64,000 nt of DNA, taken from Oricola sp. Its GTDB lineage: Bacteria > Pseudomonadota > Alphaproteobacteria > Rhizobiales > Rhizobiaceae. The notes beneath the pieces were generated by a model. That model made no database searches. It saw only the letters and a program-made list of their open reading frames with translations, and was not told the DNA's origin. Below are positions 1 through 64,000 of this stretch, piece after piece. The DNA is taken from assembly GCF_022763245.1 (NCBI RefSeq), contig NZ_JALEGV010000008.1, forward strand, positions 1-64,000, read 5' to 3'. A program made the translations under genes and the position numbers. The number at the start of each line of letters is the position of its first letter. The first letter of the stretch is position 1.

Positions 1-1
1 C

Positions 2-604
2 CCCGGCCAGCCCGCGCCGATGCAACCGACGCCCGCCGCGCCGAGCCAGGGCCAATCCGGCCAGATCCAGCCCATGCAGCCGCCGCAGCCGATGCAGCCG
101 CCTGCCCAGGGCACGCAGGCCGGTGCGGGAGACGTCTTCGGCGTCGCGCCCGGCGAGGTCCACACGCCGCCGAACGCGAATGGCGAGCTCTGGTTCACGG
201 CCACCTACACGCAGGGGCTCGATGTGACGCGGTCGCTCACCTACGGCATCCCCGAAACGGACGCCATCGCCGCCGTGGCCAGCTGCAATCCGTCGCTCAG
301 CCGCAACTTCCAGCTCAACCTGCTGCTCGCCGCACCCGCCGGCGCCGCGCTGGGTCAGGACGTCGTGGTCAATCTCGTCTTCGACGGACAGGCGGCCACG
401 CGCCTGGGCAAGGTCGCCGGCCTCTTCGAAGGCAGCGTCGATGTCCAACTGCATCTCGGCGTCGACGATCCGGTCTGGAAGGTGCTGCAGACGGCAACCA
501 CCGTCACCTTCGGCATCGCGGATTCGCCGGTCGTGACGGTGCCGGGCGCCGCCAATGCGGCGGCTTACTTTACCAGCCTATGTGCGCGCTTGGTTGGGCA
601 ATAG
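2..604 (+). CDS. Hypothetical protein with Pro/Gln-rich linker, 5' end cut by window edge
   Basis: The frame is open from the first bases of the window, so the true start lies upstream; about 200 residues are visible. The first ~40 residues are a low-complexity Pro/Gln/Ala linker with MQPPQP-like repeats. A ~155-residue globular part follows, rich in beta-type alternation, with two cysteines (in ASCNPS and in TSLCARL near the end) that could form one disulfide. No family was recognised. It is co-oriented with the aerolysin-like gene 200 bp downstream and has the look of an exported protein, as do both following genes, but the signal peptide would be outside the window. Confidence 0.7.
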   Translation, partial: PGQPAPMQPTPAAPSQGQSGQIQPMQPPQPMQPPAQGTQAGAGDVFGVAPGEVHTPPNANGELWFTATYTQGLDVTRSLTYGIPETDAIAAVASCNPSLSRNFQLNLLLAAPAGAALGQDVVVNLVFDGQAATRLGKVAGLFEGSVDVQLHLGVDDPVWKVLQTATTVTFGIADSPVVTVPGAANAAAYFTSLCARLVGQ

Positions 605-809
605 AAGGGATTTTCTCGCAGGGGCGCCGGCCGGACGAGCCTGTCCGCGGCGCGTCGTGCTGACCGGGACGACGTCGGGACGGGTCGTCTTGTGAGGCTG
701 GACAGAAAGGAGCCGAACGAAAGGCAACAGGCAGAACGACCGGCGATTTCTCCGGTCTCGCAGGGGCAAGCACGATCAAACACGACTTAAATTTGTGAGG
801 ATAGGTCCG

Positions 810-2327
810 ATGATGAAAAGAGATGCGAAACCCGAGACCGGGAAGATGTCCCGAAGTTGGCGTGGTTGCCTCATGGCAGGCCTGCTGCTTGCCGGCGCGG
901 CGACGACCGGACTCGTGTCGGCGACGGACGGGGCGCAGGCGCAGTCGATCGTCAATTACTGCGTCATGGCCAAGACCGGCGACGTCACCCGTGGCGGAAC
1001 CGACAACACGTTCGACATCACGCTCTACGGCCGAACCGGTAAGTCGCGTCCCTACCGCCTGCAGGGTGATTCCGAGCGAAACGAATACGAACCCACGCCG
1101 ATCGCGACATCCGATATCGGCGTCATCACCCGCATCGCGATCGACGGCACGTCCGGCCTCGCCGATGACTGGTATGTCGCGTTCGTGCGCGTCTACCGGG
1201 ATGCGACCTGCGACAACGTCACCGTCGCCGACGGCTGGTCCGAATTCATCATCAATGACTGGGTCGAGGGCGGAGGCGACGTGAAATACGCCAACGCGAC
1301 GAAGATCGTCGAGCCGCGCGTCGAGCTGCTGCCGTCGGGCGAGGTCAGCTACAACCCGGAATATCTGACCATCGTCAACTACGCCGACGTCCGCGGCCCC
1401 ACCCAGCAGACCGTGATGAACTTCCAGGAAACCTGGTCCACCGTGAAGGAGGTTCAGGTCTCCAAGGAGGACGTGCAGAGCGTCGGCATGGGCGCTTCCG
1501 TCACCTGGGAAAGCCCGGAAACGGTCGCTGGCACGTTCGGCGCCGAAGTGTCGACCTCCTGGGAGAACATCGTCGCGAAGGCGCGCAGCGAATCCACCCA
1601 GAACATGAGCGAGTCGACTTATGACTGGAGCTACACCGCGCCCGGCAACACCTTCGTCTTCCGCAAGACGACCTTCGAGGTCCCCTATCGCGACGAACTG
1701 ATCAAGGCGTCTGACGGAAGCCGGCAGTTCCTGGTCCGCAAGATCGGCGGCCGGATCACGCCCGTCTCCAATGCCGGGTCGTTTCTGGAAATCCCGCTGA
1801 GGCGGGGCGAGGAGATCATCCAGGTCGGCACGCAGGAACTGGAAACCGAATGGTTCGCCTATCTGCGCCAGCAGGATGCGAACCAGCTGCGCACCAGCTA
1901 CCTGCCCTACTGGAAGAGCCAGGGCTGGGTTGTCGAAGGCGCCGGCGGCGGCCGCTTCGGCGTGGTCGCTCCGGCCGCACCGTCGGCGCCCGCCGCACCG
2001 GCGCAGCCGAACGCGCCCATGACGGCCGCCTGCCGGGACTCCGTCGATGGCAAGGTCGCCTACGACTACAACGGCAACAATGTCTGGAACCCGGCCAACA
2101 TCGACGCGCTCTGCGGCGCGAGCCCCAATGTCGAACCCGTCACCTGCTTCCAGCAGGTCATGTTCGGCGGCGTCGACTGGGGTGGCGGCACGCAGTGGGC
2201 CTGGGCCAATGCGCTCAACCTGTGTGCCGGAACGTCAAACGCCGCCGGACGCGTCAACTGCTTCAAGCAGAATGTCGGCGCCCAGGGTTGGGCCGAGGCG
2301 ATCAACAACTGTTCTCGCCAGCCCTGA
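810..2327 (+). CDS. Secreted PLAT + aerolysin-like pore-forming protein with C-terminal Cys-rich module
   Basis: 505 residues from ATG 810, chosen because GAGG lies 9 nt upstream; an in-frame GTG at 795 is the alternative. Residues 1-45 form a signal peptide (GCLMAGLLLAGAATTGLV core, AQA-type cleavage). Residues ~47-155 match the PLAT/LH2 pattern (TGD, GGTDNTFDITLYG, later DDWYVAFVRV), a lipid- or protein-binding beta-sandwich. Residues ~190-320 have the Ser/Thr-alternating strands and FGAEVS, DWSYTAPG and FEVPYRD segments typical of aerolysin/ETX-MTX2 pore formers. After a Pro/Ala linker (~386-403), residues ~408-501 hold a cysteine-rich module with two copies of a W..AN...LC..CF unit. Domain calls rest on reading by eye; the inferred role is a secreted membrane-active protein. 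Confidence 0.6.
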   Translation: MMKRDAKPETGKMSRSWRGCLMAGLLLAGAATTGLVSATDGAQAQSIVNYCVMAKTGDVTRGGTDNTFDITLYGRTGKSRPYRLQGDSERNEYEPTPIATSDIGVITRIAIDGTSGLADDWYVAFVRVYRDATCDNVTVADGWSEFIINDWVEGGGDVKYANATKIVEPRVELLPSGEVSYNPEYLTIVNYADVRGPTQQTVMNFQETWSTVKEVQVSKEDVQSVGMGASVTWESPETVAGTFGAEVSTSWENIVAKARSESTQNMSESTYDWSYTAPGNTFVFRKTTFEVPYRDELIKASDGSRQFLVRKIGGRITPVSNAGSFLEIPLRRGEEIIQVGTQELETEWFAYLRQQDANQLRTSYLPYWKSQGWVVEGAGGGRFGVVAPAAPSAPAAPAQPNAPMTAACRDSVDGKVAYDYNGNNVWNPANIDALCGASPNVEPVTCFQQVMFGGVDWGGGTQWAWANALNLCAGTSNAAGRVNCFKQNVGAQGWAEAINNCSRQP

Positions 2328-2397
2328 CGACAAGGGGCGCCGTCGGTTCGACGGCGCCTGCCTTCGTCGCCGATCGCGATCGGCCGTGACCGAAAAG

Positions 2398-2430
2398 AGA
2401 CCCGAGCCCTTCACGCGCTCGGGTCTTTTT
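2398..2430 (+). terminator. Rho-independent terminator after the aerolysin-like gene
   Basis: A perfect 10-bp stem (AGACCCGAGC at 2398-2407 with GCTCGGGTCT at 2417-2426) and 9-nt loop are followed by a T-run. It ends the plus-strand unit 70 bp after the stop at 2327. Confidence 0.9.
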
Positions 2431-2515
2431 CATTGATCAAGCTCGCAAGACATTCCCCGGGTGCGTCAGTCTCGCCGCGGCCGCGGCCGCTGAACAGCAG
2501 TGCGCGAGATCTGCC

Positions 2516-3337
2516 TCAGTTCCCGAAAAGGTAGGGGTTTTCGAGCGGCAGGGGTTGGCAGAACGGCTGCCGGTTGATCTGTTTCAAGGCCGCGCACGCC
2601 ACGTGAGACGGGCATGGCTTGATCCATCCCTTGGCTCCGTAAACCTCGTATTTGTAGCAGCCCTCGAACAGCCAGTAGCGGACACTCTCCTGGTTCAAGG
2701 CGAGCGCGTTCACGGCATCGTTGCACAGCCCGTACGAACCGGGATGACGCACATAGAGATCGTTGCATATCTCCGCGACCTGCATGTTGGTGCCCTTCTT
2801 GATCCGCTCCATCACGTAGATGCAGGTGTGACACGGCCCGAATTCCGAAGCGCTGGCGCCCGCCTGCGGCGAACTCTGATTGTCGTACGGGCTGGCCCCG
2901 GGGTTGTTGTTCTGCGTCTGCGCCGTCTGCGGAGGCGCGGGCGGCGTTGGCGCAGGTGCAGGTGCAGGAGGCGTGGGCGCAGGCGGAGTTGGAGCGGGCG
3001 GGTTCGGCGCTGGCGGCGTCTGCTGTTGGGCGACTTCGGTGCCGACGCCCTTGCAATCTTCCAGCGCCTGCATCCATTCGCCGTGCTGCGCGATGCCCGC
3101 CTGGAAACAGCTGATCCGCGCCTGGACCTGCTTCACGCCCTGACAGAGGTTTCGGATATTCTGCGGGTTCCAGATGACCGCGCCGGACCGGTTCCAGGCG
3201 ACCTTCCCGTCGATCGCATAGAAACACTGCTCCTCCTCGGCCGTCTGCGCGGCCGCGGTCAAGATGAGCGAACAAAGGCAAAGCTGCGTCACGAGAGCGG
3301 CAAGAACGCCTGCTCCCAAATATTCCCGAACAGACAT
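2516..3337 (-). CDS. Secreted Cys-rich protein: shared W/C module, Pro-rich linker, saposin-like domain
   Basis: 273 residues from ATG 3337. The open frame extends 39 codons further upstream, but the signal peptide (VLAALVTQLCLCSLILTAAA, residues ~11-30) fixes this start. Residues 38-95 carry IDGKVAW, WNPQNIRNLC, SCFQ and a W..AL..C ending, the same unit found twice at the C-terminus of the convergent aerolysin-like protein. Residues ~107-137 are a repetitive PAPTPP linker. Residues ~169-260 start with CHTC and contain five further cysteines in helix-like sequence, a pattern recalling saposin-like lipid-binding domains, although the spacing is not canonical. The function is unknown; a secreted partner of the neighbouring toxin-like protein is inferred. 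Confidence 0.7.
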   Translation of the reverse strand: MSVREYLGAGVLAALVTQLCLCSLILTAAAQTAEEEQCFYAIDGKVAWNRSGAVIWNPQNIRNLCQGVKQVQARISCFQAGIAQHGEWMQALEDCKGVGTEVAQQQTPPAPNPPAPTPPAPTPPAPAPAPTPPAPPQTAQTQNNNPGASPYDNQSSPQAGASASEFGPCHTCIYVMERIKKGTNMQVAEICNDLYVRHPGSYGLCNDAVNALALNQESVRYWLFEGCYKYEVYGAKGWIKPCPSHVACAALKQINRQPFCQPLPLENPYLFGN

Positions 3338-3531
3338 GCCGGCCCACCCCCGATGAAATCCCCAGACCGCGATCACTGTTGGAGGGTTACGTTGGGTTGT
3401 CAAGGAATACGCAAAGTCGATCGCGCCCCTGTCCTTTGAGCTTCCCAGGCACAAATCGGCCGGCCGGCCTGCTTCATCTGTTCAACGGGGCTTGCGACCA
3501 GTCCCCGTTCAGGAAGGCGCGCCGCCGGATG

Positions 3532-5058
3532 TTACCGCTCATGCGCCCAGGTGACGGGCATGTCGGCCCGTTCCGGCTCGAGCAGGACCACGACGACCCC
3601 GTCTTGGACGAAGACGGAACTCGGGTCCGGCCAGGGCTTGCGCCCTTCCAGTCCGGCCCGCGCCGCCTGCAGCTCCTTCGGTGTTGGCGCGACGAACGCC
3701 TCGCGCCCGAGGAAGAAGTTCAGGATCTCGACCTGCCGGTACTCGACGAACATCTCGGAAGCGATATGCGGCCTGAAATATTCGTTCGGGAACTGCCGAT
3801 AGCGGCCCCCGCCGCTGCGAGGCATGTGGCCGAACACCGCGATCGGCATAATCTCGTCGGACAACAGCGGCTCGACCCGGGCGACGATGCGATTGACGCG
3901 GTTGACGTCGTAGATGCTCTTCAAGGCCGCTGCGTTGTTCTCCTGCGCCCCCACCAGCGCGAAGAAATACGTCATCAGCGCGAGCGAAATCGCCACCGGA
4001 ATGCGCAGCACGGACGACTTCAGGAGCAAGATCCCCGCAAAGAAGAGCACGTAATAGGCCTGGGGCGTGTTGACCCGCCCGGCGGCCGTCCAGGTGTTGT
4101 CGTTCAGCACGCTCGACAGGAAGACGAGCGGCGGCAGCACCGCCAGCACGAGGACGACAAGGCCCGCCATGGCGGCGCCGTTCCGGACAGCCGCAGCAGG
4201 GACGAAGAGCGCGCCAGCGATCACCAGAACCCCGGGCAGCCACGCCAGCGCCGCCGGCATGTAGTCCACGTGAACGGTCAGCGCCGCATAGAGCCTCGGA
4301 TAGGACATCACCGCCTGCGCCCAGATCTCCGGAAGGCCGTTCACGTCGGTCCGGCCGAGGCTGTCTGCTCCGATCACATGCGCCGACGTCGCCAGGTAAA
4401 ACCCGACACCGAGCAGGAAGGCCGCCGCGGCCTTGGCGACAATCTCGACCATCGAGGCGAACGACCGGTCCTTCTCGCTTGCCGCCAGCAGCACCGAGAA
4501 TGCCAGCAGCAGCGCCACCAGGGCGATCTTCGGCTGGTAGGCGGCCAGACCGAGCATGAACAGCAGTCCGGCCACGACGACCGGCATCACCCGCCCGCTG
4601 CGGCGCAGGACGACGACGCCCAGGAGCGCCATCGTGTCGCCGGCCGTGAAATGGATGTGGTCGCCCGTGAACGAATAATAATCGAGGAAGGCCGGATGCA
4701 GGCACAGGAAGGCGGTGACCAGGAACGTGTCGCGGCGGCTCTTGATGCCCAGCAAATGCGCGAAGACGATGCCGTTTGCCGCCTGGATGGCCGCCCCCAG
4801 CAGCATCGCGAGAGGTTGGATGCCGGCGCCGCCGAACACGCGGATCAGGATGTCGGCGAACCACCGCCCCTCGAACGTCGTCTTCACCGAGGGATAGTCG
4901 TAGATCCAGGCGTTCGGCAGCGTGTGGTTGGCGAACAGCACGTCGGTGACGAAGTAGCTGTAGATGACGAGCGTCAGCAGATAGCAGGCAAGGAAAACGG
5001 CCCGGTCGCGCACCCAGATGCCACGGATAGCTTCGAAGTCCGGGAAGCGAGAATTCAT
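3532..5058 (-). CDS. GtrII-family integral membrane glucosyltransferase-like protein
   Basis: 508 residues from ATG 5058, with an AAAAGG Shine-Dalgarno; the frame is open far upstream, but only by antisense compositional bias. There are about ten hydrophobic segments, a periplasmic-type C-terminal ~120 residues, and the early motif FEGRWFADI after a DYPSVKTT segment, typical of the GtrII/GtrC family (PF14264) that transfers glucose from a polyprenyl carrier to surface polysaccharide. No gtrA flippase or gtrB glucosyl-polyprenol synthase lies next to it. The substrate cannot be told from sequence. It is divergent from the MFS exporter gene. Confidence 0.75.
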   Translation of the reverse strand: MNSRFPDFEAIRGIWVRDRAVFLACYLLTLVIYSYFVTDVLFANHTLPNAWIYDYPSVKTTFEGRWFADILIRVFGGAGIQPLAMLLGAAIQAANGIVFAHLLGIKSRRDTFLVTAFLCLHPAFLDYYSFTGDHIHFTAGDTMALLGVVVLRRSGRVMPVVVAGLLFMLGLAAYQPKIALVALLLAFSVLLAASEKDRSFASMVEIVAKAAAAFLLGVGFYLATSAHVIGADSLGRTDVNGLPEIWAQAVMSYPRLYAALTVHVDYMPAALAWLPGVLVIAGALFVPAAAVRNGAAMAGLVVLVLAVLPPLVFLSSVLNDNTWTAAGRVNTPQAYYVLFFAGILLLKSSVLRIPVAISLALMTYFFALVGAQENNAAALKSIYDVNRVNRIVARVEPLLSDEIMPIAVFGHMPRSGGGRYRQFPNEYFRPHIASEMFVEYRQVEILNFFLGREAFVAPTPKELQAARAGLEGRKPWPDPSSVFVQDGVVVVLLEPERADMPVTWAHER

Positions 5059-5337
5059 GAAGCGGCCTTTTGTGGCGAGCAAGTCATGGCGCGGGGCCAG
5101 CCTGCCGTCGTCGGTTGGGCAGTCCGGAATACCTTCGATGTGAACGAAACCGATACTTGCTCGCCTTGCGAATGTCACGCCTCGGCCGCCGGGCGCGGCG
5201 TCGTTTCCGTTCGGACACGCGGGCAGGCGCATCCCGCGACAGCCGGCATCGCGCCGCGTAAATTCCCCTGTGCTTTCCGTCCATTTGGCGTAGAACGAGT
5301 GTCGGCCTGACTCGACGGGCCTCAGGAGGAGGACACC

Positions 5338-6963
5338 ATGCCGAAGGCGGATTCCCTCACGGGAGTGCTCCGCAACCAGACGTTCCGCATGCTCTGGACG
5401 GCGACCCTGGCGTCGAATTTCGGCACGCTGGTCCAGTCGGTCGGCGCCGCCTGGATGATGACGGAACTCACCGCCTCGGAAAGCATGGTCGCCCTGGTAC
5501 AGACCTCGGTGACGCTGCCGATCATGGTCTTCTCGCTGATCGCCGGCGTCTTCGCCGACAATTTCGACCGCCGCACCGTGATGCTCGTCGCCCAGGGCTT
5601 CATGTTCCTCGTCTCGATCGTGCTCACTTTCCTCGCCTTCGAGACGCTCCTGTCGCCCTGGCTGCTGCTCGGCCTGACCTTCCTGCTCGGCTGCGGCACC
5701 GCGCTTCACAACCCGTCCTGGCAGGCCTCCGTCGGCGACATCGTCAGCCGCGAGGAGGTGCCGGCCGCCGTCTCGCTGAACGGCATGGGCTTCAACGCCA
5801 TGCGCAGCGTCGGGCCGGCCATCGGCGGCGCCATCGTCGCCATCGCCGGCGCGGCCGCCGCCTTCGCCGTCAACATGGCGAGCTACGTCGCCATCATCGC
5901 CGCGCTCTATCGCTGGCAGCCGGCGCAGACGCCGCGAAACCTGCCGCGCGAGCCCTTCGGCATCGCCTTCCAGGCGGGCCTGCGCTACGTCGCCATGTCG
6001 CCGAACCTCGCCAAGGTGATCATGCGCGGCTTCATCTTCGGCGTCGCCGCCGTCGCCCTGCAGGCGCTGCTTCCGATCGTCGTGCGCGACAACCTCCAGG
6101 GCAACGCCTTCGTCTTCGGCACCCTGCTCGGCTGTTTCGGCATCGGCGCGGTCGTCGGCGCCTTCGCCAACGCCGAGTTGCGCGCCCGCCTCCACAACGA
6201 GACCATCACCCGCATCGGCTTCCTCGGCTTCGCGGTGAGCAGCTTCATCCTGGCGGTCAGCCCCTGGGCGGTCCTGTCGGCGGCCGCGCTCGTGCTGGCG
6301 GGCGTCTGCTGGATCGTCACCCTGTCGCTCTTCAACGTCACCATGCAGATGTCGACGCCGCGCTGGGTCGTCGGGCGCACGCTGGCGCTCTACCAGACCG
6401 GCATCTTCGGCGGCATGGCGGCGGGAAGCTGGCTGTGGGGCGCCATGTCGGAATCGATCGGCACGAACGGCGCGCTCACCGGCGCCGCACTCACCCTGCT
6501 CTTGGGCGCCGCCATCGGCCTGCGCCTGCCGCTGCCCGATTTCGCCCAGCTCAATCTCGATCCGCTCAACCGCTTCGCCGCGCCGCCGCTGCGCCTCGAC
6601 CTCACCCAGCGAAGCGGCCCGATCATGATCATGGTCGATTACGAGGTCGCCCAGAAGGACGTGCAGGAGTTCCTCGGACTGATGACGCTGCGCCGCCGCA
6701 TCCGCATCCGCGACGGCGCCCAGCAATGGACGCTGCTGCGCGATCTGGAAAACCCGGACGTCTGGACCGAGACCTATCACGTGCCGACATGGGTCGAGTA
6801 CATCCGCCACAACCAGCGCCGCACCAAGTCCGACGCCGAGGTGACGGAACGGCTTCTGGCGCTGCACAAGGGCCCGACGCCGTTGCGCGTGCATCGCATG
6901 ATCGAACGCCAGACCGTCACCCCGCATGACGACATGCCGCGCGTCGCCGACGAACCCGATTGA
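5338..6963 (+). CDS. MFS transporter (EntS-like MFS_3) with C-terminal ABM-like domain
   Basis: 541 residues with a strong AGGAGG Shine-Dalgarno just before ATG 5338. Residues ~1-405 form a 12-helix major facilitator of the MFS_3/EntS exporter group (ADNFDRRTVM loop between TM2 and TM3; LGCGTALHNPSWQ in the TM4-5 region). Residues ~415-520 are a soluble alpha/beta domain starting IMIMVDYEV, resembling antibiotic-biosynthesis-monooxygenase-like ferredoxin folds often fused to this MFS group. It probably exports a small molecule (siderophore- or drug-like); the substrate is unknown. The MscS gene follows 105 bp downstream in the same direction. Confidence 0.88.
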   Translation: MPKADSLTGVLRNQTFRMLWTATLASNFGTLVQSVGAAWMMTELTASESMVALVQTSVTLPIMVFSLIAGVFADNFDRRTVMLVAQGFMFLVSIVLTFLAFETLLSPWLLLGLTFLLGCGTALHNPSWQASVGDIVSREEVPAAVSLNGMGFNAMRSVGPAIGGAIVAIAGAAAAFAVNMASYVAIIAALYRWQPAQTPRNLPREPFGIAFQAGLRYVAMSPNLAKVIMRGFIFGVAAVALQALLPIVVRDNLQGNAFVFGTLLGCFGIGAVVGAFANAELRARLHNETITRIGFLGFAVSSFILAVSPWAVLSAAALVLAGVCWIVTLSLFNVTMQMSTPRWVVGRTLALYQTGIFGGMAAGSWLWGAMSESIGTNGALTGAALTLLLGAAIGLRLPLPDFAQLNLDPLNRFAAPPLRLDLTQRSGPIMIMVDYEVAQKDVQEFLGLMTLRRRIRIRDGAQQWTLLRDLENPDVWTETYHVPTWVEYIRHNQRRTKSDAEVTERLLALHKGPTPLRVHRMIERQTVTPHDDMPRVADEPD

Positions 6964-7068
6964 TCGCCGCCGATCCCGGCCGAACCCCGGTTTCCGGCCG
7001 CCCTCCGATGCAACGACGCCAGGAAAACGGGCTTGCCTCCGGCGGCGTTCTGGTGTGTGAGTGCACTC

Positions 7069-8574
7069 ATGACGGGCCTCCTTGTGCGTGCCGCCATATT
7101 CGTCGTCGTGGCGCTTGCGGCTTTGAACGAAAACCGGATCTCCTCCGCCCTCTTCGCGGAGACGTCGCAGGGCACCGCGGCGGCATTCGCGCTCATCCTT
7201 CAAAGCCTTGTCTGGATCGCCGGGGCGTTCCTGGTCATCTCGGCGCTGGAGAAGTTCTTCTGGAACGGCGTCGTCGCTCGCCTGGCGCGCCATCCCGTGC
7301 CGCAGCTTCTCAAGACCACCGTCGCGCTGATCATCCTGGTCATCGCCGTGACCTGCGTGATCTCCTTCGTCTTCCAGAAGGACGTCACCGCCATCTGGGC
7401 GACGTCGGGCGCGGTCGGCATCGTCCTCGGCCTGGCGCTGCGCAACATGATCCAGGACGTCTTCACCGGCATCGCCCTCAATCTCGACGGCTCGATCCGC
7501 GAGGGCGACTGGATCTCGCTGCATCACAGGGACTTCGCCACCGAGCAATATGGCAAGATGCTCGGCATCGGCTGGCGCGTCTGCCGCGTGCAGCTCGAAA
7601 ACAACAATGTCGTCGTCGTGCCCAACGGCATGCTCGGCATGATGGCGGTCACCAATTTCGCCCATTCCGATCACATCTCCCGCCTGCAGGTGGAAATCGT
7701 GCTCGATTTCGACGTCTCCGCCGACCGCGCGCGCCGGATCCTTCTGGCCGGTGCCCGGGCCGCGGCCTCGGAAAAGGGCATCCTGGAGCAGCCCGCGCCG
7801 ACCGTCCTCGTCGGCGAGCCGGAGGAACGCGGCATCTGCTACCTCGTGCGCTTCTGGGGCAAGGTCGACGAGCGCTCGCCGTCCGCCCTGCGCGACGCGG
7901 TGATGACGCATCTCCTCAAGCAGCTTCATCTGGCCGGCCTGACACCCGCCCTGCCGAAGGAGGACATCTTCCTCGACCGGCGGCCCAAGCGGCAGCTCGA
8001 CCATGACGGCACGGACGACCGGCTGGAGATCCTGTCGCGCATCGAGCTCTTCGCCGGGACGTTGAAGAAGCCCGAGCTCGCCGAAATGGCGCAGAACGCC
8101 CGCATCCGCCAGTACGCGCCGGACGAGGCGCTGGTGCGCCAGGGCGAAGCCGGCAGCTCGCTCTTCGTCGTCGCGGAAGGCGTGCTCGACGTGCATGTCG
8201 AGGGACAAGACCAGAAACCGCTGAAGGTCGGCCACATCAGCGCCGGCGAGATCTTCGGCGAAATGTCGCTTCTGACCGGCGCGCCGCGCTCCGCCACGGT
8301 CTCCGCCTCCACCGGCGTCGTCGCCTACGAGATCACCCATGCGCAGTTCGAGGCGCTTCTGAAGGAGCGGCCCGAGATCGCCGAAGCGATCAGCCGCCTC
8401 GTCGCAAGGCGCCAGGCCGCGACGGCGGGCGCTGCCGCAACCGGCCTGCCGGCCGACATGGAGAAGGAGGAGCGCCTGCTCAAGCAACGCATCCTCGACG
8501 GCATGTCGAAGGTCTTTTCAAGCATTCTCGGCCCGTCGGCCCCGGCGCAGTCCGCCATGGTCCGACAGGCCTGA
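7069..8574 (+). CDS. MscS-family mechanosensitive channel with cyclic nucleotide-binding domain
   Basis: 501 residues from ATG 7069; a TTG at 7033 preceded by AGGAAAA is a credible alternative adding 12 residues. Three or four N-terminal membrane segments lead to the pore helix and MscS beta domain (SGAVGIVLGLALRNMIQDVF; later GDWISL and VVVPNGML). From about residue 320 a Crp/cNMP-binding fold is present (LFVVAEGVLDVHVEG; GEIFGEMSLLTGAPRSATV, the phosphate-binding cassette with its arginine). This is the bCNG architecture, in which nucleotide binding is thought to gate or tune the channel. It sits in the inner membrane with cytoplasmic sensor domains. No cyclase gene is nearby. Confidence 0.88.
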   Translation: MTGLLVRAAIFVVVALAALNENRISSALFAETSQGTAAAFALILQSLVWIAGAFLVISALEKFFWNGVVARLARHPVPQLLKTTVALIILVIAVTCVISFVFQKDVTAIWATSGAVGIVLGLALRNMIQDVFTGIALNLDGSIREGDWISLHHRDFATEQYGKMLGIGWRVCRVQLENNNVVVVPNGMLGMMAVTNFAHSDHISRLQVEIVLDFDVSADRARRILLAGARAAASEKGILEQPAPTVLVGEPEERGICYLVRFWGKVDERSPSALRDAVMTHLLKQLHLAGLTPALPKEDIFLDRRPKRQLDHDGTDDRLEILSRIELFAGTLKKPELAEMAQNARIRQYAPDEALVRQGEAGSSLFVVAEGVLDVHVEGQDQKPLKVGHISAGEIFGEMSLLTGAPRSATVSASTGVVAYEITHAQFEALLKERPEIAEAISRLVARRQAATAGAAATGLPADMEKEERLLKQRILDGMSKVFSSILGPSAPAQSAMVRQA

Positions 8575-8646
8575 CCGCCCGCCCCGATTTCGCCGCGGAC
8601 GCGGCGCAAGGCGACCACAAGCAGCATTCCGAGGACGAGCCGACCC

Positions 8647-9597
8647 ATGCCATCCAAGACGATCGACCACGCATTCACCGCCCGCGGCCTCATCGGCGCG
8701 GCCTCAGACCCGACCCATGCCGGCGCGCTGTCCTTCATGCGCCGCAAATACACCAAGACGCTGCGCGGCGCCGACGCTGTCGTCTGGGGCATCCCCTTCG
8801 ACGCGGCCGTCTCCAACCGGCCGGGCGCGCGTTTCGGCCCGCAGGCGATCCGCCGCGCCTCCGCGATCATGGACAATGATCCGCAATACCCCTTCGAGCG
8901 CGACCTGTTCGAGCATCTCGCCGTCATCGATTACGGCGACTGCCTGCTCGACTACGGCAACCACCAGAAGACGCCGGCGACGATCGAGCGCGAGGCGGCG
9001 AAGATCCTGCGTTCCGGCGCCTTCCTCGTCACGCTGGGCGGCGACCATTTCGTCACCTGGCCGCTCCTGAAGGCCCATGCGGCGCGCCACGGCAAGCTGG
9101 CGCTGATCCAGTTCGACGCCCATCAGGACACCTGGTTCGACGACGGCCGGCGCATCGACCACGGCTCCTTCGTCATCCGGGCCGTGCGCGACGACGTCAT
9201 CGACCCGGCGCATTCGATCCAGATCGGCATCCGCACCCACGCGCCGGAGGATTGCGGCATCGAGATGCTGCACGGCCACCAGATCGACGAGATGGCGGCG
9301 ACCGCGATCGCCAATGACATCCGCAAGCGCGTCGGCGACAAGCCCTGCTACGTCACCTTCGACATCGATTGCCTCGACCCGGCTTACGCGCCCGGCACTG
9401 GCACCCCGGTCGCCGGCGGCCCGTCATCGGCGAAGATGCTCTCCGTCCTGCGCCAGCTCGGCGACCTGAACATCGTCGGCGCCGACATCGTGGAGGTTGC
9501 GCCGGCCTACGATCACGCCGATATAACGGCGATTGCAGGCGCGGCCGTGGCGCAGCATTACCTGGGCCTGCTGGCGGAGAAACGCGCCCGACGATAA
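8647..9597 (+). CDS. speB: Agmatinase (ureohydrolase family)
   Basis: 316 residues, full length for the family. The dimanganese site motifs are visible: GGDHF, FDAHQDTW and TFDIDCLDPAYAPG, the last running into GTPVAGG. The enzyme hydrolyses agmatine to putrescine and urea, or a related guanidino substrate; agmatinase is the best family fit, but proclavaminate amidinohydrolase or guanidinobutyrase cannot be excluded without alignment. It lies 72 bp after the MscS gene and 128 bp before argC in the same direction, which fits an arginine/polyamine theme. Confidence 0.85.
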   Translation: MPSKTIDHAFTARGLIGAASDPTHAGALSFMRRKYTKTLRGADAVVWGIPFDAAVSNRPGARFGPQAIRRASAIMDNDPQYPFERDLFEHLAVIDYGDCLLDYGNHQKTPATIEREAAKILRSGAFLVTLGGDHFVTWPLLKAHAARHGKLALIQFDAHQDTWFDDGRRIDHGSFVIRAVRDDVIDPAHSIQIGIRTHAPEDCGIEMLHGHQIDEMAATAIANDIRKRVGDKPCYVTFDIDCLDPAYAPGTGTPVAGGPSSAKMLSVLRQLGDLNIVGADIVEVAPAYDHADITAIAGAAVAQHYLGLLAEKRARR

Positions 9598-9725
9598 GAC
9601 GATGGCGAGAATACCGGAACAACCAGCCCGGCCTCCAACAGGCCGCGACCGCGGCCCGGGCTTTCGCCCGCAGCCGCATAGCCGGCGAGCACCGGCGTGA
9701 GCGAAAACAAAGAAGCGAAGCGACA

Positions 9726-10652
9726 ATGAAACCGAAACTCTTCATCGACGGCGAACACGGAACCACCGGCCTGCAGATCCGGCAGCGGATCGCGGGACGC
9801 GACGACATCGAGGTCCTGTCGATCCCCGAGGCCGAACGGCGCAACCAGTCGCTGCGCGAAGAGCTTCTGAAAGAGGCCGACATCGCCATTCTGTGCCTGC
9901 CGGACGACGCGGCGCGTGAATCGGTCGCCATGATCGGCGACGCCGGCACGCGCGTCATCGACGCCTCGACGGCGCATCGGACGGCCGAGGGCTGGACCTA
10001 CGGCATGGCCGAACTCGACGGCGACCAGGCAGCCAGCATCCGCGCCGCGCAATTCGTCGCCAATCCCGGCTGCTGGCCGCAGGGCCCGATCGCGACGCTG
10101 CGCCCGCTGGTCAAGGCGGGCCTCGTGCCGGCGGATTTCCCCGTGACCTTCACCGGCATCACCGGCTATTCCGGCGGCGGCAAGGCGATGATCGCCGACT
10201 ACGAGGCGATGGGCGAAACCGCGCCCGAATTCCTGCCCTACGGGCTGACGCTGTCGCACAAGCACCTGCCGGAACTGAAGCGCTACGCCCTCCTGTCGCG
10301 CGACCCGCTCATGGTCCCGGTCGTCGGCGATTTCGCGCAGGGCATGGTCACCATGGTTCCGCTGCAGCTCGGCGCGCTGCCGACCGTCCCGACCGGCAAG
10401 CAGCTCCACGAGGCCATCGCCGACCACTACGCGTCGCTTGACGCGAGCGTCATCGAGGTCGCCCCCTTCGAGAAGGTCGAGCGCGTGCCCGGCCTGCAGC
10501 CCGAGGCGCTCAACGACACGGACGGCATGAATCTCTACGTCTTCGCCAACGACGACCGCGCCCAGGCCGTCCTGATCGCCGTCTACGACAATCTCGGCAA
10601 AGGCGCCTCCGGCGCGGCGGTTCAGAACCTGGATTTGATGATCGGGGCCTAG
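9726..10652 (+). CDS. argC: N-acetyl-gamma-glutamyl-phosphate reductase, short type
   Basis: 308 residues from ATG 9726 (MKPKLFIDGEHGTTG). The open frame continues upstream but lacks family similarity there. The N-terminal GEHGTTGLQ nucleotide-binding segment and the catalytic cysteine in VANPGCWPQ are intact, and GITGYSGGGKAM and YGLTLSHKHLPEL are typical of the ~310-residue alphaproteobacterial type. It reduces N-acetylglutamyl phosphate to the semialdehyde in arginine biosynthesis, using NADPH. It follows the agmatinase gene. Confidence 0.93.
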   Translation: MKPKLFIDGEHGTTGLQIRQRIAGRDDIEVLSIPEAERRNQSLREELLKEADIAILCLPDDAARESVAMIGDAGTRVIDASTAHRTAEGWTYGMAELDGDQAASIRAAQFVANPGCWPQGPIATLRPLVKAGLVPADFPVTFTGITGYSGGGKAMIADYEAMGETAPEFLPYGLTLSHKHLPELKRYALLSRDPLMVPVVGDFAQGMVTMVPLQLGALPTVPTGKQLHEAIADHYASLDASVIEVAPFEKVERVPGLQPEALNDTDGMNLYVFANDDRAQAVLIAVYDNLGKGASGAAVQNLDLMIGA

Positions 10653-10665
10653 GAAAGCCAAGGTC

Positions 10666-10684
10666 GCGGCCCGCCACGGGCCGC
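10666..10684. terminator. GC hairpin between convergent argC and LysR genes
   Basis: A perfect 8-bp stem (GCGGCCCG at 10666-10673 with CGGGCCGC at 10677-10684) has a 3-nt loop and lies between the two convergent stops. There is no clear T-run on either side, so termination here is inferred from position and stem strength. Confidence 0.5.
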
Positions 10685-10700
10685 GCCACATCTGTGTCGC

Positions 10701-11594
10701 TCACCCGCGATACCGCATCGCCTCGACGAAGCGGGCGAAGGCCGGCGAGGCCAGGCGGCGGTTCGGGTAGTAGAGATGATAGCCCTGGATCGGCGGGCAC
10801 CAGTCGTCGAGCACGATGAGCAACTGCCCCGCCTCGATATGCGGGCGCGCCAGGTCTTCGGGCACGAAGGCCAGACCCAACCCGTCGACGGCGGCGTGCA
10901 GCACCGACACGATGCTGTCGAAGGTCGCCTGCCCCGTGACGCGGACATCAAGCGCGCGGCCCTCCTTCTCGAATTCCCATGCATAGAGCCCGCCGGCCGA
11001 GGCCAGGCGCAGGTTGACGCATCGATGGTTCGTCAGTTCGCCCGGATGCACGGGCACTGAGTGCCGGGTGAAATAGTTCGGCGCACCCACCACGACGAAG
11101 CGCCAGTCGGGCCCGATCCGCACCGCGATCATGTCCTTGCTGACCGATTCCCCCAGCCGGACGCCGGCGTCGAAACGTTCTCCGACGATGTCGACGAAAC
11201 CGTTGTCGATCGACACCTCAACATGGATGTCGGGAAACTTCGGCAGGAACGCCGCCAGCCGAGGGCGCAGGATCGTCTCCATCGCATGCACCGCCGTCGT
11301 CACCCGCACGGTCCCCGCCGGCTTGTCGCGCAATTCGCTCAGGGCGTCGATCTCGCTTCGGATCTGCTCGAAATGCGGCGCGATGGACTGATACAGGCGC
11401 TCGCCCGCCTCGGTGGTCGCCACGCTGCGCGTCGTCCGGGTCAGGAGGCGCAGGCCGAGCCGCTCCTCCAGCCCGCGTATGGTGTGGCTGAGCGCCGACG
11501 CCGAAACCGCCAGCTTCGCCGCCGCCCTGGTGAAGCTGCGCTCCTCGGCCACGCAGATGAAGGCTCTCAACTCACTCAGCTCGTCACGCGCCAT
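10701..11594 (-). CDS. LysR-type transcriptional regulator
   Basis: 297 residues: an N-terminal winged helix-turn-helix (residues ~1-60, [20 protein letters not shown]) and a periplasmic-binding-protein-like effector domain. The segments [16 protein letters not shown] and [16 protein letters not shown] are LTTR hallmarks. It is transcribed divergently from the cupin/SDR/tautomerase set with a 104-bp intergenic region, the usual arrangement for a LysR regulator controlling its neighbour and itself. The inducer is unknown. Confidence 0.93.
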
Positions 11595-11698
11595 TCCTGA
11601 ACACCACTCAACAGTTCATGCAAATTATGCCCACTAATCGAATAGCGCATTGCCCCATAGATCTCCAGCACACGCAATCGAGAAGAAAGGCAATCGCC

Positions 11699-12094
11699 AT
11701 GGACATTGTCCGCGCAGACGATCACCCCAAAGGCCCGGGACCGGACGACTGGTTCACCGGCTCGGTGCAGGTCGAAATGCTCTTCAACCGCGCCGACCGG
11801 GACCGGGTCCAGGGCGCCAATGTCACCTTCGAGCCGGGCGCCAGGACCGCTTGGCACACCCACCCGCTTGGCCAGACCCTGATCGTCACCGCTGGCCTCG
11901 GCCGTGCGCAGCGCTGGGGCGGGCCGATCGAGGAGATCCGGCCCGGAGACATCGTCTGGTTCCCGCCCGGCGAGAAGCACTGGCACGGCGCCGCGCCCGG
12001 CACGGCCATGACCCACACCGCCATCCAGGAAGTCCGTGACGGCAAGGCCGTCGACTGGATGGAGAAGGTCTCCGACGCCCAATACGGCGCCTGA
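11699..12094 (+). CDS. Small cupin-domain protein (GtHNL-like)
   Basis: 131 residues from ATG 11699, preceded by GAAAGG. A single cupin barrel carries the metal-binding motif pair WHTHPLGQ and [12 protein letters not shown]. The pattern resembles the small manganese cupins that include the (R)-hydroxynitrile lyase of Granulicella; many members have unknown substrates. It is first in a three-gene set with an SDR 39 bp downstream and a 4-OT-like tautomerase, divergent from a LysR gene, which suggests conversion of a small carbonyl or aromatic compound. Confidence 0.85.
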
Positions 12095-12133
12095 CGCCGC
12101 CCCTCACCACAGACAACAGGAAAGCAGAACATC

Positions 12134-12877
12134 ATGATCGACAACAAGACCGTCATCATCACCGGCGCCTCGTCCGGCATCGGCGAAGCCACCGCCAGAC
12201 GCCTTGCCGCCCGGGGCGCCAACGTCGTCCTCGGCGCGCGTCGCGAAGACAGGCTGAAGGCGATCGTCGACGCCATCCGGGCCGAAGGCGGCAAGGCCGT
12301 CTGTCAGGCGCTGGACGTCACCGATCCCTCCGACAACGACGCCATAGTCAAGCTCGCCACGGACACCTATGGCAGCGTAGACGCCATCCTCCTCAATGCC
12401 GGCCTGATGCCGAGCAGCCCGGTCTCCGCGTTGAAGACCGACGAATGGAACCGCATGATCGACGTCAACATCAAGGGCGTGTTGAACGGCGTCGCGGCCG
12501 TCATGCCCGCCTTCACCGAGCAGAAGTCGGGCTACGTCCTGGCGGTGTCGTCGGTCGCCGGCCTGAAGAACTATCCGGGCGCGTCGGTCTATGGCGGCAC
12601 CAAGTGGTTCGTGCGCAACTTCATGGAGGTCCTGCGCATGGAATCGGCCATGGAGGGCACGAACATCCGCACCGCGACCCTCTATCCGGCCGCCATCTCC
12701 ACCGAGTTGCTCGACACGATCACCGACCAGCAGACGGCGGCAGGCATGCAGGGCCTCTATGACGCGATGGCCATTTCGCCGGAACGCATCGCCGACGTCG
12801 TCGCCTTCGCCCTCGACCTGCCGGAAGACACCGCCGTCAGCGAATTCACCGTCGGTCCGGCCAGACAGCCCTGGTGA
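12134..12877 (+). CDS. Short-chain dehydrogenase/reductase
   Basis: 247 residues, classical SDR length, with AGGAAA upstream of ATG. It has the cofactor-binding TGASSGIG motif (residues ~10-17), an LNAG-type motif (ILLNAGLM) and the catalytic Ser and Y-x3-K (VSSVAG; VYGGTKW). ARREDR after the second strand suggests NADP preference. The substrate is unknown. It is the second gene of the LysR-linked set. Confidence 0.9.
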
Positions 12878-13013
12878 CGGCCGCAGCCGGGTCGTTCACA
12901 CGCGGCACGAAGCCTGTAGGATGCCCGCCGACAGAAAGCGCGACGATCCCGACGCCGGCCCGCCGGTGCCGGGATCGAACGCATCGAAGAACCACGGAAA
13001 AAGGAAACACACA

Positions 13014-13241
13014 GTGCCGCACATCGTCGTCAAGCTCTGGCCCGGAAAGACCGACGCCCAGAAGAAGGAACTCGCCGAGGCCATCGCCAGACAGGTGATG
13101 GAGACGCTCGACTACCAGGAGAAATCCGTCTCGGTGGCCGTCGAGGAGGTCGAACAGGCGCGCTGGCGCGAGGACGTCCACATCCCCGACATCGTTGAGC
13201 AGCCCGAGCGCATCTACAAGAAGCCCGGCTACACGATGTAG
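13014..13241 (+). CDS. 4-oxalocrotonate tautomerase-like protein (GTG start)
   Basis: 75 residues starting at GTG 13014, with AAGGAA 8 nt upstream. This start puts a proline directly after the initiator ([10 protein letters not shown]), the catalytic Pro1 of the tautomerase superfamily after Met removal. The length fits small 4-OT/CHMI-like subunits (60-80 residues), and the [13 protein letters not shown] helix is typical. It probably catalyses keto-enol tautomerisation. It lies 136 bp after the SDR stop and likely belongs to the same LysR-linked set. Confidence 0.85.
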
Positions 13242-13452
13242 GACGCCGGAAGGCACAACGGGACGAACTTTAGGTAAGCGTCGCGCAATTATGAGTTGAT
13301 CGGAGGAGATTTCCATTTAGTTTGGTGCGCGAAAAGCAGCTCGACGTGGATTTGCCATGCCCCGCCCATTTTCATCACCAGCTTTCGTTGCGTCCTTGCG
13401 CGGCACGTTTCAACCGGCCGCGATATAGGCCCAACTTCATAGATTTTCCCAC

Positions 13453-15156
13453 ATGGTCCGTTTTGTCTTCCGCTGCGTCGCAGCCATCGTCCTTGCTCTG
13501 TCTTTCGCCGCCCCCGCCGCCGCCCAGTCCGACAAATCCCGCGTCATGATGGTGCTCGACGGCTCCAACTCCATGTGGGGCCAGATCGACGGCGTGGCCA
13601 AGATCGCCATCGCCAAGGAGGTCATGACCGACCTGATCACCACCTGGGACGACGACGTCGACATGGGGCTGATGGTCTACGGCCACCGCCGCAAGGACGA
13701 TTGCAGCGACATCGAGGTGGTCGCCCTGCCCGGCCCGGTCAACCGCGCGAGCCTGATCGAGAAGGTCCGGTCCATCTCGCCCAAGGGCAAGACGCCGATC
13801 TCCGATTCCCTGCTGCTCGCCGCGGCCACCGTCGGCTACTATGCCGGCGACAACGCCTCCGTCGTGCTCGTCAGCGACGGGCTGGAAACCTGCGAGGCCG
13901 ACCCTTGCGCCCAGGCGCGCTCCTTCGAGGTCGTCAATCCCGGTTTCGACGTGCATGTCATCGGCTTCGACGTGACCGACGAGGAGCTTGCCGCCCTGCA
14001 ATGCATCGCCACCGAGACGGGCGGCCAGTTCTACCGGGCGAACTCCGCCAGCGAATTGCTGACGGCCCTGCGCGCCACCGTCGCCGCCGCGCCCGCGCCG
14101 GTCCCGGCCACGCCGCAACCGGACCCGAAGGTGCCGACCCTCATCCTCGACACGCAGCTCTGCGCGACCTGCGAGGCGACGAGCGGCGGCAGCCACTGGA
14201 TCGTCAGGCAGGGCGACACCGTCCTCCATGACGGCCTCGGCATCTTCTACCAGGCCGACGCCCAGCTCGCGCCGGGCAGCTACGACGTCACCGTGCGCTA
14301 CCGTTCCAGCGCCCTGGTGCGCACCGGCACGCTGACGATCGGCGCCGACGGCAAGCAGGCCGAACCCTTCAACCTCGACGGCGGCAGCGCCCGCATGTTC
14401 GCCTATGCCTCCGACGACAAGACGGTCGCGGCCGATCCGATCCACTATGAATTCTTCGCAATCGGCGAAAACGGACCGGCGGGCGAAGCGCTCGCGGTTC
14501 AGGCGAGCTCCGATGCCGACACCTATCTGCCCTCCGGGCGCTACCAGGTCCGCGCCACGCATCAGGACATCGCAGAGACCGCCGATATCGAGATCGTCGC
14601 CGGTCAGGTCACGCGGTACGAATTCGACATGCGCGTCGGCTTCCTGCTGCCCACGGCCGTCCTGAGCGCCGGCGGCGCGCCCGCCAGGGGCATCGATTAC
14701 GAAGTCTACCGCACGCAGGCCGACGCCGACGCCCGCAAGGGTCGGCTGGCCTTCATGGTCGGCGGGCAGAACAACCCCGAAGCCTTGCGCGCCGGCGACT
14801 ACGTGATCCGCGCCCTGCTCGACTACAACAACCGGCCGCCCATTTCTGTCGTGCGAACCTTCCCGGTGACGGTCAGGGGCAACGAAACCGCCACGCCGAC
14901 GCTCGACATGCAGGCCGGCCTGCTGGCCCACGAAATCGCCAACGAGACGGGCAAGAGCCTGCTCAACATCGACTATGTCCGCGAAAGCGACGGCAAGCGC
15001 GCGGCCAATTACAATCTCGGCGGCACCCACACGCTCGCGCTGGCCGAGGGGCGCTACCACCTGCGCATCCTGATCAGCGGCGGCGAGACCTTCGACACCG
15101 ACATGTTCGACATCACCGCCGGCCAGACGACCAACGTGAAGGTGACCATCAGGTGA
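13453..15156 (+). CDS. Secreted von Willebrand factor A-domain protein with C-terminal beta repeats
   Basis: 567 residues. Residues 1-24 are a signal peptide ending AAPAAAQ. The VWA domain (~30-210) has the intact MIDAS motif DGSNS (D36, S38, S40), the TP residue pair in GKTPISDS and SDGLETC, so it probably binds a divalent metal and a protein ligand in the periplasm or at the surface. After a Pro-rich linker (~213-230) come repeated ~90-residue beta modules with LPSGRYQVRA-like motifs, similar in style to carboxypeptidase-regulatory or PEGA folds. The protein at 22474-23424 carries the same kind of modules without the VWA domain. The role is unknown. Confidence 0.88.
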   Translation: MVRFVFRCVAAIVLALSFAAPAAAQSDKSRVMMVLDGSNSMWGQIDGVAKIAIAKEVMTDLITTWDDDVDMGLMVYGHRRKDDCSDIEVVALPGPVNRASLIEKVRSISPKGKTPISDSLLLAAATVGYYAGDNASVVLVSDGLETCEADPCAQARSFEVVNPGFDVHVIGFDVTDEELAALQCIATETGGQFYRANSASELLTALRATVAAAPAPVPATPQPDPKVPTLILDTQLCATCEATSGGSHWIVRQGDTVLHDGLGIFYQADAQLAPGSYDVTVRYRSSALVRTGTLTIGADGKQAEPFNLDGGSARMFAYASDDKTVAADPIHYEFFAIGENGPAGEALAVQASSDADTYLPSGRYQVRATHQDIAETADIEIVAGQVTRYEFDMRVGFLLPTAVLSAGGAPARGIDYEVYRTQADADARKGRLAFMVGGQNNPEALRAGDYVIRALLDYNNRPPISVVRTFPVTVRGNETATPTLDMQAGLLAHEIANETGKSLLNIDYVRESDGKRAANYNLGGTHTLALAEGRYHLRILISGGETFDTDMFDITAGQTTNVKVTIR

Positions 15157-15367
15157 CCGCTTCGGGCGCCCGGGCACCAAGGCCCGGCGCCGGCTCGTCA
15201 CACAGGGCGTGCGTGACACTCGACGGATCCTGTCCTCGAAAACGTTGAATCAATTCGTCATGCATTCCCGCCAACCCCTTGTTTTTCCGCCCTCTCCCTC
15301 AACCGTCCATCCACCGCCGGCGCGCAGCCCGGTACCCTGATCCCCGGCGCAACAACGGGAAGCGGCG

Positions 15368-16018
15368 ATGGACTGGCCACGCGCGATCGACAGGAACCGG
15401 GAAGACTTGCTCGTCATTGTCGGGCGGTTGTTCATGCTGGCGGGGCTGCGCACCGGGCGCGTCGTCACCATGCTGCCGCGCGGCCTGTATCGCCGCATCC
15501 TCGGCATCCTGCGGCCGGCCGAATTCGCGGTCCGGCGGCTGATCGTCATGGCCGCGTGCCGGCTGTCCGTCACGCCCGCCCGGGAGCGCGAAGCAAACCC
15601 GACACGCAAGGAAACCGCCGCGGCGAAGCCCGAGACGCGCAAAGCGCCCCTGCCCGCCTTCCCCCTCTTCGATCCGCTCAGGCAGTTCGGCGCGCCATGG
15701 CTGGAGCCCGGCGACGACGGCGCCTGGACGATCGACAAGGACGAATTGTGGCCCGGCCAGCCGGTCAATGCCGCCGGCCTCGTTCGCCGCATCAGGGCGC
15801 TGGAACGGGTCCTGCAGGATATGGAGGCCCAGGCGGCCCGCCTCGCCCGCTGGCAGGCGCGCCGGGATCGCGCAACCCGCCGGCCGAAACGCTGGCGCCC
15901 CATCCGCCCCGGCCGTCCGCCCGGCTGGCAGGCCCGGCCGAAGAACGCGGTGGAAGAGGTGCTGAAAGAGTGCCACGCCCTCGCGCTCTACGCTTGGCAA
16001 CCCCACGACACGTCATGA
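15368..16018 (+). CDS. Conserved-type hypothetical basic protein
   Basis: 216 residues, not recognised. The N-terminal ~65 residues contain two amphipathic or weakly hydrophobic stretches (LLVIVGRLFMLAGL; RRLIVMAACRL). The middle is charged and Pro-rich, and the C-terminal third is very basic (RARWQARRDR-type, RRPKRWRP), with a helical tail. ATG 15368 has a weak GGGAAG upstream. The codon pattern is like that of neighbouring real genes, and no competing gene is on the other strand. The function is unknown. Confidence 0.65.
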   Translation: MDWPRAIDRNREDLLVIVGRLFMLAGLRTGRVVTMLPRGLYRRILGILRPAEFAVRRLIVMAACRLSVTPAREREANPTRKETAAAKPETRKAPLPAFPLFDPLRQFGAPWLEPGDDGAWTIDKDELWPGQPVNAAGLVRRIRALERVLQDMEAQAARLARWQARRDRATRRPKRWRPIRPGRPPGWQARPKNAVEEVLKECHALALYAWQPHDTS

Positions 16019-16121
16019 GCGCGACGCAGAACCGGGCTTGCCCCGCCCGCCCTTCACCGAGGCGCGGCAACGCTCACCCATGCCCGCGCCCCATGGGCGC
16101 CACTCCGGACAAGAGAAGAAC

Positions 16122-17258
16122 TCAGTTCCGCTCGCCCACCAGGGTCAGCCGGTGCGGCGTGCCGTCGGACAGCGGCATCGGCCCGACGAGGCCGCGCCAG
16201 TGGGCGACCGCGAAGCCGAGCACCACGAGCGCCGTCGCCTGATGCAACAGCGCCCAGCCGAGCGGCACATAGGTCAGGAGCGTGATGATGCCGAACACCG
16301 CCTGCAGCGTGACGAGGCCGAACAGGATCGCCGCGCGGCGCGCATGGGTCGAACCGGGCGCCCAGCGCCAGCAGGCGATCGCATGCGCCAGCACCGCGAC
16401 CCAGACGACATAGGCGAAGGTGCGATGCACGAACTGCACGATCGCCGGCGTGTCGAAGACATTGCGCCAGCCCAGCGCCGGCTCCCACATGGAGGACGGG
16501 AAGAAGCCGCGATCCATGGTCGGCCATTCGTTGAACACCAGCCCGGCATCGAGCCCCGCCACCAGCGCGCCCAGATAGATCTGGAACAGCACGATCAGCA
16601 CGAGGATCGCGGCGTATCGGTCGGAGTGCGCGGTCGGCTTCAGGTCGCCCGCATGCGGCGCGATCCCGCGCGCCACCCACATGACGCTGGCGAAGATCAG
16701 GCTCGCCGTGATCAAGTGGACGGCCAGCCGGTAGTGGCTGACATCGACCCGCTCGACCAGGCCGGACGACACCATCCACCAGCCGATGAAACCCTGGAAC
16801 CCGCCCAGCGCCAGAATGCCGAGAAGCGGCAGTTTCAACCGCCTGTCGATCCGTCCCGTCGCCCAGAAGAAGGCGAGCGGCAGCGCGAAGACGAGGCCGA
16901 CGCCCCGCGCCAGCAGCCGGTGCGCCCATTCCCACCAGAAGATGCCCTTGAACTCGGCCAGCGTCATGCCGTGATTGACCTGCTCATATTCCGGGATTTG
17001 CTGGTACTTCTCGAACTCCTCGGCCCATTCGGCCGCGTTCAGCGGCGGGATCGCGCCGTGGATCGGCTTCCATTCGGTGATCGAAAGGCCGGAATCGGTC
17101 AGCCGCGTCGCCCCGCCGACGACCACCAGCGCGATCAGAACGAGCAGCATCGCATAGAGCCAGACGCGCAATTGCGCGCGGTGGCGCATCTCGCGCATCT
17201 CGGTGTCGAGGGCGACCGGCCGGTCGGGTGCCGCCGGGTCGAGTGTGGTGTCCGTCAT
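16122..17258 (-). CDS. ctaA: Heme A synthase (COX15/CtaA family)
   Basis: 378 residues with eight predicted membrane helices. Conserved features include [18 protein letters not shown] in the first periplasmic loop, [16 protein letters not shown] with a heme-ligand histidine, [11 protein letters not shown] and [11 protein letters not shown] with the later histidines. It converts heme O to heme A for cytochrome c oxidase in the inner membrane. No cox structural genes are adjacent; the DUF2842 gene is divergent from it. Confidence 0.95.
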
Positions 17259-17388
17259 CAGTGCCGCCTGTTTTCGGGAGACATAAAGCCGCGCGCGCTT
17301 CGTGAAAAGCGGCCGAATGCCGCATCCGCGGCCTTGGCTTGTCGCGTCGTGATGCTAAATAGCCGGCCTGTCGAAAAAGAGAACCCCG

Positions 17389-17604
17389 ATGCCCTACCGT
17401 CTGAGAAAATTCATCGGCATGGTGATCCTCGTCGCGCTGGTCGTGTTCTACGCCCTGATCGCGACCACGGTCGCCAGCTATCGCCTGGCCGAAAGCCCCT
17501 GGTACGTGCACCTGGCCTTCTTCGCCATTTCGGGCCTGGTCTGGGTGCTGCCGGCCATGGCCGTGATCAGCTGGATGGAGCGCCGGCCCAAGCAGCCGCG
17601 CTGA
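17389..17604 (+). CDS. DUF2842 family small membrane protein
   Basis: 71 residues with two transmembrane helices (IGMVILVALVVFYALIA and HLAFFAISGLVWVLPAM) and a short basic tail. It fits the alphaproteobacterial DUF2842 family, which has unknown function. It is divergent from ctaA, and its stop is 5 bp from the convergent deacetylase gene. Confidence 0.85.
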   Translation: MPYRLRKFIGMVILVALVVFYALIATTVASYRLAESPWYVHLAFFAISGLVWVLPAMAVISWMERRPKQPR

Positions 17605-17609
17605 TCGCA

Positions 17610-18662
17610 TCAGACCGTGACGAAGGTGCGGCCGCCATTGGCGACCGGCACGGTGATCCCGCTCAGCATGGTCTCGATATAGCCGACCTGCTGATAGTGG
17701 CCGTTGACCGAAACCCGCGGCAGCGCCTGCATCGCCTCGGCATGGCCGGGCATCAGCAGGCCGTGGCGCGTGGTCACCGCCGTCTCGAAACCGAGATCGC
17801 GCACGATCCCCACCTCCTCGGCCCCGACGGCGCAATCGTCGCCATAGGGATAGGCGAAATGCCGCGGCCGCTCGCCCAGCTTCTCGGCCAGCATGTCGCG
17901 CGAGCGGGCCACCTCGTCGCGGGCGCGCTCGGCCGGCAGACGGCGCAGCTGGTAGTGGCCCACCGTGTGCGCGCCGACGCTCGCCAGCGGGTCGGCCCGA
18001 AGGCTGCGCAACTCGTCCCAGTCCATCAGCGACGCGCGGCCATGGGCCGCCCGGTCGATGCCGTAGGTCGCGCAAAGGTTGCGGGTAAGCTCGCGCTGCC
18101 GGTCCTCGTCGATCTGCAGGCGGGTGTATTCCATCAGGGCGGCGTAGGTCGCATGCTTCTCGCGATCCGAGCCGCAGTCGAACACCCGGCGCCCCTCGCC
18201 CGTGTCGAAAGCCAATTCGTCATTGGCCTCGACGATCTGCTCCAGCAATTCCCACCACAGATCCGCCTCGCCGTCGACGAGCCCCGGGCTGACATAGATC
18301 ATGTAGGGAACGTCATGGGCGCGAAACACCGGCGCGGCATGCTCCAGATTGTCCCGGTAGCCGTCGTCGAGCGTCACCGCCACGAAGCGTTCGTCGAAAT
18401 GGCCGCGGCGCAGCCGGTCGGCCGCCTCGTCCATGCTGACGAAGCGCATCTCCGATTTCAGGTCGTCGAGAAGCCGGTCGAGAAAGTCGGGATCGACATG
18501 CAGCAGCTTGTTCAGCCCGATGCCGTCTTCGTCCGGGCGAACGTGGTGCAGCATCAGGATCGCCCCAACCCCGCGCAGGACCGGGCTCAGCAAGGTCGAA
18601 AGTCCGCTGTAGCGGGCGCCTTGCATGTAGGCCTTGCGCATTAAGGTTTTGATAACCGACAT
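17610..18662 (-). CDS. Polysaccharide deacetylase family protein (NodB domain)
   Basis: 350 residues from ATG 18662. The NodB core is visible: VTLDDGYRDN (catalytic Asp and metal Asp), ASVGAHTVGHYQL (the H-x3-H metal motif) and FAYPYGDD. The enzyme is expected to remove acetyl groups from a GlcNAc-containing polymer or a precursor. No signal peptide is obvious, so it may be cytoplasmic or membrane-associated. It is divergent from a BioF2/CelD-like acetyltransferase 93 bp away, which suggests that the pair modifies amino sugars of a surface polysaccharide. Confidence 0.88.
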   Translation of the reverse strand: MSVIKTLMRKAYMQGARYSGLSTLLSPVLRGVGAILMLHHVRPDEDGIGLNKLLHVDPDFLDRLLDDLKSEMRFVSMDEAADRLRRGHFDERFVAVTLDDGYRDNLEHAAPVFRAHDVPYMIYVSPGLVDGEADLWWELLEQIVEANDELAFDTGEGRRVFDCGSDREKHATYAALMEYTRLQIDEDRQRELTRNLCATYGIDRAAHGRASLMDWDELRSLRADPLASVGAHTVGHYQLRRLPAERARDEVARSRDMLAEKLGERPRHFAYPYGDDCAVGAEEVGIVRDLGFETAVTTRHGLLMPGHAEAMQALPRVSVNGHYQQVGYIETMLSGITVPVANGGRTFVTV

Positions 18663-18755
18663 CCATCCAATCCTGAACTCAGAGCCTGACAAATCGGGGC
18701 AACGAAGTGATTTCGAAACCTATGCGTGCAATCCCTGCCACCAAAGGATTGAAAC

Positions 18756-19928
18756 ATGGTTGAGATGGCGGCATCGGCCGAAACCCTGTCTGCAGTTTCC
18801 GAGCGTCACGCCGAGACCGTCGATGTCAAGGTGACGACCGATCGCGACTCCGCGCTGGCCGAAATCGACGGGTTGCCCGCCGATGTCCTGTGCTCGGGCT
18901 ACCAGCATCCGGACTTCCTGCGCGCATGGCTCCGTCACACCCCGCACATGCCGGTCTTCGTGACGCTGCGCGCGGCCGGATGCGGCCCGGTCCTGCTGCC
19001 GCTGGAACTCGTCAAGGGCCATGGCCTGGCCTATGTCGGCGAGCGCCATGCGAACGGCAATTTCCCGGTCGGCCGCGCCGCCGACATCCAGGCGCTGGCC
19101 CTTGCCGGCGAACAGGCGATTCTCAGGGCGCTTCGGCCCCTGAAAGCGCATGGCGACGCGATCGTGCTGGAGCGCCAGCTGCCCGACTATGGCGGCATCG
19201 CCAATCCCTTCGTCTTCGAACATTCGCGCATCAGCCCCAATCCGGCGCTGTCCCTGTCGCTGGAAGGCGGCTTCGAGGCCGTGCTGTCACGCCATTCCGG
19301 CAAGCGCCGCCGCAAGCGGTTCCGCAGCCAGGAGCGCGAACTGGCGCGGCTCGGCGGCTATCGCTTCGTCGGCGCCGTTCCGGCCGACGAGGTTCCCGAA
19401 ACGCTCGCCCGTTGCCTCGACCTGAAGTCCCGCCACTTCAAGGCCGCCGGCATTCACGACGTTTTCGCCGACGCCCATGTGAAGACCTTCTTCGCGGAGC
19501 TGTTCTCGCAAGGCACCCGCCGCGAACCGCCGACCCATGTGCTCAAGAGCCTGGAGGCCGACGGCAAGGTCATCGCGATCAATGCCTGCACCATTCACGA
19601 CGACCGGATCACGGTCGAATTCAGCAGCTACGATCCGGAATACCGCCATCTCAGCCCGGGCGACATGCTGTTTCACCTGTCGATCTGCGACGCGACGGAA
19701 TCCGGGATCGGCATTTTCGATTTCGGCGTCGGTGACGAGCCCTTCAAGCGCGCCTGGTGCGAAATCGAGACCTTGCACCACGACACCGTCATACCGCTCA
19801 CCCCGCGCGGCCGCCTCATCGCAGCCGCCATGAGCATCCGCTGCGCCCTGGTCCGCGCGGTCAAGCACAACAAGCGGATCTGGAAAGCCGTCAAGCAGCT
19901 GCGCCGGCAGATCCCGATCCTGCGCTGA
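18756..19928 (+). CDS. GNAT-family acetyltransferase of the CelD/BioF2-like group
   Basis: 390 residues with AAGGA upstream of ATG 18756. The C-terminal half (~170-350) has the GNAT-like pattern of the CelD/FemAB-like group: RHSGKRRRKRFRSQERELA, FFAELFSQGT, then the INACTIHDDRITVEFSSYD and LSPGDMLFHLSI segments. These proteins transfer acyl groups in exopolysaccharide or cellulose-type pathways. It is divergent from the NodB-type deacetylase gene, so opposing acetylation and deacetylation of one glycan is plausible but unproven. Confidence 0.82.
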   Translation: MVEMAASAETLSAVSERHAETVDVKVTTDRDSALAEIDGLPADVLCSGYQHPDFLRAWLRHTPHMPVFVTLRAAGCGPVLLPLELVKGHGLAYVGERHANGNFPVGRAADIQALALAGEQAILRALRPLKAHGDAIVLERQLPDYGGIANPFVFEHSRISPNPALSLSLEGGFEAVLSRHSGKRRRKRFRSQERELARLGGYRFVGAVPADEVPETLARCLDLKSRHFKAAGIHDVFADAHVKTFFAELFSQGTRREPPTHVLKSLEADGKVIAINACTIHDDRITVEFSSYDPEYRHLSPGDMLFHLSICDATESGIGIFDFGVGDEPFKRAWCEIETLHHDTVIPLTPRGRLIAAAMSIRCALVRAVKHNKRIWKAVKQLRRQIPILR

Positions 19929-19942
19929 GGTAAGTGTATGAC

Positions 19943-21082
19943 TCAGGCAGCCGCGAGGTCGGCCGCGTGCCGGCGGGCGTTCTGGCGCATCATCTCAAGA
20001 TAGATCGCCCGCAAAAGCGCCAGCACGTCGTCATTGTCGTGATGCGGCCGTGCCAGCGTCTCCGCCTCGAAGGCCTCCATCACCATGCGGGTGACTTCCT
20101 GCGCCCCGATCTGCAGCCGGCCGTTGGCGACGTCGCGCCAGATCCTGATCGCCGAGGAAAACATCGCATGCACCGTCCGCGCGATCCCGGCCGCGTCCAG
20201 AAGCGCGAGCAACTGGTTTTCCCGCTCGGCCACAAGAATGGCGGTCACGCGGGCATAGGACTGGCCGGAAAGGTCCGCCAGAACCCGGGCGACGAAATCG
20301 ATCTTGCCGGCACAGACGGCCCGGATCAGCAACCGCGTCGTCAGCGCCCCGCTCGCCCGCAACTCGCCGATCAGCTCATGCACGCCGTCGTCGATCCGGC
20401 CGGACGCCAAGAGAACAAGCGCGTTCGCCGCGGCGTCCCCGCCGACCCGTTGCGCCCCCGCCTCGCCCAGAAGCCGCGCCACAAAGGGCGAAGCCGCGAG
20501 CGCCTGCCTGGAAGCCTCGAGCACCTTGAAGCGATGCACCGGCGACAGGTCCGGATCGCGCAGCAAAGCGCCCCGAACACCCGCGTCGCCCAGATGCGTT
20601 TCCACGATCCGCGCACGAACCGCCTCGGTCACCTCGGCATTGTGATTGTCGAGAAGCGCCGCCACGGCTCCCGCATGTCCGTGCTCGACGATAGCGAGCG
20701 CCAGGTTTGAAGAAATCTCCGGTCGGTTCGCGATGAGCGTCTGGATCCGCGGTTCCGCGATCGCCACGCGGGCGATCAGGTCCCCGTCGCGAAGGAGCGG
20801 CGACCGCGCGATGATGAGGCTTGCGATTTCGTACTGGTCGCCCGCCAGGGCCGTGACGATCTGCACCGGCGCGAACCGGCTCGTCGCGACCGCCTCTGCC
20901 AGCGCGAGCCTCACTTTCGGCGACGGATCGTCGAGCATCACCGTGAGCGCGGCATCGGCTGCGCAGCGCTCGTCGAATTCCATCTCGGTGGAAAGATAGG
21001 CCCGCGCCAATGCCGCCGCCGCCGACGCCCGTTTGGACACGTCGGCTGCCTGGCTCCATTTCAGAAAATGCTGAACGATCAT
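19943..21082 (-). CDS. DUF2336 domain protein with HEAT-like helical repeats
   Basis: 379 residues, all helical. Repeats such as DPSPKVRLALAEAVA, EIASLIIARSPLLRDG and EPRIQTLIANRPEISSNLA resemble HEAT-like repeats; this arrangement is characteristic of the alphaproteobacterial DUF2336 family. No signal peptide or membrane segment is present, so it is cytoplasmic. The function is unknown; a scaffolding role is inferred from the fold only. It converges with the GNAT gene. Confidence 0.88.
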   Translation of the reverse strand: MIVQHFLKWSQAADVSKRASAAAALARAYLSTEMEFDERCAADAALTVMLDDPSPKVRLALAEAVATSRFAPVQIVTALAGDQYEIASLIIARSPLLRDGDLIARVAIAEPRIQTLIANRPEISSNLALAIVEHGHAGAVAALLDNHNAEVTEAVRARIVETHLGDAGVRGALLRDPDLSPVHRFKVLEASRQALAASPFVARLLGEAGAQRVGGDAAANALVLLASGRIDDGVHELIGELRASGALTTRLLIRAVCAGKIDFVARVLADLSGQSYARVTAILVAERENQLLALLDAAGIARTVHAMFSSAIRIWRDVANGRLQIGAQEVTRMVMEAFEAETLARPHHDNDDVLALLRAIYLEMMRQNARRHAADLAAA

Positions 21083-21170
21083 GGCGCGCGACTCCGGTAC
21101 GACTTGCCCGAAACACGCTATTGGGAAATGGTTTACGATCCGTTCACCATGTTTGTTGGCACTTCGCGGC

Positions 21171-21773
21171 CTACCCGTTGGTGGGCCGCGCCAACGCGAT
21201 GATGGGCGGCGTCAGACCGTAATCCAGATAGCCGAGACGCGTGACCGGCTTCGCCTTTTCCAGATCGAATCGCCCGTCGGTCAGCATCGCGTCGTCAATG
21301 TGAACGCCGATGACCTCGCCGAAGACCAGCCAGTTCCCGGTCACCCCACCGGCGCGGTCCTGTACCCGCCGAATATCGGTCACCACGCATTCGAGCGCCG
21401 CCGGAGCGTCGGCGACCCGGGGCGGCTTCACGAGATTGCATCCGGCCGCCTCGAGTCCCGCCTTCTCGAATTCCGAGATGTCGCTGTCATAGGCAAACGA
21501 CGTCTGGCTCATCCCCTGGACCTGCGCCTCGCCGACGAAATTGCAGACGAATTCCCCCGTCGCCTCGGCGTTGCGCACACTGTCCTTGTAGCCGGAAGAG
21601 GAAAACATGACGATCGGCGGCTGGTCGCACACCGCATTGAAGAACGAATAGGGAGCCAGATTGGCCGTTCCGTCCGCCGCCAGCGTCGAAATCCAGCCGA
21701 TCGGCCGCGGTGCCACGATCGCCTTGAACGGGTTGTGCGGCAGGCCGTGGCCTTCGCCCGGTTCATAGAACAT
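21171..21773 (-). CDS. Flavin reductase / FMN-binding split-barrel protein
   Basis: 200 residues from ATG 21773 (MFYEPGEG), which is preferred because it lies 4 bp after the upstream nitroreductase stop. The segments RPIGWISTLAADGTANLAPYSFFN and PPIVMFSSSG match the flavin reductase-like split barrel (FMN-bd). It probably reduces or binds FMN and may serve its neighbour. It is the second gene of a two-gene minus-strand operon. Confidence 0.88.
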   Translation of the reverse strand: MFYEPGEGHGLPHNPFKAIVAPRPIGWISTLAADGTANLAPYSFFNAVCDQPPIVMFSSSGYKDSVRNAEATGEFVCNFVGEAQVQGMSQTSFAYDSDISEFEKAGLEAAGCNLVKPPRVADAPAALECVVTDIRRVQDRAGGVTGNWLVFGEVIGVHIDDAMLTDGRFDLEKAKPVTRLGYLDYGLTPPIIALARPTNG

Positions 21774-21777
21774 AAGA

Positions 21778-22368
21778 TTATCCCTCGAACTCGCCGGCAT
21801 ATTCCGATGTCAGCGACGCGACGTCCGGGCGCGGACGCTCGGGGATCGTGCGGTCGCAATTGCCGATGTGAACGATGCCGGCCATTCGCTCGTCCGGGGC
21901 AAGCCCGAGGATCGCCCGGCCCCGCTCGTCGTCGCTGTACCAGCCGGTCACCCAATTGGCGGCAAAGCCGTACGCGTTCGCTGCATGGACGAGGTTCATC
22001 GCGACCGCGCCTGCGCTCAGAAACTGCTCCCAGCCGGGGATCTTGTCATGCGCCTTGGTGACCGAAACCACGCCGATCGCGACCGGCGCCCGCAACAGAC
22101 GTCCGCGCTCGCGCTCGACCTGCTCCTCCGGCATCTCGCCGTTCATCTCGAGAGCACGGGCGACGAGCTTCTCGCCGATCGCCCGGCCGGCCACCTCGCG
22201 ATAGACGATGAAGCGCCATGGCTCGAGCCGCCCGTGATCGGGCGAGCGCGCCGCGATCTCCAGGATCGCGCCCAGCTCCTCCTCGTTCGGTCCCGGTCCC
22301 TGCATCATGGTCAGGGGAATGGACTGGCGGGTCTTCAAATACTCAACGACGGGATTGGCAGTGGTCAT
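21778..22368 (-). CDS. Nitroreductase family protein
   Basis: 196 residues with the nitroreductase fold: KTRQSIP near the N-terminus (FMN phosphate contact), IAARSPDHGRLEPWRFIV and AANWVTGWY. It is an NAD(P)H-dependent FMN enzyme acting on nitro or quinone compounds; the physiological substrate is unknown. It is translationally close (4 bp) to the flavin-binding protein that follows on the minus strand. Confidence 0.9.
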   Translation of the reverse strand: MTTANPVVEYLKTRQSIPLTMMQGPGPNEEELGAILEIAARSPDHGRLEPWRFIVYREVAGRAIGEKLVARALEMNGEMPEEQVERERGRLLRAPVAIGVVSVTKAHDKIPGWEQFLSAGAVAMNLVHAANAYGFAANWVTGWYSDDERGRAILGLAPDERMAGIVHIGNCDRTIPERPRPDVASLTSEYAGEFEG

Positions 22369-22473
22369 GAAAATGCTCGATTTTTCGATAATGTTCGCAC
22401 GCGATATGGCGCATGAGGGTTGAATTATCCAGCGCCTTCGGGTTCATCGCTGGGCAGGAAACACACGATCGAC

Positions 22474-23424
22474 ATGATGCGCCGCCCATTTCTCCGACAG
22501 GGTCTCCTTTCCGCAGTCCTCGCGGCTTGCTCCGCGGCCGGCGTCCAGGCCCAGGAAACGCCGTTCTCCGGTATCATCGACATGCCCGGCGTCATCAATT
22601 ACGCGCCGGCGGCCTTGCGATCGAGCCTCAGCGGCGACGGTCCGCCGATCGATCTCTTCCTCGACGCGCTTCTGACCGAAGAATCACAAGCCATCACGAC
22701 CGGGCTGGTCTGGCGCATCTTCGGCTCCGAACCTGACGCCGAGGGCAAGCTGCCGCTGCTCGCCTCTTCCAAGGGAGGCTCGACGCGCCTTCAGCTCCCG
22801 CCCGGCAGCTATCTCGTCCATGCAGCATTCGGCCGCGCCGGCGCGACGACGCGGATCACGCTCGGCGACGAACCCCGCCATGAGACCATGGTGCTCAATG
22901 CCGGCGGGCTGCGGCTGGAAGGCGTGTTGCCCGGCGGCATTCCGATGCGCGACGAGAAGCTGCGCTTCAACATCTACGAAGCCGACCAGAACGACGAAGG
23001 CGAGCGCCGCCTGATCCTGCCCGACGTCAGCCCGGGCCGCACCGTGCGGCTGAACGCCGGCACCTATCACATCGTCTCCAACTACGGCGAAGTGAACGCC
23101 ACGATCCGCGCCGACATCCAGGTTGAAGCCGGCAAGACGACAACGGCCAAGGTCGAGCATCGCGCCGCCCAGGTGACCCTCAACCTCGTTCGTGGCCAGG
23201 GCGGCTACCCGCTCGCCGACACCGCCTGGTCGGTGCTCGGCGCCTCCGGCGACATCATCACTGAAAATGTCGGCGCGTTCCCGACCATGATTCTCGCGGC
23301 CGGCGACTACACGGTGATCGCAAAGAACAAGAGCCGGGTCTTCCAGCGCGAGATCAACATCCAGGCCGGCAACGACATCGTGGTCAAACTCGATACCGAG
23401 ACGGCCGAGCAGCTCAATCAGTAA
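22474..23424 (+). CDS. Exported repeat protein related in layout to the VWA protein tail
   Basis: 316 residues from ATG 22474. The region starting RPFLRQGLLSAVLAACSAAGVQAQ is a signal peptide beginning with a twin-Arg-like basic stretch. The rest is a series of beta modules: LPPGSYLVHAAFG, then a GGLRLEGVLPGG strand pair, LNAGTYHIVSNYGEVN and LAAGDYTVIAKNKSRVFQ. The same L-x-[PA]-G-x-Y-x-V units occur in the tail of the VWA protein at 13453-15156. The function is unknown, and it is probably periplasmic. Its stop overlaps the convergent acyltransferase gene by 7 bp. Confidence 0.8.
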   Translation: MMRRPFLRQGLLSAVLAACSAAGVQAQETPFSGIIDMPGVINYAPAALRSSLSGDGPPIDLFLDALLTEESQAITTGLVWRIFGSEPDAEGKLPLLASSKGGSTRLQLPPGSYLVHAAFGRAGATTRITLGDEPRHETMVLNAGGLRLEGVLPGGIPMRDEKLRFNIYEADQNDEGERRLILPDVSPGRTVRLNAGTYHIVSNYGEVNATIRADIQVEAGKTTTAKVEHRAAQVTLNLVRGQGGYPLADTAWSVLGASGDIITENVGAFPTMILAAGDYTVIAKNKSRVFQREINIQAGNDIVVKLDTETAEQLNQ

Positions 23425-24284
23425 CGGTCGGTCACGTAACCGGGCGTCCGCCGTCGCCGCGGCGACGGATCCAGCGAAAACACCGCCCTGTGGATCTGTT
23501 CCAGCAACACTTTGCGGTCGTCGATCGCCGCCAGTTGCTCCCAGGTCATGGTCTCACCGATCCAGGCCCGGATCCGCTTTCCGTAAAGGCGCTGGAATTC
23601 GCGAATCAGCAGTGACGTGCGCAGCGTCAGCGAAAACTGGCTGACCAGATGGAAGAGCCGCCCGTTCTGCCCGTCGAAATAGACCGGAATCACCGAAGCC
23701 TGGGCCGACTGGATCAGCCGCGCCGTGAACATTTTCCAGGGCAGGTCCTCCGCCCGGCCAAGCCCCTTGCGCGCAGTCGCGACACCGCCAGCCGGAAAGA
23801 TCACGATCGTGACCCCTTCCTTCAAGAGCCGAACGGCCTCCTTGCGCGTCTGCAGGTTGAGCGCGACGGCCTCCTTCGTCTCCTCGAACGAGATGGGAAG
23901 CGAATAGGGCCGGATTTCCGGGACCTTCAGGAGATCGTTGTTGATGACGACACGAAAGGGCCGTCCGAGCCTCTCGGCCAGCGCCAGAAACGCGATCCCG
24001 TCGCCGATCCCGTAGGGGTGGTTGGCGACCATGACGATGGGCGTATCGGGCACGGACTCCGGCGGCCATCGCCCGTCGGCTTCGAGCTGCACTTCGATCA
24101 GGTTCAGCATCTCGGTGAAGACGCTGTCGCTCTTTCCGAAGATCTCGTGACGCCAATAATCATAGAGGTCCGCTAGGCGCTCGCGCCCCGAAAGACTCTC
24201 GATCGTGCGTATGACCCACCGCTTGAAAGGCGGATCATCCGGACGCGCATATGACAGTTCGGCAAACCGGACGGTTCTCATCAT
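23418..24284 (-). CDS. Lysophospholipid acyltransferase family protein (hemolysin/OlsA-like)
   Basis: 288 residues from ATG 24284, with GGAG 11 nt upstream; a second ATG follows directly at 24281. The acyltransferase block I reads VANHPYGIGDGIAF (His and Asp separated by five residues rather than four), a variant seen in hemolysin-like/OlsA-like acyltransferases. Block III is IFPAGGVATA. It probably esterifies a lipid (lyso-ornithine lipid or lysophosphatidate) at the inner membrane; the substrate is not resolved. No olsB partner is adjacent. Confidence 0.82.
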   Translation of the reverse strand: MMRTVRFAELSYARPDDPPFKRWVIRTIESLSGRERLADLYDYWRHEIFGKSDSVFTEMLNLIEVQLEADGRWPPESVPDTPIVMVANHPYGIGDGIAFLALAERLGRPFRVVINNDLLKVPEIRPYSLPISFEETKEAVALNLQTRKEAVRLLKEGVTIVIFPAGGVATARKGLGRAEDLPWKMFTARLIQSAQASVIPVYFDGQNGRLFHLVSQFSLTLRTSLLIREFQRLYGKRIRAWIGETMTWEQLAAIDDRKVLLEQIHRAVFSLDPSPRRRRTPGYVTDRY

Positions 24285-24347
24285 CCGCAGGATTTCTCCA
24301 CCCGCATTCCTTCTACAAAGCTGGTATCTGGAAGTCGAGTTGCAAGC

Positions 24348-24373
24348 AAAAACCGGCGGCTTGCGCCGCCGGT
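24348..24373 (-). terminator. Rho-independent terminator of thrS
   Basis: The stem ACCGGCGGC (24352-24360) pairs with GCCGCCGGT (24365-24373) around a TTGC loop. On the minus strand it runs into a T-run, 25 nt past the thrS stop. Confidence 0.85.
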
Positions 24374-24398
24374 CCTGGTTCATTTCGTCACCGAACCG

Positions 24399-26390
24399 TC
24401 ACACTGTGCGTTTGCGCCGGATGTCCGGCGCCGTCGCCTCGTCGACCAGCGACGTGGTGATCTCGTCCAGCGTCTTCGATTCCTGGTCGCGGGAGCCTAG
24501 ACGCCGCACATTGACGGTGCCCTCCTCCGCTTCGCGACGGCCGCAAACAAGAATCACCGGAACCTTGGCAAGGCTGTGCTCGCGCACCTTGTAGTTGATC
24601 TTCTCGTTGCGCAGGTCCGTCTCGACACGCAGTCCAGCATCCTTGAGATGCCGGGCCACCTGCTGGGCGTACTCGTCGGCATCCTGCGTGATCGTTGCCA
24701 CCACGACCTGCAGCGGCGCGAACCAGAGCGGGAAATGCCCGGCCTGGCTCTCGATCAGGATGCCGAGGAAACGCTCGAGCGAACCGACAATGGCGCGGTG
24801 CACCATAACCGGCTGCTTCTTCTCTGAATCCTTGTCGATGTAGAACGCGCCGAAACGCTCCGGCAGGTTGAAATCGACCTGGGTCGTTCCGCACTGCCAG
24901 TCACGGCCGATGGCGTCCTTCAGCGTGTATTCGAACTTCGGACCGTAGAACGTGCCCTCGCCTTCGTTGATACCGGCCTTGATGCGACCGCCCGATTCGG
25001 CCTCCATCTTGATAAGCGCCTTTTTCAGGATCTCCTCGGCGTGGTCCCACATCGCGTCGGTGCCGACGCGCTTTTCCGGACGCGTCGCCAGCTTGACCAC
25101 GACTTCCTGGAACCCGAAATCCTCATAGACCGACATCATCAGATCGTTGATCTTCAGGATTTCCGCCTCCAGCTGGTCCTCGGTGCAGAACACATGCGCG
25201 TCGTCCTGGGTGAAGCCGCGCACGCGCATCAGCCCGTGCAGCGCGCCCGACGGCTCGTAGCGATGCACCGAACCGAACTCGGCAAGACGGATCGGCAGTT
25301 CGCGGTACGACTTCAGGCCATGCTTGAAGATCTGCACGTGTCCGGGGCAATTCATTGGCTTCAGCGCGAAGACGCGCGAATCCTCCGCCTCGTCATCGGC
25401 GCAGGTCACCGCGAACATGTTCTCGCGGTACCAGCCCCAATGGCCCGACGTCTGCCACAGCGCATTGTCGAGCACCTGCGGCGCGTTCACCTCGTCATAA
25501 TCTTCCTCGATGCGGCGACGCATATAGGCGAGCAGCGTCTGGAACATGCGCCAGCCCTTGGCGTGCCAGAACACGACGCCCGGCCCCTCTTCCTGGAAAT
25601 GGAACAGGTCCATCTCGCGGCCGAGGCGGCGGTGGTCGCGCTTCTCGGCCTCTTCCAGCATGTGCAGATAGGCGTCGAGTTCCTTCTGGTTTGCCCAGGC
25701 GGTGCCGTAGATGCGCGTCAGCATCGGCTTGGTCGCGTCACCGCGCCAATAGGCCCCGGCCACCTTCATGAGCTTGAACGCGCTGCCGATCCGGCCGGTC
25801 GCGTCCATGTGCGGTCCGCGGCACAGATCGAACCAGTCGCCCTGCTTGTAGATGCGGATGTCCTGGTCCTCGGGGATCGCGTCCACCAGCTCGACCTTGT
25901 AGGCCTCGCCCATGTCGGCAAAGACGTCCTTGGTCTTGTCGCGGCTCCAAAGTTCCTTGGTGAAGGGCGCGTTGCGGGCGATGATCTCGCGCATCTTCTT
26001 CTCGATCACCGGCAGGTCGTCCGGCGTGAACGGCCAGTCTTCGCGGGTGTCGGGATGAATGCGCTTGAAGTCGTAATAGAACCCGTTCTCGATCACCGGA
26101 CCGATGGTGACCTGCGTGCCGGGCCAGAGATCCTGCACGGCCTCGGCCATCACATGGGCCGCATCGTGGCGGATCAGTTCGAGCGCGCGCGGATCGTCAC
26201 GCGTGACGATCTCGATCGCACCGTCGGTCACCGGGTCGGCGAGATCGCGCAGACTTCCGTCGAGCGCGATGGCGACAGCCTTCTTGGCGAGCGATTTGGA
26301 AATCGATTCCGCGACGTCGCGGCCGGTCGTGCCAGCGTCGAACTGTTTTACGGAACCATCGGGAAATGTCAGGGAAACGGCCGCAGCCAT
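24399..26390 (-). CDS. thrS: Threonyl-tRNA synthetase
   Basis: 663 residues from ATG 26390, with a GGAG Shine-Dalgarno; the open frame extends 27 codons upstream without family similarity. The TGS domain (~1-65), editing domain ([19 protein letters not shown]), class II catalytic core ([45 protein letters not shown]) and the C-terminal anticodon-binding domain are all present. It charges tRNA-Thr. The length is normal. Confidence 0.97.
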
Positions 26391-26496
26391 GGTCAGGTCT
26401 CCTTTTCCAGTCCCGCCTACGAATGCGGGTGGTTGAACAACGCGCGCTATGTAGGCGGAGAGCCTTGCCAAGTAAACCCGCTTGTCCTGCGCGACC

Positions 26497-27384
26497 TCAA
26501 TCGGCGGAGGGTCTGCCCCTAGCGATGAAATCGAGGATGTGACCGGCGATCAGCGGCGCCTGCCCCGGTTCCATGTGAACATGGTGGTGTCCGTCCACGG
26601 TGACGCTGGTGAGATCGGCCACCACGGATGCAGCCAGCGCCTTGAGTTCGATCATCCAGTCCTGCTTGCCCAGCCCCTCGCTCGCCCAGACGTTCAGGAC
26701 CGGAACGGACAGCGCGCGAAGCACGGTCTCGACCTGGGCGGCATTCAGCTTGACGGCAGACGGGCTGAACAGCCGCTGATCACTGCGCAGCCGAAATCCG
26801 TCCCCGGTCTTTTCGAGCGCCCGCGCTGCGAGGCGCTCGGCGATCTGCGCGCTGACGCCATAGAGCCGGCGGCGCGCGATAAAGTCTTCGACCGAGGAGA
26901 AATGCCTCTGCGCCCGCGCCGCGATGCGCCCCTTGTAGCGCAGGCTGTCGCGCATCTGGTGCACGAACGCCGCATCCGCCTTCGGTCCCGGCATGAACCC
27001 GTCAAGCGTAACGAGCGACCGCACGCGTTCCGGCATCGTGGCCGTCAGCAATGTCGCGATCGTCGCGCCACGCGAATGACCGATGACGGTGCAGTCGGCC
27101 CAACCGAGCTCGTCGATCACGCCAAGGATTTGGGGAACGTCATCCCAGATGAGATAGGTCGCGTCCTCGGAACGCCGATCGCTCAGGCCATGGCCGGTCA
27201 GATCGAGCGCAACGACCCGGCATCCCGTCAGCAAGGGCGCAAGCACCTCGAAACTCGCCGCATTGTCGAGCCACCCATGCAACGTCAGCACCGGATGCCC
27301 GTCGCGAGGCCCCCACGCCAACCCGGCAATGGTCAGGCCGTCAATGGTCCATCGGAGCTGTTCGGGGGATGTCGACTGAGTCAT
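26497..27384 (-). CDS. Alpha/beta hydrolase
   Basis: 295 residues from ATG 27384. The motifs [11 protein letters not shown] (oxyanion region) and GHSRGA (nucleophile serine elbow) and a late histidine in [10 protein letters not shown] show the alpha/beta hydrolase triad. The substrate is unknown. It shares an orientation with thrS and is the last typical-composition gene before the sulfotransferase island. Confidence 0.88.
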
Positions 27385-27760
27385 GCAGCCGCGATATCCG
27401 ATGCGACAAACATGCGCAACGAACGCGACATATTCCAATCCAAGGGAGGAGTGCTTTGGTGCGATCTAGACGCGCCACCGTTCCAATCAACGGTTTGATA
27501 CAATCACGAATGAGCGTCAGGGGTGCTTTCACCGCTCGACTGCTGGTGTTGCGGGTGACGCTCCGATTGACCGGGGTTTATCCCTTCCAACCTCATCCCA
27601 AGCCCGGAAGCCCGGCACGCCCGGTCGCAAGTCCATGCAGATTCAGACGAAGAGGTTGGGCGAATCTCTCCCACCACCGGAGTTCCGTGCTATTGAACGC
27701 CTCGCCACGATGCCTGGCCCATGGGTGTCGCAAACTGCGTCGCCGAACGAAGGCTTGAAC
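27385..27760 (+). other. Non-coding stretch at the left edge of the sulfotransferase island
   Basis: 376 bp without a supportable gene, between the divergent hydrolase and sulfotransferase genes. Open frames here have no start signal or protein character. It holds the copy of the tRNA-Leu 3' end at 27454-27472 and should contain promoters for both flanking genes, although I cannot place them. No hairpin stands out. Confidence 0.6.
27454..27472 (+). repeat. att-like imperfect copy of the tRNA-Leu(GAG) 3' end
   Basis: Starts with CTTTGGTGCG, identical to 40401-40410 (the tRNA 3' end including CCA, read on the plus strand), and matches 16 of 19 positions overall. The direct orientation and location at the opposite edge of the lower-GC island fit a degenerate attachment site. 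There is no integrase in the interval. Confidence 0.5.
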
Positions 27761-28621
27761 ATGTCGAATTATGAAACGCTTTTGATCTGCCTCGGCGCAC
27801 AGAAGGCGGGCACGACCTGGCTGTGGCGCTATCTGCGTGAACATCCGCAATGCGCGGCGACCCCGCTGAAGGAAGTGCATTTCTTCGACGGCAGGCCCGA
27901 GCGCCTGCCGCGTTTGCTGATGGAAAACAGGCAGGAAGCAGCGGCGGCAGAATCGCCGGAGGACATCGGGTTTCTGGAAGAGAAGCGCATTTTCATCGAG
28001 CGCGCGATCGGATTTGTCGGCCAGGAAGAGCGGACTGCCGAGGCGTTCGAGACCCTCGTTTCCTCGATCGCGACACCCGGCACAAAGGTCGTGGCGGAAT
28101 TCACGCCAGCGAACGGAAAACTGGCGGCCCCCAAACTGAAAAAGCTTGCGGACCTTCCAATACAGCCGAAATTCGTGCTGACCTTGCGTGACCCGGTCGA
28201 CCGGCTCTGGTCGCAAATCCGGATGCTGGCGAGACGGCAGGCGACGGATAGCAACGACGCGCATTCTGTCGCCCTGGATATCCTGGCGCGCTTCGAAGCG
28301 GGTCTGAACGATGCTTTGCCGAAGCGGTCTGATTATGCCGCCATGTTGAGGCGGGCCAAGAAGGCGATTCCACCAGAGCGCTTGTTCGTGGATTTCTTCG
28401 AATCATTCATCAGTCAGCCCCGCATTGACGCGTTCTGCGATTTTCTCGGGATCGACCATCATCCAGCGCGCCTGGACGAACCCCGCGCCGTCGGCATCGA
28501 CATCCCACTCGCACCTGAGGTTCGAATTCGGCTACGCGACAGACTCATGGAGCAATATGAGGCCGTGGAAAAAGAACTGGGCACATTGCCGGAAAGATGG
28601 CGCGAAACGCTGCGGCTCTGA
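27761..28621 (+). CDS. Sulfotransferase family protein
   Basis: 286 residues from ATG 27761; the frame opens 42 codons earlier without protein character. The PAPS 5'-phosphosulfate loop is CLGAQKAGTTWLWRYL (residues ~11-26), and the 3'-phosphate site is FVLTLRDPVDRLWSQI. Both match NDST/heparan-type Sulfotransfer domains. It transfers sulfate from PAPS to a hydroxyl or amine acceptor in the cytoplasm. It is the only plus-strand gene of the island and converges with the TPR-sulfotransferase gene. Confidence 0.88.
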   Translation: MSNYETLLICLGAQKAGTTWLWRYLREHPQCAATPLKEVHFFDGRPERLPRLLMENRQEAAAAESPEDIGFLEEKRIFIERAIGFVGQEERTAEAFETLVSSIATPGTKVVAEFTPANGKLAAPKLKKLADLPIQPKFVLTLRDPVDRLWSQIRMLARRQATDSNDAHSVALDILARFEAGLNDALPKRSDYAAMLRRAKKAIPPERLFVDFFESFISQPRIDAFCDFLGIDHHPARLDEPRAVGIDIPLAPEVRIRLRDRLMEQYEAVEKELGTLPERWRETLRL

Positions 28622-28670
28622 TCTCAATCGGCCTTGTGTCCGAACTCGGCCTGGGCTTGCCCTGTTCCCG

Positions 28671-30062
28671 TCAGGACTCCTTGAACAGCTTGCGAATTTC
28701 CGGCCGGGTCGGTTCGTAACTGTGCGGCGCCGCCATGACGATGTCGAGGTCACCAGGCCGGTACGGCGCACCGAGGAACTCGAACAGCAATCTCAGGCGA
28801 TCGGAGCGGGAAACGATATCCTCGTAGGTAATCTGGAAGCAATTCGATCGGCCATTCGCGAACCCTGCAAACCGGCCCTCCGTCTCCTCTAGCCTGCGAC
28901 GCACCTCCTCGGGATCACGCTCCTTCCACCAGGCGCTGTTGAGAACGTCGTCGAGACGGCGCGTGAGGAAGACGAAGCCCGCTTGAGGAAACAACGTTTC
29001 GAGGAACCGCAGATAGTCCTCGAACCGGTCGCCAACCTCATCATACCTGATTTCCTTGAAGCCGAAGCAGGTCACGGTGCCGTCATCAGCGCGGTCAGAC
29101 AAGACGATGGTGCGGGCAACGTCTCTCAGCTCGTTCAAGACCCGTTCAAGGTCAACCAGACCTATGCCGAACCAGGGCGAATTGGGGCTTCGCGCATTCG
29201 TGTATTTCTCGGAGGCTCTGGACAGAGTGTCGTAGGCCTCGAAAAGGGAGAAAAACGCATTGCCGTTTTCGCCGCGCAGCAGCATCCCGTCGATACTGTT
29301 CAGCACACCTTGCAGGAGAGTGGAGCCGCTGCGGCCGTAAGTCACCACAAGAACAGACTGGAAGTTCAATGCGCTCGGACGGGTTCGTTCCCCGTCGTCG
29401 GCCCGGGACATGAGACGGAAATAGGCCTTTGCGGCTTCGCTGCGGGCCGTTTCCTCGCTCAAGGGAGGCGAAGTCCTTTCGCCCCGCGCCATGCTCTTGC
29501 AGCGCTCCAGGGCCTTCGACCAGGACGGGTTGGCCCGGTCGGCATGGTCAACAAGGCATCGTTCCCAAAGCCTGACCGCCTCGTCCCAGCGCCTGGACTT
29601 TTCGGCGACCCGTGCGAGGCCCGCAATGCCCCACGGCACGTCCGGCCGGGCCTCAAGCAAGTGCTCAAACACAGTACTCGCTTGGTCGAAGGCCTCGGAT
29701 CTCAAAAGGGCCTGCCCATGTTTGCGCTGTTCGTCTTCGGTGTAGCAGGAAGAAAAGCGTCGCCGAACCGTGCCCCATAGTTTCGCAGCCTCTTGAGGAT
29801 TGTCCGAGAGCAGCAGCGCGTTTGCCGCGGCGATGTGGGTTGCCGCATCGTCCGGGTGTGCCGATATGGCGGCCATGAATGCCTCTGCCGCCTCCTCGTG
29901 GCGCCCGGCCTCGGAAAGCTCTTCGCCGAGGACCTTGTAGAGGACCGCGGGATCGCCCCCCAGTTTCGAGAATGTCTTGCGCAACTTTCCGGCAGCCCGA
30001 TCGAAGGCGGTCGCTTTTTCCCGCCCCGGCTTCCGCGCAAAGATATCCTTGAGGCGCTTCAT
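28671..30062 (-). CDS. TPR-sulfotransferase fusion protein
   Basis: 463 residues from ATG 30062; starts at 30077 or GTG 30104 are possible and none has a clear Shine-Dalgarno. Residues ~30-200 contain TPR-like helices (LGEELSEAGRHEEAAEAFMAAI; HPDDAATHIAAANALL). The C-terminal ~240 residues are a sulfotransferase with P-loop VVTYGRSGSTLLQGVLN and a second site FLTRRLDDVLNSAWW. The TPR part may tether the enzyme to partner enzymes. It is the last gene of the minus-strand island operon. Confidence 0.88.
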   Translation of the reverse strand: MKRLKDIFARKPGREKATAFDRAAGKLRKTFSKLGGDPAVLYKVLGEELSEAGRHEEAAEAFMAAISAHPDDAATHIAAANALLLSDNPQEAAKLWGTVRRRFSSCYTEDEQRKHGQALLRSEAFDQASTVFEHLLEARPDVPWGIAGLARVAEKSRRWDEAVRLWERCLVDHADRANPSWSKALERCKSMARGERTSPPLSEETARSEAAKAYFRLMSRADDGERTRPSALNFQSVLVVTYGRSGSTLLQGVLNSIDGMLLRGENGNAFFSLFEAYDTLSRASEKYTNARSPNSPWFGIGLVDLERVLNELRDVARTIVLSDRADDGTVTCFGFKEIRYDEVGDRFEDYLRFLETLFPQAGFVFLTRRLDDVLNSAWWKERDPEEVRRRLEETEGRFAGFANGRSNCFQITYEDIVSRSDRLRLLFEFLGAPYRPGDLDIVMAAPHSYEPTRPEIRKLFKES

Positions 30063-30134
30063 GACTGTGCGGCGCATGTGCGTCTCGAACCGACAACCCC
30101 GCACATGGTCCGGATCCTCATGCCTCCCTGAGCC

Positions 30135-31400
30135 TCAACGCTGCGCAGAGACCGCAGCGGGCAACGCTCCGGAGTTGCTGTTCGGGAAGGGTTTCCCAGG
30201 ATCGGAAACGCCGAGAAAGGGGCAGAGCTTCTCGTAGCCGTCGCCATCGACGATGTTCATCTCCAGAAAGCGTTCTTTCGGCTTGTCCCGGAAAAAGTCG
30301 TGAACCCTGCGATAATAGGCCTCCCTGGCATCCAGCCAATTGTCGAAGGCGCCGTAGACGCCGTGATGAACGAAGCTGGCCTTGTTGCGAAATTTCCAGC
30401 GCGACGCCGACCGTGCAACGCCATCGATGGAGTCTTCGCCTGCATTGCGAAGATAATGCCGGGTTATCGAGGTCTCCCAACTCTCGGCGTCGCGCGTCGT
30501 GAAAACGAACTTCGAGTTGGGAAACGCGTGGTAGAGCGATTCGAACTGACTGCTCACAGATATGTCGGTGAACGCGTCGTAGAGAACGAAATCCGACTGC
30601 CCGATCAGATCCATCGTCATCGGATTGCTCCAATGAATGGAATGGAAGCCGAGACGGTTGAGGGCTGTATTCAAGGACGTCGTCCCGGTTCGGCTCAGTC
30701 CGATACCGAAGACCTTCTCGCGTTCGAAGTCCGGAAAGTTCGGCGAGACGATCTTGTCGCGGACCCTGAGCAAATCGCGAAGTTGCCTTTTCCCGCCAGC
30801 CCCCGATGGCAGGGACGCGACGCTTCTGCAAAACGCGTCGTGATCGCCGAGCGCGAGGTAGATCTCGCACAGCAGGATCTGCAACGGCGAATGCGCCGAA
30901 TCGGAACTGTCAGCTGTGTCTGCATCGTTCCCCGGCAAGCTTGCATCTGTCCCGCAAATAGCGGCCTCCGCCGAACACTCGATCACGCGATCGCGCAATC
31001 GGATCATGGCTTCCGACCACTGGCTGCCCCTGAAGCAAAACTGGATCAGATGGAGCAACCTTTGGCCGGTCACCCGGTTGAAATGCACGCGCTCAGCGAG
31101 CGCCAACAAACTTGGCAATTCGGATTCGGCTCGTTTCTGATCACCTCTTCTGGCTATGACCTGAACAAGGTTGGCTTTTTCGTCCAGTGAATCCGGGCAC
31201 AAGCAAAGAAAGCGTTCAAGCCTTGCGCGCAGTTCCTCCATGTCCTTGCGCTTTCGCCCCACGCGAACCAGACCGGCAAGCGGTTCGGGGTCATTTGGGC
31301 GCGCCGACGCTGCCGCCTCGAAGTGCTGGTCCGCTTCGTCGTACCGGTTTTGCTCCAGCAGGCGATCGCCTGTTTCCACGGACAAATCCACGCGTCTCAT
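30135..31400 (-). CDS. TPR-sulfotransferase protein, Sulfotransfer_4-like
   Basis: 421 residues. The N-terminal ~190 residues have TPR-like character (LEQNRYDEADQHFEAAASARP, PLQILLCEIYLALGDHDAF). The C-terminal domain has the P-loop GIGLSRTGTTSLNTALNRLG and SKFVFTTRDAESWETS, matching the Sulfotransfer_4 (PF17784) group. Its ATG overlaps the upstream stop (ATGA), so it is translationally coupled to the gene before it. The acceptor is unknown. Confidence 0.87.
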   Translation of the reverse strand: MRRVDLSVETGDRLLEQNRYDEADQHFEAAASARPNDPEPLAGLVRVGRKRKDMEELRARLERFLCLCPDSLDEKANLVQVIARRGDQKRAESELPSLLALAERVHFNRVTGQRLLHLIQFCFRGSQWSEAMIRLRDRVIECSAEAAICGTDASLPGNDADTADSSDSAHSPLQILLCEIYLALGDHDAFCRSVASLPSGAGGKRQLRDLLRVRDKIVSPNFPDFEREKVFGIGLSRTGTTSLNTALNRLGFHSIHWSNPMTMDLIGQSDFVLYDAFTDISVSSQFESLYHAFPNSKFVFTTRDAESWETSITRHYLRNAGEDSIDGVARSASRWKFRNKASFVHHGVYGAFDNWLDAREAYYRRVHDFFRDKPKERFLEMNIVDGDGYEKLCPFLGVSDPGKPFPNSNSGALPAAVSAQR

Positions 31401-32053
31401 CCTCTTTCGAAGGAGTAGCCGAAGCGCTTGATGTCATCCCGGTAGAACTGTCCGATCAAGTCACGAACCCGGGGCGTGAAGTAATCCTGATAGGAACCCT
31501 CGCGCTTCGAGCGGTTCCGATGGGGGAACGTGTCCGGCAAAGTCAGATGAAGCCTGCCGAAGATCGCCCTGACATCGGCCTCAAAGCTTTCAAACCGACC
31601 AAGATAGTCGACCGCATCGGGTTCGATCAGCGCGCTCTGGCTGCGGAAGTGCGAATTGCAGGTTTGCGGATCGAGCGTAGCGAGATGTTCGGCAAACTTG
31701 CCGATGTCCTGAAACGTGTCGATCTGCTCCGCCGAGAGCTTCATGAAGCCGACCTTGCGCGGATTGATCTTGTTCTTCCATCCGGAAACGAACCGGTCCC
31801 AAGGATTGCGCACGAATGCAAACTTGAAATACGCGCCATATTGCTCAGGATCGAACGGAACCTTGAATTCGTGTTCGATCTCGAAGGAGACAGACGCGTC
31901 CTTCAGCAGGTGGTAAAGAGTGCGCGTCCCCACTTTTGCATTGCGAAACCAAACGAGCCTCGGTGAAGAGCAGACCGTGAGCGAATACCTGCCCAACAGG
32001 TTCTTCGAACCGGCCCGCTCTCGTGGTCCGCTCAGGGAGGCCGTGTCCATCAT
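31397..32053 (-). CDS. Sulfotransferase family 2 (carbohydrate-type) protein
   Basis: 218 residues. The motifs WFRNAKVGTRTLYHLL (5'-PSB variant) and FKFAFVRNPWDRFVSGWKNK (3'-PB) are the signature of the Sulfotransfer_2 family (PF03567), whose members sulfate sugars such as GalNAc or uronic acids. It is compact, with no signal peptide. It overlaps both neighbours by 4 bp, so three genes here are translationally coupled. Confidence 0.88.
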   Translation of the reverse strand: MMDTASLSGPRERAGSKNLLGRYSLTVCSSPRLVWFRNAKVGTRTLYHLLKDASVSFEIEHEFKVPFDPEQYGAYFKFAFVRNPWDRFVSGWKNKINPRKVGFMKLSAEQIDTFQDIGKFAEHLATLDPQTCNSHFRSQSALIEPDAVDYLGRFESFEADVRAIFGRLHLTLPDTFPHRNRSKREGSYQDYFTPRVRDLIGQFYRDDIKRFGYSFERG

Positions 32054-34434
32054 GTGACGACCCCATCAGCCTCGACCAACGTCGAAAGATAGTGGTCGGG
32101 CGCATCGATCAGTCCGAGTTGAAGCAGTTGATCGCTCCCCGAATAGCGCTTGGTATGGGCATTCGAGAACCGGACCCCCTCCCCTTGAGCCTCCAGATAT
32201 CTCTCATAGGTCAGGTACCGGCGACGGCAGGCAGGCATGCGCGCGTTGTCGGCAAGATCCGCCCTGAACGTCTCCCGGAGTTTCCCCGACAGTTTGAAGT
32301 GAAGCAGCGCCGCGGAAACGTCCGAGACCCGGGCCGGCGAGATGACATGGCTACTCATCAAAAAACTGATGTCGCGCCCGCCCCGTATCAGGGGTGTCTT
32401 GGTCAGGTTCTCCCCACACCCGAACGCTTGCCGGGCACCGCCGCGAAAAACGGAATACGGACAGAGAACGCTTGGGTGCCGGTCGATCCGACTGTCGAAT
32501 AAAGGGTAGCTTTCCGGAAAATCGACGAACGCCCCTTCCCCATGCACGGGTTGCTCCTCGGCAAACATGTCAAGCATGAACGCAGGAAGCGCTTCCTCAT
32601 TCCTGGCGCTCATGTAGTCGGTCAGATGACGCAGACTCTTCATCTCCATGCCGGGAAAAACCAGAGCTTCGTCCACATCGACATAACTCACCCAACCGTC
32701 AGCGCCATGTTCCCGCGCCAGTTGGTTGATCCACTGCATGCCCGATTTGGCGACGGCATAGCTCTCGTCGGTCCAAAAGACATGAACGTCGGATTGGTCC
32801 AGCAGGTATTCGCCGCTCCCGTCGTTCGAAGCGTTGTCGACAAAGAAGAACCTGTTCACGCCGAGCGAGCGGTAATAGTCGAGGAACCAGGGCAAACGCC
32901 ATTTCTCGTTTCGAATGGCGGTAAACACCCTTATTTCGTCCTCGACCGGCGCGATCGGGTTCTCGTCACGGCGCTGCAGCGCTTCGGGGTGGCAAGGTTG
33001 GATGTGGGGGACGAAGTGAATTTGTTTTCTGAGATTCCACTTTGCCTTGGCGGTTTCATCATCGCCAAGGCGGCTCGCGCGCCACATCTCCAATTCAACG
33101 ATCTTGGGATGCAACGTGCGGGGCATGTCCTCGATGATCTGCGCCGCCTCGTCTTCCATGTGCATGGCGACGAGCAGTCTGCACAACTGGTTCTTTGCGG
33201 CCACGTCCCATGGCTGGCTGGCGACGAGATCTTCAAGGATCTCCCTGATCTTCACAAATGTTGACGGATCTCCGACGTCGAGGCTCTTGCGCAGAAGGAT
33301 ATGTGCCTTCTTGTGAAGAAGTGCCGCACGCAGCCTCAGTGGAGCCTCTCCGGGCCGAAGCCGTTCGAGATAGGCCTCCACCAGCGATTCCACACCTTCC
33401 AGATCATTGCTCGCATGAAGGATCTTGATCAGCTGATTATAGCGAAACGGTTCCTTGTCGATCGAGTCGCAGACAGAGTCGTAATGCGCACGCGCCTGCT
33501 CGAAATCGGGAAGGCTCAACAACGCGTCGATATAGCCGGAATGCATCGCCGCGTTGCGGGGATGCGCTTCGCAAAGCGCGCGCCAGCGCTCTGCCGCAAC
33601 CTCGTATTGCTTGGACGCCGAGGCCGTTTTCGCCAGCTCCGAAGCCAGCAATTCGTCTGAAGGCTCGCGCCGATTCAATGCCTGGAATAGCTCTTCCGCT
33701 TCGTCGTAGCGGCCCTCGCCCCGCAGGCACACGCCGCGCTTGATCGAAATCTCGGGAACCTCACCCCGGTCGCGGGCGATTTCGTCCAGAGCCGAAAGGG
33801 CTTCGCGAAATCGCTCCTGCGCCTCAAGGATCTCCACCCGCAGCAACTGGAACTCGGTGGTGTCGAACGCGTCTGCAACAGCTCTGAAGTGAGCCATGGC
33901 CTGCTCGGTTTCGAGGATCTTGCACAGGTTCCTGATATGGCCCCTGTGAAAGTCGCCCCGGTCAGGCGCTCGCTCGCACAAAGCCTTCCAGCGGCCCACG
34001 GCGATTCCAAAGCGTTGTTCCTCGACGGCGGAACGCGCCATGCTCGTCAGATCGTCGAGCGCATCCGGCTCTTCCTGCAACACTCTTGCAAACAATGCTT
34101 CCGCTGGGGCGAACTGACCGGTTTGCAGGAGCGCGACATCATATTCCACGCACAGAACCGGATCCGGACCATGGCGTTCGAAGAGATCACCTAGATGTGT
34201 GACGACATCGTTCAGTCTGCGTTCAGCGCGTAACAGTCTGGCCTGCACCAGCCCGGTGGACAGTTTTCCATCAGGAAGCTGCGCGACAAGCTGTCGTGCG
34301 GCTTCGAGATCACCCGCCCTTATCAGCTTTCGAACCCGCCTTTCGCGATGATCCGGCGTATGCCGTGCCATTCCGCGTAGCTTGCTCCAGAGCTTCCCTG
34401 CGACGCCATTCTTTTCTCGCGCGGCGATCGGCAT
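32050..34434 (-). CDS. TPR-glycosyltransferase fusion (GT2/GT92-like)
   Basis: 794 residues from ATG 34434 (MPIAAREKNG); the frame is open 93 codons further up, but that part has no protein character. Residues ~30-470 are many TPR-like repeats (RGEGRYDEAEELFQALNRREP; LLALPDF-type helices). The C-terminal ~280 residues form a glycosyltransferase of the Glyco_tranf_2_4/GT92-like group: VFTAIRNEKWRLPWFLDYY, FFVDNASNDGSGEYL and the metal motif region SYVDVDEALVF. It is cytoplasmic. Its stop overlaps the next gene by 4 bp. Confidence 0.87.
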   Translation of the reverse strand: MPIAAREKNGVAGKLWSKLRGMARHTPDHRERRVRKLIRAGDLEAARQLVAQLPDGKLSTGLVQARLLRAERRLNDVVTHLGDLFERHGPDPVLCVEYDVALLQTGQFAPAEALFARVLQEEPDALDDLTSMARSAVEEQRFGIAVGRWKALCERAPDRGDFHRGHIRNLCKILETEQAMAHFRAVADAFDTTEFQLLRVEILEAQERFREALSALDEIARDRGEVPEISIKRGVCLRGEGRYDEAEELFQALNRREPSDELLASELAKTASASKQYEVAAERWRALCEAHPRNAAMHSGYIDALLSLPDFEQARAHYDSVCDSIDKEPFRYNQLIKILHASNDLEGVESLVEAYLERLRPGEAPLRLRAALLHKKAHILLRKSLDVGDPSTFVKIREILEDLVASQPWDVAAKNQLCRLLVAMHMEDEAAQIIEDMPRTLHPKIVELEMWRASRLGDDETAKAKWNLRKQIHFVPHIQPCHPEALQRRDENPIAPVEDEIRVFTAIRNEKWRLPWFLDYYRSLGVNRFFFVDNASNDGSGEYLLDQSDVHVFWTDESYAVAKSGMQWINQLAREHGADGWVSYVDVDEALVFPGMEMKSLRHLTDYMSARNEEALPAFMLDMFAEEQPVHGEGAFVDFPESYPLFDSRIDRHPSVLCPYSVFRGGARQAFGCGENLTKTPLIRGGRDISFLMSSHVISPARVSDVSAALLHFKLSGKLRETFRADLADNARMPACRRRYLTYERYLEAQGEGVRFSNAHTKRYSGSDQLLQLGLIDAPDHYLSTLVEADGVVT

Positions 34435-34702
34435 GACTGAAACGTTCGGTCCCTCACATTGCCGGCGAATTCTTCTTGGTTTGACGTCGCGCCGGTCAAA
34501 GTCACCACTAGCATAGCGAAACGAGGAAAATTGACCATGCCTGGTGAGCATTGAGCCGCACCAACCACAGATTTTCGGCGTTGCGCCGGCCGTTCGGCTG
34601 CTTCGCCGGGAGGCTTGCGGTCCCCTTAACGCCCACACCAACAAAAAAATCGTCTGGGACGTCGTCTTTGAGCAGCCCTTGACCGTGATGCAGCTGACCG
34701 AG
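34435..34702 (-). other. Intergenic stretch inside the island operon
   Basis: 268 bp between the glycosyltransferase-like stop and the chosen TPR-GT start. It is open in the TPR-GT frame but without conserved character. It could hold an internal promoter; I see no hairpin or small gene. Confidence 0.45.
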
Positions 34703-35770
34703 CTATCCCGCATTGACGATGCGCTGTCCCAAATCTCGATCCGGTGCGTCCGTCAGTTCGTCCAGATAGAGCAGCGTGGAGAAGATGGCCTCGTTTCGCG
34801 TCCGGTATCTTTGCTTTTGCGCCGACTTTCGCTCCAGCCCGTGCTGACCGGATGAGAGTCTGAAAATCTTGGCGTCCGACAGCTTGAAATCCCCAAGGCA
34901 GGACTGCGGATGCTCTTGCGGTAACCAGCGGATCGTCGGCCAATCATGCCAGGCACCCGGAACGCCGAGCCGGATCAGCAGTTCGGCCTTGTCACGCAGG
35001 CCATAAGGAAATCGTTCATCGAACTCCAAAGGCGAACGGTGATGAAAGGCGATTTGCGGCTCTTCGTCACTTCGACCGATCGGATCCCTTTGATGAAACT
35101 GGCTGTTGTGCTCCAGGCGTTCGAAAGGCAGGACGACATGGGAGGCGAGCGGTTCAGACCGAACCTGTTCGGCCAGACGTGAAAACGCTTCTTCGGTCAA
35201 TATGCAGTTGCCATCGAGCGGCAAAGTCCATCGCGCCAAGGGTTTGCCAATGCTCAGGGCCAGATTCCTGGCGCCGTTTACGTTCATCGCGTAGCGAATC
35301 TTGCTCGCGCCGGAAAGCAGTCTGACCTGAAGCACTTCCTGCCGAGACAGCCCCCTGCCGGCGATCAACCCAAGTGCGGTCTCACCGCCAGGACCGTCTT
35401 CGTCCCATCGCTTGGCCCGATATTCAGAAGGCTCGAAGGGAAGATGAACATATTCCGCGCCAGCCCGCGAAAGCGCATCGAGAACTGCACTTTCAGAGTC
35501 CGGATTGAAAATCCTGTTGACGATGAACAGCTTCTTCGCACCAGGGAATTCAGCCTCGGTGTCGAGAATGAAGCGAAGATTCTCGATGGTTTGACGCGCG
35601 TCGTGCCGAGGGTGCAGATCATTCCCGAGGATCCGTGTGATCAGGAATTCATGCTTGCGCGTGTCACCAAAAAGCTCGTGCGCCGACGGCCGATCGCGCA
35701 CGGAGGCGGACAGATCGGCATCGCCCTTACCGTCCCGGCTTTCTTCGAACGCTTCTCGCTGCCGGCGCAT
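34703..35770 (-). CDS. Unassigned glycosyltransferase-like protein
   Basis: 355 residues from ATG 35770 (GGAGAAGG upstream); a TTG at 35797 is an alternative. Not assigned to a named family. The opening FLITRILGNDLHPRHDARQ then a helix and KKLFIVNRIFNPDSESAVL look like the first two beta-alpha units of a GT-A fold. RWTLPLDGNCILTEEAF contains a DGN that could be the metal/nucleotide-sugar motif. The position between sulfotransferase and glycosyltransferase genes supports a sugar-transfer role, but this is inference. Confidence 0.7.
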   Translation of the reverse strand: MRRQREAFEESRDGKGDADLSASVRDRPSAHELFGDTRKHEFLITRILGNDLHPRHDARQTIENLRFILDTEAEFPGAKKLFIVNRIFNPDSESAVLDALSRAGAEYVHLPFEPSEYRAKRWDEDGPGGETALGLIAGRGLSRQEVLQVRLLSGASKIRYAMNVNGARNLALSIGKPLARWTLPLDGNCILTEEAFSRLAEQVRSEPLASHVVLPFERLEHNSQFHQRDPIGRSDEEPQIAFHHRSPLEFDERFPYGLRDKAELLIRLGVPGAWHDWPTIRWLPQEHPQSCLGDFKLSDAKIFRLSSGQHGLERKSAQKQRYRTRNEAIFSTLLYLDELTDAPDRDLGQRIVNAG

Positions 35771-35845
35771 CCTTCTCCAGAGTGAACTCAGTGGCAATTG
35801 ACTGCCCTCGGTTGCTGCTGTGGCGCTCGCCCTCCTAAACGCATT

Positions 35846-36976
35846 TCAGAAACGCCGAGACGCTCCCCATGCGAAGGAAAACAGCGATCGTCTGCATCTG
35901 CGAGGGACGAGGCTTTCAAGACGCCGCAGATATTCCGCCGTGACGCCAGACAATCGGTCTTCGAGTAGATCGTAGTCGGTCCGCTCCGGGTAATCCGAAA
36001 AATCTTCACCGAACAGGCGATCCTCTTGCGGGAAGTACCTCTCGCGCACCCACTCGTTTGAGGCACGAAAGCGATCGAAGAATTCTTCAGCCTCGCCGCG
36101 GGGCACACGTCTCGGTTTTCCTTTCAGTTCGGCCTCGACCGCAGTGTGAATCTCTTTGACAACCTTGTCGCGCAATCCATTGGGCATCCAGGGTTTTCTG
36201 ACGCCGTTGACCCGGCTCAGCACATATTGCGCATCCGCGCTCAAGGAAGGGTTCAGCGCGACATCGGGTACGTTGATGGTCCCGAGCGGAAGACCCGCCA
36301 ACTGGAAGAAGCGTTCGATGTTTTCCCGGCGGTCGCCCGTGTAGGTCGCGATCCTGATGTCCGCTCGATCGAGATGAGGCGTGAACCGATCTATCAACGC
36401 CCGATAGTCGTAGTAGTTGCCCATATCGTCCAGCACGCGATCCGGAGGCGCCGCGAGGAAGCAGTGCGACGCCAAATCCTGAAAGACGCCATCGAAGTGT
36501 GCGTACCCAGCACGCAACACGCTGCTGAAACGGCTGACCGCCAGGCGATCCTGACGCCGAAGGCACATGACCACGGTGATCTCATCGACCAGTGGGGCGA
36601 AGAAACCGAGCAACCGCTCGATCTCGCTGGAGGTAGTCAGGCGGCTGTGTACCAGTTCGCTGCTGACAACCAGCACCCGCCAGTTGGGGTTGCGTTCCAG
36701 TTCCCTGCGGAAGCGCCTCCTGATTGCGCGTCGGTATCTGAGCTCATTCGTTCTCTTCGACGCGAGCACATGTGCTTTGACATTGTCGAACACGCCGTCG
36801 TCCAGACTGGCAGCAACCAGCCAGGTGTGATTGACCGGACCGAGGGATTTCGGAAACAGGATGCCCGCGCGGGCGAGGTCTTCGCGACTGTCGGCGAGTG
36901 CAGTTTGAATGCTTGTTGTCCCGGTCTTCTCCGTGCCGACATGCAGCACGAGCCGCCGCGCAGTGCCGCCGTTCAT
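35846..36976 (-). CDS. Sulfotransferase-like P-loop protein
   Basis: 376 residues from ATG 36976. The N-terminus RRLVLHVGTEKTGTTSIQTA is a clear sulfotransferase-type 5'-phosphosulfate loop. VLVVSSELVHSR and VVMCLRRQDRLAVSRFSS follow, the latter in the place of the 3'-phosphate-binding strand and helix. Overall it resembles divergent bacterial sulfotransferase-like proteins with no assigned acceptor. It lies between the ABC exporter and the unassigned glycosyltransferase on the same strand. Confidence 0.8.
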   Translation of the reverse strand: MNGGTARRLVLHVGTEKTGTTSIQTALADSREDLARAGILFPKSLGPVNHTWLVAASLDDGVFDNVKAHVLASKRTNELRYRRAIRRRFRRELERNPNWRVLVVSSELVHSRLTTSSEIERLLGFFAPLVDEITVVMCLRRQDRLAVSRFSSVLRAGYAHFDGVFQDLASHCFLAAPPDRVLDDMGNYYDYRALIDRFTPHLDRADIRIATYTGDRRENIERFFQLAGLPLGTINVPDVALNPSLSADAQYVLSRVNGVRKPWMPNGLRDKVVKEIHTAVEAELKGKPRRVPRGEAEEFFDRFRASNEWVRERYFPQEDRLFGEDFSDYPERTDYDLLEDRLSGVTAEYLRRLESLVPRRCRRSLFSFAWGASRRF

Positions 36977-37112
36977 GGCCTCGATGATCCGCCAGATCCT
37001 GAGCCGCATTGAACAAAGTGATCTTGCATCAATGCACGGAGCGCCTCATCCGGGCTGGCTCCGCCGCACATCGCATCGCGCGCGCCGAGCCGCCGCTCGT
37101 GCGAACCCCAAT

Positions 37113-38885
37113 TCATGCGACTTCCCACTGGGTTCTCAATCGCTCCGTCCGCTCGTCATTTCCGAACAGCGTTGTGTAGGCACCGTTCCGCTGAATGAGT
37201 TCTTCATGTGTGCCGCTCTCGGCGACAGTTCCCTTGTCCATCAAGTAAATGCGGTCCGCCGCCATGATCGTGGACAGGCGATGGGCGATGACCAGTGTCG
37301 TCCTGTTCTTCATCAGTTCGGTAATCGCCTGCTGCACCTTGCGTTCGGACTTGTTGTCGAGAGCGGATGTCGCTTCGTCCAGCAACAGGATTGGGGCATC
37401 CTTGAGCATGGCCCGGGCGATGGCGATCCGTTGACGCTGTCCACCCGAGAGCAGAATGCCGTTTTCCCCCACCATCGAGTCGAGCCCGTCCGGCAGTTCC
37501 CGGGCAAAATCACTCACCAATGCGGCGTCCGCGGCCGCAAGGACAGCGTCGTCGTCTGCACGAAGGTTGCCCAGACCGATGTTTTCCAGAATCGAGCCCG
37601 TGAACAGGAAGGTGTCCTGGTTCACAACCGCGATGTTCGCGCGAAGGCTGGCATTGTCGATCTCGCGAATATCCATGCCATCGATTGTGATACGCCCGGA
37701 CCAAGGGTCATAGAGACGCTGTATCAGGTTGGAAATCGTGGACTTGCCAACACCGGAAGGTCCGATCAGGGCGACCACCGTTCCAGGGGCAGCAGTCAGC
37801 GAAACGTCGTGAAGGATCTGTCGCTTGTCGCGATAACCGAAATCGACGCCTTCGAGTGCAAGATGACCGGCAATACGGTCGAGACGCCGGGTTCCGCTGC
37901 GCGCCTCCTCGGTATCCGGCTCGTCCAGCACCTCATAGATCATCCTGACCCGGTTGAGACTGCGCTGCAGGCTGACGTTCAATCGCGCGAGACGCTTGGC
38001 TGGCTCGTAGGCCAAGAGAAACGCCGTCAGAAACGCCATGTATTCGCCCGGCGTCTTGCCCATCGATGTCGTTTGCCACCCCGCGTAGAGGATGACGATG
38101 GCAATCGCGATGCCGCCCAGCGTTTCCATGACGGGACTGGTCGTCGCCTGGATCGCCGTGATCGCATTGCCGCGCTTCTCGGCACCCCGCGCGGCTTCGG
38201 CGACCTTGTCCCGCATCGTATCTTCCAGCGAGAATGCCTTGACCACGCGGATACCCTGGCTGGCCTCGTGCGTCGCGGCGACAACGGCAGCCGTTGTCGC
38301 GAATTCCTCGGAATCCAGAGCGCGGATCTTGCGCACCAGCCTGATGACAGCAAAAACCACGATCGGCGCGAAGACAGAGACGACCAGCGCCATCAGCGGC
38401 TCCTGATAGAGCATGACGCAGAACAAGGCGACGACCGTCAGAAAATCGCGCCCAAGCGAGGCCGCACACAGGAGGATCGCCTCTTTCGGCGCCGCGGCCG
38501 CTTTGGCGATGCGCATGATGAGCGTGCTGGAATGGTTCTGCGCGAAGTAGTCCAGACGCAGCGACGTGATCTTGCCGATCAAACGGATCTGGAAATCCGC
38601 CGTGATCGCATTGCCGATCCGCTCGAGTGTCAGTGCCTGGCCGTAGGCGGCGAACCCCTTGGCCATCGAAATCGCAACCACCGCGAACACGAGCCCCGCG
38701 ATCCTGGCGGCATTCTGATCCACGAAAATGTCGTTTACGACATATCGCATCAATGCTGCGCTCGACGCAGTGGTGAGTGCGACAATGACCATGCATGCGA
38801 AGGCCAGGGCGTAGGTTCCCGCCCTGTCCTTGCTGAGACTGTCGCGGAAGAGCCTCTTGAGAAGCACGAACGCACCGTCCGGCAT
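37113..38885 (-). CDS. ABC exporter, fused permease/ATPase (MsbA-like)
   Basis: 590 residues from ATG 38885, chosen for GGGAG 9 nt upstream; a GTG at 38927 would add 14 residues. Six membrane helices (residues ~20-300) precede an ATPase with Walker A GPSGVGKST, signature LSGGQRQR, Walker B ILLLDEATSALD and the switch histidine in VIAHRLST. This half-transporter forms homodimers that flip lipids, lipid-linked glycans or peptides. Within the island it is the likely exporter of the sulfated product. The glycosyltransferase gene upstream ends 30 bp before its start. Confidence 0.92.
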   Translation of the reverse strand: MPDGAFVLLKRLFRDSLSKDRAGTYALAFACMVIVALTTASSAALMRYVVNDIFVDQNAARIAGLVFAVVAISMAKGFAAYGQALTLERIGNAITADFQIRLIGKITSLRLDYFAQNHSSTLIMRIAKAAAAPKEAILLCAASLGRDFLTVVALFCVMLYQEPLMALVVSVFAPIVVFAVIRLVRKIRALDSEEFATTAAVVAATHEASQGIRVVKAFSLEDTMRDKVAEAARGAEKRGNAITAIQATTSPVMETLGGIAIAIVILYAGWQTTSMGKTPGEYMAFLTAFLLAYEPAKRLARLNVSLQRSLNRVRMIYEVLDEPDTEEARSGTRRLDRIAGHLALEGVDFGYRDKRQILHDVSLTAAPGTVVALIGPSGVGKSTISNLIQRLYDPWSGRITIDGMDIREIDNASLRANIAVVNQDTFLFTGSILENIGLGNLRADDDAVLAAADAALVSDFARELPDGLDSMVGENGILLSGGQRQRIAIARAMLKDAPILLLDEATSALDNKSERKVQQAITELMKNRTTLVIAHRLSTIMAADRIYLMDKGTVAESGTHEELIQRNGAYTTLFGNDERTERLRTQWEVA

Positions 38886-38914
38886 GGAGAGTTTCTCCCG
38901 GAGACCTGCCAGCG

Positions 38915-39910
38915 TCATCCCTCGCACCGGGGTGCCTCGCTTGCCGCCAAATCAACGAACGTCTCCGAGGAACCGTGTCCGCCTTCACTCCACTTGTAGA
39001 GTTCCGACTCTCGCCCGAGCAGTGCCTGGATGCGTCCCGTCGACCAGCCGAGCGACCGGATGGCGACAACAGGCGAAGCAATCCCGAAGACCGGCACCAA
39101 AACGAGCATCACGCCCAAGACGACCCTGACCGAAGCGATGGTTACTGTCCGCAGCACAACCGTGGAGGAAACTTTCCTGTTCTTGATCCGGAAATTCGTG
39201 ATCGACTGGGCCGCCGCCCGGCGAAATTGATAGGGAAAGGACAATCTGCATGGCGCCATCGTCTCGTGAACTCTGGCAGTCGGACACCAGGCAATTCTCC
39301 CGCCTGCGGCCTTCACGTCGCGGTGGAACGCGGTATCCGAACCGCCAGAGAAAAGCAGCTTCTCGTCGAAGCGTACTCCATTTCTACGCTGCCATCCGAG
39401 GTCGCAGAGCCAGTTGTTGGTCACCACCGTAAACGGCCGTCCGCACTCCGCCGCGCGCGCCGTTCTTCGGTTCTTGCGACGCATGCGCCCAACAAGGCTT
39501 GCATTGACAAAACGCGCCCAGGTTCCCGCTCTATCGGACAAGGGCGTAACCTCCACCGGTCCCCCGATCAGATGGGCTTCAGTCTTTTTCCAGCAATCCA
39601 CGAGATTTGTCAGCCATTGACTGTCTGGATACTCGTCATCATCAATGAAACAGAGGACGTCCGCCCCCATGGCCTGGGCTTCATCAAGGGCGCGGTTGCG
39701 TGCCACGGGTATTCCGCGACGCGGTTCGCAAACGTAATGAATTTTGGCGAAGCCAGTCCTCCTCGCCAAGGAAACGTCTCGAGCGCTTTCGTTCAGGTCG
39801 TTGTCGACCACCAGAATGGCCAACCGTCCACAATCTGGCCTGGTCAGGGTGTCGAAACTGGATAGCAGCCGGTCAAGACCCTTGGGTCGCCGATGTGTCA
39901 GCACAGCCAC
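38915..39910 (-). CDS. GT2 family glycosyltransferase
   Basis: 331 residues from GTG 39910. The GT-A core is present: LAILVVDNDLN, PRRGIPVARNRALDEA, FIDDDEYPD (metal-binding DDD) and LLFSGGSDTAFHRDVKAAGG. One or two C-terminal hydrophobic segments (~265-295) suggest membrane association. GTG 39910 cuts into the first beta-strand, since upstream in-frame codons read PSVVV; no ATG exists in the open frame. A CTG at 39961 with AAGGGAG upstream would restore the strand. It is the first gene of the minus-strand island operon. Confidence 0.87.
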   Translation of the reverse strand: MAVLTHRRPKGLDRLLSSFDTLTRPDCGRLAILVVDNDLNESARDVSLARRTGFAKIHYVCEPRRGIPVARNRALDEAQAMGADVLCFIDDDEYPDSQWLTNLVDCWKKTEAHLIGGPVEVTPLSDRAGTWARFVNASLVGRMRRKNRRTARAAECGRPFTVVTNNWLCDLGWQRRNGVRFDEKLLFSGGSDTAFHRDVKAAGGRIAWCPTARVHETMAPCRLSFPYQFRRAAAQSITNFRIKNRKVSSTVVLRTVTIASVRVVLGVMLVLVPVFGIASPVVAIRSLGWSTGRIQALLGRESELYKWSEGGHGSSETFVDLAASEAPRCEG

Positions 39911-39961
39911 GACGACAGAAGGGAAAGGTGCCTCCGGATGATGCCCCTCTAACGTGTTCAG

Positions 39962-40403
39962 CCCTCTGGCTCCCTTGTTCTTATTATTGGCGCCCGAAAC
40001 CAGACAACCGAGCGCGGAGGCGTCGTATGAACTACGACGTTTCGAGTCTAGCCTAGCCCAACGACCCGAGAAATCCCAAATCTCTCACATTCCCCTGGGA
40101 AAAGGCCCTTCAAGCGCCGCACAAGCGACTGCTCAGCCCACCTGAGTGAACCACCCCGATGATTGGTGCATCTACGGCCTTCGGCCTGCTCAATGCATGT
40201 CCATGCTCGGCGCAAGCAGCCCATGGCCTCACCATTGAGCTACTCGACTCCGAGCCAGGGAGTGACGGTTACGCATGGTGTGTGTTGAGGACGCAAAAGT
40301 TGTCTCGAGACGCAGCTCGACCAACGCCAGTCGCCCGAAAAGCGCAAGCCATGAAGGTTTCAATGAATCTAGGGGAAAGAACCCGCTCAAGAGAGCTGAT
40401 CTT
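39962..40403 (-). other. Non-coding stretch between the island operon and tRNA-Leu(GAG)
   Basis: 442 bp without a supportable gene. Frames that cross it also run through the tRNA and are not protein-like. It should hold the promoter of the minus-strand island operon. I found no integrase remnant, IS end or strong terminator in it. Confidence 0.55.
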
Positions 40404-40419
40404 TGGTGCGGTCGAGAAG
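40401..40419 (+). repeat. att-like segment overlapping the tRNA-Leu(GAG) 3' end
   Basis: The tRNA 3' end plus three downstream bases, read on the plus strand, begins CTTTGGTGCG and matches 27454-27472 at 16 of 19 positions in direct orientation. It is the presumed resident attachment site of the island. Confidence 0.5.
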
Positions 40420-40488
40420 ACTCGAACTTCCACGGGTTGCCCCACAGCGACCTCAACGCTGCGCGTCTACCAATTCCGCCACGACCGC
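40404..40488 (-). tRNA. tRNA-Leu (anticodon GAG)
   Basis: 85 nt including an encoded CCA. On the minus strand the acceptor arm GCGGTCG pairs with CGACCGC, the anticodon stem CAGCG/CGCTG encloses loop TTGAGGT (anticodon GAG), a long class II variable arm follows, and the T arm contains GTTCGAGTC. The 3' end points into the sulfotransferase island. Confidence 0.96.
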
Positions 40489-40639
40489 AAGCCAAAGACG
40501 AAAGGCCGGCAAAACCGGCTCGGCGCGTTTAGCAAATCGAATATCGGCGCACAAGCCTGTGCGAGAGAAATTTGATGCGGGCGGCACGGTCTTTCCACAC
40601 GGCCTTGCAACGCAGTTGCCGATGGACCAAATCTGCAAC

Positions 40640-41383
40640 ATGTCAGCCGATCCCTCCAACGCACGCGATCAGCTCGCCGCGACGAACCTCTTCCTGCCGG
40701 CCGGCGGATCGCCACCGGTCGAGTGGCGGATCGCCGACGGGCTCACAGACTATGACATAGCGGTCGCCGCGATGGAGGCGCGCGCCGCAGCGATTCGCGA
40801 CGGCACCGCGCCCGAACTGGTCTGGCTCGTCGAACACCCTCCGCTCTACACGGCCGGCACCAGTGCCGATCCCCAGGATCTCGTCGCGCCGGACCGGTTT
40901 CCTGTCTTCAAGACCGGGCGCGGCGGCGAATACACCTATCACGGCCCCGGCCAGAGGGTCGCCTATGTCATGCTCGACCTGAAACGCCGCCGCGAGGATG
41001 TGCGCGCCTTCGTCGCCGCGCTTGAAGAATGGATCATCCAGACGCTCGACCGTTTCAATGTGATGGGCGAACGGCGCGAGGACCGCGTCGGCGTCTGGGT
41101 CGTTCGACCGGAAAAACCCTCGACGGTTCCGGGCCAGCCCGCCGAGGACAAGATCGCGGCCATCGGCATTCGCTTGCGCAAATGGGTGTCCTTCCACGGC
41201 ATCGCGATCAATCACGAGCCTGACCTCTCCCATTACGGCGGCATCGTGCCCTGCGGCATCGCCGAACACGGTGTCACCAGCCTGGTCGATCTCGGACTGC
41301 CCGTGACCATGCACGATCTCGACCTGGCCCTGCTGGACGCCTTTCGAGACGTATTCGGCCCCGCGGACGCCACTCAGCTATAG
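40640..41383 (+). CDS. lipB: Lipoyl(octanoyl) transferase
   Basis: 247 residues from ATG 40640 (MSADPSN); ATG 40622 is a possible alternative and neither has a clear Shine-Dalgarno. The family motifs [31 protein letters not shown], the catalytic lysine in [13 protein letters not shown] and the catalytic cysteine in [11 protein letters not shown] are intact. It moves octanoyl groups from ACP to lipoyl domains. Its stop overlaps the convergent protease gene by 10 bp. Confidence 0.95.
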
Positions 41384-42618
41384 AACAGCCGGCGGATGCT
41401 CCAGGACAGGGCGATGGCGTGAACCGCCAGGACGGCGATGAAGGCCATGCCAAGCGCGATCCGTTCCTTCTCGGTCATCGGCGTCAGCGCGGTCTTCGGC
41501 GCCACTCCGCTTCGCGACGTCATGACCGAAAGCATGGCGATGACCGCCCCGCAAATGACGAGGACGCCGAGCGGCAATCCGGCCGCGACGCCGGCGGCTG
41601 CCATGATCATGAGCGTGGCGAAGGCCGCGCCGGCCATACCCCAGGTCGTCCTGAAGATCTGCCGCAGCACCTGGCCGCCGTCGAACTTCCAAACCGGCAT
41701 CAGATTGCCGAGATTGAAGAGCGACATGATCATGAGAAGCACCGCCAGCGCGCCTGTCGCGATCGGCCGCATGTGAAGCGTGAAGGCAAGCCAGGTCAGC
41801 GCGGCAACCGGAAAGGCTGAGAACCCCGCCCCCATCAGCGCCGCGAAACCGACCTCGAAATGCCGATCATAGGGCCGCCCGCCGATCGCGATGCCGCCGA
41901 GTAGCGGCAGGAAGATCACGCGGGCCGTCTTGTGCCCCATCATCTTGAACGCGACCATGTGGCCGATCTCGTGCATGCCGACCACGATGGTCAATGTCGT
42001 GGCAAGAACCGCGCCCTTGAGATCCAGCCCGAACAGCGGCCAGAGGATCAGGGCCGAAACCCCGGCCATCGCGAATTGGGTCGCCGGGCGTTCGAACAGC
42101 CCGCCGGGCTTGTAGACGCCTGTTTCCGCCCAACGCTTGAGCTTGCCCGCTGACCGGCGCAGGGCGAAGAACCGGAACAGCAGGAAAGCCGCCCCGTGAT
42201 AGCGGTCGGTCTCCGTGATTTCCGCATGGGTGCTGCCATCCGGCGTCTCTTCCAGCCGCACGGTCATCACGTAATGGTCCCAGAAGCTCTGTGCCAGCGC
42301 GGTGTCATTGGTGTAACGCATCGTGAAGCGCTCGCCGGGCTCGAGGTCGCTGACGACGAAATCCTTCTCGACGGGAAGTCCGTCGCGGCCGAGATAGGTG
42401 GTCACCTCGCGGCCGCTCTCCGGCCCCGTTTCGATCACCTGGGTCACACCCTGATCCCAGTCGTAATCGGTTCCGAACGGGTAGAGCGCGTTCCACACGC
42501 GCGTCGGATCGGCGCTTGTCCTGACGGTCCTGCGGACGGTTCTCGTCCCGATCGGCGCGGACATGATGAACCACAGCAGGAATACGACAAAAAACAACAG
42601 TCCAAGAATGCCGGCCAC
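41374..42618 (-). CDS. SRPBCC-M50 site-2-type membrane metalloprotease
   Basis: 414 residues starting at GTG 42618, supported by GGAG 8 nt upstream and by the membrane anchor that follows ([14 protein letters not shown]). Residues ~30-170 form an SRPBCC/START-like ligand domain ([27 protein letters not shown]). Residues ~190-400 are a polytopic M50 protease with zinc motif [12 protein letters not shown] and the second motif [11 protein letters not shown]. The combination suggests an intramembrane protease with a lipid- or ligand-sensing N-terminal domain. The substrate is unknown. Confidence 0.85.
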
Positions 42619-42831
42619 GTGTGTCTCCAGTCTCGATGCGCCCCAGCATGACAGGAACCGGTTTCGATATGCTGAACCGCGACCGATGAAATCGGGTGGC
42701 CCGCCATGCTCGACCTGCGTGCCGCCCGCGTCATCAACGACGCCGGTATCGACCCCCAGGCGTCCCATGCGGGTTGAATCCCGCGCCAAATCCTGAGACT
42801 GTCCCCCCGGTCAAACGGGAGAGGCTCCGCA

Positions 42832-43955
<1,124 letters not shown>

Positions 43956-43956
<1 letters not shown>

Positions 43957-44978
43957 TGCTCTTCCGCCCGACAGTCGCCGGCAGCCTGCCGAAACCGTCC
44001 TGGTTGGCGGAGACTGAAAAGCTTTGGCCGAAATGGAAGCTCGAAGCTGCCGAGCTCGATCAGGCGAAGCGGGATGCAGCGCTCGTCTGGGTCAAGCTGC
44101 AGGAGGATGCCGGCATCGAGATCGTCTCCGACGGCGAGCAGTTTAGAACCCATTTCGTGCACGGCTTCCTCGAAACGGTCGAAGGGATCGACTGGGACCT
44201 AAAGACGAAGATGGGCATCCGCAACAACCGCTATGTCGTGGATGTCCCGACCGTGACAGGGCCGGTGAAGCGCAGCCGTCCGGTCCACCGGGACGAGGCC
44301 GCCTTCTGCCGGGCGCATACGAAGAAGGGCCTGAAATGGACCCTGCCCGGCCCGATGACGATCTGCGACACGCTGGCTGACGGCCATTACGGCAAGCGCG
44401 CCGACATGGCGATGGCCTTTGCCGACATCCTCAATGAGGAAGCGCTTGAACTGGAAGCCGCCGGCGTCGACACGATCCAGTTCGACGAGCCCGCCTTCAA
44501 CGTCTTCATGGAGGATGTGAAGGAATGGGGCGTCGAGGCGCTGGATCGCGCCGCGCGCGGCCTGAAATGCACGACGGCGGTCCACATCTGCTACGGCTAC
44601 GGCATCGAGGCCAATATCGAGTGGAAGAAGACGCTCGGCGGCGAATGGCGGCAATATGAGGAAACCTTCCCGGCGATCAACGCGTCGTCGATCAGCCAGG
44701 TCTCGCTCGAATGCGCCAATTCGCATGTGCCGATCTCGCTGATCGGCCTGCTGCCGGACAAGGATGTCCTTGTCGGCTGCATCGACGTTGCCTCCACCGA
44801 CATCGAAACGCCGGAGGCCGTCGCCACCGTCATCGACGAGGCCCTGAAATACGCCGATGCGGAACGCATCTACCCTTGCACCAATTGCGGCCTGGCGCCG
44901 CTCTCGCGCGATGTCGCGGTTGGCAAGCTGCAGGCCCTCGGCGCCGGCGCGGCGCTGGCCCGCCAGCGCCATTCCTGA
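43956..44978 (+). CDS. MetE C-terminal-domain protein (cobalamin-independent methionine synthase family)
   Basis: 340 residues, the length of the stand-alone catalytic barrel rather than full MetE (~750). The opening FRPTVAGSLPKPSWL, substrate segment QFDEPAFNV and zinc ligands HICYGYG (His and Cys) and YPCTNCGLAPL (Cys) are intact. It probably transfers a methyl group to a thiol acceptor; the donor is unknown. Its ATG shares one base with the frmA stop, so it is translationally coupled to formaldehyde oxidation, which hints at a C1-related role. Confidence 0.88.
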
Positions 44979-45001
44979 CCGAACCGCCCAAGCCTCGCAC
45001 C

Positions 45002-45466
45002 ATGACCGACACTTCGGACCCGATCATCTATGTCGATGCCGACGCCTGCCCGGTCAAGGCGGAGATCATACGGGTCGCAGAGCGCCACGACCTTGTTGTC
45101 ACACTGGTTTCGAATGGCGGGCTTAGACCTTCACGCGATCCCATGATACGCCATGTCGTCGTGCCTAAATCCGCCGACGCGGCCGATGACTGGATTGCGG
45201 AACAAGCCGGCCCCGGCGACATCGTCGTCACGCAGGACATTCCGCTCGCCGCGCGCTGCGTGGAAAAGGGCGTCCATGTCCTCGGCAACACCGGCCGCGA
45301 ACACACGCCGGAAACCATCGGCATGGCGGTGGCGATGCGCGACCTGAAGCAACATCTTCGCGAGACCGGCGAGGATCGCGGTTTCAACCGGTCCTTCTCG
45401 CGCGAGGACCGTTCGACCTTCCTTCAGGCGCTCGACCGCGTCTGCCGCCGCGCCCTGCGCGCATGA
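45002..45466 (+). CDS. UPF0178 / YaiI family protein (DUF188, PIN-like)
   Basis: 154 residues from ATG 45002, 23 bp after the previous stop. The signature IIYVDADACPVKAEIIRVA and DDWIAEQAGPGDIVVTQDIPLAARC define the YaiI/YqxD family, a PIN-like nuclease fold with conserved acidic residues. The biological role is unestablished. It sits between the MetE-like gene and fghA. Confidence 0.93.
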   Translation: MTDTSDPIIYVDADACPVKAEIIRVAERHDLVVTLVSNGGLRPSRDPMIRHVVVPKSADAADDWIAEQAGPGDIVVTQDIPLAARCVEKGVHVLGNTGREHTPETIGMAVAMRDLKQHLRETGEDRGFNRSFSREDRSTFLQALDRVCRRALRA

Positions 45467-45491
45467 CGACAATAGATTGGACCGACCGAGA

Positions 45492-46337
45492 ATGAAAACC
45501 GTTTCCCAATCCAAGGCCCATGGGGGCGTCCAGGGCGTCTACAGCCACGACGCCACCTCAACTCAGTGCGAGATGACCTTCGCGGTCTTCACGCCTCCGC
45601 AGGCCGCTGAAGGCCCCTGCCCGGTCGTGTGGTACCTCTCGGGCCTCACATGCACCCATCAAAACGTGATGGACAAGGGCGAATACCGCCGCATGGCCGC
45701 GGAGTTGGGCCTCGTCGTCATCTGCCCCGACACCAGCCCCCGTGGTGATCAAATTCATGACGAGAAGGACAACTGGCAGATCGGAACAGGCGCCGGCTTC
45801 TATGTCGATGCGACGCAGGATCCATGGGCGCCGAACTACCAGATGTACTCCTACATCACGGAGGAGTTGCCCCAGCTCGTCGCCGGCCAGTTTCCCGTCG
45901 ATATGGATCACCAGGGAATCTTCGGCCACTCGATGGGCGGCCACGGTGCGCTGACCATCGCGCTCAACCATCCAGACCGTTTCCGGTCCTGCTCGGCCTT
46001 CGCGCCAATCGTCTCTCCCTCGACGGCCGATTGGGCCAAGAACGCGCTGACCACCTATCTGGGATCGGATCAGTCAGCCTGGCGCGCGCATGACGCCTGC
46101 GCCCTCGTCGAGAACGGCAAGCGGTTCGACGAATTCCTGATCGACCAGGGCGACGCCGACCAGTTCCTCGACGAAGGCCTGAAACCCTGGCTGTTCGAGG
46201 ACGCATGCCGCAAATCGGGCATCCCTCTGACGCTCCGCATGCAGCCCGGCTACGATCATTCCTATAATTTCATCTCCACATTCATGGAGGATCACCTGCG
46301 CTGGCATGCCGCGAGGCTCGGCGCTCCAAAGACATGA
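45492..46337 (+). CDS. fghA: S-formylglutathione hydrolase
   Basis: 281 residues from ATG 45492. Esterase D family motifs are present: WYLSGLTCTHQNVMDKGEYRR split around the oxyanion loop, serine elbow IFGHSMGGHGAL, and the late His in GYDHSYNFISTF. It hydrolyses S-formylglutathione to formate and glutathione, completing the pathway begun by FrmA. The XRE regulator gene starts 11 bp downstream. Confidence 0.96.
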   Translation: MKTVSQSKAHGGVQGVYSHDATSTQCEMTFAVFTPPQAAEGPCPVVWYLSGLTCTHQNVMDKGEYRRMAAELGLVVICPDTSPRGDQIHDEKDNWQIGTGAGFYVDATQDPWAPNYQMYSYITEELPQLVAGQFPVDMDHQGIFGHSMGGHGALTIALNHPDRFRSCSAFAPIVSPSTADWAKNALTTYLGSDQSAWRAHDACALVENGKRFDEFLIDQGDADQFLDEGLKPWLFEDACRKSGIPLTLRMQPGYDHSYNFISTFMEDHLRWHAARLGAPKT

Positions 46338-46347
46338 CGGGAAAAAC

Positions 46348-46734
46348 ATGACCGAAGCAACGATCTTCACCGCAACGCCTGATTCCGACACGCTCGGCGG
46401 ACGGCTGTCGCGCGCCCGCGACGCCAGCGGCATGTCCGCCGCGCAGTTCGCGCGCCGGCTCGGCGTCAAGACCGCCACCGTTCAGGCCTGGGAAAGCGAC
46501 CGCTCGGAGCCTCGCGCCAACCGGCTGTCGATGATCGCCGGCATTCTCAATGTCAGCATGCCCTGGCTGCTCCACGGCGTCGGCGAAGCGCCGCCGGACG
46601 ATCCGCGCAACGACGCGATCACCATTCTGCGCGGTCAGGTGGACAAGTTGCGCCAGCTCCACGAGGACACTGGCGCGACCTTGAGCCGTATCGAGGACGA
46701 GTTGCTGCGGCTGCAGCGCCGCAGCGACATCTGA
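46348..46734 (+). CDS. XRE-family helix-turn-helix protein
   Basis: 128 residues from ATG 46348. Residues ~15-70 are a Cro/C1-type HTH (RLSRARDASGMSAAQFARRLGV, TVQAWESDRSEPRANRLSMIA). The C-terminal ~40 residues form a likely coiled coil (LRGQVDKLRQLHEDTGATLSRIEDELL split over heptads), fitting a dimer. It is the last gene of the frmA-fghA set and may regulate it or a separate target; no operator was identified. Confidence 0.88.
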   Translation: MTEATIFTATPDSDTLGGRLSRARDASGMSAAQFARRLGVKTATVQAWESDRSEPRANRLSMIAGILNVSMPWLLHGVGEAPPDDPRNDAITILRGQVDKLRQLHEDTGATLSRIEDELLRLQRRSDI

Positions 46735-46737
46735 CGA

Positions 46738-47739
46738 TCAGGCAACCTTGTCGAGGAGCGGCTGCAGCGCCGGATGAATGTCCGGCGATTCCCGCTTCAG
46801 GTAACCCAGCAATGCCTTTTCGTTGTCATGCAGCACGCCATCGCGGCCGATGCGTTCCACCAGCCATGCGACTTCGCCCTCGTCGATCCGCTCGCTTGAG
46901 GTGCGCAGGCCGCTCTGTTCGGCATTGCGTTGCCCGTAATAGGCTTCCGACCCGGTCTCGAGCCGCACTGCGTCCATGTGAGCGCTGAGGCTGCCGGAGA
47001 ACATCCGCGAGAAGAAGCCGCCGAGATTGACCGACGTGTCGTTCAGCCAGTCCTCGCGCCGCAGCGCTTCTTCCCGGCTCGGCGGCGCGTAGCCCGACGC
47101 CACCATCAGCGAACAGGCGATCGCCTTGGTGAAGAGCTCCGTCCAGGAGTGATGATTGTCGGCTTCGCTGGTCCGGTCGTTGATGCGAAACAGCACCTCC
47201 GCTTCGTCGCGCGTGATCGCGATACTGCCGTCTCCGCCGGCCGCATAGAGAATGCGCCGAAGAAGCTCCACCTCGTCCTCGCCGACCATGCCGGGCGTCA
47301 GCACACGGCCCCGCGCCAGAACGCCCTTGCCGTCTACGACTGCGAGCGCAACCTGGTCGAGCGCGAAACCGGCGAGCGGCGGCGGCACGCGGGTCGCCTT
47401 CTCCATCGCCTTGACCAGCAGTTCCAGTTCGGTGCGATGATCGACCACGCCGTCATGGGCGATCCAGTCGATCAACCAGGACGCGTTCTCCGCAGAGATG
47501 TAGCCACGCGGCGCTTCCCGATTGACGAGGAAATCCGCCAGCGCCTCGACATAGAATTCACGCCAGCTCTCCGGCTTCTCGTCGACCGCGTGGTCCAGCG
47601 CGAAAACGTCATGCGCCTCGTCGCGGCTGACGATGCCGTCGCGATAGACCTCGCGCCGCAGACGCAGCACATCCTCGTCGGTGATGCGTTTGCGCGCCAT
47701 CAATTCGGCGATCGGCTGTGCGTTGTCCTGGGTGTTCAT
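46738..47739 (-). CDS. Hypothetical protein with repeated DG-containing acidic helical units (TerB-like?)
   Basis: 333 residues from ATG 47739 (MNTQDN). Not firmly recognised. Units of ~80 residues each contain a DG followed by an acidic helix: YRDGIVSRDEAHDVF, HDGVVDHRTELELL, GDGSIAITRDEAEVLF and RDGVLHDNEKALLGYL. The pattern recalls TerB-like or degenerate EF-hand folds. There is no signal peptide or membrane segment. It converges with the XRE gene, 3 bp between stops. Confidence 0.75.
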   Translation of the reverse strand: MNTQDNAQPIAELMARKRITDEDVLRLRREVYRDGIVSRDEAHDVFALDHAVDEKPESWREFYVEALADFLVNREAPRGYISAENASWLIDWIAHDGVVDHRTELELLVKAMEKATRVPPPLAGFALDQVALAVVDGKGVLARGRVLTPGMVGEDEVELLRRILYAAGGDGSIAITRDEAEVLFRINDRTSEADNHHSWTELFTKAIACSLMVASGYAPPSREEALRREDWLNDTSVNLGGFFSRMFSGSLSAHMDAVRLETGSEAYYGQRNAEQSGLRTSSERIDEGEVAWLVERIGRDGVLHDNEKALLGYLKRESPDIHPALQPLLDKVA

Positions 47740-47816
47740 ATGCGTCTCCGCGGATTGAAAGGCAGGCCTTTTCAGTCGCACACTACCGCTTGCGCTTTGA
47801 CATTTGGCTAAGCGCC

Positions 47817-48710
47817 ATGGTTAAGCAGCGCTTCCCGAAACGGCGCAGGCAAGCCCCGGCGATGATCTCCGAAGAACAGATGGAACGGCTCTCTGAGGCC
47901 TATGACGCGGCACTCGAGATGGAAAAGGCCGGCGAGAGCGAAAAGGCCGCCACACTGTACCGCACCTGCCTGGAGATCGACCCGGCCGACACCTGCGGCG
48001 CCTCCGTGCGACTGGCCGCCATGGGGCTGGGAGACGCGCCCGACAAGGCGCCCGACGCCTATGTCGCCACGTTGTTCGACCAGCACGCCGAGGTCTTCGA
48101 CGACATCCTGACGGGCGATCTCGGCTACGCGGTCCCGATGCAGCTCGCCGGGATATTCGGCCAAGAGCCTGACCTGCATTTCGCGCGCATGCTTGATCTC
48201 GGCTGTGGCACGGGCCTGTCCGGCATGACGCTCGGCCCGTTCTGCGAACACGCCACCGGCGTCGACATTTCGGAGAACATGGTCGATATGGCCGACGAAC
48301 GCGCCGTCTACGACGCGCTCTTCGTCAACGAGGCCGTGCACTTCCTCGAAGAGTGGGAAAAGGCCCGGAGCACCGATGATGGCGCGGACTACGCGCCCTT
48401 CGATCTCGTCGTGGCGACTGACGTTCTGCCCTATGTCGGCGCGCTGGAACCGCTCTTCGCGGGCGTTGCGGCCAACACCGGCCCGGGCGCGTGTTTCGCC
48501 TTTTCGTCAGAGACACTGCCCGGCGACGCGTTCGCCGGCAAGAGCTGGCGGGTCACGCCCAACCAGCGATTCGCACACAGCGCCGACTATCTGAAGGCGT
48601 GCCTGGAACGCTTTGGTTTTGCGCGCATTTCCGCCTTCGATCCGATCACTGTCCGCAGTGAACAAGGCGAACCCATTCCCGGATGGCTGGTCATCGCCTG
48701 GAAGGACTAG
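47817..48710 (+). CDS. SAM-dependent methyltransferase with short TPR-like N-terminus
   Basis: 297 residues from ATG 47817; ATG 47862 is an alternative after a basic leader. Residues ~20-65 form a TPR-like hairpin (YDAALEMEKAGESEKAATLY). The class I methyltransferase core follows: MLDLGCGTGLSG (motif I), GVDISENMVDMA and DLVVATDVLPYVGAL. The substrate is unknown; the architecture is common in alphaproteobacteria. Its stop overlaps the convergent mnmD stop. Confidence 0.88.
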   Translation: MVKQRFPKRRRQAPAMISEEQMERLSEAYDAALEMEKAGESEKAATLYRTCLEIDPADTCGASVRLAAMGLGDAPDKAPDAYVATLFDQHAEVFDDILTGDLGYAVPMQLAGIFGQEPDLHFARMLDLGCGTGLSGMTLGPFCEHATGVDISENMVDMADERAVYDALFVNEAVHFLEEWEKARSTDDGADYAPFDLVVATDVLPYVGALEPLFAGVAANTGPGACFAFSSETLPGDAFAGKSWRVTPNQRFAHSADYLKACLERFGFARISAFDPITVRSEQGEPIPGWLVIAWKD

Positions 48711-49405
48711 CCGGCCTTCACGCCGCAGATCATCTCGCGCTTGCCGGCGTGGCCCGGCCGTTTTTCGACAGCGAAACCCGCCGCCTGGAGGTTGCGACGC
48801 ACCCAGCCGGCCGCCGTATAGCTCGCGAAGGTTCCGCCCGGCTTGGTTGCATCCACGACGGCGCGCATGAGCTCCTCCGACCACATGTCCGGGTTTTTCG
48901 CGGGGGCGAACCCGTCGAGATACCAGGCATTCGCCGCACCTTCCCAGCCGCGCACCCCGTCCAGCGCCTCGCCGACGATGACCGTCAGCGTCGTCTGCTC
49001 GTCCATCCGCCATGCCGCCGGCGCGTCCGACAAGGTCGGCCAGTGATCCAGCATCACCTGCATCTGATCCCCAAGGTCTGGCCAGGCGGTCAGCGCCCGG
49101 GCGATCTGGTCGGCCGTCATCGGAAAGGCCTCGAAGGACACGAAGGTTAGCGAGCGGCCCGGTTCGCGGCAATTCCGCCATAGTCTCCAGGTCTCAAGGA
49201 AGTTCAATCCGGTGCCGAAACCCAGTTCCCCGATGACGAAGTCTTCGGCCTCCGCCCAGCGTTCCGGCAAGCCGTTGCCGCCCATGAACACGTGCCCGCA
49301 TTCGGCCCGGCCGTCGGCACGGGAGTAAAAATGGTCGCCAAAGCTCTGCGAAAACGGCATATCGCCGTCAAACCATGTCACCTCGTCGCGTTTCAGATCA
49401 GCCAT
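48707..49405 (-). CDS. mnmD: tRNA 5-methylaminomethyl-2-thiouridine methyltransferase
   Basis: 232 residues from ATG 49405, corresponding to the methyltransferase half of bifunctional MnmC. Typical features are PFSQSFGDHFYS near the N-terminus, FVIGELGFGTGLNFLETW (SAM-binding), ANAWYLDGFAPAKNPDMW and GGTFASYTAAGWVRRNLQ. It adds the final methyl group in mnm5s2U34 of certain tRNAs. The FAD-oxidoreductase gene that corresponds to the other MnmC half is divergent, 5 bp between the start codons. Confidence 0.93.
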   Translation of the reverse strand: MADLKRDEVTWFDGDMPFSQSFGDHFYSRADGRAECGHVFMGGNGLPERWAEAEDFVIGELGFGTGLNFLETWRLWRNCREPGRSLTFVSFEAFPMTADQIARALTAWPDLGDQMQVMLDHWPTLSDAPAAWRMDEQTTLTVIVGEALDGVRGWEGAANAWYLDGFAPAKNPDMWSEELMRAVVDATKPGGTFASYTAAGWVRRNLQAAGFAVEKRPGHAGKREMICGVKAG

Positions 49406-49410
49406 CGCCC

Positions 49411-50550
49411 ATGCCGCCATCGATCACCACCCGCTCTCCCGATTTCGTCGTCGTCGGCGGTGGCATTGTCGGCCTATGGACGGCATTCGAGGCCGCGCGG
49501 CAAGGCCTTTCGGCCACGCTTCTGGAACAACGCACCATCGGTGCCGGCGCAAGCGGCGGGTTGCTGGGCGCGTTGATGCCGCATCAGCCAACCGGATGGA
49601 CGGACAAGAAGCAGTTTCAGTTGGACGGTCTCCTTTCGCTCGAGACGGAAATCGCCGAACTTGAAGCGCTGACCGGCATCTCCACCGGATACCGACGATG
49701 CGGCCGGATCATGCCGATCCGAAACGCCGAAAAGCGCCGCCAGAGCGGCGATTGGGCGCAAGCCTCGCGGGAACGCTGGCCGGCGCCGTTTCGCTGGGAC
49801 GTCTCCGACGAGACGCCGGATGCAACCTGGCTTCCGCCCGCCGAAATGCCCTTCGGCATCAACGCCGACACGCTTTCGGCCCGGGTGAGCCCGCGAGGGT
49901 TGCTTTCCGCCCTGCGTCAGGCAGCGGAGATGTCCGGCGTGACGATCCGTGAAGGCGTCGCCGTCGAGCAGATCGAAGCGGATGGTAAGCTAAGGACAAC
50001 CGATGATGAAATCGCTGCAGGCCATGTCGTACTTGCCGCCGGTTGGCAGACCTTTGGCCTCATCGAAGCCCTTCTCGCTGCCCCGGCCGGAACCGGCGTC
50101 AAAGGCCAGGCTGCGCTTCTGCGGCCCGCGATACCGGTCGATCCGGCACTGCCGATCCTCTACGACAACGGCACCTATGTGATTGCCCATGCGGATGGCC
50201 ACGTCGCGATCGGCTCGACATCGGAGAACACTTTCGGCGACCCGCTGACCACTGACGAGCGGCTGGAGGCCGTTATCAAGCACGCGACCTCCCTGTGCCC
50301 GGCGCTGAAGGACGCGGAGGTCATCGAACGCTGGGCCGGCGTCCGGCCGAAGGCAGCGGGTCGTGAACCGCTTGTCGGGCCCCTGCCCGGTTTGAGTGGC
50401 GTGTCCGTCGCCACCGGCGGGTTCAAGATCAGCTTCGCGATCGCACATCTGATGGCGAAAGCCGTTGTGTCTCTGTCGCGCGGGGAAACCCCGGACACGC
50501 TGCCGCAAGCCTTCCTGCCGGAAAACCGCGTCAGACCTCTCCCTTGCTGA
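49411..50550 (+). CDS. FAD-dependent oxidoreductase (DAO/MnmC-C-like)
   Basis: 379 residues from ATG 49411. The dinucleotide-binding motif VVVGGGIVGLWTAFEA lies near the N-terminus; the C-terminal RPKAAGREPLVGPLPG and VATGGFKISFAIAHLMA are the second FAD-contact region of the DAO family. Adjacency to mnmD suggests it could act as the separate counterpart of the MnmC oxidase half, removing the carboxymethyl group in tRNA; a general amine oxidase role is the alternative. It overlaps the convergent photolyase gene by 20 bp. Confidence 0.85.
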   Translation: MPPSITTRSPDFVVVGGGIVGLWTAFEAARQGLSATLLEQRTIGAGASGGLLGALMPHQPTGWTDKKQFQLDGLLSLETEIAELEALTGISTGYRRCGRIMPIRNAEKRRQSGDWAQASRERWPAPFRWDVSDETPDATWLPPAEMPFGINADTLSARVSPRGLLSALRQAAEMSGVTIREGVAVEQIEADGKLRTTDDEIAAGHVVLAAGWQTFGLIEALLAAPAGTGVKGQAALLRPAIPVDPALPILYDNGTYVIAHADGHVAIGSTSENTFGDPLTTDERLEAVIKHATSLCPALKDAEVIERWAGVRPKAAGREPLVGPLPGLSGVSVATGGFKISFAIAHLMAKAVVSLSRGETPDTLPQAFLPENRVRPLPC

Positions 50551-52063
50551 GCGCCCGGAAAAAGCGCGCCGCATCGTCTCGAATCGCGTCACGCTTGTCG
50601 TCGCTCATCCGCTGAAGCGTCCGGTCGATCATGCCCATTCGCCGATTGCCGGCGAACCGCTCGCGGTTGCGGCCGATGAAATCCCAATAGAGGTAGTTGA
50701 AGGGGCAAGCCTTCGGCCCGTTCTTCTTCGTCACGGCAAAACGGCAGTTCTCGCAGTAATCCGACATCCGATGAATATAGGCGCCAGATGCCGCATAGGG
50801 CTTGGAGGCGACGAGACCGGCATCGGCGTAGAGGATCATGCCCACCACATTGGGCATTTCGACCCACTCGTAGGCGTCGTGATAGATCGCGAGATACCAA
50901 TCCTGCACCTGCTTGGGGTCGAGTCCCGCCAGAAGCGCGAAATTGCCGATCACCATCAGCCGCTGGATGTGGTGCGCATAGGCGTTCTCCAGCGTCTCCG
51001 TAATCGACTGGCGCAGGCAATTCATCTGCGTGTCGCCGGTCCAGAAGAAATCCGGCAGGTCGCGCTTCGCCTCCAGCGCGTTGCGCGCGCCATAACCCGG
51101 CATTTGATGCCAGTAGATCCCGCGAATGAATTCCCGCCAGCCGATGATCTGACGGATGAACCCCTCGACGGCGTTGAGCGGCGCCTCGCCGTCCCGGTAC
51201 GCGGCCTCCGCTCTCTCGCAGCACTCACGCGCACCAAGAAGGCCGCAATTGATCAGGGCTGAGAGGTGCGAATGGAAAAGCAACGCCTCGCCCTGTCGCA
51301 TGGCGTCCTGGTAGGTTCCGAAACAGGGCAAAGCCTCGTCGACGAACCAGTTGAGATAATGCAGCGCCTGGCGCCGCGTGACCGGGTAGGTGAACCGCTC
51401 CAGGTCGCCAGGATGGTCCGCAAAGCGCGCTTCCACGAGATCCAGCACCTCCCGGGTCGTGTCATCGACCGTGTAGGTCGGCCGCTCCGGTATGGCGATG
51501 TTGTCCGGCAGCGCCTCGCGATTGTCCTTGTCGAAATTCCAATCCCCGCCCTCCGGGCCTCCGTCGGCGGCGATGAGATGTCCGGTCTTGCGGCGCATCT
51601 CGCGGTAGAAGAACTCCATGCGAAGTTCCTTGCGACCGTCCGCCCAGTCCGCAAACTCCCTCTGCGTAGCGATGAAGCGGTCATCCGGCCGCAGCTCGAC
51701 CTCGACACAAAGATCTCGTGCCCAGTCCTTCTGCATCTCCAGGACCCGATACTCGGCCGCCTCAGTCACGACCACCCGGTCAGCTCCATGCCGTTCCACG
51801 GCATCGCGCAAGGCCTCGGTGAATGAGGCCAGGCTCTCATCGTAGTCGCGGTAATCGACACGGATGTCGGAGCGCCGCAGTTCCTCGGCGAAATGCCGCA
51901 TCGCCGAGAAGACCAGCGCGATCTTCTTCTTGTGATGCGGGACGTAGCCCGCCTCCTCGGCCACCTCGCACATCAGCACGACGTCATCCCCGCCGATATC
52001 GGCAAGGCTGCTGATGTCACGCGAAAGCTGATCGCCCAGTATGAAGCGGATCGTTGTCGTCAT
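50531..52063 (-). CDS. Iron-sulfur bacterial cryptochrome/photolyase (FeS-BCP)
   Basis: 510 residues. The N-terminal alpha/beta antenna domain starts TTIRFILGDQLS, and the C-terminal helical FAD domain includes IIGWREFIRGIYWHQMPGYG and LMVIGNFALLAGLDP. Four cysteines in MNCLRQ, YCENCRF and KACPFNYLYW fit the [4Fe-4S] ligands of the PhrB/CryB group. It is a blue-light enzyme repairing (6-4) photoproducts or a light sensor. It converges with the FAD oxidoreductase gene; no light-regulation gene is adjacent. Confidence 0.93.
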   Translation of the reverse strand: MTTTIRFILGDQLSRDISSLADIGGDDVVLMCEVAEEAGYVPHHKKKIALVFSAMRHFAEELRRSDIRVDYRDYDESLASFTEALRDAVERHGADRVVVTEAAEYRVLEMQKDWARDLCVEVELRPDDRFIATQREFADWADGRKELRMEFFYREMRRKTGHLIAADGGPEGGDWNFDKDNREALPDNIAIPERPTYTVDDTTREVLDLVEARFADHPGDLERFTYPVTRRQALHYLNWFVDEALPCFGTYQDAMRQGEALLFHSHLSALINCGLLGARECCERAEAAYRDGEAPLNAVEGFIRQIIGWREFIRGIYWHQMPGYGARNALEAKRDLPDFFWTGDTQMNCLRQSITETLENAYAHHIQRLMVIGNFALLAGLDPKQVQDWYLAIYHDAYEWVEMPNVVGMILYADAGLVASKPYAASGAYIHRMSDYCENCRFAVTKKNGPKACPFNYLYWDFIGRNRERFAGNRRMGMIDRTLQRMSDDKRDAIRDDAARFFRALSKGEV

Positions 52064-52142
52064 GTCCGAACCCTGTCCATGCCCTGCTTACGCATGGCGG
52101 GCCGGTTGGTTCACCGCGGCGCATGTCACGACTGCGCACATG

Positions 52143-52177
52143 AAAAAACCGCCGGGAGCGTGTGCTCGCCGGCGGTT
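52143..52177 (-). terminator. Rho-independent terminator of tig
   Basis: AACCGCCGG (52147-52155) pairs with CCGGCGGTT (52169-52177), with an inner GAGC/GCTC extension. On the minus strand a T-run follows at 52148-52143, 25-60 nt after the tig stop. Confidence 0.88.
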
Positions 52178-52201
52178 TCTTGTCGGATCGGCTGGAGGCG
52201 A

Positions 52202-53641
52202 TTACTCGCTGGCTTCCTCGTCCTTCTTTTTCTTCGGAGCGGCCTTTTTCTTTTTCGGCGCAGCCTTCTTCTTCTCGGCCGGCGCGGCTTCCTTGGCCGT
52301 CTCTTCCTCGTCATCGGCCATCAGCTCTTCCTTGCTGACGGTCTTGTCGGTGACCGAGATCTGCTCGAGCAGGTGATCGACGGTCTTCTCCTCGAAGATC
52401 GGCGCGCGCAGATTGGCGACCGCATCGGGGTTGTTCTTGAAGAACTCGAAAACCTGCTGCTCCTGGCCCGGATACTGGCGGACATGGTTCATGACCGACT
52501 GCTGCAGTTCTTGCTCGCTGACGGTCACGCCGGCCTTTTCGCCGATCTCCGACAGGACCAGGCCGAGCCGCACGCGGCGTTCGGCGAGGCGCATATACTC
52601 CTCGCGTGCCTCGTCTTCGGTCGTCTCTTCGTCTTCGAAAGTTTTGCCCGCCTGCTCCAGCTCGGTCGTGATCTGGTTCCAGATGTTGTTGAACTCGGCG
52701 TCGACGAGCTGCGACGGCGTTTCGATCTTGTACTGCTCGTCCAGCGCGTCGAGAAGCTGGCGCTTCACCTTTTGGCGCGTCATCGAGCCGTACTGGCTCT
52801 CGATCTGCTGACGCACGACCTCGCGCAGGCGCTCCGCGTTCTCGACGCCGAGCTTGCTCGCCAGTTCGTCGTCGATCGTGATTTCGCCGGCGCTGGCGAC
52901 TTCCTTGACGGTGACGTCGAAGGTCGCTTCCTTGCCCGCAAGATGCTCTGCGCCGTAATCGGCCGGGAAGGTCACGGTGATCTGCTTCTCATCGCCAGCC
53001 TTGAGGCCGACGAGCTGATCCTCGAAGCCCGGGATGAACTGGCCGGAACCGAGAACCAGGTTGGCGTCGGTGTCGGCGCCGCCCTCGAAGGCCTCGCCAT
53101 CGACCTTGCCGAGATAGTCCATGGTCACGCGATCGCCGTTCTCGGCCGCGCCGTCCTTGGTCTCGTACTCAACCGCCGACTGGGCGATGCGCAGCACCTG
53201 CTCCTCGACTTCCGAATCCGGAATGTCGACCACTTCGCGGGTGACCGAGATCGAGGAGAAGTCCTTGATCTCGATCGGCGGGATGACTTCGTATTTCATC
53301 GAGAATTCGAAATCAGCGTCGCCGGCGAGCACCTTCTGTGCCTCGGCTTCGTCTTCCGTCATGTCGATTTCCGGCTGGGTGGCGGATTTCTCGCCACGTT
53401 CGGCCAGCAGGGAGCGCGGCGTCTCGTTCAGGATCTCGTTGACGATCTCGGCCATGAAGGACTTGCCGTACATCTTGCGCAGATGATTGACCGGCACCTT
53501 GCCCGGCCGGAAGCCCTTGAGCTGCACCTTGCCCTTGGCGTCTTCCAGGCGCGCGCCCAGTCTGGACTGAAGGTCGGCCTTCGGCACAACGACCTTGATT
53601 TCCCGTTTCAGCCCTTCATTGAGGGTTTCGCTTACCTGCAT
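52202..53641 (-). CDS. tig: Trigger factor (ribosome-associated chaperone, PPIase)
   Basis: 479 residues. N-terminal ribosome-binding domain with [21 protein letters not shown]-type domain ([21 protein letters not shown] split around residue 170) and a helical C-terminal domain are in the normal order. The last ~45 residues are an unusual Lys/Ala/Glu tail with repeated KKKAAPKKK. It holds nascent chains at the ribosome exit. A tRNA-Leu gene lies 78 bp upstream on the same strand, and a terminator follows. Confidence 0.97.
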
Positions 53642-53718
53642 AGTTCAACCTTCGTCTTCCTGCCGCCTGAGACCGTCGGTGCGATCCGCATGCGTTGTTG
53701 CCTTTTCGGGCGGGTTGG

Positions 53719-53803
53719 TGGTGCGGATAGAGGGAGTCGAACCCCCACGCCTTGCGGCGCTGGAACCTAAATCCAGTGCGTCTACCAGTTCCGCCATATC
53801 CGC
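53719..53803 (-). tRNA. tRNA-Leu (anticodon UAG)
   Basis: 85 nt including an encoded CCA. The acceptor arm GCGGATA pairs with TATCCGC, the anticodon stem CTGGA/TCCAG encloses TTTAGGT (anticodon TAG in DNA), a class II variable arm follows, and the T arm contains GGTTCGACTC. It lies upstream of tig on the same strand with no clear terminator between them. Confidence 0.96.
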
Positions 53804-53873
53804 ATTGTCCGAGGACATGACGAGCATGCCGCTTGAACGCGCGTCTATACCACCGCTTGCACGCCGATCAATG

Positions 53874-53903
53874 AAAAAATGCCCGGATTCGCGCCATCCG
53901 GGC
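53874..53903 (-). terminator. Rho-independent terminator of the GDYXXLXY/DUF2157 operon
   Basis: GCCCGGAT (53881-53888) pairs with ATCCGGGC (53896-53903) around a 7-nt loop. The minus strand continues into six T's (complement of 53874-53879), 12 nt after the stop at 53915. Confidence 0.9.
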
Positions 53904-53914
53904 CGGGCGGGACC

Positions 53915-54493
53915 TCAATAGAGGCGCTCGGTGAAGATCGTCTCGCCCGCCTGCCGAAGCGCCTTGATCTGCGCCCGGCCGTCCTCGGCGATCGCCACGA
54001 CGATCTCGGTGACGTCGCCGCTGCGCATCCGCCGCTCGATTTCAGGCGCCGCCGTTTCCGGCGCGTAGAAGCGCTCGATGCCGTATTTCACATTCGCGGG
54101 ATTGTCGGTCGAGGACATCCGGAACTGCGTCTCGCCGCGAATCCACACCGCATCCGCGGGGCTGTCGTCCGGGATCGTTTCCACGGCGGCGGCTGTCGCC
54201 TCCCAGAACCCGTCATCGCCTTCTTCCAGCCGCACGAAGATCGTCGTGCCGCTGTCGAAATAGTCGATCGCGCCGGGCGCGAACAGCATCGGCGGAACGC
54301 GAGAGATGCCGTAGTCCAGCCGCACATAGCGTCCGCGCAGAAGGTCGCGCGGGTCGATGGGTCTTGTCTTGAGCACGACCTCGCGCCCGTCGCGCAGGAT
54401 GGTCGCGCGGTCGGCGATCATCCAGAACAGGACCGCGCTCAGGCAGGCGACGCTGAGGATCGCGGCGAGGATGACGAACGGCTTCTTATGCAT
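53915..54493 (-). CDS. GDYXXLXY domain protein
   Basis: 192 residues from ATG 54493 (MHKKPF). One N-terminal membrane helix (FVILAAILSVACLSAVLFW) is followed by an exported domain with the family signature DPRDLLRGRYVRLDYGIS. It overlaps the upstream DUF2157 gene by 8 bp; the two families are commonly adjacent and probably act together at the inner membrane. The function is not established. Confidence 0.9.
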   Translation of the reverse strand: MHKKPFVILAAILSVACLSAVLFWMIADRATILRDGREVVLKTRPIDPRDLLRGRYVRLDYGISRVPPMLFAPGAIDYFDSGTTIFVRLEEGDDGFWEATAAAVETIPDDSPADAVWIRGETQFRMSSTDNPANVKYGIERFYAPETAAPEIERRMRSGDVTEIVVAIAEDGRAQIKALRQAGETIFTERLY

Positions 54494-55718
54494 CGCCTGC
54501 CTCCCGCGCCTTGCGCGCCTTCCACAACCGTTCGAGGCGATAGACCGCAAACGCGATCACCGCCAGCACCAGACCGAGCGCCAGGAAGAAGCCCGAGGTG
54601 CCGAGCATGGAATAGACCGTGGAGCCGTAGACCACGAAGATCTCGCCGACAAAGATCACATAGGAAATGTAACGGATGACCCGCCTGTCGCGCCCATGCG
54701 CAAACAGCGCCACAAGAACGAAGACGACAGCGAGGCTTGAGGCGAGGATCAACCCGCCATCGCTCTGCAACTCCCCATGCAGGAAGGCGAGCGCGATCAG
54801 TCCGAGGGCGAAGGTGGCGCCCGCGCCCCGTCCGGACACCAGGGGCGCCCCACCGGCGGAAGCCGGCTTCAGGCGCGCGAACAGCATGGCGAGCGACATC
54901 AGCGCCAGCAGCGCGAGCCATCCAAGGACGCGGATCGTCTCCGGGATCGATTCGTAGACGTCGACGAGGAACTCCAGAACGTCGTCGAGGAACTGGCCGA
55001 CGAAGGGCAGCAGCCCGACGATGCCGACGATGTAGAGGAACCGGCGCAACCAGACAGCCTTCATGATGGTCGCAAAGGCGATTCCCACCACGACTGCGGC
55101 CGCGAAGATGACGAATTGCAGGGACAGGAGATTGTCGGCGTCCGGCCCGTCCAGATGCCAATAGAGCATCCATCCGGCCGCGACCGCGACGAGCGCCCTT
55201 GAGCGCATCGCAAATCCGCTCAGTCCCAGCCCCGCCGCATAGAGCAGCGCCGCTTCGCGCGCGTCGCCGGAGATATGGTACATCTGGCCGATCAGCGCGA
55301 CGCCGCCGACAAAGGCCGCACCGCCCACCAGATAGCACGCCTCCTCCACCAGCCCGCGTCGCACGCCGTAACGCCGGTTGACGAGCGCGCCGCCGACATA
55401 GCCGACCGCCATGATCACCATGACGCCGATGGCCCGCACCAGGCGCGGCACATATTCCCAGTTTGCGGCGATAAAGATGAGCACCGCCGCCGCAAGCGAG
55501 ATCGCGGCGAAGAACGCGACCACCTGGAAGAAGGAAAACCGGCGCGCCGATTTCGCCGCACTCGTCCCGTTCGCGCGAGACAGGCCCGCACCGACGTCCT
55601 CGCGCAGCTTCAAAGCGGTTTGCGCGTCGATCACGCCCCGCTTTTCCCAGTCGTCGATCTGTCTGTCGATGAACGTCGCCACGGCGCCCGAAGTCCCCCT
55701 GCTCCAACCTCTTAGCAT
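54486..55718 (-). CDS. DUF2157 polytopic membrane protein
   Basis: 410 residues from ATG 55718 (MLRGWSRG). The N-terminal ~70 residues are cytoplasmic (IDDWEKRGVIDAQTALKLRED, the DUF2157 signature). About twelve hydrophobic segments follow, including VLIFIAANWEYVPRLVR. It probably forms a membrane complex with the co-encoded GDYXXLXY protein. The role is unknown. Confidence 0.9.
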   Translation of the reverse strand: MLRGWSRGTSGAVATFIDRQIDDWEKRGVIDAQTALKLREDVGAGLSRANGTSAAKSARRFSFFQVVAFFAAISLAAAVLIFIAANWEYVPRLVRAIGVMVIMAVGYVGGALVNRRYGVRRGLVEEACYLVGGAAFVGGVALIGQMYHISGDAREAALLYAAGLGLSGFAMRSRALVAVAAGWMLYWHLDGPDADNLLSLQFVIFAAAVVVGIAFATIMKAVWLRRFLYIVGIVGLLPFVGQFLDDVLEFLVDVYESIPETIRVLGWLALLALMSLAMLFARLKPASAGGAPLVSGRGAGATFALGLIALAFLHGELQSDGGLILASSLAVVFVLVALFAHGRDRRVIRYISYVIFVGEIFVVYGSTVYSMLGTSGFFLALGLVLAVIAFAVYRLERLWKARKAREAGDA

Positions 55719-55760
55719 CGGAACGCGACGCTGACCAAACGTCAAGAAATACGGCAACAG

Positions 55761-55784
55761 TGTGCAATGCACAAAACGCATGGC
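55761..55784 (+). promoter_or_regulatory. Shared upstream element, copy 1, before DUF1127 gene 1
   Basis: Contains the palindrome GTGCAATGCAC (55762-55772) followed by ACGCATGGC (55776-55784). Nearly the same arrangement lies at 56200-56223 before the second DUF1127 gene. A shared TATCT-containing block with GTCAC further downstream resembles a -10/leader region. It is probably an operator or activator site; in Brucella the LysR-type regulator VtlR controls small DUF1127 genes, but its site here is not demonstrated. Confidence 0.6.
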
Positions 55785-55880
55785 ACCCATGCGCAAAGAT
55801 CGCTTAAAAAAGCGCCAGATACTGCCTATCTACGCGTCACAACAAGACAACGTAATACCAGTCACCTCAAGGACGAGACA

Positions 55881-56027
55881 ATGAACATCGTACGCTCTCT
55901 CACGGAGTGGCGCCGCTACCGCGCGACCTGCAACGAACTGAACAAGCTCACCGCACGTGAGCTGGATGACCTTGGAATCAACCGCGGCGACATTCCTTTC
56001 GTCGCACGCCGCGTTTCCCGCGCCTGA
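55881..56027 (+). CDS. DUF1127 small protein 1
   Basis: 48 residues from ATG 55881 with AAGGA upstream. The sequence LTEWRRYRATCNELNKLTA followed by RELDDLGINRGDI matches the YjiS-like DUF1127 domain, an RNA- or protein-binding arginine-rich helix pair. Rhizobial members affect carbon/phosphate metabolism and small-RNA turnover. It is a close paralogue of the next DUF1127 gene. Confidence 0.93.
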   Translation: MNIVRSLTEWRRYRATCNELNKLTARELDDLGINRGDIPFVARRVSRA

Positions 56028-56124
56028 TCCGAAGCTCTTCGTCGGAGCGCTCCTCCCCTCTTGGCTCCGACGACGTAGGGAGCGCGGCCTTCACTCCCTT
56101 TGGCCGCTGCTCCGCCCTTCAAGA

Positions 56125-56157
56125 CGCCTGCCGCTTTTTTGAGCGGCGGGCGTTTTT
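56125..56157 (+). terminator. Rho-independent terminator after DUF1127 gene 1
   Basis: An 11-bp stem with one G-T pair (56125-56135 with 56142-56152) and T-rich loop precedes TTTTT at 56153-56157. It separates the two DUF1127 transcription units. Confidence 0.85.
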
Positions 56158-56199
56158 GCATCAGATGCAGACATACACCAGGCGCACAAACCGACGATT

Positions 56200-56223
56200 T
56201 GTGCGTTGCACAATGCGCATGGC
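56200..56223 (+). promoter_or_regulatory. Shared upstream element, copy 2, before DUF1127 gene 2
   Basis: GTGCGTTGCAC (56201-56211) followed by GCGCATGGC (56215-56223), the counterpart of 55761-55784. The distance to the ATG is 109 bp here against 97 bp for copy 1, consistent with an independently regulated duplicate promoter. Confidence 0.6.
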
Positions 56224-56331
56224 TGCAATGCAGCATCGAGACTTATCAATCGGGTTCAATCGATTATCTTCAGGTCACGACAACGACAACAGAACATCGC
56301 AGACCCCAAGAGCCACGAAGTGGATAAGTCA

Positions 56332-56478
56332 ATGAGCATCGCACGCACCCTCGCCGAATGGCGCCGCTACCGCGAAACCAGCATCGAGCTGAGCCGCCTG
56401 ACCAATCGCGAACTCGCAGATATCGGTTTCACCCGCGGCGACATCCCGTTTGTTGCCCGTAAGGCCGCCCGCGCCTGA
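56332..56478 (+). CDS. DUF1127 small protein 2
   Basis: 48 residues from ATG 56332. It shares the EWRRYR start, the ELxxLTxREL centre and the RGDIPFVAR ending with DUF1127 protein 1. The conserved ends and similar leader regions indicate a tandem duplication that kept its own promoter. Confidence 0.93.
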   Translation: MSIARTLAEWRRYRETSIELSRLTNRELADIGFTRGDIPFVARKAARA

Positions 56479-56576
56479 TCAGACACAGTTTCCGTCGGGA
56501 ATCATCCTCCTCCCGGTTTCCGGCGGCATGTGGAGCGCGGTCCGCTCCTCCTCCCAGGACCCGCTCCGACAGAAAG

Positions 56577-56611
56577 ACACCCGTCGCACCTCCTCCCGCG
56601 GCGGGTGTTTT
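56577..56611 (+). terminator. Possible terminator after DUF1127 gene 2
   Basis: ACACCCG (56577-56583) pairs with CGGGTGT (56602-56608) over an 18-nt loop, followed by a short T-run. It is weaker than the other terminators; placed before trmFO. Confidence 0.4.
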
Positions 56612-56652
56612 CGTTTCTTGAAGCCCTGCGCGCGACGCGGTATTTCCCCCAA

Positions 56653-58074
56653 ATGAACACGCGCCCCATTCACGTCATCGGCGGTGGTCTCGCCGGGTCC
56701 GAAGCCGCCTGGCAGATCGCCGATCGCGGTATTCCCGTCATCTTGCACGAGATGCGAGGCGTGCGCGGCACCGACGCGCACAAGACCGACGGGCTCGCCG
56801 AGCTCGTCTGCTCCAATTCCTTCCGTTCCGACGATTCCGAGCAGAACGCCGTCGGGCTGATCCATGCGGAGATGCGCATGGCCGGCTCGCTGATCATGCG
56901 GTCTGCCGACTCGCACCAGGTGCCTGCCGGCGGGGCACTCGCCGTCGATCGCGACGGCTTCTCCGACGCGGTCACCGCGGCGATCGCGGCCCACCCGCTG
57001 ATCGAGGTCCGGCGTGAGGAAATCACCGGCCTGCCGCCCGCGGACTGGGATATCGCAATCATCGCGACCGGCCCGCTCACCGCACCGGCTCTGGCGAATG
57101 CGATCGCGCGCGAAACCGGCACCGATGCGCTCGCCTTCTTCGACGCCATCGCACCGATCGTGCATTTCGACACGATCGACATGGACGTGGCCTGGTTCCA
57201 GTCGCGCTACGACAAGCCCGGTCCGGGCGGCACCGGCAAGGACTATGTCAACTGCCCGATGAACCGCGACCAGTACGAGGCCTTCATCGACGCGCTGATC
57301 GCCGGCGACAAGACCGAGTTCAAGGAATGGGAAGGCACGCCCTATTTCGACGGCTGCCTGCCGATCGAGATCATGGCCGAGCGCGGCCGCGAGACCTTGC
57401 GCCACGGGCCGATGAAGCCGATGGGCCTGACCAACGCCCACAAGCCGGACGAGAAGCCCCATGCCGTGGTGCAGCTTCGCCAGGACAACGCGCTTGGCAC
57501 GCTCTACAACATGGTCGGCTTCCAGACGAAGCTTCGTTACGGCGCGCAGACAGACATATTCCGCCTGATTCCCGGGCTTGAGAACGCCGAATTCGCCCGG
57601 CTCGGCGGGCTGCACCGCAACACCTATCTCAACTCGCCCGTCCTGCTCGGGGAAGACCTCCAATTGAAGAGCCGTCCCGGGCTGCGCTTCGCGGGCCAGA
57701 TCACCGGCTGCGAAGGCTATGTCGAATCCGCGGCGATCGGACTGCTTGCCGGTCGTTTCGCCGCCGCCGAGCGCCTTGGCGAGCCGGTATCCCTGCCACC
57801 GAAAACGACGGCGTTCGGCGCGCTCCTGAATCACATCACCGGCGGGCACATCGTTTCTCAAGACGAGGCGAAGCGCTCGTTCCAGCCGATGAATGTGAAC
57901 TTCGGCCTGTTCCCGCCGCTCGAAGACGGCGCCTTGAAAAAGCCCGAGGGGCATCAGGGCCGCTGGCGCGGCAAGGAAAAGACGATCGCGAAGAAGCGCG
58001 CCGTGACACAGCGCGCAAAGGATGACGTGGCGAAATGGCTGTCGTCCGCGCATTCGACACTGGCCGCCGAGTAG
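56653..58074 (+). CDS. trmFO: Methylenetetrahydrofolate-tRNA-(uracil-5-)-methyltransferase TrmFO
   Basis: 473 residues from ATG 56653 ([19 protein letters not shown]). FAD-binding motif near the N-terminus, then [12 protein letters not shown], the catalytic-cysteine region [16 protein letters not shown], and [16 protein letters not shown] near the end. It forms m5U54 in the tRNA T-loop using methylene-THF and FADH2. Its length fits the family; the open frame upstream of 56653 lacks similarity. Confidence 0.95.
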
Positions 58075-58148
58075 TTTTCCCCACTTAATCGCGAATATTG
58101 CAGTTTTCGGGGGTTTCGCCCGAGTGCCAGCGATTCCAATATTTGCGG

Positions 58149-58628
58149 ATGAGCGGAAATGGCGGACATCGCGTTCGTCGACGTCAGCGCCAGCACTTCC
58201 AGATCGCAAAGGCATTGAGCACGGCCCCCAAGGTCCAGCACGGTGCCCTCCCTTGGCGATGGGTCGACGGAACGCTTGAGATCATGCTGGTCACCAGTCG
58301 CGAGACCGGGCGCTGGGTGATTCCGAAAGGCTGGCCACATGACAACATGTCACCAGCCCGCTCGGCAGCGCAGGAGGCCTTCGAGGAAGCCGGCATCACA
58401 GGCGCCATCACCAAGAAGCCCGTCGGCCGCTTTCATTATCTGAAATTTTACGGCGACAATGACGCGGTGGAATGTGTCGTCCACGTCCATGCGATGGAGG
58501 TGGAGGAGGAGCTTGCGCGCTGGCCGGAAAAGAACCAGCGCACGCGGCGGTGGTTCCTCCGCCCGGAAGCCGCCGAACAGGTCGATGAACCGGAATTGCG
58601 CGCCATCATGTTGGAATTTACGCCCTGA
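58149..58628 (+). CDS. Nudix hydrolase (first of tandem pair)
   Basis: 159 residues from ATG 58149; TTG 58215 is an alternative closer to the conserved core. The core GALPWRWVDGTLEIMLVTSR, WVIPKGWPHDNM and AAQEAFEEAGI matches alphaproteobacterial Nudix proteins of the DIPP-like type. The first glutamate and arginine of the canonical Nudix box are replaced (M and Q), while the EE-x-G metal-binding part is kept. The substrate is unknown, perhaps a nucleoside or inositol polyphosphate. Confidence 0.88.
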   Translation: MSGNGGHRVRRRQRQHFQIAKALSTAPKVQHGALPWRWVDGTLEIMLVTSRETGRWVIPKGWPHDNMSPARSAAQEAFEEAGITGAITKKPVGRFHYLKFYGDNDAVECVVHVHAMEVEEELARWPEKNQRTRRWFLRPEAAEQVDEPELRAIMLEFTP

Positions 58629-58697
58629 ACCGCCGATTTCGTTGAAAGCCGCGGCAATTCACTTCGTAATCGCGCCGAATCGCCCCATATCCGCCTG

Positions 58698-59195
58698 ATG
58701 CTGGCTGATCGGAAAAAGCTTCTGCTGCTGAAGCGCGCGAGCGGAATGCTCAATCTTCCCGGGCTCATGGCCCGGCCTCCGCGCGTGCAATATGGCGCGC
58801 TGCCCTGGCGCATCGCCGACGGCACGCTTGAGGTTCTGCTGCTGACGAGCCGCGGAACCGGGCGCTGGGTCATTCCCAAGGGCTGGCCGCATCATTCGAT
58901 GAGCGCAGCGCAATCGGCCGCGCAGGAAGCCTTCGAAGAGGCCGGCATCAAGGGACGGGTCACCCGCGATGCGATCGGCACCTATCGCTACGACAAGCTC
59001 CGGGACGGAGGCGCCGCGGTCGAATGCGTGGTCTATGTCCACGCCCTCCACGTCACGCGGCAACTCGATGACTGGCCGGAGAAGGGCCAGCGCGACATGC
59101 AATGGTTTGCGCGCGCAACCGCCGCCGAGCATGTGCAAGAGCCGGAACTGCGCGACCTGATTGTCTCCTACGCGCCGTCCCTGCCCTACGCCTGA
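58698..59195 (+). CDS. Nudix hydrolase (second of tandem pair)
   Basis: 165 residues from ATG 58698; a later start at MARPP (58767) would match the paralogue better. The core GALPWRIADGTLEVLLLTSR, VIPKGWPHHSMSAAQ and QEAFEEAGI parallels the previous gene almost segment by segment, so the two arose by tandem duplication. The same box substitutions occur (S/M region and Q before E). The pair may have diverged in substrate. Confidence 0.88.
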   Translation: MLADRKKLLLLKRASGMLNLPGLMARPPRVQYGALPWRIADGTLEVLLLTSRGTGRWVIPKGWPHHSMSAAQSAAQEAFEEAGIKGRVTRDAIGTYRYDKLRDGGAAVECVVYVHALHVTRQLDDWPEKGQRDMQWFARATAAEHVQEPELRDLIVSYAPSLPYA

Positions 59196-59257
59196 CGCCG
59201 TTTTGCGGGAACGGCGGCAAAAGCAGTGGAGCTTTTCCCGACAGCCGATTGTGGAAA

Positions 59258-59275
59258 CTGTCATCAAACTGTTAC
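59258..59275 (+). promoter_or_regulatory. Pho box upstream of the phosphate permease gene
   Basis: CTGTCAT, 4-nt spacer CAAA, then CTGTTAC: two 7-bp half-sites spaced like the PhoB-binding consensus (CTGTCAT-N4-CTGTCAT), with two mismatches in the second. It lies 27 bp before the permease ATG, so PhoB control is likely; the very short distance could even mean repression. Confidence 0.75.
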
Positions 59276-59302
59276 AGGGAAGCCCATGAAAGCTTCTCGC
59301 GC

Positions 59303-60823
59303 ATGACAGACACCAGCGGATCGCAGAAGAAGGCGACCCTCGACAAGGATCTCGACAAGATCGTCCGCTTCGAGGAAGCCGCCGGCCATGTGTCGCGCGG
59401 TTTCGCGCGGCCGGGCTTCGGCATCCTGTTCATCGCGGCTGCCGCGCTGTTTGCCGCCTTCTATGTCAGCGACGCGCAGAACAGCGCCTTCATCGTCATC
59501 GCCGCCATGCTGGGCGGCTATATGGCCCTGAATATCGGCGCCAACGACGTCGCCAACAATGTCGGCCCCGCCGTGGGCTCCAAGGCGCTGTCCATGGTCG
59601 GCGCGCTGGCCATTGCCGCGATCTTCGAAAGCGCCGGCGCACTCATCGCCGGCGGCGATGTCGTCAGCACGATCTCCAAGGGGATCATCGACCCCGCAAC
59701 CGTCGCCGAAGCCGATGTCTTCATCTGGGCGATGATGGCCGCGCTGATCTCGTCGGCGCTCTGGGTCAATCTGGCGACCGTCCTCGGCGCGCCGGTATCG
59801 ACCACCCACTCCGTCGTCGGCGGCGTGATGGGCGCCGGCATCGCCGCGGCCGGCATGTCCGCCGTCAACTGGCCGGTCATGGGCGCGATCGCCGCCAGCT
59901 GGATCATCTCGCCGATCCTGGGCGGCGTGATCGGCGCCGCCTTCCTCGCCTTCATCAAGATCAACATCATCTATCAGGACGACAAGATCGCCGCCGCGCG
60001 GCGCTGGGTTCCCGTTCTGCTGGCCGTGATGGCGACCGCCTTTTCGGCCTATCTGGCCATGAAGGGGCTGAAGAAGGTCGTTCACCTGCATGGCAGCGTC
60101 ATTCTGCTGATCGGTATCGGTGCCGGCATCCTCACCTATCTGGTCTCCCGGCCGATGATCCGACGCCAGTCCGAGGGGATGGAGAACCGCAACCAGTCGG
60201 TGCGCAAGCTGTTCAACATCCCGCTCATCTGCTCGGCGGCGCTTCTGTCCTTCGCGCACGGCGCCAACGATGTCGCCAACGCAGTCGGGCCGCTGGCCGC
60301 CGTTGTCCACACCGCGGCCGCCGGCGAGGTGACGGCGAAGGTGACGATCCCCTTCTGGGTGATGCTGATCGGCGCGGCTGGCATTTCCTTCGGCCTGCTG
60401 CTCTTCGGCCCGAAGCTCATCCGCATGGTCGGCGAACAGATCACCAAGCTCAACCCGATGCGCGCCTATTGCGTCGCCCTGTCGGCGGCCGTGACGGTCA
60501 TCATCGCGTCCTGGCTCGGCCTTCCGGTCTCCTCCACCCATATCGCCGTCGGCGCGGTCTTCGGCGTCGGTTTCTTCAGGGAGTGGTACACCTCCCGGTC
60601 GCAGCGCCGCCGCGACTATATGAGCCGCAAATACGACAAGCGTCGCGGCAAGGAAGCGCGAGAGCCTGCGCCCGCGCGCTCCGCTCCGCCGGAGGAAGCC
60701 CGCCGCCGCATGCTGGTGCGCCGCGCCCACTTCACCACCATCGTCGCCGCCTGGATCATCACCGTCCCCGCCGCCGCAATCCTTTCGGCCGTCACCTTCG
60801 TTCTGCTGGATGCCACGTTCTGA
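59303..60823 (+). CDS. pit: PiT-family low-affinity inorganic phosphate permease
   Basis: 506 residues from ATG 59303. The inverted-repeat signature is seen as GANDVANNVGPAVGSKAL early and GANDVANAVGPLAA late, each with the GAPVSTTHS / GLPVSSTHI partner motifs. About ten to twelve membrane helices and a basic cytoplasmic loop near the C-terminus (RSQRRRDYMSRKYDKRR). It imports phosphate with a cation. A Pho box precedes it and no phoU-like (pap) gene lies before it; the HAD gene follows after 19 bp. Confidence 0.95.
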   Translation: MTDTSGSQKKATLDKDLDKIVRFEEAAGHVSRGFARPGFGILFIAAAALFAAFYVSDAQNSAFIVIAAMLGGYMALNIGANDVANNVGPAVGSKALSMVGALAIAAIFESAGALIAGGDVVSTISKGIIDPATVAEADVFIWAMMAALISSALWVNLATVLGAPVSTTHSVVGGVMGAGIAAAGMSAVNWPVMGAIAASWIISPILGGVIGAAFLAFIKINIIYQDDKIAAARRWVPVLLAVMATAFSAYLAMKGLKKVVHLHGSVILLIGIGAGILTYLVSRPMIRRQSEGMENRNQSVRKLFNIPLICSAALLSFAHGANDVANAVGPLAAVVHTAAAGEVTAKVTIPFWVMLIGAAGISFGLLLFGPKLIRMVGEQITKLNPMRAYCVALSAAVTVIIASWLGLPVSSTHIAVGAVFGVGFFREWYTSRSQRRRDYMSRKYDKRRGKEAREPAPARSAPPEEARRRMLVRRAHFTTIVAAWIITVPAAAILSAVTFVLLDATF

Positions 60824-60842
60824 CGGCGCTATACCGCATCCC

Positions 60843-61547
60843 ATGCGCCAGTTGACCACCATCGCCTTCGACGCCGACGACACCCTCTGGCACAACGAAC
60901 GCTTTTTCCAGGAGAGCCAGCAGCGCTTCGCCGCCCTGCTGGAACCTTTCGCCGACGCCGAGACGATCGACGGCGAACTCCTCGCCGCGGAACGGCGCAA
61001 CATCGGATTCTACGGCTTCGGAGTGAAGGGCTTCACGCTCTCCATGCTGGAGACGGCAACGGCGCTTGCAGGCAACGCCCTGCCGGCTTCCGTCGTGCGC
61101 GACATCCTCGCCCTCGGAAAGGCGATGCTCGAGCACCCCGTCGAGCTGCTGCCGGGCGTCGTGGAGACCCTGCAGGCGCTGCAGGACGACTTCACCCTGC
61201 TGGTCATCACAAAGGGCGACCTCTTCGACCAGGAACGCAAGCTGGTCCAGTCCGGCCTCGCCGACCATTTCGACCATGTGGAAATCGTCTCCGACAAGAC
61301 GCCGGACGTCTATCGCCGCATCTTCGACCGCCACGGCCACGGATCCGCCCGCGCCATGATGATCGGCAATTCACTGAAGTCGGACGTGCTGCCCGCGCTG
61401 GAAGCCGGAAGCTGGGCCGTGCATGTGCCGCACGACCTCACCTGGGCACTCGAACATGCCGTGGAGCCAGCCGATCATCCGCGCTATCGCCGCGCCGGCG
61501 CGCTCGATCGCGTACCTGCGCTCATCGCGCAACTTGCTGACGGCTGA
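60843..61547 (+). CDS. HAD-superfamily hydrolase
   Basis: 234 residues from ATG 60843. HAD motif I FDADDTLWHNE (nucleophile DxD), motif II TKGD, the lysine in VSDKTPDVY and motif IV GNSLKSDVLPALEAG are intact; the helical cap lies between motifs I and II. It is a likely phosphatase of unknown substrate. It starts 19 bp after the pit stop, so it may be co-expressed under phosphate control. Confidence 0.9.
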   Translation: MRQLTTIAFDADDTLWHNERFFQESQQRFAALLEPFADAETIDGELLAAERRNIGFYGFGVKGFTLSMLETATALAGNALPASVVRDILALGKAMLEHPVELLPGVVETLQALQDDFTLLVITKGDLFDQERKLVQSGLADHFDHVEIVSDKTPDVYRRIFDRHGHGSARAMMIGNSLKSDVLPALEAGSWAVHVPHDLTWALEHAVEPADHPRYRRAGALDRVPALIAQLADG

Positions 61548-61550
61548 CGC

Positions 61551-62543
61551 TCACTCACCAGGCGCCAGCGCCTTCTCCGGCGCCGTCAGGACGTCGCGCC
61601 CCGGCAGGCCCGGCATGCCCGCCTGGTCCGGATGCAGCCGGACGTAATCTGCTTTCAGATCCTCAGAACCCTTGCGGCTGCCGTCATGGCTCCAGCCCGG
61701 CGGCATGAAGAGGTAGCCGAGTCTCGCCCGCAACGTCAGCCCGGGACGCGAGGCGTCGCGCAGCATGTTCACCCACTCATGGAACGCCACCTTGAACGGA
61801 TTGAACGTGCCGATGTTCTTCACGATGCCGTAGCGCGGCATGTCCTCCTCGCGCTCCTCAACGAACGAACCGAACATGCGATCCCAGACGATCAGCGTGC
61901 CGGCATAATTGGCATCGAGATAACGCGGATTGGTCGCGTGATGGACGCGGTGATGCGACGGCGTGTTGAAGATCAGTTCGATCGGCTTCCACATCTTGCC
62001 GATCGCCTCGGTGTGGATCCAGAACTGGTAGACGAGGTTGAGGCCGCCGACAAAGGCGATCATCACGGGATGAAAGCCGATCAGCACCAGCGGTATGCGC
62101 AACACGAACATGCCCGTGAAGGTGCTCGTCCAGCTCTGCCGAAGCGCCGTCGACAGATTGTAATGCTGCGAGGAATGATGATTGACGTGCTCGGCCCAGA
62201 CCCAGCGCGAGCGATGCGCGATGCGGTGATACCAGTAGTAGCGCAAATCATCGAGCAGGAAGCACAGGGCCACCGCCCACCACGAAAACCCGAAATCATG
62301 GATCCGGAACTGCCACGCCCACATCAGGACGCCGAAGGCGACGAAGCCGAGCAGCAGGCCGGACACGACATTGCCCGTCCCCATCAGCAGGGAGGTGAGC
62401 GTGTCGCGCGTCTCGAACCCGGCCTTGCGCTCGGCATGAGTGAGTTTCAGATAGGCCAGTTCGGCCAGGATCGCGATGATGAAGAACGGAATTGCGATCT
62501 GCGTCACGTCGGGATAGTTCGGAATGATCTGGCTCAGATCCAT
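61551..62543 (-). CDS. Sterol desaturase / fatty acid hydroxylase family membrane protein
   Basis: 330 residues from ATG 62543. The di-iron histidine clusters HRIAHRSR, HVNHHSSQHYN and HHRVHHATN are all present among four or more membrane helices. It hydroxylates or desaturates a lipid, possibly a carotenoid, hopanoid or fatty-acid chain; the substrate cannot be told. Its ATG shares one base with the upstream stop, so it is coupled to the small anchored protein. Confidence 0.9.
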   Translation of the reverse strand: MDLSQIIPNYPDVTQIAIPFFIIAILAELAYLKLTHAERKAGFETRDTLTSLLMGTGNVVSGLLLGFVAFGVLMWAWQFRIHDFGFSWWAVALCFLLDDLRYYWYHRIAHRSRWVWAEHVNHHSSQHYNLSTALRQSWTSTFTGMFVLRIPLVLIGFHPVMIAFVGGLNLVYQFWIHTEAIGKMWKPIELIFNTPSHHRVHHATNPRYLDANYAGTLIVWDRMFGSFVEEREEDMPRYGIVKNIGTFNPFKVAFHEWVNMLRDASRPGLTLRARLGYLFMPPGWSHDGSRKGSEDLKADYVRLHPDQAGMPGLPGRDVLTAPEKALAPGE

Positions 62544-62983
62544 CACGCGGCCCTTTCGTTTGTCATCGGCCCGATCTCGTCGGCAAACAGCCCGGCCACC
62601 GTCACCGCGGTCTCGTCATCGGCGAAATGCAGCCGGGCGCGCGGCCATGTGATGTCGCCAGTATTCAGTTCCACCGCGCCGGCCTCGCTCGAACTGGTCG
62701 TCGCCGACATCTCGCCGCGATTGACGAAGCGCGTCAGATACTTGCTGCCGATCGCATGGACGAGGCCGACATGGCCGTCATCCAGTTCGAGAACGGCGTC
62801 GCACCGATCCTGCGACAGGATGCAACGCGTGACATCGACGTCCGGATAATCGATCGCGAAACGTTCCAGCGCGGCGCGTTCATCGGCGATCTCGGCAACG
62901 CGCGAACCGCCGGTCAGATGCACAACCAGAACGATCACGGCGATGCCGCTCGCCACGACGGCGACAAGTACGGGTAACGGCAA
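62543..62983 (-). CDS. Small membrane-anchored hypothetical protein (TTG start)
   Basis: 146 residues starting at TTG 62983, supported by a strong GGAGGAG Shine-Dalgarno about 7 nt upstream. The N-terminus (VLVAVVASGIAVIVLVVHL) is one membrane helix. The rest is a ~115-residue soluble domain with two cysteines (CILSQDRC). The function is unknown; it is translationally coupled to the sterol-desaturase-family gene. Confidence 0.82.
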   Translation of the reverse strand: MPLPVLVAVVASGIAVIVLVVHLTGGSRVAEIADERAALERFAIDYPDVDVTRCILSQDRCDAVLELDDGHVGLVHAIGSKYLTRFVNRGEMSATTSSSEAGAVELNTGDITWPRARLHFADDETAVTVAGLFADEIGPMTNERAA

Positions 62984-63067
62984 AGGCGGCTCCTCCCCCT
63001 GGCTCCCGCAGCGATCCTAGCGCGTATGACTTTGACGTCAACGTCAATGACGCGCCTTGCCTGGGCG

Positions 63068-63907
63068 TTATCCGCGCAGAGCCTCGCGAAGAAAGCGCCA
63101 CTGCACGGCAAGCGGCGAAAGCGAGATGGGCGAGGATGCCGCATCCGGTCCCGCGCGCTCCGCTTTGGCCAACAATGGCCCCACCGTGGAGAGCGGCAAA
63201 AAAGCGGGCCGCACCGATGAGTCGAGCGCCGAAAGCGCGGTTTCGGCCTTGCCGAGGTGCTCACGGCCGAGTTCGACCATGATCGCGACGGCACGGCCCA
63301 TGCCCGCACGGTCTTCACCCGCCACCCAGCCCGCCCCATCGAGCCCCGCAGCCGACAGGATGTCGGCCGGAACCATCACCCGGCCGCGCGAACGGTCCAG
63401 CGGCAACCCGCGCAGGATCCGTGCGATCCCGAGCGCCACGCCACCATGCCCCGCGGCATCCGCCGAGCGGGGATCGTCGCCGTTTGCCAGCACTTGCGCC
63501 GACATCTGGATCAGCACGGAAACCGTTTCGCCCAGATAACCCTCCAGCGTCACGCGGTCCGGCATCGGGTCGTCATAGAGGTCGAAAACACGCGCATCGA
63601 GCAGGCCGGTCAACGCCTGCCTGGACAGGGAATAACGTCCGATCGCGTCGACCAGAGCCGCAGCGACCGGGTTCTGCCGCGCCTCGCCATCGCGCGACCC
63701 ATCGACGACCTCGCGCCACCATTGCAACCGTATTTCGCCGGGCATCGGTTCGGAAACGAGATCACGAATTCGCGCGGTCTCCAGGTCGAAGGCCTGCAGC
63801 GCGGCAAGCGCCGGACGTTTGTCCTGCGGCGCGAACAGCACGGCCGTGTAGCGCTCGCGGTCGCCGGCACGCAAGAGATCCATGCAGTGATCAAAGGTGT
63901 CGTTCAT
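63068..63907 (-). CDS. Squalene/phytoene synthase-family protein (NDUFAF6-like)
   Basis: 279 residues from ATG 63907 (MNDTFDH). It has the squalene/phytoene synthase fold pattern (RERYTAVLFAPQDKRPALAALQAFDLETARI; IRLQWWREVVDG), but the usual DxxxD pairs of true synthases are missing or degenerate (the second region reads GVALGIARILRGLP). That is typical of the non-catalytic NDUFAF6 group, associated with complex I assembly. The neighbouring partial Mth938-like gene supports this reading. Confidence 0.82.
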   Translation of the reverse strand: MNDTFDHCMDLLRAGDRERYTAVLFAPQDKRPALAALQAFDLETARIRDLVSEPMPGEIRLQWWREVVDGSRDGEARQNPVAAALVDAIGRYSLSRQALTGLLDARVFDLYDDPMPDRVTLEGYLGETVSVLIQMSAQVLANGDDPRSADAAGHGGVALGIARILRGLPLDRSRGRVMVPADILSAAGLDGAGWVAGEDRAGMGRAVAIMVELGREHLGKAETALSALDSSVRPAFLPLSTVGPLLAKAERAGPDAASSPISLSPLAVQWRFLREALRG

Positions 63908-63926
63908 GGGCGGCAATATAGGCCGC

Positions 63927-64000
63927 TCAGGCCCGGTGTCCCGCGTCGTCCACGGCGATGAGCGCGGCGGCCACGGCCCGGTCCTCGGCCAGAAGGACGT
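63927..64000 (-). CDS. Mth938-like (DUF498/NDUFAF3-type) protein, C-terminal fragment
   Basis: Only the last 23 codons and stop are inside the window: VLLAEDRAVAAALIAV and a short tail ending GHRA. This ending is the typical C-terminal strand and helix of Mth938-like proteins, found next to secDF and the phytoene-synthase-like gene in Rhizobiales. The identification rests on a short stretch and context. Confidence 0.55.
   Translation of the reverse strand, partial: VLLAEDRAVAAALIAVDDAGHRA

Follow-up and report, generated by a model that had tools for sequence, protein, structure and literature searches.

The window, a 64,000-nucleotide stretch of an Oricola sp. genome, contains an island of nine genes (27761-39910), all with open frames. 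It encodes five sulfotransferase homologues, three glycosyltransferases and one MsbA-type ABC exporter, and starts at a tRNA gene. The features, with the evidence for each, are the following (G375 is a genome from another alphaproteobacterial family):

27761..28621, plus strand: g1, sulfotransferase (Sulfotransfer_3/1), P-loop GAQKAGTTW; Pfam, and PDB sequence match to 3rnl at 9e-7
28671..30104, minus strand: g2, TPR repeats and sulfotransferase (Sulfotransfer_3), P-loop TYGRSGSTLL; Pfam, G375 counterpart
30135..31400, minus strand: g3, TPR repeats and sulfotransferase (Sulfotransfer_4), P-loop GLSRTGTTSL; Pfam, PDB, G375 counterpart
31397..32053, minus strand: g4, carbohydrate-type sulfotransferase (Sulfotransfer_2), P-loop NAKVGTRTL; Pfam, G375 counterpart
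32050..34713, minus strand: g5, long TPR region and C-terminal GT2-type glycosyltransferase (Glyco_tranf_2_4); Pfam, G375 counterpart
34703..35797, minus strand: g6, predicted GT-A glycosyltransferase; predicted fold
35846..37009, minus strand: g7, sulfotransferase, P-loop GTEKTGTTS; profile match and invariant residues, fused to g6 in G375
37113..38927, minus strand: g8, MsbA-type ABC exporter (membrane domain and ATPase); Pfam, NCBIfam, ATPase motifs intact
38915..39910, minus strand: g9, GT2 glycosyltransferase; Pfam (Glycos_transf_2)
40404..40488, minus strand: tRNA-Leu(GAG), its 3' end being the right edge of the island; homology break against same-genus genomes

Eight genes (g2-g9) form an operon-like run on the minus strand, while g1 lies convergent to it on the plus strand. 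According to the ORF-list coordinates, neighbours overlap at g9/g8, g6/g5, g5/g4 and g4/g3, and the gaps measure 103 (g8-g7), 48 (g7-g6) and 30 bases (g3-g2). The true start of g5 is probably an internal ATG at 34434, which would leave a gap of about 270 bases after g6. G+C content is 59.4% in the island and 65.0% in its surroundings (averages over one-kb bins are 0.594 for the 12 in the island and 0.650 for the 50 beyond it; p = 8.4e-8 by Mann-Whitney test). Both the close, mostly one-stranded packing and the lower GC had been noted in a previous, sequence-only reading of this DNA, and both were borne out. Scans for promoters (2 found, 3.1 expected from shuffles) and terminators (14 found, 12.9 expected) showed no excess.

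The right edge of the island coincides with the 3' end of tRNA-Leu(GAG), and homology to three same-genus genomes ends within one base of that point. Within the genus, this site could be compared in three of the five further genomes, and G151, G152 and G153 do not carry the island there; the site holds about 92 bp, about 857 bp or, in one genome, other genes. Insertion at a tRNA 3' end, with island-free sites in relatives, is as expected of a genomic island at a tRNA gene. No integrase was found by Pfam among the nine genes, nor a convincing copy of the tRNA end as an att repeat at the left edge. Within the island, 14- and 15-base matches to internal tRNA sequence were taken as chance.

The sequence-only reading counted five sulfotransferase-like P-loop proteins, and a family search of each one supports this count. 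Four passed Pfam cut-offs with intact P-loops: g1 (Sulfotransfer_3, 1.5e-12), g2 (TPR and Sulfotransfer_3, 1e-7), g3 (TPR and Sulfotransfer_4, 3.5e-32) and g4 (Sulfotransfer_2, 5e-18). In PDB sequence searches, g3 matched the sulfotransferases 8y9p and 5tiz, its solved matches including a worm drug-activating enzyme, the oxamniquine resistance protein; g2 matched TPR proteins only, and g4 gave no match. The fifth protein, g7, has no Pfam match. A profile built from g7 and seven relatives nevertheless found the solved sulfotransferase 3rnl at 4.1e-10 (next best, 0.29), and the P-loop residues G25, K28 and T29, together with R151, are invariant in all eight alignment rows. The same reading listed three glycosyltransferase-like proteins, which also stands, g5 and g9 by Pfam and g6 by its predicted fold only. 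No family in Pfam, NCBIfam or PHROGs matches g6, and PDB sequence searches gave no credible match. Profile comparison of g6 with g5 or g7 found nothing, and with the GT2 relatives of g9 a weak match (probability 32% over 42 columns). The predicted structure of g6 has a GT-A fold, making it a putative GT-A glycosyltransferase; an earlier, poor model from three sequences (pLDDT 44) was discarded. As for the exporter, previously called MsbA-like, the sequence assigns g8 to the MsbA-type ABC exporters and excludes MsbA itself, because its best NCBIfam match (MsbA, TIGR02203) reaches 499.3 bits and the cut-off is 602. Its closest paralogue in the same genome also falls below (505.8 bits). In a tree of nine exporters, g8 groups with those of the G121 and G019 clusters (support 99/98).

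It had also been stated that no PAPS synthesis gene is present. This is true of the window, which contains no APS kinase; the genome's sole match lies on contig 26. The suggested genome search for cysDNC/PAPS genes was run and found cysQ-, cysD- and cysNC-like genes on that contig. The contig 26 locus contains APS kinase, CapD-like, WbsX/glycosyltransferase/sulfotransferase, Wzt and g7-like genes.

Parts of the island recur elsewhere as sets. G375 carries the row g5-g4-g3-g2 at 41-46% identity (g5 43%; g4 46%, with the last two of ten motif residues different; g3 41% and g2 45%, both with identical P-loops). In the same genome, the counterparts of g7 and g6 are fused in one 802-residue protein, and the tree of g6 agrees with that of g7. 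Conservation in G375 does not extend to the exporter: an ORF without Pfam match takes the place of g8, and the g9 counterpart there is weak (26%, E 1e-4). In G121 and G019, the exporter is found together with counterparts of g6, g7 and g9 (the last at 35-36%), with none of g1-g5 within the 19 kb read. No counterpart of g1 was found by tblastn in the related clusters L053-L056 and L113-L115. The genome searches with g6 covered two samples of 151 and 385 genomes, each including its own genome. In G022, in Reinekea and on a short contig of G491, g6 relatives occur with no g7 detected; g7 relatives without g6 also exist (e.g. G010). The g6-like domain of G022 adjoins a 619-residue ORF with neither an NCBIfam match at 1e-100 nor a tblastn match to g8. 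Eight plasmid records match g7, including Ponticoccus and three Paracoccus denitrificans records with the same match; the four records other than these were examined. Viral sequence scans gave no match with single g6 and g7 proteins, and 9 and 11 loci with the g6 and g7 alignments, two of which were read by ORF. The operon suggests that a capacity for glycan sulfation moves between bacterial families as a set, and that it can land at tRNA genes.

Taking together gene content, intact motifs, insertion site, recurring sets, the g6-g7 fusion, the predicted g6 fold and the PAPS genes, all obtained directly, the island is probably a horizontally acquired operon for a multiply sulfated surface oligosaccharide or glycolipid. 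According to this proposal, g9, g6 and g5 would add sugars in the cytoplasm, and g7 (paired with g6, and fused to it elsewhere), g4, g2 and g3 would sulfate different positions with PAPS as donor. Through their TPR regions, g2, g3 and g5 would probably keep the enzymes attached to one another or to the acceptor, and g8 would take the completed, lipid-linked product through the inner membrane. The contig 26 genes would supply PAPS, and other parts of the genome the sugar nucleotides. Acceptor, sugars, step order, lipid link and the carriage of the island product by g8 are what we infer here. The sequence-only reading had the genes build and export a heavily sulfated surface glycan or glycolipid. 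Assembly and export of a sulfated glycan is still the best-supported reading, strengthened by the g6-g7 fusion and the recurring gene row, while "heavily" was drawn from the number of enzymes only. The genes of a complete polysaccharide locus are lacking, and the island may decorate or complete another glycan. As in sulfated-capsule loci, glycosyltransferases and PAPS-dependent sulfotransferases stand together here; the locus has no PAPS genes and none for polymerization or for export through the outer membrane (Wzx/Wzy, or Kps with OPX). Pfam and NCBIfam found no polymerase, priming transferase, outer-membrane channel or nucleotide-sugar gene among the nine, and matches of the TPR regions to export porins were far below cut-off. 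A short or lipid-linked product, or the decoration of a glycan made elsewhere, thus fits better than a complete capsule locus.

There is a real, if minor, possibility that the island makes no product of its own and adds side sugars and sulfates to the polysaccharide of the larger contig 26 locus. That locus is equipped with PAPS genes, a Wzt-type ABC ATPase, glycosyltransferases and sulfotransferases of its own. The island's lack of polymerization, export-channel and sugar-nucleotide genes agrees with such a decorating role. However, a pure decoration cassette needs no exporter, and the island has its own, found with counterparts of g6, g7 and g9 in G121 and G019. A sulfotransferase acceptor other than a glycan (a protein tyrosine, as for tyrosylprotein sulfotransferases, a lipid or a small molecule), secreted by the ABC exporter, is improbable. 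The sulfotransferase superfamily has a wide substrate range, and both the TPR-Sulfotransfer_3 architecture and the oxamniquine resistance protein among the solved matches of g3 would suit such an acceptor, but three glycosyltransferases lie in the same run, one is fused to a sulfotransferase in G375, and g4 belongs to a carbohydrate-type family. Least probable of all is silent or decaying acquired DNA without present function, for which the low GC, the lack of promoter excess, the island-free sites in relatives and the failure to find g6 and g7 in G058 and G146 could be invoked, since all nine frames are open and the examined catalytic motifs are intact.

Returning to an operon for a sulfated oligosaccharide or glycolipid, it is tempting to speculate, as a rather unlikely extension, that this transferable operon works as an assembly line, with a physical coupling between the addition of sugars and their sulfation. 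The GT-A/sulfotransferase pair (one protein in G375) would add and sulfate each new sugar, and the TPR-bearing sulfotransferases and glycosyltransferase would dock to one another. If so, the product would be an oligosaccharide with several precisely placed sulfates, belonging to a class that has so far not been described in bacteria. Enzymes for position-specific glycan sulfation are sought after for bioactive polysaccharides, heparin-like ones included, and to our knowledge few bacterial ones are known in detail. The operon offers four co-recurring sulfotransferases (g2, g3, g4 and g7), a naturally fused glycosyltransferase and sulfotransferase in a relative and, in g6, a predicted glycosyltransferase family unnamed in Pfam, NCBIfam and PHROGs.

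In the same broad group of bacteria, the rhizobial sulfotransferases NodH, NoeE and LpsS use PAPS to sulfate surface or secreted glycans. Such enzymes usually occur singly and modify Nod factor or LPS, whereas the island has a set of four, TPR domains among them, with a fusion to a glycosyltransferase in G375. In NGR234, noeE is annotated about 3 kb from a g8-like exporter, and pSymB of S. meliloti has a g8-like exporter paired with Sulfotransfer_2 at 600 kb. This pair is not the msbA2 operon, located at about 938 kb of pSymB. Like the island, that operon places an MsbA-family exporter beside glycosyltransferases (two); it also includes an acyltransferase and was proposed to make and export an unknown polysaccharide, and the main text mentions no sulfotransferase (PMC3687685). 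MsbA2 falls far from g8 in the exporter tree. The synechan (xss) cluster of Synechocystis, described on a megaplasmid, combines glycosyltransferase genes with the dedicated sulfotransferases xssA and xssE for a surface sulfated glycan, as the island would; it differs in having eight glycosyltransferases, polymerization and export genes, regulators and two sulfotransferases (PMC13125312). The sulfated capsular polysaccharide loci described in Cobetia marina KMM 1449 and Vibrio sp. KMM 8419 also group glycosyltransferases, sulfotransferases (three named in Vibrio) and an ABC exporter (PMC11766843, PMC11641403), and distinct GC and horizontal transfer are discussed for the Vibrio locus as for the island. 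Those loci run to about 70 and 80 genes and include genes for nucleotide sugars and for PAPS, the latter called a hallmark (PMC11641403), together with capsule-type ABC export; the island has nine genes, five of them for sulfotransferases, no PAPS or sugar-nucleotide genes and an MsbA-type exporter. Searches of a collection of open-licence papers gave no title or abstract on such a gene set. What is new here is the g5-g4-g3-g2 row with the g7-g6 fusion in G375, the predicted GT-A protein g6, and a PAPS supply encoded elsewhere in the genome.

Nine open genes occupy 27761-39910 of the window, which is part of contig 29 in a genome of 5.6 Mb and 45 contigs. From left to right, with the tRNA gene beyond them, they are:

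g1, plus strand, convergent to g2-g9: sulfotransferase homologue (Pfam Sulfotransfer_3/1)
g2, minus strand: TPR region with sulfotransferase domain (Pfam TPR and Sulfotransfer_3)
g3, minus strand: TPR region with sulfotransferase domain (Pfam TPR and Sulfotransfer_4)
g4, minus strand: sulfotransferase homologue (Pfam Sulfotransfer_2)
g5, minus strand: TPR region with glycosyltransferase domain (Pfam TPR and Glyco_tranf_2_4)
g6, minus strand: glycosyltransferase by predicted GT-A fold
g7, minus strand: sulfotransferase homologue
g8, minus strand: MsbA-type exporter (ABC exporter by Pfam)
g9, minus strand: glycosyltransferase (Pfam Glycos_transf_2)
40404-40488, minus strand: tRNA-Leu(GAG), right edge of the island

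The four Pfam-assigned sulfotransferases (g1, g2, g3 and g4) all pass the curated cut-offs, while g6 and g7 had no match in the Pfam search of the nine genes. In an alignment of g7 with seven relatives, three P-loop residues (G25, K28 and T29) and one arginine (R151) are invariant, and the g7-family profile finds the solved sulfotransferase 3rnl (4.1e-10). By profile, then, g7 is a sulfotransferase and, added to the four Pfam matches, it upholds the count of five made in the sequence-only reading. The overlapping or close spacing on one strand described there is also found for g2-g9, whose listed frames overlap or are separated by at most 103 bases, g1 being convergent. The true start of g5 is probably 34434, inside its listed frame, so that about 270 bases would separate it from g6.

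The gene row recurs in G375, a genome from another family and one of the four, own genome included, that carry g6 in a class-wide sample of 385 (E 1e-10). There, g5, g4, g3 and g2 follow the same order as in the window, at 43%, 46%, 41% and 45% identity, respectively. The counterparts of g2 and g3 have the same P-loops as in the window, and in the ten-residue motif of g4 the final two residues are changed. The row is adjoined by a GT2-type glycosyltransferase, weakly g9-like, and by another glycosyltransferase; the window exporter is not shared, the ORF in that place having no Pfam match. Beside the row, an 802-residue protein starts with a g7 half (45% identity over 327 residues; two residues of the P-loop differ) and ends with a g6 half (34% over 358). 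G270, of the same genus as G375, encodes a counterpart of this fusion, 54% identical and with one internal TAG, and G538, the third genome searched of that family, gave a short match only. The g7 and g6 trees both join the window, G375/G270 and two genomes of another genus, G121 and G019, with support of 96/98 for g7 and of 91/93 for g6, the latter falling under the strict level of the tool. Given this fusion, g6 and g7 probably work on a shared acceptor, one following the other.

Among 151 genomes of the family sample, own genome included, g6 had matches in 6, g7 in 15 and g4 in 21 (E 0.001; many weak); below 1e-20, the counts were five for g6, four for g7 and the own genome only for g4. G121 and G019 each have a cluster of g7, g6, another gene like g6, an exporter like g8 and a gene like g9, and counterparts of g1-g5 are absent from the 19 kb read around these clusters. 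In a tree of nine, g8 groups with their exporters (support 99/98). A tRNA-Ser adjoins the cluster in G121. In G019, the g7-g6-g8-g9 cluster has at a distance of about 1.8 kb a gene that resembles, by eye, a tyrosine-type integrase (locus L055, 4326-5507). In G002, a CysN-APS kinase fusion is adjoined by two domains resembling g6 and by a gene with weak similarity to g7 (50% over 40 residues). In Reinekea, two g6-like genes flank an ABC ATPase gene, and a g7 match was not found at that locus; in G022 and G491 (6 kb contig), g6 is present and g7 was not detected. Relatives of g6 also occur in nine IMG/VR viral contigs (L118-L126), some of which, judged by match length and E-value, look like copies of one another. 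Where viral loci were read by ORF, in two of the nine, these relatives lie near sugar genes and genes with sub-cut-off Sulfotransfer_3 matches, one locus also having NeuB, cytidylyltransferase and FkbM and the other GT2; this suggests cassettes with which phages modify glycans.

The lower GC of the island, previously judged from sample lines, was confirmed: its twelve 1-kb bins average 59.4% G+C vs 65.0% in 50 outside bins (Mann-Whitney p = 8.4e-8). Homology within the genus stops at most 1 base from the 3' end of tRNA-Leu(GAG). Five other genomes of the genus were searched and the site was compared in the three with the flanking hydrolase gene (G151, G152 and G153); G058 and G146, without a clear hydrolase orthologue, were left out, and a sequence search of these two found neither g6 nor g7. 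Between hydrolase match and tRNA there are about 92 bases in G151 and about 857 in G153. In G152 the gap is filled by about 5.8 kb of other genes (locus L050, 8325-14119), which on inspection by eye resemble those for an ectoine aminotransferase, an aspartokinase and a cold-shock protein. Since other genes occupy the same gap, the site resembles a hotspot for insertions. Pfam revealed no integrase among the nine island genes, and no att repeat was found. Relative to lipB, the tRNA and about 75 bases upstream of it point the other way in G151 (locus L051, 2832-2989) than in the window, G152 and G153. Compared over 31-44% of 6 kb in the ten matches listed, the flanking genes are about 76-79% similar in nucleotide sequence to replicons of Sinorhizobium, Shinella and Rhizobium, which indicates a relative of the Rhizobiaceae.

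PAPS synthesis genes had been reported as missing, which is true of the island; the rest of the genome contains an APS kinase, a single match on contig 26. Absence from the island is thus no obstacle. Just upstream of this kinase lie inositol-phosphatase-type (cysQ-like) and PAPS-reductase-type (cysD-like) genes, names that are a reading from families and gene order. Within about 40 kb there are also CapD-like, g7-like and Wzt genes and a stretch of 1588 residues in which WbsX is combined with two glycosyltransferase domains and one sulfotransferase domain. This locus, at about 178-217 kb (stretches L087, L059 and L081; GC 0.648, 0.613 and 0.616) and with cysQ/cysD/cysNC-like genes, is probably a second sulfated-polysaccharide locus. 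APS kinase is present in all six genomes of the genus. Nor are sulfotransferases peculiar to the island, as four of the six PF13469 matches in the own genome (one of them below cut-off) and two of the three PF03567 matches lie outside the window; in each of the other five genomes of the genus, PF13469 likewise has between two and six matches.

To the observed gene content, motifs, fold prediction, fusion and gene sets, the scheme that we find most likely adds an acceptor, sugars, step order, carrier and exporter substrate that we infer. A short glycan would be assembled on a carrier in the cytoplasm by g9, g6 and g5, sulfate from PAPS would be placed on it by g7, g4, g2 and g3, and g8 would flip the sulfated glycan; the TPR regions may dock enzymes. 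The island has no polymerase, outer-membrane channel or nucleotide-sugar genes; this speaks for a product that is short or lipid-linked, or for a role in decorating a glycan whose synthesis is encoded on contig 26.

Published loci for sulfated polysaccharides in Cobetia, Vibrio and Synechocystis contain sulfotransferases along with glycosyltransferases and export genes (PMC11766843, PMC11641403, PMC13125312), three sulfotransferases being named in Vibrio (PMC11641403) and two in Synechocystis (PMC13125312), and PAPS genes lie inside the Cobetia and Vibrio loci (PMC11766843, PMC11641403). The msbA2 operon of S. meliloti is described with an MsbA-family exporter, glycosyltransferases and an acyltransferase (PMC3687685). 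An MsbA-type exporter adjoins a Sulfotransfer_2-like gene in locus L103 (7584-10465) and on S. meliloti 1021 pSymB (599852-602735); this 2.9 kb stretch has matches in 82 plasmid records, of which 62 match at least 80% of its length and 66 come from Sinorhizobium. The window operon would work like the published Cobetia, Vibrio, Synechocystis and msbA2 systems, and differs from them in its own row of four recurring sulfotransferases, its TPR architectures, its pairing of glycosyltransferase and sulfotransferase, and its compactness.
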